A DNA stretch of 64,000 nt from Micromonospora costi (GTDB taxonomy: Bacteria; Actinomycetota; Actinomycetes; Mycobacteriales; Micromonosporaceae). The notes under the pieces are model-generated. The model was given only the letters and a program-made list of their open reading frames with translations. It was not told where the DNA came from and did no database searches. The position numbers were made by a program, and so were the translations under genes. Below, in pieces: positions 1 through 64,000 of the stretch (position 1 is the stretch's first letter; each line of letters begins with the position of its first letter). The stretch is from positions 558,001 through 622,000 of the forward strand of contig NZ_RBAN01000003.1 in the NCBI RefSeq assembly GCF_003626655.1, in the 5' to 3' direction.

Positions 1-774
1 CAACGCCACCAGCATGATCGCCGCCCAGGAGGTGGCCGTGTCGCCCACGCCCGCGTACTGCTGGATGACGTAGCCGAGGCCACCCTCGCCGGCCTGGAAC
101 TCACCGATGACCGCGCCGATCGCGGCCAGCGGCATACCGACCTTGAGGCCGACGAAGATCTGCGGCAACGCGGCCGGGAAACGCACCTTGCGGAACGCCT
201 GCCACCGCGAGGCGTTCCAGGAGCGGACCAGCTCCGCGAGGTCCGCCGGCGTGGTGGTGAGGCCGGTCGCCGTGGAGAGCACGATCGGGAAGAAGCAGAG
301 CAGGAAGACCATGGTGAGAATGGGCTTCTGGCCCCAGCCGAAGGCCACCACCAGCAGCGGCCCCAGCGTGATCTTCGGTACCGCGTTCACGGCGACGAGC
401 AGCGGCGTGAACATCCGCTCCACCGTGCGGGACGTCGCCAGCGCCAGCCCGATCAGGACGCCCGCCACCACGGACAGCGCGAACCCGATGAGGATCTCCA
501 GCATCGTGTCGCCGGTGTGCTCCAGCATCAGCGCCGGCTTGTCGACGAACGCGGTGAGCACGTCCCCCGGTGGTGGCAGGGCCGCCGGGTGGATCAGCTC
601 CAGCCGGGCGGTGAGCCACCACACCGCGAAAGCGATCAGCAGACCCACGGCGGGCAGCAGCGAGGCGCCGGCCCCGGCGGCCCGTGCGCCGACGGCCCTG
701 CGCGGGGCGCCCGCGGGAACGGTCTCCGCGGTCGCGGGCTCGGTCGCCGGCTCCGCCGAGCGGACCTCGGTCAT
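1..774 (-). CDS. ABC transporter permease (SsuC/TauC/ThiX type), C-terminus cut by window edge
   Basis: Inner-membrane permease of a binding-protein-dependent importer. The start is the ATG at 774, preceded by a perfect AAGGAGG ribosome site; 258 residues are present before the window ends. An Ala/Pro-rich cytoplasmic N-terminus of about 38 residues leads into a first helix (LLPAVGLLIAFAVWWL), then helices around LIGFALSVVAGVLIGLALA, the NAVPKITLGPLLVVAFG segment and TMVFLLCFFPIVL. The FPAALPQIFVGLKVGMPLAAIGA stretch is the conserved loop that contacts the ATPase (seen and family knowledge). It lies 96 bases downstream of the lipoprotein gene, so the two are probably one transcript. The substrate cannot be read from sequence: sulfonates, nitrate-like ions and thiamine pyrimidine precursors all use this family. 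Confidence 0.9.
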   Translation of the reverse strand, partial: MTEVRSAEPATEPATAETVPAGAPRRAVGARAAGAGASLLPAVGLLIAFAVWWLTARLELIHPAALPPPGDVLTAFVDKPALMLEHTGDTMLEILIGFALSVVAGVLIGLALATSRTVERMFTPLLVAVNAVPKITLGPLLVVAFGWGQKPILTMVFLLCFFPIVLSTATGLTTTPADLAELVRSWNASRWQAFRKVRFPAALPQIFVGLKVGMPLAAIGAVIGEFQAGEGGLGYVIQQYAGVGDTATSWAAIMLVAL

Positions 775-870
775 GGTGTCCTCCTTGGTTCCTCCGGCCG
801 GTGGCCGGAACGCCGGACGGGGTGCGTCCCACCGGAGTCCGGCGGGACGCACCCCGGGTCACTGCGCTGA

Positions 871-1899
871 TCAGGCCTTCGGCGTGAGGCTGAAGTCGAT
901 GATCTGCTCGGGGGTGATGTTCTGCTTCAGCGTGCCGGCGCCCTGGAGGATCGCGATGCTCTTGGCCACCCGGCCGCTGTCCAGCGTGCCCAGCGCGGTG
1001 CCGGAGTTGCTGGAGCGGACGTACCCGGCCATCAGCTGCAGCTCGGCGGCGGCCGAGGCGGGGTTGGTGGCGTCCACGTTCTTCTTCAGGATGTCCGCCG
1101 CCTCCTGCGGGTTGGCCAGGCTGTACTCCAGGCCCTTCATGAGCGCCGCGGTGAACTTCTTGACCATCTCCGGCTTCTCCTTGGCGATCTTCGCCGAGGT
1201 GATGAGCACGTTGCCGTAGAGGTCCTGCATCACGTTGCTGTACGGCAGCATGACGGCCTTCTTGCCCTTGGCCACGCCCTCGATCGTCGGCTGGCCGACG
1301 ACGAACTGGCCGATGCCGTCGACCTGGCCGGTGGCGAGCGTGCCGATCAGGGACTGGGCCTCACCGTTGACCCACGTCACCTTGCTCGCGTCGATGCCGG
1401 CCATCCGGGCGTACGTCGGGAAGAGGTTGCGGACGACGGAGCCGGGGGTGTCCGCGAGCTTCTTGCCCTCCAGGTCCTTCGGAGAGGCGATCTTCTTGCC
1501 CTCGAGGGTGGCGATGGCGGCCATGGTGCGCTGCTGGATCGCGGCCACCGCCACGAAGTCCTTCGCCTGGCCGTTGCCGAGCTGGAGCAGACCACCGGTC
1601 AGGTCGATCGGGCCGAAGTCGGCCTGGCCGCCGACGATGGTCTGGATGACGGCGCCGGTGCCCTGCCCGGGCTTGATGTCGACGTCGAAGCCGGCCTCCT
1701 TGAAGAAGCCCTTGTCCTTCGCCACCCAGGCGTAGGCGTCACGGCCGAAGTTGCCGAACGAGGTGAGGTAGGTCACCTTCTCCAGCGATCCGCCGCCGTT
1801 CGCGTCGTCGGAGGAGTCCGAATCGCCGCTGCATCCGGCCACCAGGGCGAGAGCGGCGGCCATCGCGGCCGCGGCGACCGTACGGGTCAGCCTTCTCAT
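871..1899 (-). CDS. NMT1/THI5-like ABC substrate-binding lipoprotein
   Basis: Extracellular solute receptor for the neighbouring permease and ATPase, 342 residues. The start is the ATG at 1899 (MRRLTRTV); AAAGGA lies about 12 bases upstream. A type II signal peptide ends in the lipobox LVAGC, so Cys23 should be lipidated and anchor the protein outside the membrane. The mature part reads as an NMT1/SsuA-type periplasmic fold (TYLTSFGNFGRDAYAWVAKD, then GGQADFG, a typical binding-cleft segment). It is divergent from the ATPase gene across 1900-2167, a 268-base region in which I see a possible minus-strand -10 (TACGCT) but no TPP riboswitch and no convincing operator. Proximity to the thiamine operon makes pyrimidine precursor uptake conceivable, but nothing in the sequence proves it. 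Confidence 0.88.
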   Translation of the reverse strand: MRRLTRTVAAAAMAAALALVAGCSGDSDSSDDANGGGSLEKVTYLTSFGNFGRDAYAWVAKDKGFFKEAGFDVDIKPGQGTGAVIQTIVGGQADFGPIDLTGGLLQLGNGQAKDFVAVAAIQQRTMAAIATLEGKKIASPKDLEGKKLADTPGSVVRNLFPTYARMAGIDASKVTWVNGEAQSLIGTLATGQVDGIGQFVVGQPTIEGVAKGKKAVMLPYSNVMQDLYGNVLITSAKIAKEKPEMVKKFTAALMKGLEYSLANPQEAADILKKNVDATNPASAAAELQLMAGYVRSSNSGTALGTLDSGRVAKSIAILQGAGTLKQNITPEQIIDFSLTPKA

Positions 1900-2167
1900 C
1901 AGTGCACCATGTCCTTTCCGACCGGGGCCGGCAGGCCGCCGGAGGGGTTGTCGCGGGGCACCGGCGTGAAGGGGGCAGGCCGGCACCACCGTCGTGAGGG
2001 GACTCTTCGCGGGCACAGCGTACGAGAACCCCACCTTTGCGACGCCAGGCGTGCCGGATTGCGGAACGGAAACAAACTGATGTCCACCCCGGACGGTGCG
2101 ATGGGGACGCACGACCGCTAGCCTTTGGCAGATTCCTGACCACCCAATCAGGGGAGGCCCGCCGGCG

Positions 2168-2953
2168 ATGATTCGACTGTCCGGTGTGTCCCGCACCTTC
2201 GACGGCCGCAGCGGCCGCGTCGAGGCGTTGCGGGGCATCGACCTCGACGTCGCCGAGGGCGAGTTCGTCGCCATCCTCGGCCGTTCCGGCTGCGGCAAGT
2301 CCACGCTCCTGCGACTGATCGCCGGGCTCCTACCGGTGACCTCCGGCGAGATCACCGTCGGCGGCACGCCGGTCGGCAAGCCCCGCCGGGACATCGCGAT
2401 GCTGTTCCAGAGGCCGGCCCTGCTGCCCTGGCGGACGGTGCTCGACAACGTCCTGCTGCCGGTGGAGATCTTCGGCTGGAGCCGGGCGAAGTACCGCGAC
2501 CGGGCCCGGGAACTGCTCGACCTGGCCGGGCTCGCCGGCTTCGAGAAGCGCCTGCCGCACGAGCTGTCCGGAGGCATGCAGCAGCGCGTCTCGCTGTGCC
2601 GGTCGCTGATCGGCGAACCCCGCGTGATGCTCATGGACGAGCCGTTCTCGGCGCTGGACGCGCTCACCCGCGAGGAACTCTCCGGCGAACTCCAGCGCGT
2701 GCACATGGAGAGCGCCGCGACGATCGTCTTCGTCACCCACTCGATCGACGAGGCGGTGCTGCTGGCCGACCGGGTGGTCGTGCTCAGCCCTCGACCGGGC
2801 CGGATCCGCAAGGTGGTCGAGGTGGAGATCCCCCGGCCGCGCACGCTCGGCCGCAACGCGCACCTCGCCGACGTCGCCCGGGTCAGCGCGGATCTGCACG
2901 AGCTGCTGATGGAACGTGACGAGCCGGCGGTGGCCGGCGCGGAAGGACGATGA
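2168..2953 (+). CDS. ABC transporter ATP-binding protein (nitrate/sulfonate/taurine family)
   Basis: Cytoplasmic ATPase that powers the importer encoded divergently at 1-1899; 261 residues. The ATG at 2168 has GGGGAGG 9 bases upstream; an upstream in-frame start at 2096 has no ribosome site. Walker A is GRSGCGKST (38-46), the Q-loop follows in MLFQRPALLPW, the signature is LSGGMQQR, and Walker B is VMLMDEPFSALD, followed by the switch His in FVTHSIDEA. All catalytic residues are intact. It opens a plus-strand operon with the oxidoreductase and cupin genes (2-base gap, then a 4-base overlap). A short dyad CCTGA/TCAGG sits in its leader at about 2137-2154. Confidence 0.92.
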   Translation: MIRLSGVSRTFDGRSGRVEALRGIDLDVAEGEFVAILGRSGCGKSTLLRLIAGLLPVTSGEITVGGTPVGKPRRDIAMLFQRPALLPWRTVLDNVLLPVEIFGWSRAKYRDRARELLDLAGLAGFEKRLPHELSGGMQQRVSLCRSLIGEPRVMLMDEPFSALDALTREELSGELQRVHMESAATIVFVTHSIDEAVLLADRVVVLSPRPGRIRKVVEVEIPRPRTLGRNAHLADVARVSADLHELLMERDEPAVAGAEGR

Positions 2954-2955
2954 CC

Positions 2956-3906
2956 ATGCGGGTGTCGGTGTTCATCGAGCCGCACCGGGGCGCCACGTAC
3001 GAGGACCAGCTCCGCTTCGCCCGCGCCGTGGAGGACCTCGGCTTCGAGGGCTTCTTCCGCGCCGACCATTACCAGTCCATGGGGGCCGACCTCGGGCTGC
3101 CCGGGCCGACCGACGCCTGGCTGACCCTCGCCGCGCTGGCCCGGGAGACCACCCGGATCCGGCTCGGCACGTTGGTCACCTCGGCCACGTTCCGCCTGCC
3201 GGGGCCGCTGGCCGTGATGGTGGCCCAGGTGGACCAGATGAGCGGCGGCCGGGTCGAGCTGGGCATCGGCGCCGGCTGGTACGAGCGGGAGCACACCTCG
3301 TACGGCATCCCGTTCCCCGCGGTGGTCGAGCGCTTCGACCGCCTCGCCGAGCAGCTCGAGGTGATCACCGGGCTGTGGCGTACCCCGCCCGGCGAGACGT
3401 ACAGCTTCACCGGCGACCACTACCGGCTGGTGGACGCCCCGGCGCTGCCCAAGCCGGTGCAGGTGCCCGGCCCACCGGTCATCGTGGGTGGCCGCGGGCC
3501 GAAGCGGACCCCGGACCTGGCCGCGCGCTTCGCCGACGAGTTCAACATGCCGTTCAAGTCGGTCGAGGAGACCGCCGGAGCGTACGAGCGGGTGCGCGAG
3601 GCCTGCGACCGGACCGGCCGGGCGGAGGCGGGGCGTGCGCCGCTGGTCCTCTCCGCCGGCATCGTGGTGGCGATCGGCCGGTCCGACGCCGAGGCGCAGC
3701 GGCGGGCCGCGCCGCTGCACGTCGCGAGCGCGCTGCCGCCGGAGGACGCGGTGGTCGGCTCCCCCGCCCGACTGGTCGACCGGATCGGCGAGTTCGCGGC
3801 GATCGGCGCCTCCCGGGTGCACCTGCGCCTCATCGAGCTCGCCGACCTCGACCACCTGGAACTGATCGCCAGCGACGTGCTGCCGCAGTTGGACGGAGAC
3901 CGATGA
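2956..3906 (+). CDS. LLM-class (luciferase-like) F420-dependent oxidoreductase
   Basis: Predicted cytosolic flavin or F420-dependent TIM-barrel oxidoreductase, 316 residues from the ATG at 2956, which has AAGGA 8 bases upstream. The ATG at 2950 (two residues longer, ATGA overlap with the ATPase stop) is the alternative but its ribosome site would be too close. Typical family segments are visible: DLGFEGFFRADHY near the start, TTRIRLGTLVTSATFRLPG, the GGRVELGIGAGWYEREH glycine-rich segment around residue 100, and PPVIVGGRGPKRT. Family knowledge links such segments to deazaflavin/FMN binding. Its place between an uptake ATPase and a cupin suggests oxidation or cleavage of the imported compound; the actual substrate is unknown. 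Confidence 0.85.
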   Translation: MRVSVFIEPHRGATYEDQLRFARAVEDLGFEGFFRADHYQSMGADLGLPGPTDAWLTLAALARETTRIRLGTLVTSATFRLPGPLAVMVAQVDQMSGGRVELGIGAGWYEREHTSYGIPFPAVVERFDRLAEQLEVITGLWRTPPGETYSFTGDHYRLVDAPALPKPVQVPGPPVIVGGRGPKRTPDLAARFADEFNMPFKSVEETAGAYERVREACDRTGRAEAGRAPLVLSAGIVVAIGRSDAEAQRRAAPLHVASALPPEDAVVGSPARLVDRIGEFAAIGASRVHLRLIELADLDHLELIASDVLPQLDGDR

Positions 3907-4220
3907 GCGACGTGACCGACGTGACCGACGGCCTCGAACTCGGGCCGGTGGGTCAGGAGATCGTGTACGAGAACGACCGGGTGCGGGTCTGGCACATCCG
4001 CCTGGAGCCGGGTGAGCGGCAGCCGCTGCACCGCCACGACCACCCGTACCTGGTGGTGGCGATCGAGGGCGCGAAGAACGTGGTGCAGACCGTCGACGGC
4101 ACCCGCATCGACGCGGACGAGCCGACCGGTGGGGTCGTCTACCGGGACCCGGGCGCGGTGCACATGCTCACCAACGTCGGGAACACGACGTACCTCGCCC
4201 GCCTGGTCGAACTCAAGTAG
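3903..4220 (+). CDS. Small cupin-domain protein
   Basis: Single-domain cupin of 105 residues. The ATG at 3903 overlaps the oxidoreductase stop by four bases (ATGA), implying translational coupling; GGAG lies just upstream. The first cupin motif is seen as PGERQPLHRHDHPYLVVAIEG, with two His and a likely third ligand forming the metal site, and the second as VYRDPGAVHMLTNVGNT. Such small cupins act as metal-dependent dioxygenases or isomerases or simply bind a ligand; the sequence does not tell which. It is the last gene of the operon; the gap to the next gene shows no obvious terminator hairpin. Confidence 0.82.
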   Translation: MSDVTDVTDGLELGPVGQEIVYENDRVRVWHIRLEPGERQPLHRHDHPYLVVAIEGAKNVVQTVDGTRIDADEPTGGVVYRDPGAVHMLTNVGNTTYLARLVELK

Positions 4221-4297
4221 TTCGGCAGGTCGCGCGGCCGGCCGTCACGCGGCGTGCCGGTGGCGATCCGGTGCACCAGGTGCGTAACGTGCCGGAC

Positions 4298-7285
4298 ATG
4301 GCCTTTCGGACCTGGGGCAGACTGCTGCTCACGGCGCTCGGGGTGAGCGTGCTGGCCGGGGCCGGGCAGCTGGGCATCGCGTACGGCTTCGGCATCGTCC
4401 GGCTCACCGGCGCCTTCACGGGCGCGACCGTCAACCAGTGGCCCGCCCAGCTCGTCTGGGTCGGCTGGTTCTCGGCGAACGCCGCCGTCGTCGGTGCGGT
4501 GCTCACCGAGCGCCTCGCCCGTCGCGACGGGCCGCCGGCCACCACGGGCCGGCAACTGGCCGTCGGTGCGGTGGCCGCGCTGGGCGCGTCCACCGTGGCG
4601 CCGTTGTGCATGCAGCCCGCCCGCGCCGCGGAGTTGGTGTCCGTCGACCCGGTCTTCGCGGTCGGCATCTGTGCCGTGCTCGGCGCCATCGTGGGGGCCG
4701 GGGCGGCCATCGCCGTCCTGCTCAACCCGCCGCTGGGCTGGAACGTGGCGGCGGTCGCCGGCGCCGTCTGGCTGCTCGCCCTGGTCTCGGCGCTGCCGTC
4801 GCTCGGCGCGAGCGGGCCTCTGCGCAGCGTCCGGCTCGGTGTGCTGGAGCCGACCTGGCTGGACGCCGACGCCGCCCAGCGCTTGTCCCTGCTGCTGTTG
4901 CCGATCGTGGCGCTGCTCGCCGGGGCGGCGAGCGCCGGCCTGGCCCGCCGGCGCGGCCACGTGCCGCTGGTCAGCGGCGCGACCGGGGTGGCCGGCCCGG
5001 TGCTCGCGGCGTTCGCGTACCTGACCGCCGGCCCCGGTGACGCGGTCGACCGGTACCAGACCACGCCCTACTACGGCGCGCTGATCGCGGTCGCCGCCGG
5101 CGCCCTCGGCGCGGCGGCCGCCGCCCTGCTCCGCTGGCCGGCCGGCACCCGCAGCGCCGGCGCCCACGCCATCGAACCGAGCGACATCCTGCGCCCGCTG
5201 CCCGCCGGTCCCGCCCTGCCCACCTCCGCCGCCACGACCGCCGCCGCCACGAGCGCCGACCGTCCCGACGAGGATCGGGCGGAACCGGCCGGCGCCGACG
5301 TGGCGGCCCGATCCGGCGGTACGGTGCCCGCGACCGGCGCCGTCCGCAGCGGCGGTAGCGCGCGCGGCGGTGTCGGCGGTAGCGGCGGTGTCGGCCGTTC
5401 CGGTGCCCCGGCCCACTGGGATTGGCCCGAGGCCGGCACCCACACGGCGCACCGGTCGAGCGCCGATCCCGCTCGCCGACCCCTCACCGACGACCTGCCC
5501 ACGGCGCCGCTGACCGTCACGTCGACGCTGGGCCGGCCGGTCGAACGCACCGCCCCCGCCACGGAGCCGGCTTCCGCCACGGAGCCCGCCCCCGCCACGG
5601 AGCCCGTCTCCGCCGCCGAGCGGCTAGGCCCGGGCGCCGATCGCGGCCCGATCGCCGAACAGCCCGGCCAGGGTGTGGAGACCGCCTCCGGGACGGCCCG
5701 GGTTGCCGGCGCGCACGCGTCGGCGCCGGCCCTCAGTGGCGAGCTGGCCGAGACCCGTCGCGCGGATCCCGACTCCGCCGGTCGTGGGGCCGATGGTTCC
5801 CCATCGAGCGTGATGCCTCAGAGTCATATTCATGCCTCTGAGGCATCAAGCCCAGAACAGGTAGCTGCTCCCCAGCCAGTCGACCAGGGCTCGACGCTCG
5901 ACCCGCGCCGGCTGACCGACAACGGTGAGCCCGATCCTCAGCCGGCGACGGACGCCGGGACGACACCCCGGCCCCGCCGTCGTTCCACCCGCCCGGCCGG
6001 CTCGGCCGCAGCGTCCACGCCATCGCCTGCGTCGGGCACGCCGACGTCCACAGGGCCGGCAAGCGGGACAGGGCCGGCAGAGTCGGCAGGCGACCCGAAG
6101 ACAGGCAACCCGAAGGCAGCGGACGCGCCAGAGCAGGCCGGTGCGCCGGAGGAGGGCGCGGAGTCGGCGCCGGCACCGAAGGCCCGGCGTGCGCGCAAGG
6201 CCCGTTCCACGTCGAAGCCCGCCGCCCTGTCCGACAGCACGGCAGACGCCACGAGCGGCGGCACGGCACACGCCGCGAGCACCGCAGCGGAGGCCGCCGA
6301 CCGTGGCACGGCGCCGACCACGGGCAGCGCGAAACGCGCTTCCGCCGCATCCGCCCAACCGATCGGAGCCGACCCAGCGGCGCACGGCCCAGCCGACGGG
6401 GCAGCCACCGCGGGCAGAGCAACCACCGGCGGCAGGGTGCGCACGGCCGGCAGGGCGCGCACGGCCGCTGGGGAACCGCAGGTCGACGGCGAGCCGACTG
6501 GGACGCCGGCCCCGGCTGCCGACGACGTGACGAGCCGCCGCGACACCCGGCCGACGGCGGACCGGCAGCCCAGCGCGCGCCGAGAGACCGAACCGCAGCG
6601 CCCGGCCGGTGCGCCGACCCGCGGCCTCCCCGCCACAGCGGCCGACGCACCGACCCACGGCCTGGCCGCACAGCCCGCGCCGCAGGACCCCGCCACCGCG
6701 ACCGCGCCGACCCACGGCCTTCCGGCACAGCCTGCCCTGCCGGATCACGCCAGGCCCGCGTGGCCGGTGCCGTCCCGGCCCGCGCCGGTCGGCGACGAGG
6801 TGGCCCGGGAGGCGACGGGCGTACCGGCGTCCGGGGAGGAACCGCCGCCGCGCGCGCGGCACCGGGCACCGCTGCCCGACCTGAACCGGGCGGCGAGCTG
6901 GGAGGCCCTGGCCACCGCGCGGCGCGCCGGGCCGCAGTCGACCGGCCCGCGCCACACGGCGCAGGACGCACCGTTGGAGGCGACCGCATCGGCCGGCCCG
7001 GCGACCGAGGCGGCTGCGGCGGACACGTCGGCCGAGGGCTCCGCCGAGGACCAGAGCGGCGCGGACCAGTCGGCGGGCCGGGGTCGCGGGCGGCTCGGGC
7101 TGTTCCGGCGCAACCGCTCCCGCGAGGCCACCGGCAGCGACGCCGAGTCGGAACCGCTCGCCGCGCAGGACGAGGAGTACGTCGACTGGGTGACCGGCCT
7201 GGGCCGGTCGGTGGCGGACAACGAACCCGAGCAGGAGAACGGCCGGCGCTCGCTGCGTTCGAGCGGTCGCCATCACCGGGACTGA
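4298..7285 (+). CDS. Large membrane protein with long disordered Ala/Pro/Thr tail, unknown function
   Basis: Not recognised. The first about 285 residues hold roughly eight hydrophobic segments (e.g. [72 protein letters not shown]). The remaining about 710 residues are low-complexity, rich in Ala, Pro, Thr, Arg and Glu, with short repeats such as [10 protein letters not shown] near residue 430 and THGLPA/THGLAA near residues 770-815. The C-terminus becomes acidic then basic ([13 protein letters not shown] ... SSGRHHRD) and may be a conserved tail motif. The start is uncertain: ATG 4298 (used), GTG 4289 and GTG 4271 are in frame and none has a strong ribosome site. The gene contains an AT-rich double palindrome at 5811-5848 that stands out from its GC-rich surroundings. 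Confidence 0.7.
5811..5848. repeat. Intragenic 13-bp inverted repeat made of two tandem 15-bp palindromes
   Basis: TGATGCCTCAGAG (5811-5823) is perfectly inverted at 5836-5848 around a 12-base spacer. Read differently, it is two head-to-tail copies of the palindrome ATGCCTCWGAGKCAT: 5813-5827 (one mismatch) and 5832-5846 (perfect), 19 bases apart centre to centre. The element is AT-rich compared with its surroundings and is translated in frame as [12 protein letters not shown]. It could be a regulator-binding site, an RNA hairpin or an inserted short repeat; the sequence alone does not decide. Confidence 0.85.
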
Positions 7286-7300
7286 CCCGACACGACACTG

Positions 7301-7333
7301 ACGCCCGGGGCCCGGGGCTCGTGCCCCGGGCGT
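7301..7333. terminator. Bidirectional terminator hairpin between converging genes
   Basis: ACGCCCGGGGC (7301-7311) pairs with GCCCCGGGCGT (7323-7333) across an 11-base loop; flanking ACACG/CGTGT can extend the stem. It sits between the plus-strand membrane protein gene and the end of thiC on minus, so it can serve both. Confidence 0.75.
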
Positions 7334-7386
7334 CGTGTCTGTCGGCAGGGCCGCCGCCGACGTGGTCAGGCCAGCGGCGCAGAGGG

Positions 7387-12546
<5,160 letters not shown>

Positions 12547-12553
<7 letters not shown>

Positions 12554-13173
12554 GTCAGCGCCTCGAGCAGTGCGGCGGCGGCGCGGCCGGGATCGGCGGC
12601 CGTGGAGAGCGCGCCGACGACGGCCACCCCGTACGCCCCGGCCGCCCGCAGCGCCGGCACGTGGGTCGCGGTCACCCCGCCGATGGCGATGACCGGCACG
12701 TCGACCGCCTCGGCCACCGCCCGCACCCCGGGCACGCCGATCGGTGGAGGAAGGCCCTCCTTGGTGGCGGTGGGGTGGCACGGGCCCACGCCCAGGTAGC
12801 TGGCTCCGGCGGCGACCGCCTCGGCGGCGGTGCCGGGGTCACGGGCGGTGGCGCCGAGCACGGCGGTGGGGCCGAGCACCCGCCGGGCGGCCCCGACGGG
12901 CAGGTCGTCGGCACCGACGTGCCCGCCCGCGACGCCGGCCGCGAGCGCCACGTGCAGACGGTCGTTGACCAGGCACGTCGCCCCGTACGGCGTGCAGAGC
13001 GCGACCACCCGGCGGGTCAGGTCGTACGCCTCGCGGTCGGTGGCGGAGTCCTCGACGCGGACCTGCACCACCAGGTCGGCGCGGGCTGCCGCGAGGGCGG
13101 CCCGGACCACGGTGAGCGGGTCGCGCCCGGGTCGGGTGTCGGTGATGAGATGCAGGCGCCCCAGGGACGACAC
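12547..13173 (-). CDS. thiE: Thiamine-phosphate synthase-like protein ThiE (first gene of thiamine operon)
   Basis: ThiE joins HMP-PP and thiazole phosphate to thiamine phosphate. This 208-residue copy has the LHLITD start, the magnesium motif ND (70-71) and GADD (87-90), and the phosphate loop GPCHPTATKEGLPPPIG. The usual QxRxK motif reads QVRVE: Gln37 and Arg39 are kept but the Lys position is Glu41, which is unusual. The GTG start at 13173 has GGAGGAG at ideal spacing, and that site directly abuts the TPP aptamer, so riboswitch folding can block initiation. A second family member sits at 9779-10456. Confidence 0.88.
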
Positions 13174-13181
13174 GGCAACAC

Positions 13182-13268
13182 TCCTCCCTGCGCCGGCATT
13201 ACCCGGATCAGGTTCGACGGTCGGGGGCTGCAGCCCCCCTCTCAGCCCGGTGCACCGGACTCCCGTGG
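13182..13268 (-). promoter_or_regulatory. TPP riboswitch (THI box)
   Basis: On the minus strand the conserved TPP aptamer pieces appear in order: CGGGAGTCCGG, GGGCTGAGAGG, a short GC hairpin GGGGGCTGCAGCCCCC, then GAACCTGATCCGGGTAATG and GCCGGCGCAGGGAG. The CTGAGA and CCTGATC...GGGTAATGCCGGCG cores are diagnostic. The ribosome site of thiE (13181-13187) lies at the edge of the closing helix and no terminator hairpin fits in the 8 bases before the start, so control is most likely at translation initiation (inference). It should repress all seven thi genes when TPP is plentiful. Confidence 0.96.
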
Positions 13269-13282
13269 GTTACTTGCCTGCC

Positions 13283-13312
13283 ACCGTACGACAGGACCCG
13301 TCGCCGTGCCAA
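13283..13312 (-). promoter_or_regulatory. Promoter of the thiamine operon
   Basis: TTGGCA (13307-13312) and TACGGT (13283-13288) are separated by 18 bases on the minus strand, a good match to a SigA-type promoter. Transcription would begin near 13276, about eight bases before the aptamer. Predicted from sequence only. Confidence 0.6.
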
Positions 13313-13457
13313 GGGTGGCGCAGGCGACAGTGGGCCGCCCTCCGGCGGGGGCGCTTCATGGCGTCCTGTTCGGAATGTCGCCCGCTGTTGCGAAACCGTT
13401 ACCATCCGCGTCTTGCCGGACATGGATACACCCGAATTAATTTGTTCAGCGATTCGA

Positions 13458-13463
13458 CATAAT
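13458..13463 (+). promoter_or_regulatory. Possible -10 box for the secreted multidomain gene
   Basis: CATAAT lies in a short AT-rich island (about 13425-13465, including AATTAATT) unlike the surrounding sequence, about 105 bases before the GTG at 13568. I see no convincing -35 box at 17 bases. The island 13313-13457 carries no gene. Confidence 0.35.
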
Positions 13464-13567
13464 CAATGGCGTGGACGTCCTGGCCCGATGTCCACACCAG
13501 TCCACCCGGGACGGTCTTCGGCGAGCCGGCCCCCGCGATCCCTGTCCACCGCGACATAGGAGGCGGC

Positions 13568-16500
13568 GTGTCCCGTACTCGTCGTGCCCGTATACCACTC
13601 ACCGCGACCCTGCTCTCCCTCGCTCTCGCTGCCACGACCCTGTGGGGCCTCCCGGCGCAGGCGGCGCCGGCTGCCGCGCAGGTCCCGCCCCGGGACGCGT
13701 ACGCGGCGACCCCGGTCAGCCAGGTGCCACCGAAGGCGCCGAAGGCCGCCGCCGCCGACGACCCGTTCTCCGTCCTGGTCTTCTCGAAGACCGCCGGGTT
13801 CCGGCACGACTCCATCCCGACCGGCATCGCCGCGATCCAGCAGCTCGGCGCGGCCAACGGCTTCACCGTCGACACCACCGAGGACGGCGGCGCGTTCACC
13901 GACGCGAACCTCGCGAAGTACCAGGCCGTGATCTGGCTCTCCACCACCGGAGACGTCCTCGACGCCGAGCAGCAGGCGGCGTTCGAGCGCTACATCCGGG
14001 CCGGCGGTGGCTACGTGGGCATCCACGCCGCCTCCGACACCGAGTACAGCTGGGCCTGGTACGGCGACCTGGTCGGCGCGTACTTCGCGGGCCACCCGGC
14101 CAACCAGCAGGCCACGGTCAAGGTGGAGGACCACGCGCACCCGGCCACCGCCGAGCTTCCGGACCGGTGGTCGCGGTTCGACGAGTGGTACAACTACCAG
14201 TCCAACCCGCGCCCCGACGTGCACGTGCTCGCGAGCCTGGACGAGACCAGCTACTCGCCGGGCGCCGGGGCCATGGGCGCCGACCACCCGATCGCCTGGT
14301 GCCAGGACTTCGACGGCGGCCGCTCCTGGTACACGGGCGGCGGCCACACCCGGGAGTCGTACGCGGAGCCGGAGTTCCTGGGCCACCTGCTCGGCGGCAT
14401 CCGGACCGCGGCGGGCGTGGCGGACGCGGACTGCGGCGCCTCGAAGACCGCCAGCTTCGAGAAGGTGACGCTGGACAGCAACACCAGCAACCCCATGGAG
14501 CTGGACGTCGCCCCCGACGGGCGGGTCTTCTACGTCGAGCGTGACGGCCGGGTGCAGATCGTCAAGCCGGACACCGGCAGCACCGTCACCGCCGTCGACC
14601 TGGACGTGTTCACCGGCAACGAGGACGGGCTCATCGGCATCCGGCTCGACCCGGACTTCGCCACGAACAACTGGGTCTACCTCTACTACGCCCCGAACGA
14701 CGGCGTCGCGCGCAACCTGCTGTCCCGGTTCACGGTGACCGGCGACACCATCGATCCGGCCAGCGAGAAGCAGGTTCTGCGGGTCGACACGCAGCGCAAC
14801 ACCTGCTGCCATGCGGGCGGCAGCATGACGTTCGACAGCGCGGGCAACCTCTACCTGGCCACCGGTGACAACACCAACCCGTTCGAGTCCGACGCGTTCA
14901 CCCCGATCGACGAGCGGCCGGGCCGGCAGGACTTCGACGCGCAGCGCACCTCCGGCAACACCAACGACCTGCGCGGCAAGGTGCTGCGGATCCACCCGGA
15001 GGACGACGGGACGTACACCATCCCGTCCGGAAACCTGTTCGCGCCGGGCACGGCGAAGACCCGGCCGGAGATCTACGCGATGGGTTTCCGCAACCCGTTC
15101 CGGATCGGCGTCGATCCGGCCACCAACACCCTCTACGTCGGTGACTACGGGCCGGACGCCGGGGCTCCCAACCCGAACCGGGGTCCGGAGGGCACGGTCG
15201 AGTGGAACATCGTGGGCACCCCCGGCAACTACGGCTGGCCGTACTGCACCGGGGCGAACTACGCCTACAACGACTACCAGTTCCCGTCCGGCCCGAGCGG
15301 CGCGAAGTTCGACTGCGCGGCGCCGGTGAACGACTCGCCCAACAACACGGGCCTCACCCAGCTGCCGCCGGCCATCCCGGCCACCGTCGACTACGACTAC
15401 GGCGGCAACCCGCGCTTCCCGGAGATCGGGGGTGGCGGCGCGCCGATGGGCGGGCCGGTCTACCGGTACGACGCCGACCTGAACTCCGAGCGGAAGTGGC
15501 CCGCGTACTACGACGGCAAGGCGCTCTTCGGCGAGTGGAACCAGTCGAAGATGTACACGATGCAGGTGACCGGCGACGGCAAGTCGCTGGTCGACATCAA
15601 CCAGCTGCTCACCGGCATGAGCCTGATCCGGCCCATGGACTTCGAGTTCGGCCCGGACGGCGCACTCTACCTCATCGAGTGGGGCAGCGGCTTCGGCGGC
15701 AACAACGACAACTCGGGCGTCTACCGGATCGACTACATCGCCGGTGACCGGGCCCCGATCGCGGTGGCCAGCGGCCAGCCGACGTCCGGGCCGGCACCGC
15801 TGACCGTGTCATTCTCCAGCGCCGGCTCCCGGGACCCGGACGGCGGCACGCTCACGTACGCCTGGGCCTTCGGCGACGGGCAGACCTCCACCGAGGCGAA
15901 CCCGACGCACACCTACGCCGAGGCCGGCACGTACACGGCGCAGCTCACCGTCACCAACCCGAAGGGCCGCACCGCGGTCGCGAACGTGCCGGTCACGGTG
16001 GGCAACACCGCCCCGACGGTGACCATCGAGTTCCCGCCGGACGGCGGCTTCTTCGACTGGGGCGACCAGGTCCGCTACACGGTGAAGGTGACCGACCCCG
16101 AGGACGGCGAGATCGACTGCGACCGGGTCCAGCTCCAGGTGCTGCTCGGCCACGACGAGCACGCCCACCCGCTGGAGCAGCACACCGGCTGCACCGGCAC
16201 CGTCCAGACGTCGCTCGCCTCCGGGCACGGCGCCGAGGCGAATGTGTTCACCGTCTTCGAGGCCACCTACACCGACCTGGGCGGCGCTGGCGGCGCCGGC
16301 GCGCTCACCGGCCGGGCCATCGAGCAGCTCCAGCCCAAGCGCAAGCAGGCCGAGTACTTCACCGCCACCGGCCGGGCGCCGGGCAGCACCGGCGGCGGGG
16401 ACCCGGGTGTGCAGCGGGAGACGACCGGCGACACCGCCGGTGGCGGCCAGAACATCGGGTTCATCGAGGACGGCGACTGGTGGTCGCTCGCCCCGGCGGA

Positions 16501-19414
16501 CCTCACGAACATCACGTCGATCCGGTTCCGGGTCGCCTCGGACGTCAACGGCGGGCGGATCGACGTCCGCGCCGGCGCGGTCGACGGCCCGGTGGTCGCG
16601 CAGGCCACGGTGCCCGGCACCGGTGACTGGCAGACGTACACGGACGTGACCGCGCCGGTCACCGGCCAGGGCGCGGGGACGCTCTACTTCATCGCCAAGG
16701 ACCCCGGCGGCGGCGCCGGTTCGCTGATGAACGTCAACTGGATGGACTTCATCGGTCGAGGGGTCACCGAGAACGCGCCACCGGTGGTGAGCGCCACCGC
16801 CACCCCGAGCGCCGGCACCGCGCCGCTCACCGTCGCGTTCGACGGCACGGCCACCGACGCCGAGGGGAACACCCCGCTGACGTACGCCTGGGACTTCGGT
16901 GACGGCGGCACGGCGTCCACCCTGGACGCCAGCCACACGTACACCGCCCCGGGCACGTTCACCGCGACCCTCACGGTGACCGACAGCAAGGGCGCGAAGT
17001 CCTACGCCACCGTCCCGGTCCGCGTGGAGGCCCCGAACACGTCCTGCTTCGGGGCGCGCTCGGACGACTTCACCGGCAGCGGCCTCGACAAGGCCCGCTG
17101 GGGCGTGGTCCGGGAGAACCAGCTCTACTCGGTCTCCGGCGGGGCGCTGCGACTGCCCACCGCGGTCGGCGACCTCTACGGCGCGCGCAACGACGCCACC
17201 AACCTGGTGCTCCAGCCCGCGCCGAGTGGTGCCTGGCAGGCGACCACCCGGGTCACCCTCCCGGTGACGACCAACTACCAGCAGGCCGGCCTGCTGGTGT
17301 ACGGCGACGACGAGAACTACGCGAAGCTGGACCTGCTCTACTCGGGCAGCCGGCGGGTCGAGTTCATCCGGGAGACCGCCGGCGCGCCCCGCAACGAGGC
17401 CGCCGACAGCGTCGCCGCACCGGCCGGTGACACCCTGTACCTGCGGGTCACCAGCGACGGGACGAACCTGACCGCGGCCGTCTCGGCCGACGGGCAGACC
17501 TTCAGCCCGGTCGGCCGGGCCGCAGCGCTCGCCGGCATCACCAACCCGCGGATCGGGGTCTTCGCCCTCAACGGCGGCACCGACGCGCCGGTGGTGGAGG
17601 CGGCGTTCGACTGGTTCCAGGTCTCGCCGGACGAGCCGGCCGGGCCGGTCGACCCGTCGGACGAGTTCACCGGCGACACGCTCGACAAGTGCCGGTGGAA
17701 CGCGATCCTGCGGGAGAACGCGACGGGCTACCGGGTGACCGGTGGCGCGCTGCGGATCGACGTACCGAACGGCGACATCTACGGCACCGGCAACACCGGG
17801 CCGGCGAACTTCATCCTCCAGACCGCGCCGTCGGGCGACTGGACCCTGGAGACGAAGGTCGACGGCAGCCTGCTGAACGAGCAGTACCAGCAGGCCGGCC
17901 TGATCGTGCACGCCGACGACGACAACTACCTGAAGTTCGACTACATCGCGGACAACCAGCCCGGCCAGCCGGTGACGCGGCGGATCGAGTTCCGCAGCGA
18001 GATCGGCGGGGCGGTCCAGGACCCGCAGCCCCAGGCCGCGAACCTGACCGCGGCGGTCTGGTACCTGCGACTGGCCCGCAGCGGCAACACCTTCACCGCG
18101 TCGTACTCGGCCGACGGGACGACCTGGACCGCGTTGACGGCGCTGACCAACAGCGCGGTCGGGGCCACCCCGAAGGTGGGTCTGTTCACCCTGGGCGCCA
18201 ACCAGACCGCGTCGAAGACCGCCTCGTTCGACTACTTCCGGCTCACCCGGGAGGCGGCCGACGAGACGGCTCCGGTGACGACGGCCACGGTGTCCGGCAC
18301 CCCGACCGAGGGCTGGCACACCGGGCCGGCGACGGTCACGCTGACGGCCGCCGACGAGGCGGGTGGCAGCGGGCTGGCCGGCACGGCGTACCAGCTGGAC
18401 GGGGCGAGCACCTGGACCGACTACACCGGCCCGGTGCAGGTCAGCGGTGACGGTGAGCACGAGGTGCGGTTCCGCTCGACCGACCGGGCCGGCAACGTGG
18501 AGGCCACGAAGACCGTCACCGTGAAGATCGACGCCACGGCGCCGGTCACCTCGGCGACGTTCGCGCCGGCCAACGACGAGGGCTGGCACGCCGGGACGGT
18601 CCCGGTCGTGCTGACCTCGACCGACGCCGGCTCCGGCGTGAAGTCGGTGGAGTGGTCGCTGGACGGCGGCGCCTGGACCGCGTACTCCGGGCCGGTCGAG
18701 GTGACCGGTGACGGGCAGCACGAGCTGCTGTTCCGGGCCACCGACACCGCGGGCAACACGGAGACCCTCAAGTCCGCGGTGCTGCGCATCGACGGCACGA
18801 AGCCGACGCTGCTGGTCTCCGGGATCGCCGACGGCCAGCTCTACGGTGACAGCCAGGACGTCCGGGTGTCCTGGCAGGCGGTCGACCCGACCTCGGGCAT
18901 CGCGAGCGTGACGGGCGACCTGGACGGCCGTCCGTACGCGAGCGGCACCCTGCAGGCCATGTACGAGCTGCCGCTCGGCCTGCACGAGCTGACCGTCACG
19001 GCGACCGACAAGGCGGGGAACAAGACCACCTCGGCGGTCCGGTTCTTCGTCACCACCTCGTTCCGGGACATGCAGAACCTGCTGGACCGGTTCAAGGCGA
19101 CGAGTCGGCTCTCGGCCAAGGCGCACACGCAGCTGACGGACAAGCTCGACGCCGCCCGCAAGGCCGAGGCCGCCGGCAACGACAACAAGGCGATCAAGCA
19201 GCTGACCGCGTTCCGCGACCTCGCGGCCAACGCCACGCTCGTGGCCGAGGCGGAGATCCGGGACGTGCTGGTCCGCGACGCGGACGCCATGATCGTCCGG
19301 CTCGGCGGCACGGCCAGCAAGGCCGGCGTACGGGCGAACGACGGCGCGTCGGTCGACGGCGCCGGACGGCTGGGAGGCGACGCCACCCGGCTCGGTCCGG
19401 GCCGCCGGCTCTGA
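13568..19414 (+). CDS. Giant secreted ThuA / glucose-sorbosone dehydrogenase / PKD / CBM / FIMAH protein
   Basis: Exported 1,948-residue modular protein, probably acting on sugars or polysaccharide outside the cell. The GTG at 13568 has AGGAGG 4 bases upstream and is followed by a Sec signal (TATLLSLALAATTLWGLPAQA). Modules by eye: ThuA-like (about 60-285, VFSKTAGFRHDSI); glucose/sorbosone dehydrogenase beta-propeller (about 303-728, DPDFATNNWVYLYYAP, AMGFRNPFRIGVDP); PKD (731-815); a CBM6-like domain (about 920-1060); a second PKD (1071-1155); two DUF1349-like lectin-fold repeats (1158-1355, 1361-1561); Ig-like OmpL47-type repeats with YRS/FRATDxAGN motifs (about 1568-1830); and a C-terminal FIMAH helix bundle (about 1831-1922). 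Module limits are estimates. A 14-bp terminator follows. Confidence 0.9.
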   Translation: MSRTRRARIPLTATLLSLALAATTLWGLPAQAAPAAAQVPPRDAYAATPVSQVPPKAPKAAAADDPFSVLVFSKTAGFRHDSIPTGIAAIQQLGAANGFTVDTTEDGGAFTDANLAKYQAVIWLSTTGDVLDAEQQAAFERYIRAGGGYVGIHAASDTEYSWAWYGDLVGAYFAGHPANQQATVKVEDHAHPATAELPDRWSRFDEWYNYQSNPRPDVHVLASLDETSYSPGAGAMGADHPIAWCQDFDGGRSWYTGGGHTRESYAEPEFLGHLLGGIRTAAGVADADCGASKTASFEKVTLDSNTSNPMELDVAPDGRVFYVERDGRVQIVKPDTGSTVTAVDLDVFTGNEDGLIGIRLDPDFATNNWVYLYYAPNDGVARNLLSRFTVTGDTIDPASEKQVLRVDTQRNTCCHAGGSMTFDSAGNLYLATGDNTNPFESDAFTPIDERPGRQDFDAQRTSGNTNDLRGKVLRIHPEDDGTYTIPSGNLFAPGTAKTRPEIYAMGFRNPFRIGVDPATNTLYVGDYGPDAGAPNPNRGPEGTVEWNIVGTPGNYGWPYCTGANYAYNDYQFPSGPSGAKFDCAAPVNDSPNNTGLTQLPPAIPATVDYDYGGNPRFPEIGGGGAPMGGPVYRYDADLNSERKWPAYYDGKALFGEWNQSKMYTMQVTGDGKSLVDINQLLTGMSLIRPMDFEFGPDGALYLIEWGSGFGGNNDNSGVYRIDYIAGDRAPIAVASGQPTSGPAPLTVSFSSAGSRDPDGGTLTYAWAFGDGQTSTEANPTHTYAEAGTYTAQLTVTNPKGRTAVANVPVTVGNTAPTVTIEFPPDGGFFDWGDQVRYTVKVTDPEDGEIDCDRVQLQVLLGHDEHAHPLEQHTGCTGTVQTSLASGHGAEANVFTVFEATYTDLGGAGGAGALTGRAIEQLQPKRKQAEYFTATGRAPGSTGGGDPGVQRETTGDTAGGGQNIGFIEDGDWWSLAPADLTNITSIRFRVASDVNGGRIDVRAGAVDGPVVAQATVPGTGDWQTYTDVTAPVTGQGAGTLYFIAKDPGGGAGSLMNVNWMDFIGRGVTENAPPVVSATATPSAGTAPLTVAFDGTATDAEGNTPLTYAWDFGDGGTASTLDASHTYTAPGTFTATLTVTDSKGAKSYATVPVRVEAPNTSCFGARSDDFTGSGLDKARWGVVRENQLYSVSGGALRLPTAVGDLYGARNDATNLVLQPAPSGAWQATTRVTLPVTTNYQQAGLLVYGDDENYAKLDLLYSGSRRVEFIRETAGAPRNEAADSVAAPAGDTLYLRVTSDGTNLTAAVSADGQTFSPVGRAAALAGITNPRIGVFALNGGTDAPVVEAAFDWFQVSPDEPAGPVDPSDEFTGDTLDKCRWNAILRENATGYRVTGGALRIDVPNGDIYGTGNTGPANFILQTAPSGDWTLETKVDGSLLNEQYQQAGLIVHADDDNYLKFDYIADNQPGQPVTRRIEFRSEIGGAVQDPQPQAANLTAAVWYLRLARSGNTFTASYSADGTTWTALTALTNSAVGATPKVGLFTLGANQTASKTASFDYFRLTREAADETAPVTTATVSGTPTEGWHTGPATVTLTAADEAGGSGLAGTAYQLDGASTWTDYTGPVQVSGDGEHEVRFRSTDRAGNVEATKTVTVKIDATAPVTSATFAPANDEGWHAGTVPVVLTSTDAGSGVKSVEWSLDGGAWTAYSGPVEVTGDGQHELLFRATDTAGNTETLKSAVLRIDGTKPTLLVSGIADGQLYGDSQDVRVSWQAVDPTSGIASVTGDLDGRPYASGTLQAMYELPLGLHELTVTATDKAGNKTTSAVRFFVTTSFRDMQNLLDRFKATSRLSAKAHTQLTDKLDAARKAEAAGNDNKAIKQLTAFRDLAANATLVAEAEIRDVLVRDADAMIVRLGGTASKAGVRANDGASVDGAGRLGGDATRLGPGRRL

Positions 19415-19421
19415 TCCCGAC

Positions 19422-19463
19422 GGCGGCCCCTCCCCGGCGCACCCGCGTCGGGGAGGGGCCGCC
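19422..19463 (+). terminator. Strong intrinsic-type hairpin after the multidomain gene
   Basis: GGCGGCCCCTCCCC (19422-19435) pairs perfectly with GGGGAGGGGCCGCC (19450-19463), 14 bp with a 14-base loop, 7 bases after the stop codon. No T-tract follows, as is usual in such GC-rich genomes. The next gene starts only 27 bases later, so read-through into it is possible. Confidence 0.75.
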
Positions 19464-19489
19464 CGCCATCCGCAGTGAGGAGACGTTCC

Positions 19490-20035
19490 GTGACGCGCAC
19501 CTGGAGGGCTCTCACCGCCCTGCTCGCCGGACTGGCCCTGACCCTGCTCGCCGCGGTCCCGGCCGCGGCGCACACCGGCAAGCTCAAGCTCACCGTGGCC
19601 GGCGACGGCGCCGACGGCGTCACCGTGCAGGCCGTGTACGCCGACGGGCACCGGCTCGACAAGCTGGTACGACTGACGCTCACCGCCACCGGTCCCGACG
19701 GGCAGCGGGTCGGCCCGCGGCAACTGGAGCCGGCGGCCGAGGGGCAGGGCTTCTACGCCAGCGGCCCGCTCCTCTCGCCCGGCCGTTGGCGGGTGACGGT
19801 GACCGCCCCAGCACCGCACGCGGGCGAGGCCTCGGCCCAGGTACAGGCCCGCGTCGCCCAGTCGCCGCCGGTCCCCGCGCCGGTGGCGGTGACCGCGCCG
19901 GCGCCTCGTGCCGCCCACGGCGACGGCGGGAGCACCTGGTGGTGGCCGCTGGGACTGGCGGTTCTGGTGCTCGCCGCCGCGGCGGTGGCGGTGCCCATGC
20001 TGGTCACCCGGCGCCGCCGGCCCGAGGCGGGCTGA
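19490..20035 (+). CDS. Exported protein with C-terminal membrane anchor, unknown function
   Basis: Small surface protein of 181 residues. The GTG at 19490 has AGGAG 7 bases upstream; a GTG at 19475 is less likely. An N-terminal signal (LTALLAGLALTLLAAVPAAAHTG) is followed by one beta-rich domain of about 100 residues with SPGRWRVTVTAP, resembling CopC/FixH-type Ig folds, a Pro/Ala linker, a membrane helix (WWWPLGLAVLVLAAAAVAVPML) and a short basic cytoplasmic tail RRRRPEAG. The mature N-terminus starts His-Thr, which in CopC-type proteins can bind copper; that is only a suggestion. It follows the giant secreted protein and may be co-expressed with it. Confidence 0.72.
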   Translation: MTRTWRALTALLAGLALTLLAAVPAAAHTGKLKLTVAGDGADGVTVQAVYADGHRLDKLVRLTLTATGPDGQRVGPRQLEPAAEGQGFYASGPLLSPGRWRVTVTAPAPHAGEASAQVQARVAQSPPVPAPVAVTAPAPRAAHGDGGSTWWWPLGLAVLVLAAAAVAVPMLVTRRRRPEAG

Positions 20036-20053
20036 GGCCGGGCCACGACGACG

Positions 20054-20090
20054 GACCGCCGCCCCGGAGCTCGGCTCCCGGGCGGCGGTC
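20054..20090. terminator. Bidirectional terminator between converging genes
   Basis: GACCGCCGCCC (20054-20064) pairs perfectly with GGGCGGCGGTC (20080-20090); inner GGAGC/GCTCC can add to the stem. It lies between the plus-strand anchored protein and the minus-strand aldo/keto reductase. Confidence 0.75.
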
Positions 20091-20100
20091 TCGTCGCGGG

Positions 20101-21045
20101 TCAGAGGACGGCGCGCAGCGCGTCCAGGTCCTCGTCCGTGGGCTGCCACGACCCGGCGGCCGCGTTGGCGAGCACCTGCTGGGCGGTGGTGGCCCCGGCG
20201 ATCACCGAGGTCACCGCGGGCTGGGCGGCCAGGCCGCCGATGGCCACCTGGAGCATGCTGAGGCCGCGCTCGTCGGCGTACCGGCCGATGGCCTCGATGG
20301 TGTCCCAGTCGGCCGCCGCGAGACGGGCCGCGTACCGGCCACCGCCGGCCAGGCGGCTGCCCGCGGGCGGCGCCTCGTTCCGGCGGTACTTGCCGGTGAG
20401 CAGGCCGTTGGCCAGCGGGAAGAACGGCAGCAGCCCGAGGCCGAAGCGCTCGCACGCGGGGACCACCTCGGTCTCGACCGAGCGCTCCAGCAGGCTGTAG
20501 TGGTTCTGCGCGCTGATGAACCGGGTCCGGCCGTTGGACGACGCGACCCAGTCGGCGTCGGCGATCTGCCAGCCGGCGAAGTTCGAGTTGCCGAGGTACC
20601 GCACCTTGCCGTCGCGGACCAGGTCGTCCAGCGCGGCGAGGGTCTCGTCGATCGGCGTGCCCGGGTCGGGCTCGTGCATCTGGTACAGGTCGATGTGGTC
20701 GGTGCCGAGCCGACGCAGCGAAGCCTCGACCGCCCGGGCGATGTAGCGCCGGGCGCCGCGCGCGCCGAAGTCGGGGCCGTTGAGGCCGTTCATGTCCATA
20801 CCGAACTTGGTGGCCACCACCACGTCGTCCCGGCGGCCCTTGAGCGCCTGCCCGAGCAGTTCCTCGGAGCTGCCCTGCGGCTCGCCGTAGATGTCCGCCG
20901 TGTCGAAGAAGTTGATCCCGGCGTCCAGCGCGGCGTCGACCACCTCGCGCGTGCCGTCGAGGCCGATCTGGCGGCCGAAGTTGTTGCAGCCGATGCCGAC
21001 CACGGACACCACGAGTCCGGAGTCGCCCAGCCGGCGGTAGGTCAT
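20101..21045 (-). CDS. Aldo/keto reductase
   Basis: NADPH-dependent TIM-barrel oxidoreductase for carbonyl compounds, 314 residues from the ATG at 21045 (MTYRRLGDSGLVVS). A GTG at 21054 is an equally possible start with AGGG upstream. The catalytic set is visible: Asp in FFDTADIYG, Tyr in the same motif, Lys in VVATKFG, and His in YQMHEPD. QNHYSLLERSVE and GLLTGKYR match the YakC/Tas-like branch. The physiological substrate is not evident. It is a single gene, with the nucleotidyltransferase gene 78 bases upstream on the same strand. Confidence 0.9.
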   Translation of the reverse strand: MTYRRLGDSGLVVSVVGIGCNNFGRQIGLDGTREVVDAALDAGINFFDTADIYGEPQGSSEELLGQALKGRRDDVVVATKFGMDMNGLNGPDFGARGARRYIARAVEASLRRLGTDHIDLYQMHEPDPGTPIDETLAALDDLVRDGKVRYLGNSNFAGWQIADADWVASSNGRTRFISAQNHYSLLERSVETEVVPACERFGLGLLPFFPLANGLLTGKYRRNEAPPAGSRLAGGGRYAARLAAADWDTIEAIGRYADERGLSMLQVAIGGLAAQPAVTSVIAGATTAQQVLANAAAGSWQPTDEDLDALRAVL

Positions 21046-21123
21046 CTCAGTCACGAGATCAACCCTATGCCCGTGCCGGGGGCCGCACCGCTGGCACCCG
21101 ACCAACCGCCGGTGACCCGGAAC

Positions 21124-21921
21124 TCAGCCGAGCACGTCGGCCCGGAGCCGCTCGGCGGCGGCCAGCGTGGCGGCCAGATCCTCCGGGGAGCGCCCGACGC
21201 CGCCGAGCAGCGCCTGCGCCCGGTCGGTGAAGTCCGGTGGCGCACCCGGCAGCCGCCCGGCCGAGGTGATCATGCCCTTCTCGTTCACGAGCCACCGCCC
21301 GGCCCGGCCGTGCAGGGCGTGGACGAGCACCCCGACCACGCGGAACAGGCAGCCGGCCACGTACGCGCTGTCACCGGCCGGGACGGCCTTCGCGGCGCCG
21401 GAGAGCAGGAACCCGGCCTCCCAGCCGGCCCGTACCAGAGCCTCCGCGAGCGCGGGCGGGTACCGGGTGGTCTCCTCCCGCAACGCGGTCAGCTCACCGG
21501 TCGGGTCCGCGAGCACGCGGCAGAGCGCCACCTCGCCGGCGTACGCGTGGGAGTAGAAGCCGAGCGGATGGCCGGCCTGGACACCCACCTCGTACCGGCC
21601 GGCCCGGCACTCCGCCCAGACCCGGTGCACCCGGTCCAAGTCGCGGTAGATCCAGTCGACGGCCGTTCCGCCGACGCGCAGCCACCCGCCACCGTCCACC
21701 CACGGCCCCCAGCCGCCGGGTGCGGTCAGCGCGACCCGGCCGTCGGAGACGGACGCGGCGACCGCCTCCAGCGCGGGGACGTCCAGTTCACCGCGGTAGT
21801 ACAGGCCGAGGTCCCAGTCGGAGTCCGGCCGGTGCTCGCCACGGGCCCGGCTGCCGCCGAGGGCGACGGCCACCACGCCCCGCACGGCGCAGAGCCGCCC
21901 GGCCAGCTCCGCGACGTTCAC
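21124..21921 (-). CDS. Pol-beta-superfamily nucleotidyltransferase domain protein
   Basis: 265 residues. The nucleotidyltransferase core is seen as LGGSRARGEHRPDSDWDLGLYY: Gly-Ser plus two carboxylates spaced D-x-D for metal binding, with a third likely in TAVDWIYRDLD. The C-terminal two thirds are helical. This layout resembles aminoglycoside or lincosamide nucleotidyltransferases, but also many uncharacterised proteins. The GTG start at 21921 overlaps the stop of the upstream ABC-F gene by four bases (GTGA), so the two are translationally coupled; GTG 21933 is the alternative. Function is not proven. Confidence 0.8.
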   Translation of the reverse strand: MNVAELAGRLCAVRGVVAVALGGSRARGEHRPDSDWDLGLYYRGELDVPALEAVAASVSDGRVALTAPGGWGPWVDGGGWLRVGGTAVDWIYRDLDRVHRVWAECRAGRYEVGVQAGHPLGFYSHAYAGEVALCRVLADPTGELTALREETTRYPPALAEALVRAGWEAGFLLSGAAKAVPAGDSAYVAGCLFRVVGVLVHALHGRAGRWLVNEKGMITSAGRLPGAPPDFTDRAQALLGGVGRSPEDLAATLAAAERLRADVLG

Positions 21922-23597
21922 GCCACGTCCCACACGGGCTCGGGTGTCTCCACCACCTCACCGTCGCCGCGGAACAGCACGAACCGGTCGAAGGTCCGGG
22001 TGAACCACCGGTCGTGGGTAACCGCGAGCACCGTCCCCTCGAACGCGTTGAGGCCGGCCTCCAGGGCTTCCGCGCTGGCCAGGTCGAGGTTGTCGGTGGG
22101 TTCGTCGAGCAGCAGCAGGGTCGCGCCGGAGAGTTCCAGCAGCAGCACGAGGAACCGGGCCTGCTGCCCGCCGGAGAGGGTGCCGAACCGCTGGTCGCCC
22201 TGCCCCGCCAGCTCGTACCGGGACAGCGCCGCCATGGCGGCGTGCCGGTCCATTCCCGCCCGGTGCTCGTCGCCCCGCCACAGGATTTCGACGAGGGTCT
22301 TCTCCATCAGCTCGGGCCGGTCGTGCGTCTGCGAGAAGTGCCCCGGGCGGACGCGGGCGCCGAGCCGCGCCGTCCCGTCGTGCGCCACCGGCGCGAGCGT
22401 GAGACCGGCGTCCACCGGGCCGTTCGCCGGATCGGGGTCGGTGCCGCCGCGCGCCAGCAGCCGCAGGAAGTGCGACTTGCCGGTGCCGTTCGCGCCGAGC
22501 ACCGCGACGCGGTCGCCGTACCAGATCTCCAGGTCGAAGGGGTACGTGAGGCCGTCGAGCTCCAGCTGGTCGCACACGATGGCGCGCTTGCCGGTCCGTC
22601 CGCCGGTCAGCCGCATCCGGATGTCCTGGTCCTTCGGCGGTACGGGCGGCGGCCCGGCCTCCTCGAACTTGCGCAGCCGCGTCTGGGCGGCCTGGTAGCG
22701 CGAGGCCATCCCGTCGTTGTACGCGGCCTTCTGCTTGTACATCAGCATCAGCTCGCGCAGCTTCTGGTGCTCCTCGTCCCACCGCCGGCGCAGCTCGTCG
22801 AGGCGGGCGTGCCGGGCCACCCGCGCCTCGTGCCAGCTCGCGAAGCCGCCCGGGTGCACCCAGGCGCTGCCGCCCTCGACGGCCACCACCCGGTCGGCCG
22901 TACGCGCCAGCAGTTCCCGGTCGTGCGAGACGTAGAGCACGGACTTCGCGGACTCGCGGAGCCGGCCCTCCAGCCACCGCTTGCCCGGCACGTCGAGGAA
23001 GTTGTCCGGCTCGTCGAGGAGCAGCACCTCGTCCGGCCCGCGCAGCAGCAGTTCCAGCGCGAAGCGCTTCTGCTGCCCGCCGGAGAGGGTCCGGACGGGA
23101 CGGTCCCGAGCGGTCTCCCAGGGCAGGTCGAGCACGATGGTGGCGACCGTGTCGAAGAGCACCTCGGCGTCGTACCCGCCGACCTCGCCCCAGGCCGCGA
23201 GCGCGTCCGCGTACGCCAGCTGCGCCTTGCCGGCGGCGGTGCTGTACTTGCCGCGCACCTCGGCCTCCCGCATGGCCGCCTCGGTCTCGGCGAGGCGGTG
23301 GCCGGCCGCGCGCAGCGCGGGCGGGGCGAGCGAGAGCGCCAGGTCGGCGAGCGTCGACTCGTCACCGATCATGCCGATGAACTGCCGCATGACGCCGAGC
23401 CCGCCGGTGCGCGCGACGGCGCCCGTCTTCACCGGCAGGTCGCCGGCAACCATCCGGAGCAGCGTGGTCTTGCCGGCGCCGTTCGGGCCGACCAGCGCCA
23501 CCTTGGCGCCCTCGCCCACCCGGAACGACACGTCGGAGAAGAGCTCGCGGCCGTCGGGCAGGATGTGCCCGACCGCCGCCACGTCCACGTAACCCAC
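21918..23597 (-). CDS. ABC-F family ATPase (two nucleotide-binding domains, no membrane segments)
   Basis: 559-residue cytosolic tandem ATPase. Domain 1 has Walker A GPNGAGKTT (37-45), signature LSGGQQKR and LLLDEPDNFLD; a charged helical linker (ARLDELRRRWDEEHQKLREL to RLRKFEEAG) follows; domain 2 has GANGTGKSH, LSGGQQAR and LLLDEPTDNLDL. Proteins of this class act on the ribosome, either as housekeeping translation factors or as antibiotic target-protection proteins. GTG at 23597 is used, with AGGA 8 bases before it; a GTG at 23588 is possible. Stop and start overlap with the nucleotidyltransferase gene. Which of the two roles applies cannot be read from sequence. Confidence 0.9.
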   Translation of the reverse strand: MGYVDVAAVGHILPDGRELFSDVSFRVGEGAKVALVGPNGAGKTTLLRMVAGDLPVKTGAVARTGGLGVMRQFIGMIGDESTLADLALSLAPPALRAAGHRLAETEAAMREAEVRGKYSTAAGKAQLAYADALAAWGEVGGYDAEVLFDTVATIVLDLPWETARDRPVRTLSGGQQKRFALELLLRGPDEVLLLDEPDNFLDVPGKRWLEGRLRESAKSVLYVSHDRELLARTADRVVAVEGGSAWVHPGGFASWHEARVARHARLDELRRRWDEEHQKLRELMLMYKQKAAYNDGMASRYQAAQTRLRKFEEAGPPPVPPKDQDIRMRLTGGRTGKRAIVCDQLELDGLTYPFDLEIWYGDRVAVLGANGTGKSHFLRLLARGGTDPDPANGPVDAGLTLAPVAHDGTARLGARVRPGHFSQTHDRPELMEKTLVEILWRGDEHRAGMDRHAAMAALSRYELAGQGDQRFGTLSGGQQARFLVLLLELSGATLLLLDEPTDNLDLASAEALEAGLNAFEGTVLAVTHDRWFTRTFDRFVLFRGDGEVVETPEPVWDVA

Positions 23598-23638
23598 GCG
23601 GGGATCCTGCCTCAGCCCCCGCCGGCCGGTACATCCAT

Positions 23639-24244
23639 TTACCGGCCGACGCGCAGCACCCGGTAGCCCTTCTGGCTGGCGTGCCGCTCAACCTGCCAGC
23701 CCTGATCGACGAGCCAGCGGTGCAGCGAGTCGCCGCCGAGGTGGCGTGCCACCACCAGCCAGGCGACGCCCTCCGGGGCGAGCCGGGGCAGCCAGCGGCC
23801 CAGCAGCTCGTGCAGCTCTTCCTTGCCGATGCGGATGGGCGGGTTGGACCAGATCTGGGCGAAGCGGACGTCCGCCGGCACGTCGTCGGGGGCGTGCACG
23901 CGCACCCGCTCGCCGGCGCCGACGCGGTGGGCGTTGGCGGCGGTGAGCTCGCGGGCCCGTTCGTTGACGTCGACGGACCAGACGGTGGCCGAGGGCGCGC
24001 TGGTGGCCAGCACGCAACTGATCGGCCCGAAGCCGCAGCCGAGGTCGAGCAGGTCGCCCGTGGTGCCGGCGGTGGGCAGTTCGGCCTTGCGCAGCAGCAC
24101 GGCGGTGCCCGGGTCGAGCCGGTCGGCGGAGAAGACCCCGCTCGCCGAGGCGAGCGTGTAGTCGCGGCCGGCGACGGTGAACTCGACCTCGCGCCGGCGG
24201 GCGGCGGTCGCGGGTTCAGCGGTGAAGTAGTGGTCGCCGGTCAC
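23639..24244 (-). CDS. Class I SAM-dependent methyltransferase, RsmC/RlmG-like
   Basis: 201-residue methyltransferase. The SAM site is LLDLGCGFGPISCVLA and the catalytic motif is SNPPIRIGKEE, the NPP(F/Y/I) signature of N6-adenine and N2-guanine methyltransferases acting on rRNA. FTVAGRDYTLASASGVFSAD near the N-terminus is typical of the single-domain MTS family. The start GTG 24244 (VTGDHYFTAEP) is chosen by homology style; its ribosome site is weak, and the open frame continues upstream to 25249. Likely a 16S or 23S rRNA modifying enzyme; the exact target is unknown. Divergent from the gene at 24378. Confidence 0.86.
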   Translation of the reverse strand: MTGDHYFTAEPATAARRREVEFTVAGRDYTLASASGVFSADRLDPGTAVLLRKAELPTAGTTGDLLDLGCGFGPISCVLATSAPSATVWSVDVNERARELTAANAHRVGAGERVRVHAPDDVPADVRFAQIWSNPPIRIGKEELHELLGRWLPRLAPEGVAWLVVARHLGGDSLHRWLVDQGWQVERHASQKGYRVLRVGR

Positions 24245-24329
24245 GCCGGCAATTCTCGCACCGGCCGCGCCACCGGGCGGCGACGGCCCGGCGGCGTGAC
24301 CACCATCCCGGGCCATCCCCCGCCACGAT

Positions 24330-24358
24330 TTCCCATTATTACCACCTAAAGGGATAAT
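24330..24358 (+). promoter_or_regulatory. Promoter giving an almost leaderless transcript
   Basis: GATAAT (24353-24358) lies 17 bases after TTCCCA (24330-24335). The region is AT-rich and forms an imperfect dyad, TTATTACC...GGGATAATAA, which might be an operator. Transcription would begin about 12 bases before the ATG at 24378, which has no ribosome site. Confidence 0.55.
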
Positions 24359-24377
24359 AACTCCTACTCTGGGCGAC

Positions 24378-25511
24378 ATGGTGTATCGGTACGAGTCCGA
24401 TGAGGACGCTTTCGTGGAGTACCCGGAGCCCGGGTCCGACCTGTCCGCGCTCGGCGCCGGTCCGCCACCGCCGGCCGGGCCCTCCCCGTCGCGCTTCCCC
24501 ACCCCGTCGCTCCCCCGTACGACGCGGATGGCCCTGCCCGCGCCCGAGCCCGAGCCGGTGCCGGCCGAGACCCCGGTGCGGTCCGCGGCGTACGCGGTGA
24601 CGCACCCCGTCGAGCCGCCGCCGCCCCCGGTCCACGCGCCGGCACCACCCTCGGTCCACGCACCGGCGCCGCCCTCGGTCCACGCCCCGCCGCCGGTCGA
24701 GGCCGAGCCGGCGCCCGTCCCCCGTGCCCGTGGTGGAGGCCGGCTGTGGCAGGTGCTGGTCGGCGGAGCGGCCGTCCTCGTCCTGCTCGCGCTCTGCGGG
24801 CTCGGCGCCGCCGCGCTGCTCGCCGATCGCACCCCCGATCCGCAGGTCACACCGAGCTTCCAGGCCGGGGCCAACCCCTCCACCGAACCGGAGCCGGAGG
24901 ACCTCGACTCCCGGGACACCGACCAGACACCGCTCAGCGCCAAGGAGCTGTTCGCCGGCAAGGAACTGGCGCTGACCGACGGCCAGCCGGCGTACCAGGT
25001 GCTCAAGACGCAGTCGAGCGCCAGCTGCGCGGTCGCGGCCACCGACGAGATCGCCGACCTGCTGGTCCGGCTCGGCTGCAACCAGGTGGTCCGGGCCACG
25101 CTGCGCGCGCCCGACGGCACCCACCTCGTCACCACCGGCCTGTTCAACCTCACCGACAAGGCGAGCGCGGAGCGCGCCCGCGACCGCATCCGCCAGCTGC
25201 TCGACGAGCGGCAGGGACGGTTCCGGGGGATGGAGGCCGACGCGAACACCGAGGCGATCGCGAACGCCCCGGCCCGGGTGGGCTGGCAGGTCCGCGGGCA
25301 CTACCTGGCGTACGCGGTGGTCGTCCGCACCGACGGCGACGCGATCAAGTCCGGCGACCCGGCGGTACGCGAGATCCTCTTCGACATGATCGAGCTGCAC
25401 CTGAACCGCGGCGTGCTCGAACGGCGCGCCGCCGGAGGCACCGCGAGCCAGCCCACGGCCGGCCCGTCGGCGACAACGGGAACCCAGGACTCCGAACTCC
25501 CCGGAGACTGA
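24378..25511 (+). CDS. One-pass membrane protein with Pro-rich cytoplasmic part, unknown function
   Basis: Not recognised; 377 residues. An acidic start (YRYESDEDAFVEYPEP) is followed by a Pro-rich stretch with three VHAPAPPS-like repeats (about residues 82-105), one membrane helix (LWQVLVGGAAVLVLLALCGLGAAALL, about 121-148) and an outside domain of about 225 residues. That domain has two Cys (SSASCAVAA and VRLGCNQVV) that could form a disulfide, and reads like a folded alpha/beta domain ending in a Thr/Pro tail. No ribosome site precedes the ATG at 24378, consistent with the nearly leaderless promoter. A large palindromic element starts 6 bases after the stop. Confidence 0.75.
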   Translation: MVYRYESDEDAFVEYPEPGSDLSALGAGPPPPAGPSPSRFPTPSLPRTTRMALPAPEPEPVPAETPVRSAAYAVTHPVEPPPPPVHAPAPPSVHAPAPPSVHAPPPVEAEPAPVPRARGGGRLWQVLVGGAAVLVLLALCGLGAAALLADRTPDPQVTPSFQAGANPSTEPEPEDLDSRDTDQTPLSAKELFAGKELALTDGQPAYQVLKTQSSASCAVAATDEIADLLVRLGCNQVVRATLRAPDGTHLVTTGLFNLTDKASAERARDRIRQLLDERQGRFRGMEADANTEAIANAPARVGWQVRGHYLAYAVVVRTDGDAIKSGDPAVREILFDMIELHLNRGVLERRAAGGTASQPTAGPSATTGTQDSELPGD

Positions 25512-25517
25512 CCCAAA

Positions 25518-25599
25518 CCCCCGCGATCTTGCACTTTGTGCCCTTGGTTTGCGGCGTTTCACGGCTTTTGCCGGGGCAGGAAGTGCAAGATCGCGGGGG
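25518..25599. repeat. Large palindromic element (19-bp perfect arms), likely bidirectional terminator
   Basis: Left arm 25518-25536 (CCCCCGCGATCTTGCACTT) is perfectly inverted at 25581-25599, around a 44-base loop that can form a further TGCCC/GGGCA stem. It fills the whole gap between two converging genes, touching both ends. It looks like a REP-type dispersed element used as a terminator; a copy number cannot be determined from this window, where only this copy was seen. Confidence 0.85.
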
Positions 25600-25602
25600 T
25601 GG

Positions 25603-26433
25603 TCAGGCTTCCGTGGGGAGTCGCAGGCGGCGCGTCTGGTCGGCGCGGCGGGCGTACTCCGCCGGGTCGTCCGGGTAGCCGACCGCCACCAGCGTCAACC
25701 CGTGCGCGGGCGCCACGCTCACGTCGCCGGACCGCTCCCGGCGACTCAGCAGACCGGCCGGCCAGTCGACCGGACGCCGGCCCTCCCCCGCCGCCAGCAT
25801 GGCGCCGACGAGGCTGCGCACCATCGCCTGGCAGAACGCGTCGGCCTGGACGGTGGCGACCAGCACGCCGTCCGGGTCACGCCGCCAGTCCAGCCGGGTC
25901 ACCTCGCGCAGGGTGGTGGCGTTCTCCTTGCGCCGGCAGTACGCCGCGAAGTCGTGCTCCCCCACCAGGCCGGCGGCGGCCGCGTTGAGCGCGTCCACAT
26001 CGAGCGGTCGCGGCCAGGCCAGGATCTCGTGCCGGCGCAGCGGCTCGGCGCCGTACGGGGCGTCGGTCACCCGGTACTCGTAGCGGCGGAACGTCGCCGA
26101 GAAGCGGGCGTCGAACTCCGGCGGCACCTCACTGATCGCCCGCACGCGCACGTCACCGGGGAGCAGCCGGGCCAGCCGGCGCAGCAGGGCGCCCTCCCGG
26201 TCGCGCCACACCGCCAGCGGCAGGTCGACGTGGCACACCTGCCCGGTGGCGTGCACACCGGCGTCCGTACGACCGGCGACGGTCAGCCCCGTCGCGGTCC
26301 CGGCGCCCAGCAGGAGGTCGAGCGCCTCGACGAGCACGCCGGCGACCGTACGGCGGTCCGGCTGGACGGCCCAGCCGGAGAAGGCGGTCCCGTCGTACGA
26401 CACGTCCAGCCGCAGCCGGGTCAGCTCGTCCAC
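25603..26433 (-). CDS. truA: tRNA pseudouridine(38-40) synthase TruA
   Basis: Converts uridines 38-40 of the tRNA anticodon arm to pseudouridine; 276 residues. The catalytic Asp57 lies in VAGRTDAGVHATGQV; RRYEYRV and the C-terminal FCQAMVRSLVGAML are further family hallmarks. The GTG at 26433 has GGGAGG 5 bases upstream and gives the normal family length; the open frame runs on to 26757 but that is rplQ antiphase sequence. It follows the alpha operon after a strong terminator, so expression may depend on read-through or on its own weak promoter. Confidence 0.95.
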   Translation of the reverse strand: MDELTRLRLDVSYDGTAFSGWAVQPDRRTVAGVLVEALDLLLGAGTATGLTVAGRTDAGVHATGQVCHVDLPLAVWRDREGALLRRLARLLPGDVRVRAISEVPPEFDARFSATFRRYEYRVTDAPYGAEPLRRHEILAWPRPLDVDALNAAAAGLVGEHDFAAYCRRKENATTLREVTRLDWRRDPDGVLVATVQADAFCQAMVRSLVGAMLAAGEGRRPVDWPAGLLSRRERSGDVSVAPAHGLTLVAVGYPDDPAEYARRADQTRRLRLPTEA

Positions 26434-26455
26434 CCGTACCTCCCGTTCACGGATC

Positions 26456-26486
26456 GGGCCCGGCACCCACGAGGGGTGCCGGGCCC
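26456..26486 (-). terminator. Terminator of the infA-rplQ operon
   Basis: GGGCCCGGCACCC (26456-26468) pairs perfectly with GGGTGCCGGGCCC (26474-26486) around a 5-base loop, 15 bases after the rplQ stop and 13 bases before the truA ribosome site. Confidence 0.8.
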
Positions 26487-26500
26487 GGCCAAGCCTGTGA

Positions 26501-27070
26501 TCAGGCCTTGTTCTCGTTGTTCTCCTCGGTGGCGAGGTCGCTGTCCTCGCGCGACTCGGCGGTGTCGCCGGACGCCGAGACCGGCGGCTCGCTGTCCTGG
26601 TCGGCCGACCCGGTCCGCGGAGTCTCCTCCTCGGGCGCGAGCGCCTCGACCTTGTCCTGCTGCGCGGCCTTGCGGGCGGCGGTCTTCTTGTTCGCCCGCG
26701 GCTCGGCGACCTGCAGCTCCTCGACCAGCTCGATGATCGCCATCGGCGCGGCGTCACCCTTGCGCGGACCGGTCTTCACGATCCGGGTGTAGCCACCGTT
26801 GCGGTTGGCGTACCGCGGCGCGATCTGGTCGAACAGGGCGAAGACCACGTCCTTGTCCTTGACGACGGCGAGCACCCGACGCCGGGAGGCCAGGTCACCG
26901 CGCTTGGCCTTGGTGATCAGCTGCTCCGCGAGCGGACGCAGCCGCCGGGCCTTCGTCTCGGTGGTCTGGATCTTGCCGTGCTGGAACAGCGACGTGGCCA
27001 GGTTGGCCAGCATCAGCCGCTCGTGCGCGGGGCTGCCGCCGAGGCGGGGACCCTTGGTGGGCGTGGGCAT
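26501..27070 (-). CDS. rplQ: 50S ribosomal protein L17
   Basis: Large-subunit protein near the exit tunnel; 189 residues. The conserved first about 118 residues ([19 protein letters not shown] ... [14 protein letters not shown]) match L17. The last about 65 residues are an acidic, Ala/Glu/Ser-rich low-complexity tail ending EENNENKA, longer than the short bacterial L17 and typical of actinomycetes. Last gene of the alpha operon, 34 bases after rpoA. ATG at 27070. Confidence 0.97.
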
Positions 27071-27104
27071 TCTCGGTGCTCCTCAGATGTGGCGGCAGCG
27101 CGAT

Positions 27105-28127
27105 CTAGAGCTGCTCGGTCTCGCGGTAGTCATCGGTGTCGTAGTCGGCCTCGCCGAAGGCGTCCACGACGTGCGCCGGGTCGAAGTTCGGGGCCGAGTC
27201 CTTCAGCCCGAGACCCATCCCGGCGAGCTTCATCTTGACCTCGTCGATCGACTTCTGGCCGAAGTTCCGGATGTCGAGAAGGTCGGCCTCGGTACGCCCG
27301 ATGAGCTCACCAACGGTGTTGATGCCCTCGCGCTTGAGGCAGTTGTAGGAACGGACGGTGAGGTCCAGCTCCTCGATCGGCAGGGCCAGGTCCGCCGCCA
27401 GCTGGGCGTCCTGCGGGGACGGCCCGATGTCGATGCCCTCGGCGGTCTCGTCCAGCTCCCGGGCGAGCCCGAAGAGCTCCACCAGCGTCGAACCGGCGGA
27501 GGCCAGCGCGGTGCGCGGGCCCATCGACGGCTTGGTCTCGACGTCGATGATCAGCCGGTCGAAGTCCGTCCGCTGCTCGACACGGGTGGCCTCGACGCGG
27601 TAGGTGACCTTCAGCACCGGCGAGTAGATCGAGTCGACCGGGATCCGGCCGATCTCGGCGCCGGCCTGCTTGTTCTGCGCCGCCGTCACGTAGCCCCGAC
27701 CCCGCTCGACGGTCAGCTCCATGTCGAGCCGGCCCTTGCCGTTGAGGGTGGCGAGCTTCAGGTCCGGGTTGTGCACCGAGACGCCGGCCGGAGGCTGGAT
27801 GTCCCCGGCGGTCACGTCGCCCGGGCCCTGCTTGCGCAGGTACATGCTGACCGGCTCGTCGTGCTCGGAGCTGACGCACAGCTCCTTGATGTTCATGACG
27901 AGCTCGACCACGTCCTCCTTGACCCCGGGGATCGTGGTGAACTCGTGCAGCACACCGTCGATCTTGATCGAGGTCACGGCCGCACCCGGGATCGACGACA
28001 GCAGCGTGCGCCGCAGCGAGTTGCCGAGGGTGTAGCCGAAGCCCGGCTCCAGCGGCTCGATGGTGAACCGGGACCGGGTCTCGTTGATCGACTCCTCGGA
28101 GAGGGTCGGTCGCTGGCTGATGAGCAT
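27105..28127 (-). CDS. rpoA: RNA polymerase alpha subunit
   Basis: Assembles the polymerase core; 340 residues. The N-terminal dimerisation domain shows [17 protein letters not shown]; the C-terminal domain (about 245-315) shows [22 protein letters not shown] and [16 protein letters not shown], which contacts UP elements and activators. An acidic tail [11 protein letters not shown] follows. A GC hairpin at 28184-28215 separates it from rpsD and may modulate its expression. Confidence 0.99.
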
Positions 28128-28183
28128 GTCTTCTCTTCTCTTCCGGGGCGCCCGCTATATGACGCCCACGACACAAACTGTTC

Positions 28184-28215
28184 CGGTGGCCCGCCCCCGC
28201 GAGGGCGGGCCACCG
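28184..28215 (-). terminator. Hairpin between rpsD and rpoA (attenuator or processing site)
   Basis: CGGTGGCCCGCCC (28184-28196) pairs perfectly with GGGCGGGCCACCG (28203-28215), loop CCGCGA. It lies inside an operon whose distal genes are essential, so it is more likely a partial terminator, RNA stabiliser or S4-responsive site than a full stop (inference). Confidence 0.6.
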
Positions 28216-28225
28216 CAACGAGCCC

Positions 28226-28852
28226 TTACTTGGAGTAGAGCTCGACGATCAGCTGCTCCTGAACCTGGGTGTCGATGACCTGCCGGCTCGGGAGCGTGTG
28301 CACGAGGATCTTCATCTGGCTCGGGATGGCCTCCAGCCACGCCGGGACGCTCCGCGAGCCGGCCTCGGCCTGGGCCACCAGGAACGGAGTGAGCTCCTTG
28401 CTCTTGCCCCGAACCTCGATGATGTCGTGCTCCTTGACGCGGAACGACGGGATGTCGACCTTCTTGCCGTTCACCGTGAAGTGACCGTGCTTGACCAGCT
28501 GGCGCGCCATGTCACGGGACTTGGCGTAGCCGGCCCGGTAGACCACGTTGTCCAGCCGCGACTCGAGGATCTGCAGGAGGACCTCACCGGTCTTCGCCTG
28601 CTTGGCCACGGCCTCCTCGTAGTAACCGCGGAACTGCTTCTCCAGCACGCCGTAGACGCGGCGGGCCTTCTGCTTCTCGCGGAGCTGGAGCAGGTACTCC
28701 GTCTCCTTCGTGCGGCCGCGGCCGTGCTGCCCGGGCGGGAACGGCCGGGACTCGAACGGGCACTTCGGGCCATCGCACTTGCTGCCCTTGAGGAACAGCT
28801 TCATCTTCTCCCGCCGGCAACGGCGGCAGTCAGCACCGGTGTAACGAGCCAT
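28226..28852 (-). CDS. rpsD: 30S ribosomal protein S4 (zinc-binding form)
   Basis: Primary 16S rRNA-binding assembly protein, 208 residues. The N-terminus keeps four Cys (9, 12, 26, 31), the zinc-binding C+ version. The S4 RNA-binding domain is seen in SRLDNVVYRAGYAKSRDMARQLV and GHFTVNGKKVDIPS. In other bacteria S4 represses the alpha operon; a hairpin just downstream may relate to that. ATG 28852 with a purine-rich GAGAGG leader. Confidence 0.98.
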   Translation of the reverse strand: MARYTGADCRRCRREKMKLFLKGSKCDGPKCPFESRPFPPGQHGRGRTKETEYLLQLREKQKARRVYGVLEKQFRGYYEEAVAKQAKTGEVLLQILESRLDNVVYRAGYAKSRDMARQLVKHGHFTVNGKKVDIPSFRVKEHDIIEVRGKSKELTPFLVAQAEAGSRSVPAWLEAIPSQMKILVHTLPSRQVIDTQVQEQLIVELYSK

Positions 28853-28865
28853 CTCTCTCTACCTC

Positions 28866-29273
28866 TCAGACCCGGCGACGCTTCGGCGGACGGCATCCGT
28901 TGTGCGGCTGCGGGGTGACGTCGGAGATCTGACCGACCTCCAGGCCGACGGCCTGCAGCGAACGGATGGCGGTCTCCCGGCCGGAGCCGGGGCCCTTGAC
29001 GAAGACGTCGACCTTGCGCATGCCGTGCTCCATCGCCCGGCGCGCGGCGGCCTCGGCGGCCAGCTGCGCGGCGAACGGGGTCGACTTGCGCGAGCCCTTG
29101 AAGCCCACCTGGCCCGCGGAGGCCCAGGAGATGACCGCACCGGTCGGGTCCGTGATGGACACGATGGTGTTGTTGAAGGTGCTCTTGATGTGCGCCTGCC
29201 CGTGGGCGACGTTCTTGCGTTCCTTGCGCCGGACCTTCTTGACTGCGGCTCCGGCACGAGCCTTCGGTGGCAT
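28866..29273 (-). CDS. rpsK: 30S ribosomal protein S11
   Basis: Platform protein of the small subunit, 135 residues. [20 protein letters not shown] and [20 protein letters not shown] are the hallmark segments, and the basic C-terminus is complete. An Ala/Lys-rich N-terminal arm precedes the fold. ATG 29273 with GGAGCG about 12 bases upstream; rpsD follows after 13 bases. Confidence 0.98.
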
Positions 29274-29392
29274 AAGTCTTGTGCGCTCCTGTTTCGGTTC
29301 TCGATCGGGTGCCGGTCCCCCGTCCGCGGGCGTCGACCCGGGTCGGGGTCCGCCTCAGCTCGACGGTGGCGGACCGGCCCTCCCGTGGGGAA

Positions 29393-29773
29393 CTACTTCT
29401 TGCCGGGCTTCTTCTTGCCGGCGACGGTCCGCTTCGGGCCCTTGCGGGTGCGGGCGTTGGTACGCGTCCGCTGGCCACGCACGGGCAGGCCCCGGCGGTG
29501 CCGGATACCGGCGTAGGAGCCGATCTCGACCTTGCGGCGGATGTCCGCGGCGACCTCGCGGCGCAGGTCGCCTTCAACCTTGTAGTTGGCCTCGATGTGG
29601 TCCCGGAGCTGCACGAGCTCCTCGTCCGTGAGGTCCCGGGCGCGCTTGTCCGGCGAGATACCGGTGGCGGCGAGCGTCTCCAGAGCGCGGGTACGACCCA
29701 CGCCGAAGATGTAGGTGAGCGCGATCTCCATCCGCTTCTCGCGGGGGAGGTCGACGCCGACTAGACGTGCCAT
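29393..29773 (-). CDS. rpsM: 30S ribosomal protein S13
   Basis: Small-subunit head protein that contacts the P-site tRNA and the L5 bridge; 126 residues. [37 protein letters not shown] and a Lys-rich tail [15 protein letters not shown] are as expected. The 119 bases between it and rpsK hold no gene; the 266 bases on its other side up to rpmJ also look empty. Confidence 0.98.
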
Positions 29774-30039
29774 GTGCGGGCGTGCTCCTCGTGGTGTTGA
29801 CGGAGGTCTGCACCCGTCCCACCCCGCTCCGACCCTCTCCTGTTTCCGGCGCCATCAGCGCCGGCGACCGGGAGACGGCCGCTGCCCGAGCGGGCCCCGG
29901 CCTCCGACCGGGGGTCGGCCACGAAGGAGTACGTCTGATGCGTACCGCTCGCGGCTGGGACGAGCATGTGGTGTGTGTGTTGTCCGGATCTGCCGCCCGG
30001 GAGGGACCTCACCGACCGCTCACGCGGCCCGGCGAGGGC

Positions 30040-30153
30040 TCAGCCCTGGCGCTGCTTGTGGCGCGGGTCGCTGCAGATGACCATGACCCGGCCGTGCCGG
30101 CGGATCACCCGGCACTTGTTGCAGATCCTCTTGACGCTCGGCTTGACCTTCAC
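30040..30153 (-). CDS. rpmJ: 50S ribosomal protein L36 (zinc form)
   Basis: Tiny 37-residue large-subunit protein beginning [14 protein letters not shown] and ending RHKQRQG. The zinc ligands Cys11, Cys14, Cys27 and His32 are all present (C+ paralogue). Start is a GTG at 30153 with AAGG 5 bases upstream; stop TGA at 30040-30042. It is too short for most gene callers. Placed between infA and rpsM as in other actinomycetes. Confidence 0.95.
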
Positions 30154-30246
30154 GGTTGCCTTACTTCCCATCAGGGCCCGGTGACGCGCCAGGCGCGACC
30201 TCGGACGTCGAAGACGGACACGGGGACGTCCCGGCCGTCGTCAGGA

Positions 30247-30468
30247 CTACTTGTAGCGGTAGACGATGCGCCCGCGGGTCAGGTCGTACGGCGAGAGCTC
30301 GACGACGACCCGATCCTCCGGCAGGATGCGGATGTAGTGCTGCCGCATCTTGCCGCTGATGTGAGCCAGCACCTTGTGGCCGTTCGCGAGCTCCACCCGG
30401 AACATGGCGTTCGGCAGGGGCTCGATGACCCGACCTTCGATCTCGATGGCTCCGTCTTTTTTCGGCAT
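30247..30468 (-). CDS. infA: Translation initiation factor IF-1
   Basis: OB-fold factor that blocks the A site during initiation; 73 residues, [18 protein letters not shown] ... [11 protein letters not shown], full length. First gene of the alpha operon. Two oddities: the ribosome site GGAGG ends only two bases before the ATG at 30468, closer than normal, and codons 3-4 are AAA AAA, giving an A6 run that is rare in this GC-rich genome and may aid initiation. Confidence 0.97.
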
Positions 30469-30623
30469 GTCCTCCGCTGTCCTGACGTCGGTTGCTCCGG
30501 ACGGCCCACAACGTCTTACACGGGGTGAACTGATCGAGATCAGGTAGCCCGCGCCAGCCGCGGCTCCAGCCCCATCGAAGCGCGGATGGGCATGCCGGAG
30601 TGGACGCTGTGCGCCGATCAGAA

Positions 30624-30653
30624 AGTGTACGCCCGCACACGCGCCGCCGCCAA
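30624..30653 (-). promoter_or_regulatory. Promoter of the infA-rplQ operon
   Basis: TTGGCG (30648-30653) and TACACT (30624-30629) are 18 bases apart on minus. The same TACACT -10 occurs before rpoB. The transcript would start near 30617, leaving a leader of about 150 bases before infA in which I see no gene. Confidence 0.55.
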
Positions 30654-30712
30654 ACCGGCCACCAGGGGATTCCGCGTACGGAGGAAATCCGGCCGGATCC
30701 GGCGCGTCCCCG

Positions 30713-31231
30713 TCAACGACCGCGGTACCGCCGCTCCCGACGTCGGCGCCGGCGCTCGTGCCGCTCGGCGGTCCACCCCGACGGCTCGCCGCCAGCGAGG
30801 CCGGTCACCGTCCGGGCCAGCAGGACCGCGCCCCACGGCCCAGCCACCCAGCCGGGCCAGAAGTAGAGCAGCTCGCCCGCGTACAGGGAGCTGATCGCCC
30901 AGATCCCCACCACGATCGGCACCACCCGGAGGTACGGCAGCCAGGCGTCGGCGAGCCAGCGCCGGGTCGCCGGCCGGGCGGCGGGCCGCCCGACGGTTGC
31001 CGGGGCCGCGGGCGGCGGCACCGTGACCGCCGACGCGGCCGGGGCCGCGGGCGCCGGCAGGTCGGTGAGCAGGGCGTCCAGGTCGGCGTACGTCCGGGCC
31101 GCGTACGCCTGCTGCAACCGCTCGTCGTACTCGTGCAGGTTCAGCCGACCCTCGTCGAGCGCCGCCCGCAACCGGTCCGCGACCGCCTGACGGTCGGCGT
31201 CGGCCGCCCGCATCCCGTCCCGCCCGTCCAT
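30713..31231 (-). CDS. DUF1707 (SHOCT-like) domain membrane protein
   Basis: 172 residues. The N-terminal DUF1707 motif is clear: [53 protein letters not shown] in outline (residues about 7-60; only key parts matter: [22 protein letters not shown]). An Ala/Pro linker follows, then two hydrophobic segments ([19 protein letters not shown] and [16 protein letters not shown]) and a very basic tail [13 protein letters not shown]. These proteins are common in actinomycetes and of unknown role. Start ATG 31231 or ATG 31213 (GGGACGGG upstream); neither is certain. It lies between infA and map but its tail end is near the infA promoter, so it is probably a separate unit. Confidence 0.82.
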
Positions 31232-31304
31232 GACCGCAAGGATGCCACCATCCCACCAGTCCCAGACCCCCCACAGCCCCGCCCCCGCCGCCCCCCTGGC
31301 GTGG

Positions 31305-31362
31305 GTGATCAAGAGCTTTGCGTCATCCCGGGGCCGGATCCTGACGCGAACCTCTTGATCAC
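31305..31362. repeat. Large palindromic element (21-bp arms, two mismatches)
   Basis: Arms 31305-31325 and 31342-31362 (outer part GTGATCAAGAG / CTCTTGATCAC) are inverted around a 16-base loop, with two mismatches. A second GC dyad, GAGCCCGGGGC/GCCCCGGG, follows at about 31369-31390. It lies in the non-coding gap 31232-31429 after map and before the DUF1707 gene. Probably a REP-like dispersed element, different from the one at 25518. Confidence 0.8.
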
Positions 31363-31396
31363 CGGAGCGAGCCCGGGGCGGAGCCCCGGGGAGGGA

Positions 31397-31429
31397 GGGG
31401 TGGGGTGGGGTGGGGTGGGGTGGGGTGGG
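31397..31429 (+). repeat. GGGGT tandem array, potential G-quadruplex
   Basis: Six consecutive runs of four G separated by single T (31397-31425), then GGG, ending at the stop codon of map (31430-31432). The G-rich strand is plus, the template strand for map; the mRNA side is C-rich. Confidence 0.9.
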
Positions 31430-32281
31430 TCAGGGGGTGGGGGTGTCGGCCGGCTGGCGGGCGGTCACCAGGTCGCCGAGGCGGGCGCGACCGCCGTCCT
31501 CAGCGGTGAGCACCCACACGCCGTCCGGGAGCAGCGCCATCGTGTGCTCCACGTGGGCGGCCATCGACCCGTCCCGGGTCACCACCGTCCAGCCGTCGGC
31601 CAGCTCGGCCGTACGCGGGGAACCCATGGTGATCATCGGCTCGATGGCGAGCGCCATGCCGGGAACCAGCCGCGGGCCCTTGCCCGGCCGCCCGTGGTTG
31701 AGCACGTGCGGGTCCTGGTGCATCTCCGTGCCGATCCCGTGCCCGCCGTACCCGTCGACGATGCCGTACCGGCCGCCGCGGCGGACCGCGTCCTCGACGG
31801 CGTGCGAGATGTCGGTGAGCCGTCCCCGGCCGCTGGCCGCCCCGCGCGCCGCCGCGGCGATCCCGGCCCACATGGCGTCCTCCGCCACGGCGGCCATCGT
31901 CAGCAGCGCCGGGTCGACGTCACCCACGCCGACGGTGATCGCCGAGTCGCCGTGCCAGCCGTCGAGCACGGCCCCGCAGTCGATCGAGATCAGGTCGCCG
32001 TCGCGCAGCACCTGGGTGGGCGCCGGGATGGCGTGGACCACCTGCTCGTTGACCGACGAGCAGATCGAGGCCGGGTAGCCGTGGTAGCCCTTGAACGACG
32101 GGACGGCCCCCGCCGCCCGGATCGTCGACTCGGCGATGGCGTCCAGGTCGGCCGTCGTGACCCCGGGCGCCACGGCCTCGCGCATCCGGCGCAGCGCGTC
32201 GGCGACCACCAGACCGGCGGCGCGCATCTTCTCGATCTGCTCAGGGGTCTTCAGCTGGATGTCCAGCTGGGGACGACGCAT
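31430..32281 (-). CDS. map: Type I methionine aminopeptidase
   Basis: Removes the initiator Met from new proteins; 283 residues. Metal ligands are in place: Asp101 (LISIDCG) and Asp112 (WHGDSA), His in GYGGHGIGTEMH, Glu in LAIEPMIT and Glu in HVEHTMAL; a further His lies in VVHAIPAP. ATG 32281. It follows adk after 89 bases that contain a hairpin and an AT-poorer leader. The stop codon sits at the edge of a GGGGT repeat array. Confidence 0.97.
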   Translation of the reverse strand: MRRPQLDIQLKTPEQIEKMRAAGLVVADALRRMREAVAPGVTTADLDAIAESTIRAAGAVPSFKGYHGYPASICSSVNEQVVHAIPAPTQVLRDGDLISIDCGAVLDGWHGDSAITVGVGDVDPALLTMAAVAEDAMWAGIAAAARGAASGRGRLTDISHAVEDAVRRGGRYGIVDGYGGHGIGTEMHQDPHVLNHGRPGKGPRLVPGMALAIEPMITMGSPRTAELADGWTVVTRDGSMAAHVEHTMALLPDGVWVLTAEDGGRARLGDLVTARQPADTPTP

Positions 32282-32305
32282 GAAGCCGTTACCTTTCCTT
32301 ACCGA

Positions 32306-32338
32306 AACAGCGGGGCACGCCGAACGTACCCCGCTGTT
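32306..32338 (-). promoter_or_regulatory. Hairpin in the adk-map gap
   Basis: CCCCGCTGTT/AACAGCGGGG arms (32306-32315 and 32329-32338) with a 13-base loop, 25 bases before the map start; a possible -10 TAGAGT (32342-32347, minus) lies just upstream. It may be an attenuator or leader structure of map. Confidence 0.4.
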
Positions 32339-32370
32339 CGCACTCTATCCGCCGGGAGGCCGGCGCGACC

Positions 32371-33024
32371 TCAGCCGCCGTACGACCGCAGGGCGTCAAT
32401 GGCCCGGACGGTGACGTCCTCCACGGGGCCGGTCGCGTCGATCCCCACGAGCTTGCCCTGGGCGCCGTAGTAGTCCACCAGCGGCGCGGTCTTCTCGGCG
32501 TACTCCCGAAGCCGGGTCGCGATCGTCTCCGGCTTGTCGTCGTCCCGCTGGAACAGCTCGGCGCCGCAGCGGTCGCAGATGCCCTCCCGCGTCGTGGCGT
32601 CGAACTCGACGTGCCAGATCTTGCCGCAGCCCCGGCAGGTACGCCGGCCGGAGAGCCGCCGGATCACCTCGTCGTCGTCGACCACCAGCTCCAGGACGAC
32701 GTCCAGGGCGGTGCCGAGGTCGGCGAGGAGCTTGTCCAGGGCGGCGGCCTGCGGCGTGGTCCGGGGGAACCCGTCGAGCAGGAAGCCTTCGCTGGCGTCG
32801 GGCTCGGCGAGCCGGTCCCGCACCATGTTGATGGTGACCTCGTCGGGCACGAGCTCACCGGCGTCCATGTACCGCTTCGCCTCGACGCCCAGCGGGGTGC
32901 CCTGCGAGACGTTCGACCGGAAGATGTCACCGGTCGAGATCTTCGGCACCGCGAGGTGCGCGGCGATGAACTCGGCCTGCGTGCCCTTACCCGCCCCCGG
33001 CGGGCCAACCAGAACGAGTCTCAT
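32371..33024 (-). CDS. adk: Adenylate kinase
   Basis: Balances ATP, ADP and AMP; 217 residues, long-LID form. P-loop GPPGAGKGT at 7-15, AMP site ISTGDIFR and GFPRTTPQA, and a structural zinc site in the LID formed by Cys130, Cys133, Cys150 and Cys153. The zinc-Cys LID is more typical of Gram-positive enzymes. The ATG at 33024 follows the secY stop directly with no gap, so translation is coupled. Confidence 0.98.
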
Positions 33025-34353
33025 CTACCGCAGGAACCCTTCGTAGTTCCGCTGCATCAGTTGGCTCTCGATCTGCTTCACGGTCTCCAGACCGACGCCG
33101 ACCATGATCAGCACAGCGGTGCCGCCGAACGGGAAGTTCTGGTACTGCTGGTTGTCCAGCCAGATGAAGAAGAAGTTCGGCAGGATCGACACGATGCCCA
33201 GGTAGAGCGCGCCCGGCAGGGTGATCCGGCTCAGGATGAAGTCCAGATAGTCCGCCGTCGGCTTGCCCGGCCGGATGCCCGGCACGAACCCGCCGTACTT
33301 CTTCATGTTGTCCGCGACCTCGGTCGGGTTGAACGTGATCGAGACGTAGAAGTACGTGAAGAAGATGATCAGCAGGAAGTAGACCGAGATGTAGATCGGG
33401 CTGTCGGGCGCCACCAGGTTGTTCTGGATCCACGCCTGGGTCTTGCCCGGGTTCGTCTGGTCGAAGAACTGCAGGGCGAGCTGCGGCAGGTAGAGCAGCG
33501 ACGAGCCGAAGATGACCGGGATGACACCCGCCTGGTTGACCTTCAGCGGGATGTAGGTCGAGGTGCCGCCGTACATCCGCCGGCCGATCATCCGCTTGGC
33601 GTACTGCACCGGGATCCGGCGCTGCGCCTGCTCGATGAACGTGACCGCGGTGATGACCACCAGGACCAGGGCGATGACGAGGAAGAACTTCCACCAGCCC
33701 TGGCTGTTCTTGATCGACCAGCCCTCACCGGGGAGGCGGGCGGCGATCGAGGTGAAGATCAGGACGGACATGCCGTTGCCGACGCCGCGGTCGGTGATCA
33801 GCTCGCCGAGCCACATGACCACGCCGGTGCCGGCGGTCATCGTCATCACGAGGATGCCCAGCGTCAGCCAGTCCGGGATGCCGGTGCCCTCGGGGATGAT
33901 CGGGAACTGGTCGCAGCGGTTCTGGAAGAGCTGCCCGGAGCGGGCCAGCGCCACGAACGCCGAGGCCTGGAGGATGCCGAGGCCGAGCGTCAGGTAGCGG
34001 GTGTACTGGGTGATCTTCGCCTGGCCGGCCTGGCCCTCCTTGCGGAGCTGCTCCAGCCGCGGGATCACGACGGTCAGCAGCTGCAGGATGATCGACGCGG
34101 TGATGTAGGGCATGATGCCCAGCGCGAAGACCGAGAGCTGCAGCAGCGCCCCGCCGGAGAACAGGTTGAGCAGGTTCAGCACCCCGGTCGTGTCACCCTG
34201 GAGGGTGTCGAGGCACTTCTGCACGTTGCCGTACGAGACGCCCGGGCTGGGCAGCGTGGCGCCGAGCCGGTAGATCGCGATGATGCCGACTGTGAACAGC
34301 AGCTTCTTGCGCAGGTCAGGCGTACGGAACGCACTGAGAAAGGCGGACAGCAA
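33025..34353 (-). CDS. secY: Protein translocase subunit SecY
   Basis: Ten-helix channel of the Sec export system, 442 residues. TPDLRKKLLFTVGIIAIYRLG begins helix 1; PYITASIILQLLTVVIPRLE, the large loop with GVIPVIFGSSLLYLP and the cytosolic PTADYLDFILSRITLPGALYLG are typical. The start is a TTG at 34353 with AGGAGG 6 bases upstream; no ATG or GTG gives a plausible alternative. A terminator separates it from rplO, so secY-adk-map seems to form its own unit here. Confidence 0.97.
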   Translation of the reverse strand: MLSAFLSAFRTPDLRKKLLFTVGIIAIYRLGATLPSPGVSYGNVQKCLDTLQGDTTGVLNLLNLFSGGALLQLSVFALGIMPYITASIILQLLTVVIPRLEQLRKEGQAGQAKITQYTRYLTLGLGILQASAFVALARSGQLFQNRCDQFPIIPEGTGIPDWLTLGILVMTMTAGTGVVMWLGELITDRGVGNGMSVLIFTSIAARLPGEGWSIKNSQGWWKFFLVIALVLVVITAVTFIEQAQRRIPVQYAKRMIGRRMYGGTSTYIPLKVNQAGVIPVIFGSSLLYLPQLALQFFDQTNPGKTQAWIQNNLVAPDSPIYISVYFLLIIFFTYFYVSITFNPTEVADNMKKYGGFVPGIRPGKPTADYLDFILSRITLPGALYLGIVSILPNFFFIWLDNQQYQNFPFGGTAVLIMVGVGLETVKQIESQLMQRNYEGFLR

Positions 34354-34445
34354 CTTCTTCCTCCTGCGCGAGGCGGGCCGCCGGTTGTCCCTGGCGGATC
34401 GGGGTGGGTGCCGGGCGAGCGCCCGATATCCATGGCTGGGAAGGG

Positions 34446-34451
34446 ACTCTA
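34446..34451 (-). promoter_or_regulatory. Possible -10 box upstream of secY
   Basis: TAGAGT on minus within the 233-base rplO-secY gap, about 93 bases before the TTG start; no good -35 was found. Position downstream of the rplO terminator makes a promoter here likely, but the box itself is uncertain. Confidence 0.35.
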
Positions 34452-34534
34452 ACAGCCCAATCCCTGTCCGGGCAGATGTCCCCGGCTACATAAACCGCTT
34501 CCGATGTTACTTGGCGCACATGTCCCAGGTAGAC

Positions 34535-34574
34535 ACGGCGCCCGTCCAGTTGGTCACAACTGGACGGGCGCCGT
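34535..34574 (-). terminator. Terminator of the spc operon after rplO
   Basis: An 18-bp perfect stem (34535-34552 with 34557-34574, outer bases ACGGCGCCCG) and a GTCA loop, 12 bases after the rplO stop. One of the strongest hairpins in the window. Confidence 0.85.
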
Positions 34575-34586
34575 GGCTCGAACGCC

Positions 34587-35030
34587 TTACAGCTCGGTGA
34601 CCGAGCCGCCGGCGGCGGTGATCTTCTCCTTGGCCGACGCGCTGAACGCGTGCGCCGACACCTGGAGGTTCACCCCACCGAGTTCCCCGGTACCGAGGAC
34701 CTTCACCGGCTGGCCCTTGCGGACCGCGCCCGCGTCGACCAGCTCCTGCGGGCCGACCTGACCGCCGTTCGGGAACAGCTCGGCGAGCCGGTCCAGGTTG
34801 ACCACCTGGAACGTCACCTTGAACTTGTTCTTGAAGCCCTTCAGCTTCGGCAGGCGCATGTGGATGGGCATCTGCCCACCCTCGAACGCCGCCGAGATGT
34901 TCTTCCGGGCCTTCGAACCCTTGGTACCGCGGCCGGCGGTCTTGCCCTTGGAGCCCTCACCGCGACCCACGCGGGTCTTGGCGGTCTTGGCCCCCGGCGC
35001 CGGGCGCAGGTGGTGGACCTTGATCGTCAT
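34587..35030 (-). CDS. rplO: 50S ribosomal protein L15
   Basis: Late-assembly large-subunit protein, 147 residues: [21 protein letters not shown], the Gly-rich [12 protein letters not shown] arm and the C-terminal [14 protein letters not shown] domain. The ATG at 35030 overlaps the rpmD stop by one base (TAATG). Last ribosomal gene before the terminator. Confidence 0.98.
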
Positions 35031-35212
35031 TACTCGACCTCCTCGACCTTCACGAGGTGGCTCACAGTGAAGATCATGCCCCGGATCTCGGGCCGGTCCT
35101 CCTTGACCACCACGTCGTTGATCCGCTTGAGACCGAGCGACCGCAGCGAGTCACGCTGGTTCTGCTTGGTACCGATCTCGGACCGGACCTGGGTGACCTT
35201 CAGGCGTGCCAT
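35030..35212 (-). CDS. rpmD: 50S ribosomal protein L30
   Basis: 60-residue large-subunit protein, [20 protein letters not shown] ... HLVKVEEVE. The ATG at 35212 overlaps the rpsE stop (ATGA). The [19 protein letters not shown] motif is diagnostic. An open frame extends upstream but lies inside rpsE. Confidence 0.97.
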
Positions 35213-35826
35213 CAGGACGCCACCCCCGCCCGCGACGCCAGCATGGCGGCCGGCGCGACGTCCTCCACCGGCAGACCACGCCGGGCGGCCACGGCCTCCG
35301 GCGACTCCAGCGCCTTCAGCGCCGCGACGGTGGCGTGCACGATGTTGATCGGGTTCGACGAGCCGAGGCTCTTGGAGAGCACGTCGTGGATGCCCGCGCA
35401 CTCCAGCACGGCACGCACCGGCCCACCGGCGATGACACCCGTACCGGCCGAGGCCGGCTTGAGCAGCACCACGCCGGCGGCGTCCTCGCCCTGCACCGGG
35501 TGCGGGATCGACTGGCCGATCCGCGGCACCTTGAAGAAGTGCTTCTTGGCCTCCTCGACGCCCTTGGCGATCGCCGCGGGCACCTCCTTGGCCTTTCCGT
35601 AGCCCACGCCGACCGTGCCGTCGCCGTCGCCCACGATCACCAGGGCGGTGAAGCTGAAGCGACGACCACCCTTCACGACCTTGGCGACGCGGTTGATCGC
35701 GACGACCCGCTCAAGGTGCGGGGTCTTCTCGACGGGCGCGTTTCCGCGGCCGCCCTCACGGCGGTTGTCGCGGCGACCACCCTCGTTGCCACCGGACCCG
35801 CCGCCACGGCGCTGTTGACCTGGCAT
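35212..35826 (-). CDS. rpsE: 30S ribosomal protein S5
   Basis: Decoding-fidelity protein of the small subunit, 204 residues. A Gly/Arg-rich, probably disordered N-terminal arm of about 32 residues precedes [21 protein letters not shown]. The loop VVKGGRRF where spectinomycin-resistance changes arise is wild type. [15 protein letters not shown] marks the C-terminal domain. ATG 35826. Confidence 0.98.
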
Positions 35827-35859
35827 CAGCAGCCTTCCTTCTCTCTCGTGACGGGGTTA

Positions 35860-36249
35860 CTAGAACTCGAGCCCGGCTTCGCGGGCGGCGTCGGCAAGCG
35901 CGGCGACACGCCCCGCGTACCGGTTGCCACCGCGGTCGAAGACGACCCTGGAAACGCCGGCGGCCTTCGCCCGCTCGGCGAGCAGGGTGCCCACCTTGCC
36001 GGCCAGGGCGCTCTTGTCGCCCTCGGTTCCGCGCAGCGAGGCGTCCATGGTCGACGCCGACGCCAGGGTGTGGCCCTTGGTGTCGTCGACGATCTGGGCG
36101 ACGATGTGCCGCAGCGAACGGGTGACGACCAGGCGCGGACGCTCCGACGTGCCACTGACGTTCTTGCGGACCCGGAAGTGCCGGCGCGCACGCCCGACGG
36201 CGCGCTTGGCGGCGACGCCGCGGCGGCGCTTGAGCAGCGTGGCGCTCAC
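35860..36249 (-). CDS. rplR: 50S ribosomal protein L18
   Basis: 5S rRNA-binding protein of 129 residues; [19 protein letters not shown] and [19 protein letters not shown] are diagnostic. The GTG at 36249 overlaps the rplF stop (GTGA). Confidence 0.98.
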
Positions 36250-36788
36250 TTCTTACCTGCCTTTCCGGCCTTGCGACGAATGACCTCGCCCTGGTACTTG
36301 ATGCCCTTGCCCTTGTACGGCTCCGGCGGGCGGATCTTCCGGATGTTCGCGGCGATCTCACCGACCTGCTGCTTGTCGATGCCGGCCACGTGGAACAGCG
36401 TCGGCCGCTCCACCGTGAAGGTGATGCCCTCCGGCGCGGCCACGGTCACCGGGTGCGAGAACCCGAGGGCGAACTCGAGGTCCTTGCCCTTGGCGGTCAC
36501 GCGGTAACCCGTGCCGGCGATCTCCAGGCTCTTGCGGTAGCCCTCGGTGACGCCGACGATCATGTTGGCGACCAGGGTCCGGCTGAGGCCGTGCAGTTCC
36601 TTGGCCTTGCGCTCGTCGTTGGGCCGGTTGACGGTCAGCTGACCGTCCTCCGCCCGCTCGATCGTGATCGGCTCGGCCAGGGTGTGCGACAGCTCGCCCT
36701 TCGGGCCCTTGACCTTGACGGTCTGCCCGTCGATCGTGATGTCGACGCCGGCTGGTACCGGGATCGACTTACGTCCAATACGCGACAT
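36246..36788 (-). CDS. rplF: 50S ribosomal protein L6
   Basis: Protein at the base of the L7/L12 stalk, 180 residues from ATG 36788 ([14 protein letters not shown]). Two L6 repeats are visible, the second ending [20 protein letters not shown] with the conserved PEPYKGKG. An in-frame start 16 codons upstream is rejected because it lies in rpsH-proximal spacer without a ribosome site. Confidence 0.98.
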
Positions 36789-36804
36789 TTCTACCTGTCT
36801 CCCG

Positions 36805-37212
36805 TTACCAGACGAAGGCGAGGACTTCCCCGCCAACGCTCCGCTTGCGGGCCTGCCGGTCGGTGAGCAGCCCCTGGGACGTCGAAATGATCGCCACGCC
36901 CAGCCCGCCGAGCACCCGCGGGAGCCCGTCCGACTTGGCGTACACCCGCAGGCCGGGCTTGGACACGCGCTTGATGCCGGCCAGGCTCCGCTCCCGGTTC
37001 TGGCCGTACTTCAGCTCGACGACCAGTCGCTTGCCGACGGCGCCCTCCTCGGGCTCCTCGACCGACCAGGAGGAGATGTAGCCCTCGGTCTTCAGGACCT
37101 CGGCGATGTTCGCCTTGATCTTGGAGTAGGGCATCTGCACCCGGTCGTGGTACGCCTGGTTGGCGTTACGCAGACGCGTGAGCATGTCTGCGATCGGGTC
37201 GGTCATCGTCAT
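36805..37212 (-). CDS. rpsH: 30S ribosomal protein S8
   Basis: 16S rRNA-binding assembly protein, 135 residues, [18 protein letters not shown] ... GGEVLAFVW. The C-terminal [14 protein letters not shown] region binds helix 21. ATG 37212 is chosen over ATG 37206 and TTG 37224 on family length; GAAAGG is about 13 bases upstream. In other bacteria S8 represses the spc operon. Confidence 0.97.
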
Positions 37213-37308
37213 GGATTTCGTCAACCTTTCTCGCCGGGGTTCCCGCGGGTGACCCGCAGGCCTACGGCGAAGAGACAGTGCAGCTGACGCGCGGTGCGCG
37301 CCGGGCTA

Positions 37309-37494
37309 TTACCAGGAAGCCTTGGACACGCCGGGCAGCTCACCGCGGTGGGCCATCTCCCGGATGCACACCCGGCAGAGACCGAACTTGCGGTAGACCG
37401 CCTTCGGACGCCCGCACCGCTGGCAGCGGGTGTACGCGCGAACCGAGAACTTCGGCTTCGCGGCCGCCTTCAGGATCAGCGCCTTCTTGGCCAT
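37309..37494 (-). CDS. rpsN: 30S ribosomal protein S14, zinc type
   Basis: 61 residues, with the zinc ribbon Cys24, Cys27, Cys40 and Cys43 ([20 protein letters not shown]). This is the short zinc-dependent form; a zinc-free long paralogue, common in actinomycetes, is not in this window. Starts one base after the rplE stop. Confidence 0.98.
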
Positions 37495-37495
37495 C

Positions 37496-38065
37496 TCAGT
37501 TCTCCTTGAACGGGAAGCCCAGGAGCTTGAGCAGTTCCCGGCCCTCGTCGTCGGTCGTGGCGGTGGTTACCACCGTGATGTCCATGCCCCGCTGGCGATC
37601 GATCTTGTCCTGGTCGATCTCCTGGAACACCGACTGCTCGGTCAGGCCGAACGTGTAGTTGCCGTGCCCGTCGAGCTTGCGCCCGTCCAGACCGCGGAAG
37701 TCACGGATACGCGGCAGCGCGATGGACAGCAGCCGGTCCAGGAACTCCCACATCCGGTCGCCGCGCAGGGTCACCTTCGCGCCGATCGGCATGCCCTCGC
37801 GGAGCTTGAACTGCGCGATGGACTTGGTCGCCCGCCGCACCTGCGGCTTCTGGCCGGTGATGGTGGCCAGGTCGCGGACGGCGCCGTCGATCAGCTTGGC
37901 GTCGCGGGCGGCCTCGCCCACACCCATGTTGACGACGATCTTGACCAGCCGCGGCACCTGCATCGGGTTGCCGTAGTTGTACTGCTCGCGCAGCTTCGCC
38001 ACGATCTCGTTGCGGTACCGCTCCTTGAGGCGCGGCAGGGTCTTGGTTTCGGTAGCCGTGGTCAT
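37496..38065 (-). CDS. rplE: 50S ribosomal protein L5
   Basis: 5S rRNA protein of the central protuberance, 189 residues. [21 protein letters not shown] and [20 protein letters not shown] are diagnostic; [20 protein letters not shown] closes the domain. ATG at 38065 overlaps the rplX stop by one base. Confidence 0.98.
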
Positions 38066-38385
38066 CAGAGGTCCTTACCGGTGCTACGCGCGATGCGGAC
38101 CTTCTGGCCGTTGTCGTCGACCCGGTAGCCGACGCGAGTCGGCTTGCCGTCGGAGTCCAGGACCATCACGTTCGAGACGTGGATCGGGGCCTCCTGGGTG
38201 ACGATGCCACCGGTCTTGGCGCCACGCTGGGTGGTGCTGATGCGGGTGTGCTTCTTGACCCGGTTCACGCCCTCGACCAGGACCTTGTCCTGCCGCGGGT
38301 AGGCCGCGATGACCTTGCCCTTGGCACCCTTGTCCTTGCCGGCGATGACGACGACCGTGTCGCCCTTCTTGACCTTCACGGTCAC
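38065..38385 (-). CDS. rplX: 50S ribosomal protein L24
   Basis: Assembly-initiating large-subunit protein, 106 residues, with the KOW motif [20 protein letters not shown] at the N-terminus. GTG 38385 overlaps the rplN stop by four bases. Confidence 0.98.
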
Positions 38386-38750
38386 AACACCTCCGGCGCG
38401 AGAGAAATGATCTTCATGAACCGCTTGTCCCGCAGCTCACGACCGACCGGGCCGAAGATACGGGTGCCGCGCGGGTCACCGCCGTCCTTGATGATGACGG
38501 CGGCGTTCTCGTCGAAGCGGATGTACGACCCGTCCGGGCGCCGCTTCTCCTTGGCGGTGCGAACGACGACGGCCTTGACGACGTCGCCCTTCTTCACACC
38601 GGCACCCGGGATCGCGTCCTTGACGGTGGCCACGATGACGTCGCCGATGCTCGCGTAGCGCCGACCGGAGCCACCGAGAACCCGGATGCACAGGATCTCC
38701 CGAGCACCCGTGTTGTCGGCGACGCGCAGTCGCGACTCCTGCTGAATCAC
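38382..38750 (-). CDS. rplN: 50S ribosomal protein L14
   Basis: 122 residues, [20 protein letters not shown] ... [12 protein letters not shown], the standard full length. GTG start at 38750. First gene of the spc block; two hairpins (38775-38833) separate it from rpsQ. Confidence 0.98.
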
Positions 38751-38774
38751 GTCTATCTCCTATGTCTGCCGGTT

Positions 38775-38833
38775 CTCCGGCCGCCGTAGCGGCCGGAGCC
38801 TGGCGGAACCCGCGCCCGGCGCGACGCCGGGCG
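38775..38833 (-). terminator. Two consecutive hairpins at the S10/spc operon boundary
   Basis: CTCCGGCCGC/GCGGCCGGAG (38775-38784, 38789-38798) and CGCCCGGC/GCCGGGCG (38813-38820, 38826-38833). They fill the 98-base gap between rpsQ and rplN, which is exactly where S10 and spc operons are split in enterobacteria. Probably partial termination or processing. Confidence 0.55.
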
Positions 38834-38848
38834 AGCTCGAAGCCTTCG

Positions 38849-39130
38849 CTACTTGGCCTTTTCCAGGATCTCCACGAGCCGCCAACGCTTGGTGGCGGAC
38901 AGCGGCCGGGTCTCCATGATCAGAACCCGGTCGCCGATCCCGGCGCTGTTCTGCTCGTCGTGCACCTTGAGCTTGCTGGTCCGGCGCATGATCTTGCCGT
39001 ACAGCGCGTGCTTGACCCGGTCCTCGACCTCGACGACGACGGTCTTGTCCATCTTGTCGCTGACCACCAGGCCCTCGCGGACCTTGCGGCGGCCGCGCGT
39101 GGCGGCGGTGGTGGTGGTGTTCTCGCTCAT
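38849..39130 (-). CDS. rpsQ: 30S ribosomal protein S17
   Basis: OB-fold 16S rRNA binder, 93 residues; a Thr-rich start [15 protein letters not shown] precedes [38 protein letters not shown] is diagnostic. ATG 39130 overlaps the rpmC stop (ATGA). Confidence 0.98.
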
Positions 39131-39363
39131 CCTGCAGTCACCTCAGTCGGCGCGGCCGAGAGCCCCAGCTCGCGCTCGCGCATGATCGTGTAGATCCGGG
39201 CGATCTCCCGACGGATGACCTGCAGCCGCCGGTTGTTGTCCAGCTGCCCGGTTGCGGCCTGCACGCGGAGGTTGAACAGCTCCGCCTTGGCCTCACGCAG
39301 CCTCGTGACCAGCTCCTCCTCGGAGAGCTCACGCAGCTCGGAGGCCTTAACGCCCGCTGCCAT
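39127..39363 (-). CDS. rpmC: 50S ribosomal protein L29
   Basis: Small helical protein at the tunnel exit, 78 residues; [21 protein letters not shown] and [15 protein letters not shown] are diagnostic. ATG 39363 overlaps the rplP stop (ATGA). Confidence 0.98.
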
Positions 39364-39788
39364 CAGGACTCACCCACTTCGCGCGTCACAATGCGGCACT
39401 TCATCGGGAGCTTGTGGATCGCGCGACGCATCGCCTCTCGCGCGATCTGCTCGTTGGGGAAGGACATCTCGAAGAGCACCCGCCCCGGCTTGACGTTCGC
39501 GACCCACCACTCGGGCGAGCCCTTACCGGAACCCATCCGGGTTTCCGCCGGCTTCTTGGTGAGGGCCTGGTCCGGGAAGATCGTGATCCAGACCTTGCCA
39601 CCACGCTTGATGTGACGGGTCATCGCGATACGCGCCGACTCGATCTGCCGGTTGGTCACGTACGCCGGCTCGAGAGCCTGGATCCCGAACTCACCGAACA
39701 CCACCCGGTTGCCGCCCTTGGACGCGCCGCTGCGGTCCGGGTGGTGCGGCTTGCGGAAGCCCTTCGGGGGCTTGCGCGGCATCAGCAT
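39363..39788 (-). CDS. rplP: 50S ribosomal protein L16
   Basis: A-site tRNA-contacting protein, 141 residues. [36 protein letters not shown] and [17 protein letters not shown] are diagnostic. ATG 39788 (MLMPRK); ATG 39782 is possible. Three bases follow the rpsC stop. Confidence 0.98.
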
Positions 39789-39791
39789 CTG

Positions 39792-40649
39792 TCAGCCCTC
39801 CTGCTGCGTTTCTGCCGCGGCGGCGACGGCGGCGGGATCCACCGCGTCCCCACTCGGCGTCTCGGCCTGCTGCGCGAGCGTGGTCGCGGCAGCCCGGCCG
39901 GCCTCGGTACCGCCGGCGGTCGTGCCGGACGAACCCGACCGACCACGGCGCGGCCGCTCGGGCCGGTCGCCACGGTCACGGCGCGGGCGCGACGGACCGG
40001 CCTCGGCCGGGGCCTCCCGACCCGGGACCGCGTCACCCTTGTAGATCCAGACCTTCACGCCGATCCGGCCGAAGGTGGTACGGGCCTCGAAGAAGCCGTA
40101 CTCGATGTTGGCCCGCAGCGTGTGCAGCGGCACCCGGCCCTCGCGGTAGAACTCGGTCCGGCTCATCTCGGCGCCGCCCAGACGGCCCGAGACCTGGACC
40201 CGGATGCCCTTGCAGACCGGGTTCTTCATGGCCGACTGCATGGCCTTGCGCATCGCCCGACGGAAGCTGACCCGGCTGGACAGCTGCTCGGCCACGCCCT
40301 GCGCGACCAGCTGAGCGTCCGACTCGGGGCTCTTCACCTCGATGATGTTGAGCTGCACCTGCTTGCCGGTCAGCTTCTCCAGTTCCCCGCGGATCCGGTC
40401 GGCCTCCGCACCCTTACGGCCGATGACGATGCCCGGCCGGGCGGTGTGGATGTCGACGCGGACCCGGTCCCGGGTGCGCTCGATGTCGACCTTGGAAATG
40501 CCGGCGCGCTCCAGGCCCTTGGACATCATCCGGCGGATCTTCACGTCCTCGCCGATGTAGTCCTTGTAGAGCTTGTCCGCGAACCAGCGGGACTTCCAGT
40601 CGGTCGAGATACCGAGCCGGAACCCAGTGGGGTGAACCTTCTGACCCAT
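39792..40649 (-). CDS. rpsC: 30S ribosomal protein S3
   Basis: mRNA-entry protein, 285 residues. KH domain [19 protein letters not shown] and C-terminal domain [20 protein letters not shown] are clear. After about residue 215 comes an Arg/Pro/Ala-rich extension ([19 protein letters not shown] and on) of about 70 residues, longer than in enterobacteria. ATG 40649 overlaps the rplV stop by one base. Confidence 0.98.
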
Positions 40650-41104
40650 TACTCCGCGCCCTCCGTGTTGCTCTGCGTCTCGGCCGGCGCGGCCTGCTTC
40701 GCCGGAGCCGTCTTCTTCGCGGCCTTGCGCGGCGCGGCCGGCGCGACGGCCTCGACCGCCACCGTGATGTGGCAGGTGCGCTTGCGGATCCGGTACGCCC
40801 GGCCCTGCGCCCGCGGCTGGAACCGCTTCATGGTCGGGCCCTCGTCCACGAACGCCTCGCTGACGAGCAACGCGTCGGGGTCCAGCCGCTCGTTGTTCTC
40901 CGCGTTGGCGATCGCGCTGGCGAGCACCTTGTACACCTGCTCGCTCGCAGCCTGCGGCGCGAACTGCAGCACCGTGAGCGCCTCCTTCGCGGGCAGGCCG
41001 CGGACGAGGTTGACCACCCGGCGCGCCTTCATCGGCGAGATGCGCACGTACCGCGCAACCGCCCGCGCGCCCGGAAGCACCGGAGCGTCGCCCTTTCCTG
41101 GCAT
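40649..41104 (-). CDS. rplV: 50S ribosomal protein L22
   Basis: Tunnel-lining protein, 151 residues. [20 protein letters not shown] and the beta-hairpin region [22 protein letters not shown] are diagnostic; residues there that affect macrolide action look wild type. The last about 37 residues are an Ala/Lys/Pro tail typical of actinomycetes. Confidence 0.98.
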
Positions 41105-41144
41105 CGCTGTAACCCCTTGATCCTCTATCCGTATGCCCGCGGCG

Positions 41145-41426
41145 TCAGCGCCGACGGCTCTTCCGGTCGTCCTTCTCGTGACCCTTGAACGTGCGGGTCA
41201 GCGCGAACTCGCCGAGCTTGTGCCCGACCATCGCCTCGGTCACGAACACCGGGACGTGCTTGCGTCCGTCGTGCACCGCGATCGTGTGCCCGAGCATCTC
41301 CGGGATGATCATCGAGCGCCGCGACCAGGTCTTGATGACGTTCTTGGAGCCCTTGTCGTTCTGCGTCTCCACCTTCTTGAGCAGGTGGTCGTCGACGAAC
41401 GGGCCCTTCTTCAGGCTGCGAGGCAT
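41145..41426 (-). CDS. rpsS: 30S ribosomal protein S19
   Basis: Head protein of the small subunit, 93 residues: [19 protein letters not shown] ... [17 protein letters not shown] 41426 with AGGAGAG upstream. Confidence 0.98.
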
Positions 41427-41441
41427 AAGTCAGCTCTCCTG

Positions 41442-42281
41442 TTAGCCGCGCTTGCGGGTGGCGTAGCGGCGGCGGACGATCAGCCGGTCACTCGGCTGGC
41501 CCTTACGACGGGTGCGCCCCTCGGGCTTACCCTGCGGGTTGACCGGGTGGCGACCACCGGAGGTCTTACCCTCACCACCACCGTGCGGGTGGTCCACCGG
41601 GTTCATGGCGACACCACGGACGGTCGGGCGCTTGCCCTTCCACCGCATACGGCCGGCCTTACCCCAGTTGATGTTCGACTGGTCGGCGTTGCCGATCTCG
41701 CCCACGCTCGCGCGGCAGCGCACGTCGACGCGCCGGATCTCACCGGACGGCATACGCAGGGTCGCGTACGCGCCCTCACGGCCGAGCAGCTGGATGCCGA
41801 CGCCCGCCGAGCGGGCCAGCTTGGCGCCGCCGCCCGGACGCAGCTCCACGTTGTGGATCGTGGTACCGACCGGGATGTTGCGCAGCGGCAGGTTGTTGCC
41901 CGGCTTGATGTCGGCGCTCGGACCCGACTCGACGGTGTCGCCCTGCTTCAGGTCCTTCGGCGCGATGATGTAGCGCTTCTCGCCGTCGGCGTAGTGCAGC
42001 AGCGCGATACGCGCGGTGCGGTTCGGGTCGTACTCGATGTGGGCGACCTTCGCCGGCACGCCGTCCTTGTCGACCCGCTTGAAGTCGATCAGGCGGTACT
42101 GGCGCTTGTGGCCACCACCGTGGTGCCGCGTGGTGATCCGGCCGTGGGCGTTGCGCCCGCCCTTCTTCGGCAGCGGAGCCAGCAGCGACTTCTCGGGCGT
42201 CGACCGGGTGATCTCGGCGAAGTCGGCGACGCTGGAGCCGCGCCGGCCCGGCGTCGTCGGCTTGTACTTACGGATAGCCAT
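41442..42281 (-). CDS. rplB: 50S ribosomal protein L2
   Basis: Peptidyl-transferase-centre protein, 279 residues; [17 protein letters not shown], the [14 protein letters not shown]-type segment and the conserved [21 protein letters not shown] with its catalytic-site His are present. Ends ATRKRG, full length. Confidence 0.99.
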
Positions 42282-42293
42282 TGTCTACACCCC

Positions 42294-42596
42294 TCAGCTG
42301 ACCGGGCCGCCGAAGGCCTCGATACGGTCACCGTCAGCCAGCTTCACCATCGCCCGCTTGGTGTCCTTGCGCTTACCGAACCCGGTACGGGTCCGCTTGC
42401 GCTTGCCCTCGCGGTTGAGCGTGTTGACCGTCAGGACGCGGACGTTGAAGATCTGCTGGATAGCGATCTTGATCTCGGTCTTGTTCGCGTCCGGGTGCAC
42501 CAGGAAGGTGTACCAGTTGCGGTTCAGCTCGCTGTAGCTCTTCTCCGAGACGACCGGCGCCACGATGATGTCGCGCGGGTCGGCGATCGTGCTCAC
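42294..42596 (-). CDS. rplW: 50S ribosomal protein L23
   Basis: Tunnel-exit docking site for trigger factor and SRP, 100 residues; [21 protein letters not shown] and [22 protein letters not shown] 42596 overlaps the rplD stop (GTGA). Confidence 0.98.
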
Positions 42597-43243
42597 TTGC
42601 CACCCTCCTCGGTGGTCTCGGCGGGAACACCGAGGAACTCGTCCAGGGCGTCCTTCGTGAAGACCACGTCGTCGGCCACCAGCACGTCGTACGTGTTCAG
42701 CTGGCCGGCCTCGATCAGGTGCACCCGCGGCTCGTTGCGCAGCGACACCCAGTTCAGCTCGTCGGTGCTGCTCAGCACGACCAGGACCCGCCGGGCCGTG
42801 GTCAGCTTCGCCAGCGTGGCCAGAGCGGCCTTGGTCGACGGCGTCTCGCCGGAGACGAACGCCTCGACGACGTGCACCTGGCCGGCGCGGGCCCGGTCGG
42901 AGAGGGCGCCACGCAGGGCGGCGGCCTTCATCTTCTTCGGGGTCCGCTGGCTGTAGTCGCGCGGCACGGGACCGTGCACCACGCCACCGCCGGCGAACTG
43001 CGGCGCGCGGATCGAGCCCTGCCGGGCGCGACCGGTGCCCTTCTGCTTGTACGGCTTCTTGCCCCCACCGGCGACCTCGCCGCGGGTCTTGGCCTTGTGC
43101 GTGCCCTGCCGGGCCGCCGCCAGCTGGGCCACCACGACCTGGTGCATCAGCGCGACGTTGGCCTGGGCGTCGAAGATGTCGGCCGGCAGCTCCACGGAGC
43201 CGGTCTTCGTGCCTTCGACGTTGAGGACGTCAACGGTGGTCAC
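42593..43243 (-). CDS. rplD: 50S ribosomal protein L4
   Basis: 216 residues. The tunnel loop [25 protein letters not shown] is diagnostic (given in part here: [17 protein letters not shown]). GTG 43243 overlaps the rplC stop by four bases. In enterobacteria L4 represses the S10 operon through its leader; the leader here is at 44226-44573. Confidence 0.98.
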
Positions 43244-43905
43244 TTGGCCGCACCGCCCTTCTTCGCCTTGGTCTTGGCCGCGGTGCGGACCAGGACCAGC
43301 GCGCCCTTGGGACCGGGGATGGCACCGCGGACGAGCAGGAGGTTGTTCTCGGTGTCGACCGCCTGGACGGTCAGGTTCTGGACGGTGTAGCGCACGCCGC
43401 CCATCCGGCCCGCCATCCGGGTGCCCTTGAAGACACGACCCGGGGTGGCGCAGGCGCCGATCGAGCCGGGCGAACGGTGCTTGCGCTCGACACCGTGGCT
43501 GGCGCGCAGACCGTGGAAGCCGTGCCGCTTCATCGGGCCGGCGTAGCCCTTGCCCTTGGTCTTGCCGGTCACGTCGATCGACATGCCGACCGGGAACTCC
43601 TCGACCGTGACCTCCTGGCCCGGCGAGTAGTCGGCGGCGTCGGTGGTGCGCAGCTCGACGATGTGCCGGCGCGGCGCCACCTCGGCCTTGGCGTAGTGCC
43701 CGCTGATCGGCTTCTTGACCTTCCGCGGGTCGATCGCGCCGTACGCCAACTGGATCGCGGAGTAACCGTCCTTGTCGGCGTCACGAACCTGGCTGACGAC
43801 GCACGGGCCGGCCTGCACCACGGTCACGGGCACAACGCGGTTGTTGTCCCAGACCTGGGTCATGCCGAGCTTGGCGCCCAGGATCCCCTTAACTTGCCTG
43901 TCCAT
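43240..43905 (-). CDS. rplC: 50S ribosomal protein L3
   Basis: 221 residues. [41 protein letters not shown] and the peptidyl-transferase loop [11 protein letters not shown] are diagnostic. ATG 43905, 11 bases after rpsJ. Confidence 0.98.
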
Positions 43906-43916
43906 TTGTCCGGTCC

Positions 43917-44225
43917 CTACAGCTTGATCTCGATGTCGACGCCAGCCGGCAGGTCGAGGCGCATGAGCGAGTCGACCGTCTTGGGGGTCGGGTCGATGAT
44001 GTCGATCAGCCGCTTGTGCGTACGCATCTCGAAGTGCTCGCGCGAGTCCTTGTACTTGTGCGGCGAGCGGATGACGCAGAAACGGTTGATCTCCGTGGGC
44101 AGCGGCACCGGGCCCGCGACCTGCGCCCCGGTACGCGTCACCGTCTCGACGATCTTCCGAGCCGAGGAGTCGACGACCTCGTGGTCATAGGCCTTGAGCC
44201 GGATGCGGATCTTCTGTCCCGCCAT
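43917..44225 (-). CDS. rpsJ: 30S ribosomal protein S10
   Basis: Small-subunit head protein and NusE antitermination factor, 102 residues from ATG 44225 ([19 protein letters not shown]). [24 protein letters not shown] is diagnostic. First gene of the S10 operon. An upstream in-frame start at 44381 is in the leader and is not supported. Confidence 0.98.
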
Positions 44226-44573
44226 GGTGGCTTCTGTTCCTTCTCTCGATGCCGCTGTGTTGCGGGCACCTGTACCGGCTGGCACAGGCCCACTTCGCCG
44301 ACCCCCGCGGTCGGGCGTGTCGCGCCCTCGGGCCAGGCTCCGCCCCGGGCTCCGGAGCGGTCCGACCACGCGGTGGGTCATGGCGCCGGCCGCGGTGATC
44401 GCGACCTGGACGCCGTGCGAGGGTGGTTGGCGGCCGGGCCGCCAACCACCCTGCGCTCAGCTGTCCCGCCGTCCGGAGGTTCGACTCAGCCGAACACGGA
44501 CGGCGAACTGCCGTTACGCAACCTGACTAGTATGCCGCACGACCGGCGGCGGGTCTAATCGGGGTTACCTAGC
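44226..44573 (-). promoter_or_regulatory. tuf-rpsJ gap: tuf terminator and S10 operon leader
   Basis: No gene seen. GGGTGGTTGGCGGC (44421-44434) pairs perfectly with GCCGCCAACCACCC (44438-44451), a 14-bp hairpin about 125 bases after tuf. An AT-rich patch ACTAGTATG at 44525-44534 gives possible minus -10 boxes (CATACT or TACTAG), but it lies upstream of that hairpin, so the S10 leader would have to read through it; a promoter closer to rpsJ was not found. This arrangement suggests either tuf termination or leader attenuation. Confidence 0.5.
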
Positions 44574-45767
44574 TCACTTGATGATCTTGGTGACAAACCC
44601 GGCGCCGACGGTGCGGCCACCCTCGCGGATCGCGAACTTCAGGTTCTCCTCCATGGCGATGGGCTGGATCAGCTTCACCGTCATGGTGGTGTTGTCACCC
44701 GGCATGACCATCTCGGTGCCCTCGGGGAGCGTGACGACACCGGTGACGTCCGTGGTCCGGAAGTAGAACTGCGGACGGTAGTTCTGGAAGAACGGGGTGT
44801 GCCGGCCACCCTCCTCCTTGGAGAGGATGTAGACGGTCGCCTCGAACTCCGTGTGCGGGGTCGTGGTGCCCGGCTTGATGACCACCATGCCGCGCTCGAC
44901 GTCCTCGCGCTTGATGCCACGCAGCAGCAGACCGACGTTCTCACCCGCGCGGGCCTCGTCGAGCAGCTTGCGGAACATCTCGATACCGGTGCAGACCGTC
45001 TTCTGCGACTTGTCGCGGATACCGACGATCTCCACCTCCTCGTTCGGCTTGAGCACGCCGCGCTCGACGCGACCGGTGACGACGGTGCCACGACCGGTGA
45101 TCGTGAAGACGTCCTCGATCGGCATCAGGAACGGCTTGTCGGTCTCGCGCTCCGGCTGCGGGATCGCGGTGTCGACAGCGGTCATCAGGTCCATCAGCTT
45201 CTGGGTCCACTCGGGGTCACCCTCGAGGGCCTTCAGCGCGGACACCCGGACGACCGGCAGGTCGTCACCCGGGTACTCCTGCGAGGAGAGCAGCTCGCGG
45301 ACCTCGAGCTCGACGAGCTCCAGGAGCTCCTCGTCGTCGACCATGTCGCTCTTGTTGAGCGCCACGACGATGTACGGCACGCCGACCTGGCGGGCCAGCA
45401 GCACGTGCTCGCGGGTCTGCGGCATCGGGCCGTCGGTCGCCGCGACCACCAGGATCGCGCCGTCCATCTGGGCGGCACCGGTGATCATGTTCTTGATGTA
45501 GTCGGCGTGACCGGGGCAGTCGACGTGCGCGTAGTGCCGCGCCTCGGTCTGGTACTCGACGTGCGCGATCGAGATCGTGATGCCGCGGGCCTTCTCCTCC
45601 GGCGCCTTGTCGATCTCGTCGAACGGCGTGTACGGGTTCAGGTCCGGGTACTGGTCGTGCAGGACCTTGGTGATGGCCGCCGTCAGCGTCGTCTTACCGT
45701 GGTCGATGTGACCAATGGTGCCGATGTTGACGTGCGGCTTAGTCCGCTCGAACTTCGCCTTCGCCAC
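44574..45767 (-). CDS. tuf: Elongation factor Tu
   Basis: GTPase that brings aminoacyl-tRNA to the ribosome, 397 residues. P-loop GHIDHGKT at 19-26, DCPGHADY and NKSD in order, and the beta-barrel domains with [13 protein letters not shown]. The GTG at 45767 has AGGAGG 6 bases upstream. The 215 bases before it contain a possible -10 TAGGCT but no clear -35. It ends the str operon. Residues linked to kirromycin resistance were not examined individually. Confidence 0.99.
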
Positions 45768-45922
45768 TGGTGTCCTCCTGTGGACTGTTTGGTTCGTACG
45801 CCCGGCGCGCCGTTCGGCGCTTAGGACTCTGTCGACAGCCTTTCCGACCTTCCGGCCGGAGAGCTTCTCGTGGGTTCTGCGGCGGTGAAGCCTACAGGCC
45901 CGGTCTCACGCAACCCGTCCGT

Positions 45923-45957
45923 GGTGGCCGCGGGCGGGAACACCTCCCGCGACCACC
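45923..45957 (-). terminator. Hairpin between fusA and tuf
   Basis: GGTGGCCGCGGG (45923-45934) and CCCGCGACCACC (45946-45957) pair with one mismatch around an 11-base loop, 26 bases after the fusA stop. May lower read-through into tuf or protect the fusA 3' end. Confidence 0.5.
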
Positions 45958-45982
45958 GACGGTTCATCAGCTCAGGTGAGCG

Positions 45983-48079
<2,097 letters not shown>

Positions 48080-48153
48080 TTCAATCCCTACTTATCGTCG
48101 TCTCGACTCAACTGGTGGCGGTTCCGGCGCCGATCGGCGCCGGAACCAGGGTG

Positions 48154-48624
48154 TTACCAGCGGTAGTGCGCGAAGGCCTTGTTGGACTCGGCCATCTTGT
48201 GCGTGTCCTCGCGCCGCTTCACGGCGGCACCGAGGCCGTTGCTCGCGTCCAGCAGCTCGTTCATGAGCCGCTCGATCATGGTCTTCTCACGGCGGGCACG
48301 CGCGTAGGTGACCAGCCAGCGCAGACCCAGGGTGGTCGCGCGGGCCGGGCGCACCTCGACCGGCACCTGGTAGGTCGCGCCACCGACACGGCGGCTGCGC
48401 ACCTCGAGCGTCGGCTTCACGTTGTCCATCGCCCGCTTCAGGGTGACGACCGGGTCGGTGCCGGACTTCTCGCGGCAGCCCTCCAGGGCCGCGTACACGA
48501 TGTGCTCGGCGAGCTGCCGCTTGCCGCGGAGCAGGATCTTGTTCACCAGCTGGGTGACCAGCGGCGAGTTGTACACCGGGTCAGCGACCAGCGGCCGCCG
48601 CGGAGCGGGTCCCTTACGCGGCAT
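48154..48624 (-). CDS. rpsG: 30S ribosomal protein S7
   Basis: 16S 3'-domain assembly protein, 156 residues: [18 protein letters not shown] ... [13 protein letters not shown]. In enterobacteria it represses the str operon. ATG 48624, one base after the rpsL stop. Confidence 0.98.
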
Positions 48625-48625
48625 G

Positions 48626-49000
48626 TCAGCTCTTCTCCTTCTTCGCGCCGTAGCGGCTGCGCGCCTGCTTGCGGTTACGGACGCCCTGGGTGTCCAGCGA
48701 ACCGCGGACGATCTTGTAACGCACGCCGGGGAGGTCCTTCACACGGCCGCCACGAACGAGCACGATCGAGTGCTCCTGGAGGTTGTGCCCGACACCGGGG
48801 ATGTAGGCGGTCACCTCGATCTGGCTGCTGAGCTTGACACGAGCGACCTTGCGCAGCGCCGAGTTCGGCTTCTTCGGGGTGGTGGTGTACACGCGGGTGC
48901 ACACGCCGCGCCGCTGAGGGGATCCCTTCAGCGCCGGGGTCTTGGTCTTGCTCGTCTTCGCCTGGCGGCCCTTTCGGACCAGCTGCTGGATCGTGGGCAC
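48626..49000 (-). CDS. rpsL: 30S ribosomal protein S12
   Basis: Decoding-centre protein, 124 residues. Lys43 ([10 protein letters not shown]) and Lys88 ([13 protein letters not shown]), the positions changed in streptomycin-resistant mutants, are both wild type, so the sequence predicts streptomycin sensitivity at S12. ATG at 49000; first gene of the str operon behind a long leader. Confidence 0.99.
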
Positions 49001-49296
49001 CGGGTTTCTCCGCTCCCTTCGGCCGCGAGGTCGCGACCGCGCCGTCTGCCGTAGCCGACCGGGTGATCGGCTCTCCTACATTCCGACCAGGGCCACCTCG
49101 CGGAGGTCCCGGCACCCGCGGTCGGGCGTGTCGCCCAGCTCACGGGTTCCGGTGCCGACGCTGACGCCCGCACCGGGTCTGTCACCGGCACGCGGGTGGC
49201 CCCACGCCGGATCTTTGGCTTTGCCGTGCTGCCGCCCGATCTCCGAACCACCGGATCCAGCGCACGCACGAGTTGCCCGGGCTGGCCCGGGCACAA
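49001..49296 (-). promoter_or_regulatory. Long untranslated leader of the str operon
   Basis: About 296 bases from the predicted start point to rpsL with no gene. It is Arg-codon rich in all frames but has no ribosome-site-started ORF. A leader this long may hold a protein-binding fold; I could not define one. The gap continues to 49562 with the promoter below and short GGTCC-type direct repeats at about 49540-49562. Confidence 0.45.
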
Positions 49297-49302
49297 GGGG
49301 AA

Positions 49303-49331
49303 AGGTTACCTACCACAGCCGCCCAGGTCAA
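49303..49331 (-). promoter_or_regulatory. Promoter of the str operon (rpsL-rpsG-fusA-tuf)
   Basis: TTGACC (49326-49331) and TAACCT (49303-49308), exactly 17 bases apart on minus: a textbook SigA-type promoter. A second -10-like TACACT lies upstream at 49415-49420 without a good -35. Confidence 0.7.
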
Positions 49332-49562
49332 AACGGAGTGGTCCGCCGAACCACGCCGCCGCGGCCGTCGGGTCTGTCCCGCCTGCGCGCCCCTGATGGG
49401 CACCTACGCGTACAAGTGTACCGGCTTCCCCGGAGTACGGCCCGTCGGCCCCGTGAGCCCACCGGACCCCACCGGCACCTGTCGCCCCGATCCGGGCGGC
49501 CGGGCCGGTCGGCGTGACCGGACTCACGCCACCCGGGTCCGGTCAGGTCCGGTCCGGTCCGG

Positions 49563-50777
49563 TCACGTCAGCGAGATCACCAGGGCCAGGACCAGGCCGA
49601 GCAGGCTGAGGCCGAGACCGACTCCCCCACAGCTCACCCCGGCCACCGCCAACCCGCGCCCGGTGAACCGCACCGCCGGCGGCGGCGCCGGTCGACGGAT
49701 CTGCCGCAGGGCGAGCAGCCCGGCGACGACCGCGCCCGCGCCGGTCAACGTACCGAGCACCGTGAACGCGCCGGCGGCCCAGACACCGGTCCAACTCGAA
49801 CCGACCACCCCGAAGCAGATGACCAGCAGCGAGACCAGGATCGAGACAGTGCCCGCCACCAGCGAGCCGACCGCCAACCCGGAGGTGACCGGCGGGACGT
49901 CGAGGTGCACCACACCGAACGGGGTGCCGTCCACCGACTCGATCCGCTTCGGCGGCAGGCGCTGGGCGTCCGTCGGCGGTGGCGGCGGACGCCACCCGGA
50001 CGGCGCCGCCCCCCACTGGCCCGGCGCAGCCCAGCCACCGTGCGGGCCTTGACCGCCGTGCGGCCCCCATCCCGGAGCGGCGTACGGACCCGAGCCGGGA
50101 GCGCCGTGCGGTGCCGGAGCCCCGTACGGACCCGCCCCGGGAACACCGTGCGGAGCGCCGTGCGGTCCCGACCCCGGAGCACCCTGCGGACCCGGCGCGG
50201 GACCGCCATACGGGCTCGACAACGGAGCGCCGTGCGGCGGCATCGGGGGCGCTCCCCAGCTCGGGGCCCCCGGCGTCGGTGCCGGTGGCGCACCCCAGCC
50301 GCCCGGGGCCGGGGACGGACCCCAGCCCGGAGCCGGTGCGCCCAACGGCGTGGGCGGGGCACCCCAGGCCGGGGGCGACGGCGGTGCGGCCGGCGATGGC
50401 GTACCCCCGCCGGCGTCACCGCCAGCCGGCGCGGACGCCGACGACGGGCCGGAACCGGGCGGCGTCGCGGGCTCGGAACCCGGCACGGACCCCGGAGCCG
50501 GCGCGGGATCGGACGTCGGCGCGGACGGCGGGCCAGGGTCGGGTGACGGAGACGGCGCGGGACCGCCCACCGGCTGGCCGGCTGCGGACGACGGGTCCGC
50601 CGGCGGCGTCGCCGGGCTCGACGACCGTGCCGGCGGGCCGAACGGAAGCGGCTCGGAGAACGGCCGCGAAGGATCACCCGCGGCGTCCGCCGGAGCGTCG
50701 TGCCCCGGCGCAGCGGCGTCGGGGAGGTCGGAGGGCCGTGCGGGATCACCCGACGGGGGCCGCGCCGGATCCGTCAC
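49563..50777 (-). CDS. Pro/Gly-rich DUF4190-type membrane protein
   Basis: 404 residues from the GTG at 50777, which has AGGAGG 5 bases upstream; a GTG at 50822 lacks one. The first about 280 residues are disordered, Pro/Ala/Gly/Ser-rich with GAPxxGP/YGAPxPHGAP repeats and several Trp. Then a short folded segment (KRIESVDGTPFGVVHLDVPP) leads to four hydrophobic helices (LAVGSLVAGTVSILVSLLVI, AGAFTVLGTLTGAGAVVAGLLAL, GLAVAGVSCGGVGLGLSLLGLVLAL) typical of DUF4190. Function unknown; it sits between rpoC and rpsL but is likely not part of either operon. Confidence 0.8.
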   Translation of the reverse strand: MTDPARPPSGDPARPSDLPDAAAPGHDAPADAAGDPSRPFSEPLPFGPPARSSSPATPPADPSSAAGQPVGGPAPSPSPDPGPPSAPTSDPAPAPGSVPGSEPATPPGSGPSSASAPAGGDAGGGTPSPAAPPSPPAWGAPPTPLGAPAPGWGPSPAPGGWGAPPAPTPGAPSWGAPPMPPHGAPLSSPYGGPAPGPQGAPGSGPHGAPHGVPGAGPYGAPAPHGAPGSGPYAAPGWGPHGGQGPHGGWAAPGQWGAAPSGWRPPPPPTDAQRLPPKRIESVDGTPFGVVHLDVPPVTSGLAVGSLVAGTVSILVSLLVICFGVVGSSWTGVWAAGAFTVLGTLTGAGAVVAGLLALRQIRRPAPPPAVRFTGRGLAVAGVSCGGVGLGLSLLGLVLALVISLT

Positions 50778-50884
50778 GAATTCCTCCTCCACGACTTCCC
50801 CGCCATCGACGTGACGGGACACCGGTCAGGCTACCGCCGGGCGCGGGCCCGCCCGCGCCGGGCGCGGCGCGCTCCCCCGGCCGG

Positions 50885-51253
50885 TCAGTCGACGTTCGAC
50901 GGGTAGTCGTGCCCGAACGGCGCCTCGGTCAGCCGGACCACGGCGACCACCACGACGGCCACCACGGCCACCGCGACCAGGACGAGGCCCGTCCAGGCCA
51001 GCCGCTCACCCCGCCGCAGCCAGGCCGCGCCGGTCAGGAAGCCCCCCGAGGCGTACGCCTCCCGGCGCGCCTGGCGGGCGAGGTGCAGCGCCACCGTGGC
51101 TGGTACCACCCCACCGACGAACAGACCGGTCAGCGCCGCGAACAGCCCGAGCGCGAAGACGGCCTTCGCCTTCGTGGCGCGTACCGGCTCGGGGTCGAGC
51201 GGGTGGCGCGGCCCCTCCTGGGCGACGGGCACCGGCCAGGGCGTGGTCGTCAT
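50885..51253 (-). CDS. Small two-helix membrane protein, DUF4190-like
   Basis: 122 residues, ATG 51253. A first helix AVFALGLFAALTGLFVGGVVPATVALHLARQARREAYASGG in outline (the LARQARRE motif after helix 1 is a DUF4190 hallmark) and a second TGLVLVAVAVVAVVVVAVV are seen; the C-terminus is FGHDYPSNVD. It lies 107 bases upstream of the larger DUF4190-type gene, and the two probably form a unit. Function unknown. Confidence 0.78.
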   Translation of the reverse strand: MTTTPWPVPVAQEGPRHPLDPEPVRATKAKAVFALGLFAALTGLFVGGVVPATVALHLARQARREAYASGGFLTGAAWLRRGERLAWTGLVLVAVAVVAVVVVAVVRLTEAPFGHDYPSNVD

Positions 51254-51299
51254 GTCCCCATCATGCCCAACGGGTGCGCCGCGCGTACGGGTCCGGACG

Positions 51300-51335
51300 C
51301 GACGAGGCCCCCGGCGGATGCCGGGGGCCTCGTCG
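51300..51335 (-). terminator. Terminator of rpoBC
   Basis: CGACGAGGCCCCCGGC (51300-51315) pairs perfectly with GCCGGGGGCCTCGTCG (51320-51335), 16 bp with a GGAT loop, 10 bases after the rpoC stop. Confidence 0.85.
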
Positions 51336-51345
51336 TTCGTGCTGC

Positions 51346-55233
<3,888 letters not shown>

Positions 55234-55323
55234 GTTATATATCCCTCACACGTCGCTTTGTTGCGCCAGCAGCTCATCGGGGTCGGGCCCCGGGGGCGGT
55301 CGCCCGCCCCCGGAGGCTCGACG

Positions 55324-58300
55324 TCAGACTTCCTCGACCGAGCTCGGCTCGCGCCGGGACAGGTCGATGCCCAGCTCCTCGGCTGCCCGGAACACCTCGT
55401 CGTCGGTCTCGCGCATCTCCAGGGCCACGCCGTCGCTGGAGAGCACCTCGACGTTGAGGCACAGCGACTGCAGCTCCTTGAGCAGCACCTTGAACGACTC
55501 CGGGATGCCCGGCTCCGGGATGTTCTCGCCCTTGACGATGGCCTCGTAGACCTTCACCCGGCCGAGAACGTCGTCGGACTTGATCGTCAGCAGCTCCTGC
55601 AGGGCGTACGCGGCGCCGTACGCCTGCATCGCCCAGCACTCCATCTCACCGAAGCGCTGACCACCGAACTGCGCCTTACCACCCAGCGGCTGCTGCGTGA
55701 TCATCGAGTACGGACCGGTCGACCGAGCGTGGATCTTGTCGTCGACCAGGTGGTTGAGCTTCAGGATGTAGATGTAGCCGACCGCGATCGCGTCCGGCAG
55801 CGGCTCGCCGGAGCGGCCGTCGAAGAGGCGCGCCTTGCCGGAGCGCCCGATCAGCTGGTTGCCGTCCCGGTTGGGCAGGGTCGACGCGAGCAGACCGGCA
55901 ATCTCCTCCTCACGGGCGCCGTCGAAGACCGGGGTGGCCACGTTCGTGTCCCCCTCGGACTCGTCAGCCCCGATCGCCTTGAGCTGCCGCTTCCACTCCT
56001 CGTCCTCGCCCTCGACCTTCCAGCCGGTCTTGGCCACCCAGCCGAGGTGCGTCTCCAGCACCTGGCCGATGTTCATCCGGCTCGGCACACCGAGCGGGTT
56101 GAGCACGATGTCGACCGGCGTGCCGTCCTCGAGGAACGGCATGTCCTCGATCGGGAGGATCTTGGAGATGACGCCCTTGTTGCCGTGACGGCCGGCGAGC
56201 TTGTCACCGTCCTGGATCTTCCGCTTCTGGGCCACGTAGACCCGGACCAGCTCGTTGACACCCGGGGGCAGCTCGTCGCCGTCCTCACGGGAGAAGGTAC
56301 GCACGCCGATGACCGTGCCGGTCTCGCCGTGCGGCACCTTCAGCGAGGTGTCCCGGACCTCACGCGCCTTCTCACCGAAGATCGCGCGGAGCAGCCGCTC
56401 CTCCGGGGTCAGCTCGGTCTCACCCTTCGGGGTGACCTTGCCGACCAGGATGTCGCCGGGGACGACCTCGGCGCCGATCCGGATGATGCCGCGCTCGTCG
56501 AGGTCGGCGAGCATCTCCTCGCTGACGTTCGGGATGTCGCGGGTGATCTCCTCCGGGCCGAGCTTGGTGTCCCGGGCGTCGACCTCGTGCTCCTCGATGT
56601 GGATCGAGGTGAGCACGTCCTGCTGCACGAGGCGCTGCGACAGGATGATCGCGTCCTCGTAGTTGTGCCCCTCCCAGGTCATGAACGCCACGAGCAGGTT
56701 GCGCCCGAGCGCCATCTCGCCCTCGTCGGTGCACGGACCGTCGGCGATGACCTGGCCGGCCTCGACGCGGTCGCCCTCGAAGACCACCGGCTTCTGGTTG
56801 ACGCAGGAGCCGGCGTTGGAGCGGCGGAACTTGTGCAGCAGGTACGTCCGGCGGTGGCCGTCGTCCTGGTGGACGGTGATGTAGTCCGCGCACAGGTCCT
56901 CGATGACACCGCCGACCTCGGCGACCACGACGTCACCGGCGTCGACCGCGGCCCGGTACTCCATGCCGGTGCCGACCAGCGGCGACTCGGCCTTGACCAG
57001 CGGCACCGCCTGGCGCTGCATGTTCGCGCCCATGAGCGCCCGGTTGGCGTCGTCGTGCTCGAGGAACGGGATCATCGCGGTCGCGACCGAGGTCATCTGC
57101 CGCGGCGACACGTCCATGTAGTCCACGGCCGCCGGCGGGACGTCCTCGGTCTCGCCGCCCTTACGGCGGACCAGGACGCGGTCCTCGGCGAACGAGCCGT
57201 CCGCCTTCAGCGGCGCGTTGGCCTGCGCCTTGACGTAGCGGTCCTCCTCGTCCGCGGTCAGGTAGTCGATCTGGTCGGTGACCCGACCGTCGACGACCTT
57301 CCGGTACGGCGTCTCGATGAAGCCGAACGGGTTGACCCGGGCGAAGGTGGACAGCGCGCCGATCAGACCGATGTTCGGGCCTTCCGGCGTCTCGATCGGG
57401 CACATCCGGCCGTAGTGGGACGGGTGCACGTCACGGACCTCGAAGCCGGCCCGCTCCCGGGACAGACCACCCGGGCCGAGCGCGCTCAGCCGGCGCCGGT
57501 GGGTCAGGCCCGCCAGCGGGTTGGTCTGGTCCATGAACTGGGACAGCTGCGACGTGCCGAAGAACTCCTTGATCGCCGCCACGACCGGGCGGATGTTGAT
57601 CAGGGTCTGCGGCGTGATCGCCTCGACGTCCTGGGTGGTCATCCGCTCGCGGACGACCCGCTCCATGCGGGAGAGGCCGACCCGGACCTGGTTCTGGATC
57701 AGCTCGCCCACGGTGCGCAGGCGCCGGTTGCCGAAGTGGTCGATGTCGTCGGCCTCGTAGCCCTCCTCACCGGCGTGCAGCCGGCAGAGGTACTCCACGG
57801 TCGCGACGATGTCGTCCTCGGTCAGCGTGCCGGTGGTGATCGGCACCTCGATCTCGAGCTTCTTGTTGAACTTGTAGCGCCCGACCTTGGCCAGGTCGTA
57901 CCGCTTCGGGTTGAAGAAGAGGTTGTCGAGCAGCGTCTGGGCGTTCTCGCGCGTCGGCGGCTCACCCGGGCGCAGCTTGCGGTAGATGTCGAGCAGGGCC
58001 TCGTCCTGGCCGGCGATGTGGTCCTTCTCGAGGGTGGTCATCATCAGCTCGGACCAGCCGAAGCGCTCACGGATCTGCTCGTTGGACCATCCGATGGCCT
58101 TGAGCAGGACCGTGACGGCCTGCCGGCGCTTGCGGTCGATGCGAACGCCGACCGTGTCGCGCTTGTCGATGTCGAACTCCAGCCAGGCACCCCGGCTCGG
58201 GATCACCTTGACGCTGGAGAGGTCGCGGTCGGAGGTCTTGTCCGGCTGCTTGTCGAAGTACACGCCCGGGGACCGGACGAGCTGGCTCACCACGACACGC

Positions 58301-58755
58301 TCGGTGCCGTTGATGATGAAGGTGCCCTTCGGCGTCATCATCGGGAAGTCACCCATGAACACCGTCTGGCTCTTGATCTCGCCGGTGGTGTTGTTGGTGA
58401 ACTCCGCGGTCACGAACAGCGGGGCGCAGTAGGTCAGGTCCTTCTCCTTGCACTCCTCGATCGAGGCCTTGACCTCGTCGAAGCGCGGGGACGAGAAGGA
58501 GAGCGACATGGTGCCGGAGAAGTCCTCAATGGGACTGATCTCGTCGAGGATCTCCGCGAGACCCGAGCGTGCGTGCGGGTCGTCCGCCGACCGGCCCTGC
58601 CAAGCCTCGTTGCCGACGAGCCAGTCGAAGGACTCGTTCTGGATGGCGAGGAGGTTGGGGACCTCGAGGTGTTCGGTGATCCTGCCGAAAGAAACTCGGC
58701 GGGGAGCGAAAGCGCTCGACGTACGACTGGTCTTCGCAGGGCGGGAAGCTGCCAA
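55324..58755 (-). CDS. rpoB: RNA polymerase beta subunit
   Basis: 1,143 residues. The start is a TTG at 58755 ([19 protein letters not shown]) with GGAAGGA upstream; the TTG start is also used in mycobacterial rpoB. The open frame continues to 58917 but crosses the promoter. The rifampicin-determining region near residue 400-430 reads [13 protein letters not shown] then [14 protein letters not shown], with Asp, His and Ser at the usual sites, so no rifampicin-resistance change is seen. Ends with the acidic [13 protein letters not shown]. Confidence 0.98.
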
Positions 58756-58882
58756 GATGCGTCCTTCCGAGGACCGGTGCTGCAGAACGGCTGGTACGCG
58801 TGCACTCCAATGACCCCACCAGAAATATCCGTAAACGGACATTTCCGAGCAGGGGTCAAGTCGGAAGGCAGCGCAAACTAGC

Positions 58883-58911
58883 AGTGTAGCCGAGAGGCTA
58901 ACCGCTGTCCA
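58883..58911 (-). promoter_or_regulatory. Promoter of rpoBC
   Basis: TGGACA (58906-58911) and TACACT (58883-58888), 17 bases apart on minus. Start near 58876 gives a 120-base leader. Together with the upstream terminator this separates rpoBC from rplJL. Confidence 0.7.
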
Positions 58912-59237
58912 GCCCACCCCGGCAGGTCGTCGCGGAACGTGCCTCGGGACCCTGGAAACCGGGTCAACCGGGCCGCTCGGAACGCAACGTTCCCGCCGGG
59001 CCGCTCGGGTGCGGCGGCGATGGTGCTGCCGCTGCCATTACCCGTCTGGTGGCCGTCGCAAGCGCGGAAGGTCTTGCTGGTGTCAGCGTGCCTGGCTGCC
59101 CGGGGCCGCGTCAAGGGCCGGTCACCGGGTCGCCGTGTCTTTCCCGCCCTAGCGGGACACGGACCGACCGGCATCGAGCCGCCAGGTACCCACGGACGCC
59201 CTGCTCACGCGCGCTGCCGCCGGGTCCGCCAACACGA

Positions 59238-59269
59238 CGGGCGGCGATCCGGTGTCGGATCGCCGCCCG
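59238..59269 (-). terminator. Terminator or attenuator between rplL and rpoB
   Basis: CGGGCGGCGATCCG (59238-59251) pairs perfectly with CGGATCGCCGCCCG (59256-59269), loop GTGT, about 60 bases after rplL. The rest of the 574-base gap (58756-59329) holds the rpoB promoter and nothing else I can name. Confidence 0.7.
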
Positions 59270-59329
59270 CCGCGACGCGGTGTGTGCCCCGGCTCACGCG
59301 AGCCGGACACGCGCAGGTGGTGCCTCAGG

Positions 59330-59719
59330 TCACTTGAGGGTGACCTTGGCGCCCTCGCCCTCGAGCTTGGCCTTGGCCTTGTCGGCGGTCTCCTTGTTGA
59401 CCTTCTCCAGGACCGGCTTCGGCGCGCCCTCGACCAGGTCCTTGGCCTCCTTGAGGCCCAGGCCGGTCAGCTCACGCACGACCTTGATGACCTGGATCTT
59501 CTTGCCACCGTCGGCGTCGAGGATGACGTCGAACTCGTCCTTCTCCGGCTCGGCCTCGGCAGCGGCGCCGCCGCCGGCCGGGGCACCCGCGGCCACGGCG
59601 ACCGGGGCGGCCGCGGTGACGTCGAAGGTCTCCTCGAACTGCTTCACGAACTCGGAGAGCTCGATCAGCGTCATCTCCTTGAACGCGTCGAGCAGCTCGT
59701 CAGTGCTGAGCTTCGCCAT
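59330..59719 (-). CDS. rplL: 50S ribosomal protein L7/L12
   Basis: Stalk protein that recruits translation factors, 129 residues from ATG 59719 ([13 protein letters not shown]) with AAAGGA 8 bases upstream. An Ala/Gly/Pro hinge around 40-60 separates dimer and C-terminal factor-binding domains; the latter has [21 protein letters not shown]. Confidence 0.98.
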
Positions 59720-59777
59720 GTCTGGCGTCCTTTCCAATTTGATCTACGTAAGACTGAACGGGAAGCGCCGGGAGGCC

Positions 59778-60323
59778 TCAGGCCGCCTCGGCGCCCTCCT
59801 TCTCGCGCTTGTCCGCCAGGGCGGCCGCCAGACGCGCGGTCTGGGCGAGCGGAGCCTGGAACAGGGCGGCGGCCTTGCTCAGGCTGCCCTTCATGGCGCC
59901 GGCCATCTTGGCCAGCAGCACCTCGCGGGACTCCAGGTCGGCGAGCTTCGTGACCTCGGCCGCGGAAATGGCCTTGCCCTCGAAGACGCCGCCCTTGATG
60001 ACGAGCTTCGGGTTGGCCTTCGCGAAGTCGCGAAGCCCCTTCGCCGCCTCGACGACGTCGCCCGAAACGAAAGTCAGCGCGGTAGGACCGGAGAACAGCT
60101 CGTCGAGGCCGGAGATGCCCGCGTCCGACGCCGCACGCTTGGCCAGCGTGTTCTTGGCGACGGTGTAGCTGGTCTCCTTGCCGAGCGAGCGCCGCAGCTG
60201 GGTGAGCTGGGAAACCGTCAGACCGCGGTACTCGGTCAGCACCGTGGCGCCCGCGTTGCGGAAGCTCTCGGTCAGCTCGGCGACGGCCGTGGCCTTGTCG
60301 GCCCGGATCGGCTTGTCCGCCAT
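59778..60323 (-). CDS. rplJ: 50S ribosomal protein L10
   Basis: Stalk base that anchors L7/L12 dimers, 181 residues. [19 protein letters not shown] and [10 protein letters not shown] are the RNA-binding parts; the C-terminal helix [24 protein letters not shown] binds L12. ATG 60323 with GGAGGG upstream, behind a structured leader. In other bacteria L10-L12 represses this operon. Confidence 0.98.
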
Positions 60324-60573
60324 GTCCCTCCTCTCTCGTTGCTCGAGGCTGGTCGCCGTCGACAGCGGGCGCTGCGACGGCGGCTAGGAAGCGCGAACAA
60401 CGAGAAAAGCCCCGGCGCAGGGCGCACGGGGCGAGGGCCGGCATCGCGGGGCACGGTCGGCGGACCATGCTGCGCTGCCGATTTTCGCTTGCCGCCCTGC
60501 GCGGGTCGCCCGTCGTCGCGGGACCTTCGACCGTGCCGGGGCACGGTGACCAGCGGTCTCTGGGTGGAACTTC
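60324..60573 (-). promoter_or_regulatory. L10 leader with attenuator hairpin
   Basis: Leader of about 250 bases. A terminator-like hairpin GCCCCG...CGGGGC with inner GCGC/GCGC (60409-60432) is followed on minus by TTTTCTCG (from 60408 down), one of the few U-tracts in the window. An upstream segment GCGCAGGGCG (60493-60502) is exactly complementary to CGCCCTGCGC inside the hairpin (60415-60424), so an alternative fold would prevent termination. This matches the L10-leader logic known from Firmicutes; binding of L10 is inferred. Confidence 0.65.
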
Positions 60574-60579
60574 GCGACA

Positions 60580-60609
60580 AGAGTACGTGACACGCGACGT
60601 GAGCAGCAA
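60580..60609 (-). promoter_or_regulatory. Promoter of rplJ-rplL
   Basis: TTGCTG (60604-60609) and TACTCT (60580-60585), 18 bases apart on minus; the same TACTCT -10 appears before rplK. Confidence 0.6.
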
Positions 60610-60631
60610 ATCGCCCCCCGCGTGGGCCGGC

Positions 60632-61321
60632 TCACGCCCGTGACCGGCGCCGCCAGACGTAGCCGGCGAGCGCGACACCGCTCCACGCCAGCGCCCACAG
60701 TGTGAGCAGCGTCACGGTGAGTGCCGCGGCGTCCCCGGCCGCGGTCCGCGCCGTCGGCATGATCGGCGGTGCCAGCCAGGGCGCCACCGACCCGCTCAGG
60801 CCGAGCACCACCGCGCCGACCGCACCGAGGGCGAGCACGGCCACGCCGTACCCGGCGCTGCCCGTGCAGGCCCGGCTGGCCAGCGCCCCGAGCAGCACCG
60901 CCGGGGGTACGGCGAGCAGGTGCGCCCACAGCCCCAGGGCGAGCCCGACCGCGATCGACCGGTCACCGGGCTCGACCGGGCCGGTGACACCGCCGACGAG
61001 CCAGGGGAAGATCATGGCGACGGCGACCGTGCCGAGGGCCGCCACGACGGCGGCGACCAGACCGGCCGCCCGTTCCCGCCGGGCCCCGACCACCACCTGG
61101 GCGAGCCGGCGCTGCCCGTCCGGCTCCACGTCCAGCAGCAGCTTCGTCTGCCAGGCGAGCACCGGGAAGAGCACGACGGCCGAGACGCCGTACGCCTCCG
61201 CCGGCTGGGCCCGGCCCCCGCCGTAGAGGATGCCGAGCGCGACGAGGCCGGCGAGCACCGGCGCCAGCGCCCGTCCGGTCCGCAGGAAGCCGGCCAGCCG
61301 CAGCCGGACCAGGGCGGTCAC
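60632..61321 (-). CDS. ABC-2-like transporter permease
   Basis: 229 residues with about six hydrophobic segments ([129 protein letters not shown] in outline). Start GTG 61321 overlaps the ATPase stop (GTGA). Forms a two-component transporter with it; substrate unknown. It ends just before the rplJ promoter. Confidence 0.78.
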   Translation of the reverse strand: MTALVRLRLAGFLRTGRALAPVLAGLVALGILYGGGRAQPAEAYGVSAVVLFPVLAWQTKLLLDVEPDGQRRLAQVVVGARRERAAGLVAAVVAALGTVAVAMIFPWLVGGVTGPVEPGDRSIAVGLALGLWAHLLAVPPAVLLGALASRACTGSAGYGVAVLALGAVGAVVLGLSGSVAPWLAPPIMPTARTAAGDAAALTVTLLTLWALAWSGVALAGYVWRRRSRA

Positions 61322-62214
61322 CGGCGCACCCCGGCGGACGGGTCGACAGCGCTCGGCTGGTCGACGAGCAGGGACGTGTCGAGCGGTCGCCCGTCGCCCG
61401 CGGCCGCCGGAGCCGCCGCGTCCGCGCCCGGGCCGGCAGGATCGGCCGCCACGTCTCCGGTCGGGCCCGCGGGATCCGCGGCGCTGCCGAGGCGTACGCC
61501 CAGGACCCGGTGGCCCTCGGCGCGCAGCCGGGCGACGACGCCCGCGACCCGCGCGGCGGGCACCGCTACCTCGACCACCGCGACCTCCTCCGTGGCGGGC
61601 GGGCCCTCCTCGGTCACCGTGCCGTCGGCCACCGCCCAGCGGCGCGCCCCCGGCAGCCGGACCGTCTCCCCGCGGTGATCGCTGACCAGCACCGATCCCC
61701 CGTCGCCGAGGACCTCGTCGATCAGCTCGGGGACCAGCTCGCGGGCGGTGGCGTCCAGCCCCTCCCACGGCTCGTCGAGCACCAGCAGGCCGGGCCGGCG
61801 GAGCATGGCCTGGGCCAGGCCGACCTTCTGGGCCGTGCCCTTCGACAGCTCCGGCAGCCGCACCCGCCGGAAGCGGGTGAGGCCGAGACGCTCGACCCAC
61901 ACGCCCACGGCCCGGTCGGCCTCCGGCGCCGTGAGCCCGGCCATCCGGCCCATCGCGCCGAGGTAGTGCTCCACGGTGAACGGTTGGTCGGCCGGGAAGC
62001 GCTCGGGGACCCACCCGACCCGCGCCGGCCGGTCGGCGACCCGCCCGCGGGCCGGCCTGAGCACCCCGGCGGCCACCTGGAGCAGGGTCGACTTACCGAC
62101 CCCGTTGCGGCCCAACACGACCGCCGCCTCGCCCGCCCCGATCCGTACGTCCACACCCTGCAGCACCCACGGCCCCCGCCGGTGGTACCGCAGCCAGACG
62201 TTCTCCAGCCGCAT
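61318..62214 (-). CDS. ABC transporter ATP-binding protein (exporter type)
   Basis: 298 residues from ATG 62214 (MRLENVWLRYHRRG). Walker A GRNGVGKST (35-43), signature LSKGTAQKV, Walker B LLVLDEPWEGLDA and switch His in VSDHRGE. The LSKG signature is typical of ABC-2 and heme/multidrug exporters rather than importers. A C-terminal extension of about 90 residues, partly Ala/Gly/Pro repeats (AADPAGPTGDVAADPAGPG), is unusual. Embedded between rplA and rplJ. Confidence 0.85.
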   Translation of the reverse strand: MRLENVWLRYHRRGPWVLQGVDVRIGAGEAAVVLGRNGVGKSTLLQVAAGVLRPARGRVADRPARVGWVPERFPADQPFTVEHYLGAMGRMAGLTAPEADRAVGVWVERLGLTRFRRVRLPELSKGTAQKVGLAQAMLRRPGLLVLDEPWEGLDATARELVPELIDEVLGDGGSVLVSDHRGETVRLPGARRWAVADGTVTEEGPPATEEVAVVEVAVPAARVAGVVARLRAEGHRVLGVRLGSAADPAGPTGDVAADPAGPGADAAAPAAAGDGRPLDTSLLVDQPSAVDPSAGVRR

Positions 62215-62240
62215 GCGACGAGCCTGCCACACGCGAAACG

Positions 62241-62278
62241 CGAACGGGCGCCGCCACGGTGGTGGCGGCGCCCGTTCG
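62241..62278 (-). terminator. Terminator of rplK-rplA
   Basis: CGAACGGGCGCCGCCAC (62241-62257) pairs perfectly with its inverse at 62262-62278, 17 bp with a 4-base loop, 11 bases after the rplA stop. Confidence 0.85.
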
Positions 62279-62289
62279 GCGGTCGGAGG

Positions 62290-63006
62290 TCAGCTCTCGG
62301 CCGAGCCCTCCTGGAGGTTCTTCACCACGTTCGGGTCGACCGGGACGCCCGGGCCCATGGTGGTGGTGAGGGTGACCTTCTTGAGGTACTTGCCCTTGGC
62401 CGCGGACGGCTTGGCCCGCAGGATCTCGTCCAGCGCCGCCGCGTAGTTGTCGATCAGCTGGGTCTCGGTGAACGAGGCCTTGCCGATGATCAGGTGCAGG
62501 TTCGAGTGCTTGTCCACCCGGAAGGTGATCTTGCCGCCCTTGATGTCCTGCACCGCCTTGGCGACGTCCATGGTCACCGTGCCGGTCTTCGGGTTCGGCA
62601 TGAGACCGCGCGGGCCCAGGATCCGCGCGATCCGGCCGATCTTGGCCATCTGGTCCGGCGTGGCGATCGCCGCGTCGAAGTCGAGCCAGCCCTCCTGGAT
62701 CCGGGCGACCAGCTCGTCGGTGCCCACCTCGTCCGCGCCCGCCGCGGTGGCCTCCTCGGCCTTCGCGCCGGCGGCGAAGACGATCACGCGGGCGGTCTTA
62801 CCGGTGCCGTGCGGCAGGTTGACCGTGCCGCGGACCATCTGGTCCGCCTTGCGGGGGTCGACGCCGAGGCGCATCGCGACCTCGACCGTGGCGTCGAACT
62901 TGACGGCGGTGGTCTCCTTGGCCAGCTTCACGGCCTCGGCGGGGGTGTAGAGCTTGGACCGGTCGATGACCTCGGCGGCCTTGCGGTAGCTCTTGCTGCG
63001 CTGCAT
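62290..63006 (-). CDS. rplA: 50S ribosomal protein L1
   Basis: E-site stalk protein, 238 residues; [33 protein letters not shown] and [17 protein letters not shown] are diagnostic. ATG 63006 with AGGAG upstream. In other bacteria it represses the rplKA operon. Confidence 0.98.
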
Positions 63007-63089
63007 GTTCTGGTTACTCCTGTGGTCTCTGGCGGGCCGCGACGTCCGCGCGCCCTCCCACGATCCGTACGGGTCGGTGCGGGCCGGGA

Positions 63090-63521
63090 TCAGTCGCTGA
63101 CGGTGATGCCCATGGAGCGGGCGGTGCCGGCGATGATCTTCTCGGCCTGGTCGATGTCGTTGGCGTTGAGGTCGGCCATCTTCCGCTCGGCGATCTCACG
63201 CAGCTGGGCGCGGGAGACCGAGCCGACCTTCTGGCTCTGCGGGACGCCCGAGCCCTTCTGCACGCCGGCGGCCTTGATCAGCAGCCGGGCGGCGGGCGGG
63301 GTCTTCAGCACGAAGGTGAAGGACCGGTCCTCGTACACGCTGATCTCGGCGGGGACGATGTCGCCCCGCTGCGACTCGGTCTGCGCGTTGTAGGACTTGC
63401 AGAACTCCATGATGTTCACGCCGTGCTGGCCGAGCGCGGGGCCGACCGGCGGCGCCGGGGTGGCCTGGCCCGCCGGCAGCTGAAGCGTGAACGTCTTGAC
63501 GAGCTTCTTCTTCGGAGGCAT
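63090..63521 (-). CDS. rplK: 50S ribosomal protein L11
   Basis: GTPase-centre protein, 143 residues; [25 protein letters not shown] with the Pro residues that contact thiostrepton is intact (shown in part: [18 protein letters not shown]). ATG 63521 with AGGAAGAG upstream. Confidence 0.98.
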
Positions 63522-63612
63522 GTCTCTTCCTGGGGCTTGAAACTGGGATTGGTGCTCACCGACACCACCTGCGGGCGCGCACGGTCAGCACGGCGCGAGG
63601 CAGCGACGTTCA

Positions 63613-63618
63613 AGAGTA
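63613..63618 (-). promoter_or_regulatory. Possible -10 box of rplK-rplA
   Basis: TACTCT on minus, about 90 bases before rplK, identical to the rplJ -10. No clear -35 was found, so this is a weak call. Confidence 0.45.
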
Positions 63619-63666
63619 GCGCAGACCGCCCGCCGCCCGGCCGGCGAGGTCGGGCGGGAACGGCTG

Positions 63667-63697
63667 CGCCGGCGGCGGGACGAACCCACCGCCGGCG
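63667..63697 (-). terminator. Hairpin after nusG
   Basis: CGCCGGCGG (63667-63675) pairs with CCGCCGGCG (63689-63697), loop of 13 bases, 8 bases after the nusG stop. Confidence 0.6.
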
Positions 63698-63705
63698 GCC
63701 GCGAG

Positions 63706-64000
63706 TCAGATCTTGGCGACCTGGTTGAAGTTCAGCTCGACCGGCGTCTCCCGGCCGAAGATCGACACCAGCACCTTGAGCTTCTGCTGGTCGGCGTTGA
63801 TCTCGCTGATCGTCGCCGGCAGCGAGGCGAAGGCGCCGTCGGTCACCGTGACCGAGTCACCGACCTCGAAGTCGAGGACCTTGACCTCGGGCTTCGCCTT
63901 CTTCTGCTCGGTCTCGACGGCCGGGGCGAGCCACTTGAGGACCTCGTCCAGGGAGAGCGGCGCCGGCCGGTCGGCCCGGTCGGTCGCGCCCACGAACCCG
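63706..64000 (-). CDS. nusG: Transcription termination/antitermination protein NusG, C-terminal part
   Basis: Only the last about 98 residues lie in the window; the N-terminal domain that binds polymerase is beyond the edge. [20 protein letters not shown] is the end of the NGN domain, followed by the KOW domain [21 protein letters not shown] and [20 protein letters not shown], complete to the stop. Links transcription to translation or Rho through S10. Confidence 0.95.

Follow-up and report, generated by a model that had tools for sequence, protein, structure and literature searches.

A dispersed family of gene-end hairpins in Micromonospora costi and its putative partnership with an AbiEi-like/DUF559 nuclease

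The palindrome at the truA junction

Through in silico analysis of a 64,000-nucleotide stretch of the Micromonospora costi genome (the window), a long palindrome has been located between two convergent genes: truA and a gene for a protein of 377 residues with one apparent membrane helix (judged by eye), for which no Pfam match was found (Table 1). The first-pass annotation had described perfect 19-base arms around a 44-base loop, spanning the entire gap between the genes. The perfect pairing and the loop are borne out, the arms measure 20 bp instead of 19, and the palindrome fills 84 of the 91 bp from stop codon to stop codon. A small bubble separates the inner GCCC/GGGC stem from the arms, as in the family to which this copy is assigned below.

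A chance origin was rejected, as the base composition of the window predicts 2.8e-4 perfect repeats with an arm of at least 19 and a loop of 10-60, and one is observed. Folded as RNA, the 91-bp gap reaches -64.4 kcal/mol (z = -9.2), and none of 200 dinucleotide shuffles was equally stable. A scan of positions 25300-25800 for terminator-like sites (loops of 3-8 only) returned 0, and an intrinsic, U-tract terminator was rejected because the palindrome has no T-run behind it. A known Rfam family was likewise dismissed; the best score at window positions 25000-26100 was 28.2 bits, where the gathering score is 196.

Table 1. Features at the truA junction and related features (window positions unless a locus is named)
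Feature	Position	Strand	Remark
Upstream convergent gene, 377 aa	24378-25511	+	ends 5 bp before palindrome
Left arm of family-A hairpin, ACCCCCGCGATCTTGCACTT	25517-25536	+	read from sequence
Element as modelled, alignment row 1 for covariance model	25518-25599	+	own-genome match 1.7e-18
Core GCGATCTTGCACTT inside left arm of family-A hairpin	25523-25536	+	
Loop of 44 bases, asymmetric family consensus	25537-25580	+	
Inner stem of loop, GCCC / GGGC	25540-25543 / 25574-25577		
Right arm, exact reverse complement of left arm	25581-25600	-	read from sequence
truA, tRNA pseudouridine synthase	25603-26433	-	PF01416; stop codon starts 2 bp past palindrome
Family-D element, imperfect arms GGTGATCAAGAGSTTTGCGTCA / GGTGATCAAGAGCTTTGCGTCA	31304-31363	no strand	same window
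Bracketed nuclease, example	L040		Micromonospora maritima DSM 45782

Copies and architecture of family A

The first-pass annotation had suspected a repeat family; dozens of cores at gene ends were to speak for it and a genome-wide count of one or two against it. The core GCGATCTTGCACTT occurs exactly 95 times in the 7.18-Mb genome (reversed control, 0), and complete pairs of the form GATCTTGCA-N45-65-TGCAAGATC occur 85 times (control, 0), so that the dozens are there and the low count does not hold. Alignment of 82 copies taken with their flanks yields a single asymmetric element that measures 66-69 bp (about 68) between the outer GATC ends. This element, here called family A, consists of (i) an outer arm GCGATCTTGCA[C/G]TTT; (ii) a two-base bubble; (iii) an inner GCCCC/GGGGC stem; and (iv) a loop of about 27 bases inside the inner stem, with a weaker consensus of its own. 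Conservation of the arms among these copies is partly built in, the copies having been picked first by exact arms. A covariance model recovers the known family-A sites and a few more among the 150 scored candidates listed; on 464 kb of the same genome (20 stretches at round coordinates and the window) it finds the window copy and sister-family members only.

At L197:2964-3282 three A elements form a tandem array with a period of about 126 bp, which is a local duplication of element and spacer, and at L219:3133-3473 an A element is split by about 270 bp holding palindromic motifs, including GATCGAC...GTCGAGTCGATC and a GCGTGATGCCTCAGAG hairpin. The copies are unevenly spread along the genome: contig C2 at 1-559 kb and contig C4 beyond 433 kb have neither core nor listed match, and C-type arms are present in these stretches.

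Hairpins with related arms form three sister families, B, C and D, in the same genome. The arms of family B are GTCGATCATGCASTTGTGGTG and those of family C are GTTGATCATGAAGTTATTGCC, the latter with nearly always the same spacing. The motifs of A and B differ by a single mismatch, and counts of B by motif, which overlap those of A, were set aside. The family-D motif, for which 8 copies were counted and of which the window holds one element, also lies beside C-clade DUF559 nuclease genes in other species; among the five PF04480 matches of the M. costi genome no nuclease bracketed by D hairpins was seen. A further hairpin, GCGTGATGCCTCAGAGTCATATTCATGCC..., unrelated to the GATC families, was seen at least twice, at 5808-5851 of the window and at about 3350-3395 of L219.

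Placement behind genes

Gene positions were taken from a home-made gene caller. By this measure 78 of the 82 family-A copies are intergenic (35 in convergent, 39 in tandem and 4 in divergent gaps) and 4 lie inside predicted genes, compared with 30 convergent, 105 tandem and 48 divergent among control gaps of at least 90 bp (convergent versus divergent, Fisher p 6e-8). Of the 39 tandem copies, 37 lie closer to the upstream stop than to the downstream start (p 2.8e-9), the medians being 22 and 104 bp, respectively; over all copies the median is about 20 bp past the stop codon. The enrichment at gene 3' ends that had been anticipated is thereby confirmed. The orientation of the tandem copies is random, with 20 lying with and 19 against transcription.

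The ten bases adjoining the element are 71% C on the left and 69% G on the right (plus strand), unlike those of control gaps. Such C-rich and G-rich tracts are seen, for example, at 25505-25525 and 25595-25610 of the window and are absent at the empty sites looked at. Site-specific pairing of the two flanks was rejected: over the first five positions, own flanks form 3.70 Watson-Crick pairs and swapped flanks 3.68 (p 0.44), and three further position ranges gave p 0.64, 0.11 and 0.22. The folding energy is slightly lower with own flanks (-57.8) than with swapped ones (-56.2 to -57.1).

Spread and history among relatives

The outer arms of family A are present in 45 of 200 Micromonosporaceae genomes and 9 of 44 genera, which agrees with the dispersal in this family of bacteria that the first-pass annotation had supposed. 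The covariance model matched 52 of the 61 genomes examined from the genus, M. costi among them, and 1 of 40 genomes representing other families of the order; the model counts per genome, in which 45 stands for at least 45, may include sister families.

At the truA junction the element is seen in the M. costi genome only and is absent from the 28 other loci that were judged (170 bases, by eye; a twenty-ninth, L265, ends 37 bases past the stop and was left out). The closest relative, G027, with a TruA 92% identical, carries a different hairpin there (by eye). A second site (L162, site 3) was compared in 18 relatives. Twelve have short empty gaps, 2 have longer gaps without a recognised element, 3 have hairpins of another subtype (one decayed) and 1 has another palindromic insertion, and an ordinary hairpin precedes the site in all 18 (by eye).

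The comparison with G027, in which the elements of both species were found by their arms, is better evidence for arm conservation than the alignment of own copies. Forty G027 elements were taken from among the high-scoring model matches listed. Twenty-seven of them have an M. costi A element in the syntenic interval (less than 200 bp in 19, longer in 8), 12 are without counterpart among the sequences compared, and for 1 the matching M. costi site is clean and empty. Over the 27 pairs, identity amounts to 97% for the 12-base arms (626/648), 85% for the inner stems, 67% for the loops and 65% for the flanks; the matched outer sequence is 80-94% identical. The counterpart is the single best match among own copies in only 6 of the 27 cases, because the loops have diverged far. 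Orientation agrees in 24 of the 27 pairs; the remaining three (L163/L314, L201/L316 and, less clearly, L191/L321) are apparently inverted in place between collinear flanks, which suggests recombination or cruciform processing at the arms.

Within the M. costi genome, some copies at unlinked sites have inner parts 95% identical in unrelated flanks. No target-site duplication is visible at L239/L311 or at site 3, where diverged C-rich and G-rich flanks blur the edges. Presence or absence in relatives, near-identical unlinked copies and constant arms around diverged loops together point to a REP-like repeat, so the family-A copies appear to spread and then to persist with their arms held constant.

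Nuclease genes bracketed by hairpins

Inspection of element-rich loci led to L183, where two genes with DUF559/MTES_1575 nuclease domains lie among four hairpins. L183 is thus a selected case, all other loci having been picked by protein similarity alone. The 281-aa nuclease gene at L183:3108-3950 has an A hairpin on either side, and its paralogue in the same locus has a B hairpin on either side. A third paralogue (L395) is flanked by C hairpins on both sides, a fourth (L383, with an internal stop) by another palindrome on both sides, and hairpins were not found at the fifth (L398). Neither this bracketing of nuclease genes nor the sister families had been foreseen in the first-pass annotation.

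Among the best 30 loci of the genus (own included), GATC hairpins are located on both sides of the nuclease gene in 22 and on at least one side in 28, and the two loci without any such hairpin both end at contig ends; of 30 truA control loci, none has them on both sides and 2 have one on one side. Under a strict definition of bracketing, in which both hairpins share an arm 10-mer, the figures are 22/30 for A-orthologue loci, 0/30 for truA and 1/307 for overlapping random windows of the M. costi genome. The same definition gave 10/20 (one an A-clade gene) and 9/20 in the next homologue tiers, and 9/23 for all PF04480 matches of five genomes from five genera. Eight of the 30 A-orthologue loci fail it, three of these (L361, L369 and L372) being cut by contig ends, as do at least half of the loci in the more distant sets. 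An arginase and/or a G5-domain protein adjoins the nuclease in 21 of the 30 loci, and from these shared neighbours the A nuclease gene seems to be mainly inherited in place.

A search with the nuclease protein returned 7 records of a plasmid collection, the loci of 6 being examined, and no match in phage sequences. In an uncontrolled reading, all 3 examined DUF559 loci of Tsukamurella tyrosinosolvens (4 records matched) are bracketed, two by matching palindromes and one by inverted ends; one Arthrobacter locus shares flank sequences and another has a hairpin on one side only (also uncontrolled), and a shared flanking pair was not found at a Nonomuraea locus. Two palindromes from Tsukamurella are repeated elsewhere in the species, one at 20 places on 8 records and the other at 12 places on 9 records, figures that overstate the distinct copies because a palindrome can match both strands. 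In other genera, DUF559 genes were also seen with quite different hairpin arms on both sides, namely TGTAGAGAAWGAGTGG, GATCTAGGGCAAAT and GATCTAGGG, at L388 (694-757 and 1739-1789), L392 and L393.

The nuclease protein

The A protein, of about 281 residues, combines an AbiEi-like N-terminal region with a C-terminal DUF559/MTES_1575 endonuclease domain. For the N-terminal region, models of AbiEi antitoxins gave a match (PADLOC E 1.8e-12). The C-terminal domain scores 27.3 bits for DUF559 (PF04480; cut-off 20.6) and 31.6 bits for MTES_1575 (PF18741), below the cut-off of 38.2, and all 29 aligned proteins match both models at E<=0.01. Residues D217, E228, D230, G231 and H234 are invariant across the 29 proteins. 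In annotations DUF559 is still a domain of unknown function; we take the C-terminal domain to resemble Vsr, of the PD-(D/E)XK sort. A weak sequence match to 3hrl, 'Endonuclease-Like Protein', was obtained (E 0.0055), and a structure prediction from a two-sequence alignment was unusable (mean pLDDT 34.5), so that the presumed nuclease fold rests on modest sequence-profile scores. The dN/dS of the nuclease, 0.13-0.15, is similar to that of truA, 0.155 (G000-G151).

Arm sequence and copy number follow the nuclease

Of 95 loci collected for the co-variation analysis, 86 were kept after duplicates and loci without a match had been dropped. Clades A, B and C do not include 5 proteins classed as intermediate and 16 classed as distant. 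The nearest hairpin starts with GATCTTG in 28/28 A-clade loci having one (30 loci), with GATCATG[CG] in 14/17 for clade B (20 loci) and with GATCA[AT]G[AG] in 14/15 for clade C (15 loci). At the A-clade locus L364 the closest hairpin is a different one, GATCTTGGT. A Mantel test of nuclease against arm sequence in the 72 loci with a hairpin gave r=0.668, a value reached in 0 of 5000 permutations. Within clades the correlations are weak (0.07, 0.21 and 0.37), and the signal of co-variation thus lies between clades.

At least 28 model matches were counted in 16 of 16 genomes with an A-clade nuclease, compared with 16 of 45 without one (Mann-Whitney p 1.5e-6), and the copy number by the exact pattern gave p 0.0018 (28 genomes). 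As for the 16 exceptions, some of their matches are sister families and some may be orphans or elements served by another paralogue. The arm motif classes and the threshold of 28 were set after the data had been seen, the Mantel and rank tests being independent of them, and the p values for co-variation and copy number ignore the relatedness of the genomes and are hence inflated.

Proposed partnership and alternative explanations

With a probability of roughly two in three, the hairpins and their cognate AbiEi-like/DUF559 nuclease form a partnership like that of RAYT and REPIN, built on an unrelated endonuclease. The palindrome at truA would then be one copy of a dispersed, non-autonomous REPIN-like hairpin, family A. 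The proposed cognate enzyme is the AbiEi-like/DUF559 protein whose gene has a copy of its own hairpin on either side; kept vertically, it would recognise the palindrome by its arms and copy or move it into gene-end spacers, where insertions are tolerated. Families B and C would be served by their own nuclease paralogues. We infer that the nuclease binds and cuts the family-A arms and that copies arise thereby, and that these copies are largely passengers, sometimes perhaps serving as 3' hairpins.

Host use of the hairpins could by itself account for part of the data, if long hairpins were recruited as terminators or mRNA 3'-end structures and kept to end or protect transcripts from both sides of a junction. 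The position some 20 bp past the stop codon whatever the orientation, the very stable fold, the arms far better conserved than the loops between species, and the element holding a junction where G027 has another hairpin (by eye) are all in keeping with this. Against it, the T-tract is absent, and at site 3 an ordinary hairpin, present in all 18 relatives, precedes the element, which most of them lack (by eye). Pairing alone, moreover, needs neither the conserved word GATCTTGCA nor the near-fixed span, and the bracketing of nuclease genes and the co-variation of arm and nuclease are left unexplained. This explanation is accordingly considered unlikely. A terminator-like use at gene ends such as that of truA is possible as a secondary role, but host use of 3' hairpins leaves the arm code unexplained. 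A regulon or toxin-antitoxin system is quite improbable. In such a system the AbiEi-like protein would be a DNA-binding regulator with operator palindromes on both sides of its own gene and at further binding sites throughout the genome, the DUF559 domain being of secondary importance. AbiEi antitoxins bind operator repeats, which, together with the N-terminal AbiEi match and arms constrained in place, fits a regulator; the sites, however, lie behind genes, in divergent promoter regions in only 4 of 78 cases, and none of the neighbours scanned at the A locus (an arginase, a G5-domain protein and a second DUF559 protein) is toxin-like. The invariance of catalytic-looking residues also argues against a purely regulatory protein, and near-identical unlinked copies call for a process of spreading.

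If the elements were MITEs of an ordinary DDE insertion sequence, the arms would be its terminal inverted repeats, and both the inverted ends and the presence or absence between species would follow. The one clean empty site (L239 versus L311), however, shows no visible target-site duplication, the nuclease unit usually ends in full hairpins instead of single inverted repeats, and no transposase was found among 18 proteins scanned beside elements, which makes this origin very improbable. Movement of a classical REP/REPIN by a Y1 RAYT is scarcely credible here, even though many extragenic hairpins, species-specific arms and an enzyme gene between its own repeats match what the relevant passages of two studies describe (PMC2817692, PMC3116915). 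No match to the Y1 family PF01797 was obtained in the M. costi genome, which refutes a Y1 RAYT there unless it lies in an assembly gap. Among 20 relatives searched, PF01797 is absent in all 14 that bear the element and present in 2, G009 and G108, both of which are without A pairs. The GTAG head is absent from the arm GCGATCTTGCASTTT in the 82 copies read, and an internal hairpin was not seen by eye. Hence the REP-like family suggested in the first-pass annotation stands as regards dispersed gene-end palindromes and is not supported as regards REP in the strict sense.

Returning to the partnership of hairpin and nuclease, a broader claim can be made, which we hold at little better than even odds. 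Actinomycetes would carry an unnamed class of mobile element, composed of a gene whose product, an AbiEi-type DNA-binding protein fused to a Vsr-like endonuclease, recognises the hairpins or inverted ends around the gene, and of a gene-less swarm of hairpins behind host genes. Several paralogous nuclease/hairpin pairs, each with its own arm code, would share one genome. The RAYT-REPIN lifestyle would thereby have arisen a second time, independently, through a PD-(D/E)XK-type nuclease and without HUH or DDE transposase. To our knowledge, REP-type repeats depend on one enzyme class; here the signatures of REPs (bracketing, co-variation and dosage) attach to the unrelated nuclease family DUF559. 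If the proposal is true, many 'DUF559 domain-containing proteins' gain a role, the gene-end palindromes of Micromonosporaceae are explained, and a clean, testable match of arm sequence to enzyme is provided.

Comparison with known systems

In a literature search of open-licence PMC papers, neither a published link of DUF559 proteins with palindromic repeats nor an earlier description of the hairpin family/nuclease pairing was found. Several known systems share single features with family A. In Neisseria and Haemophilus, inverted pairs of uptake sequences serve as terminators, and, as in family A, an inverted pair of a short conserved word stands behind genes; in contrast to these, the family-A word is seldom found outside pairs, whose spacing is near-fixed, and a bracketed nuclease is present. 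MITEs and other non-autonomous insertion sequences are likewise short, non-coding and dispersed, with inverted ends and presence or absence in relatives. In family A, by comparison, no target-site duplication was seen between edges blurred by diverged flanks, and the gene-bearing unit usually has a whole hairpin at either end. With Vsr-like PD-(D/E)XK endonucleases (DUF559, REase_MTES_1575) the A protein shares the C-terminal domain and its invariant residues. Its N-terminal region is recognised by models of AbiEi antitoxins, from which it differs by its fusion to a nuclease and by having no AbiEii-like partner among the scanned neighbours of the A locus.

The closest likeness is to REPs, whose defining partner is the Y1 tyrosine transposase RAYT. 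As set out in the passages concerned of Nunvar et al. 2010 (PMC2817692), the argument for RAYT and REP relies on flanking, co-variation and copy number; these authors report RAYT homologues to be absent from major lineages beyond the gammaproteobacterial one, and Bertels & Rainey 2011 (PMC3116915) add Nostoc. REP/REPIN repeats as these passages present them are, like family A, extragenic palindromes that number from tens to hundreds and are species-specific in sequence, with an enzyme gene between two of its own repeats, co-variation of enzyme and repeat, and enzyme presence that tracks copy number. The differences relate to the enzyme, the arms and the host: an AbiEi-like protein with a DUF559 (Vsr-type) nuclease domain instead of a Y1 HUH transposase, arms that are not individually palindromic and have no GTAG head, and a host belonging to Actinomycetota. 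As flanking, co-variation and copy number all recur with an unrelated enzyme, the nuclease would stand in the place of RAYT.
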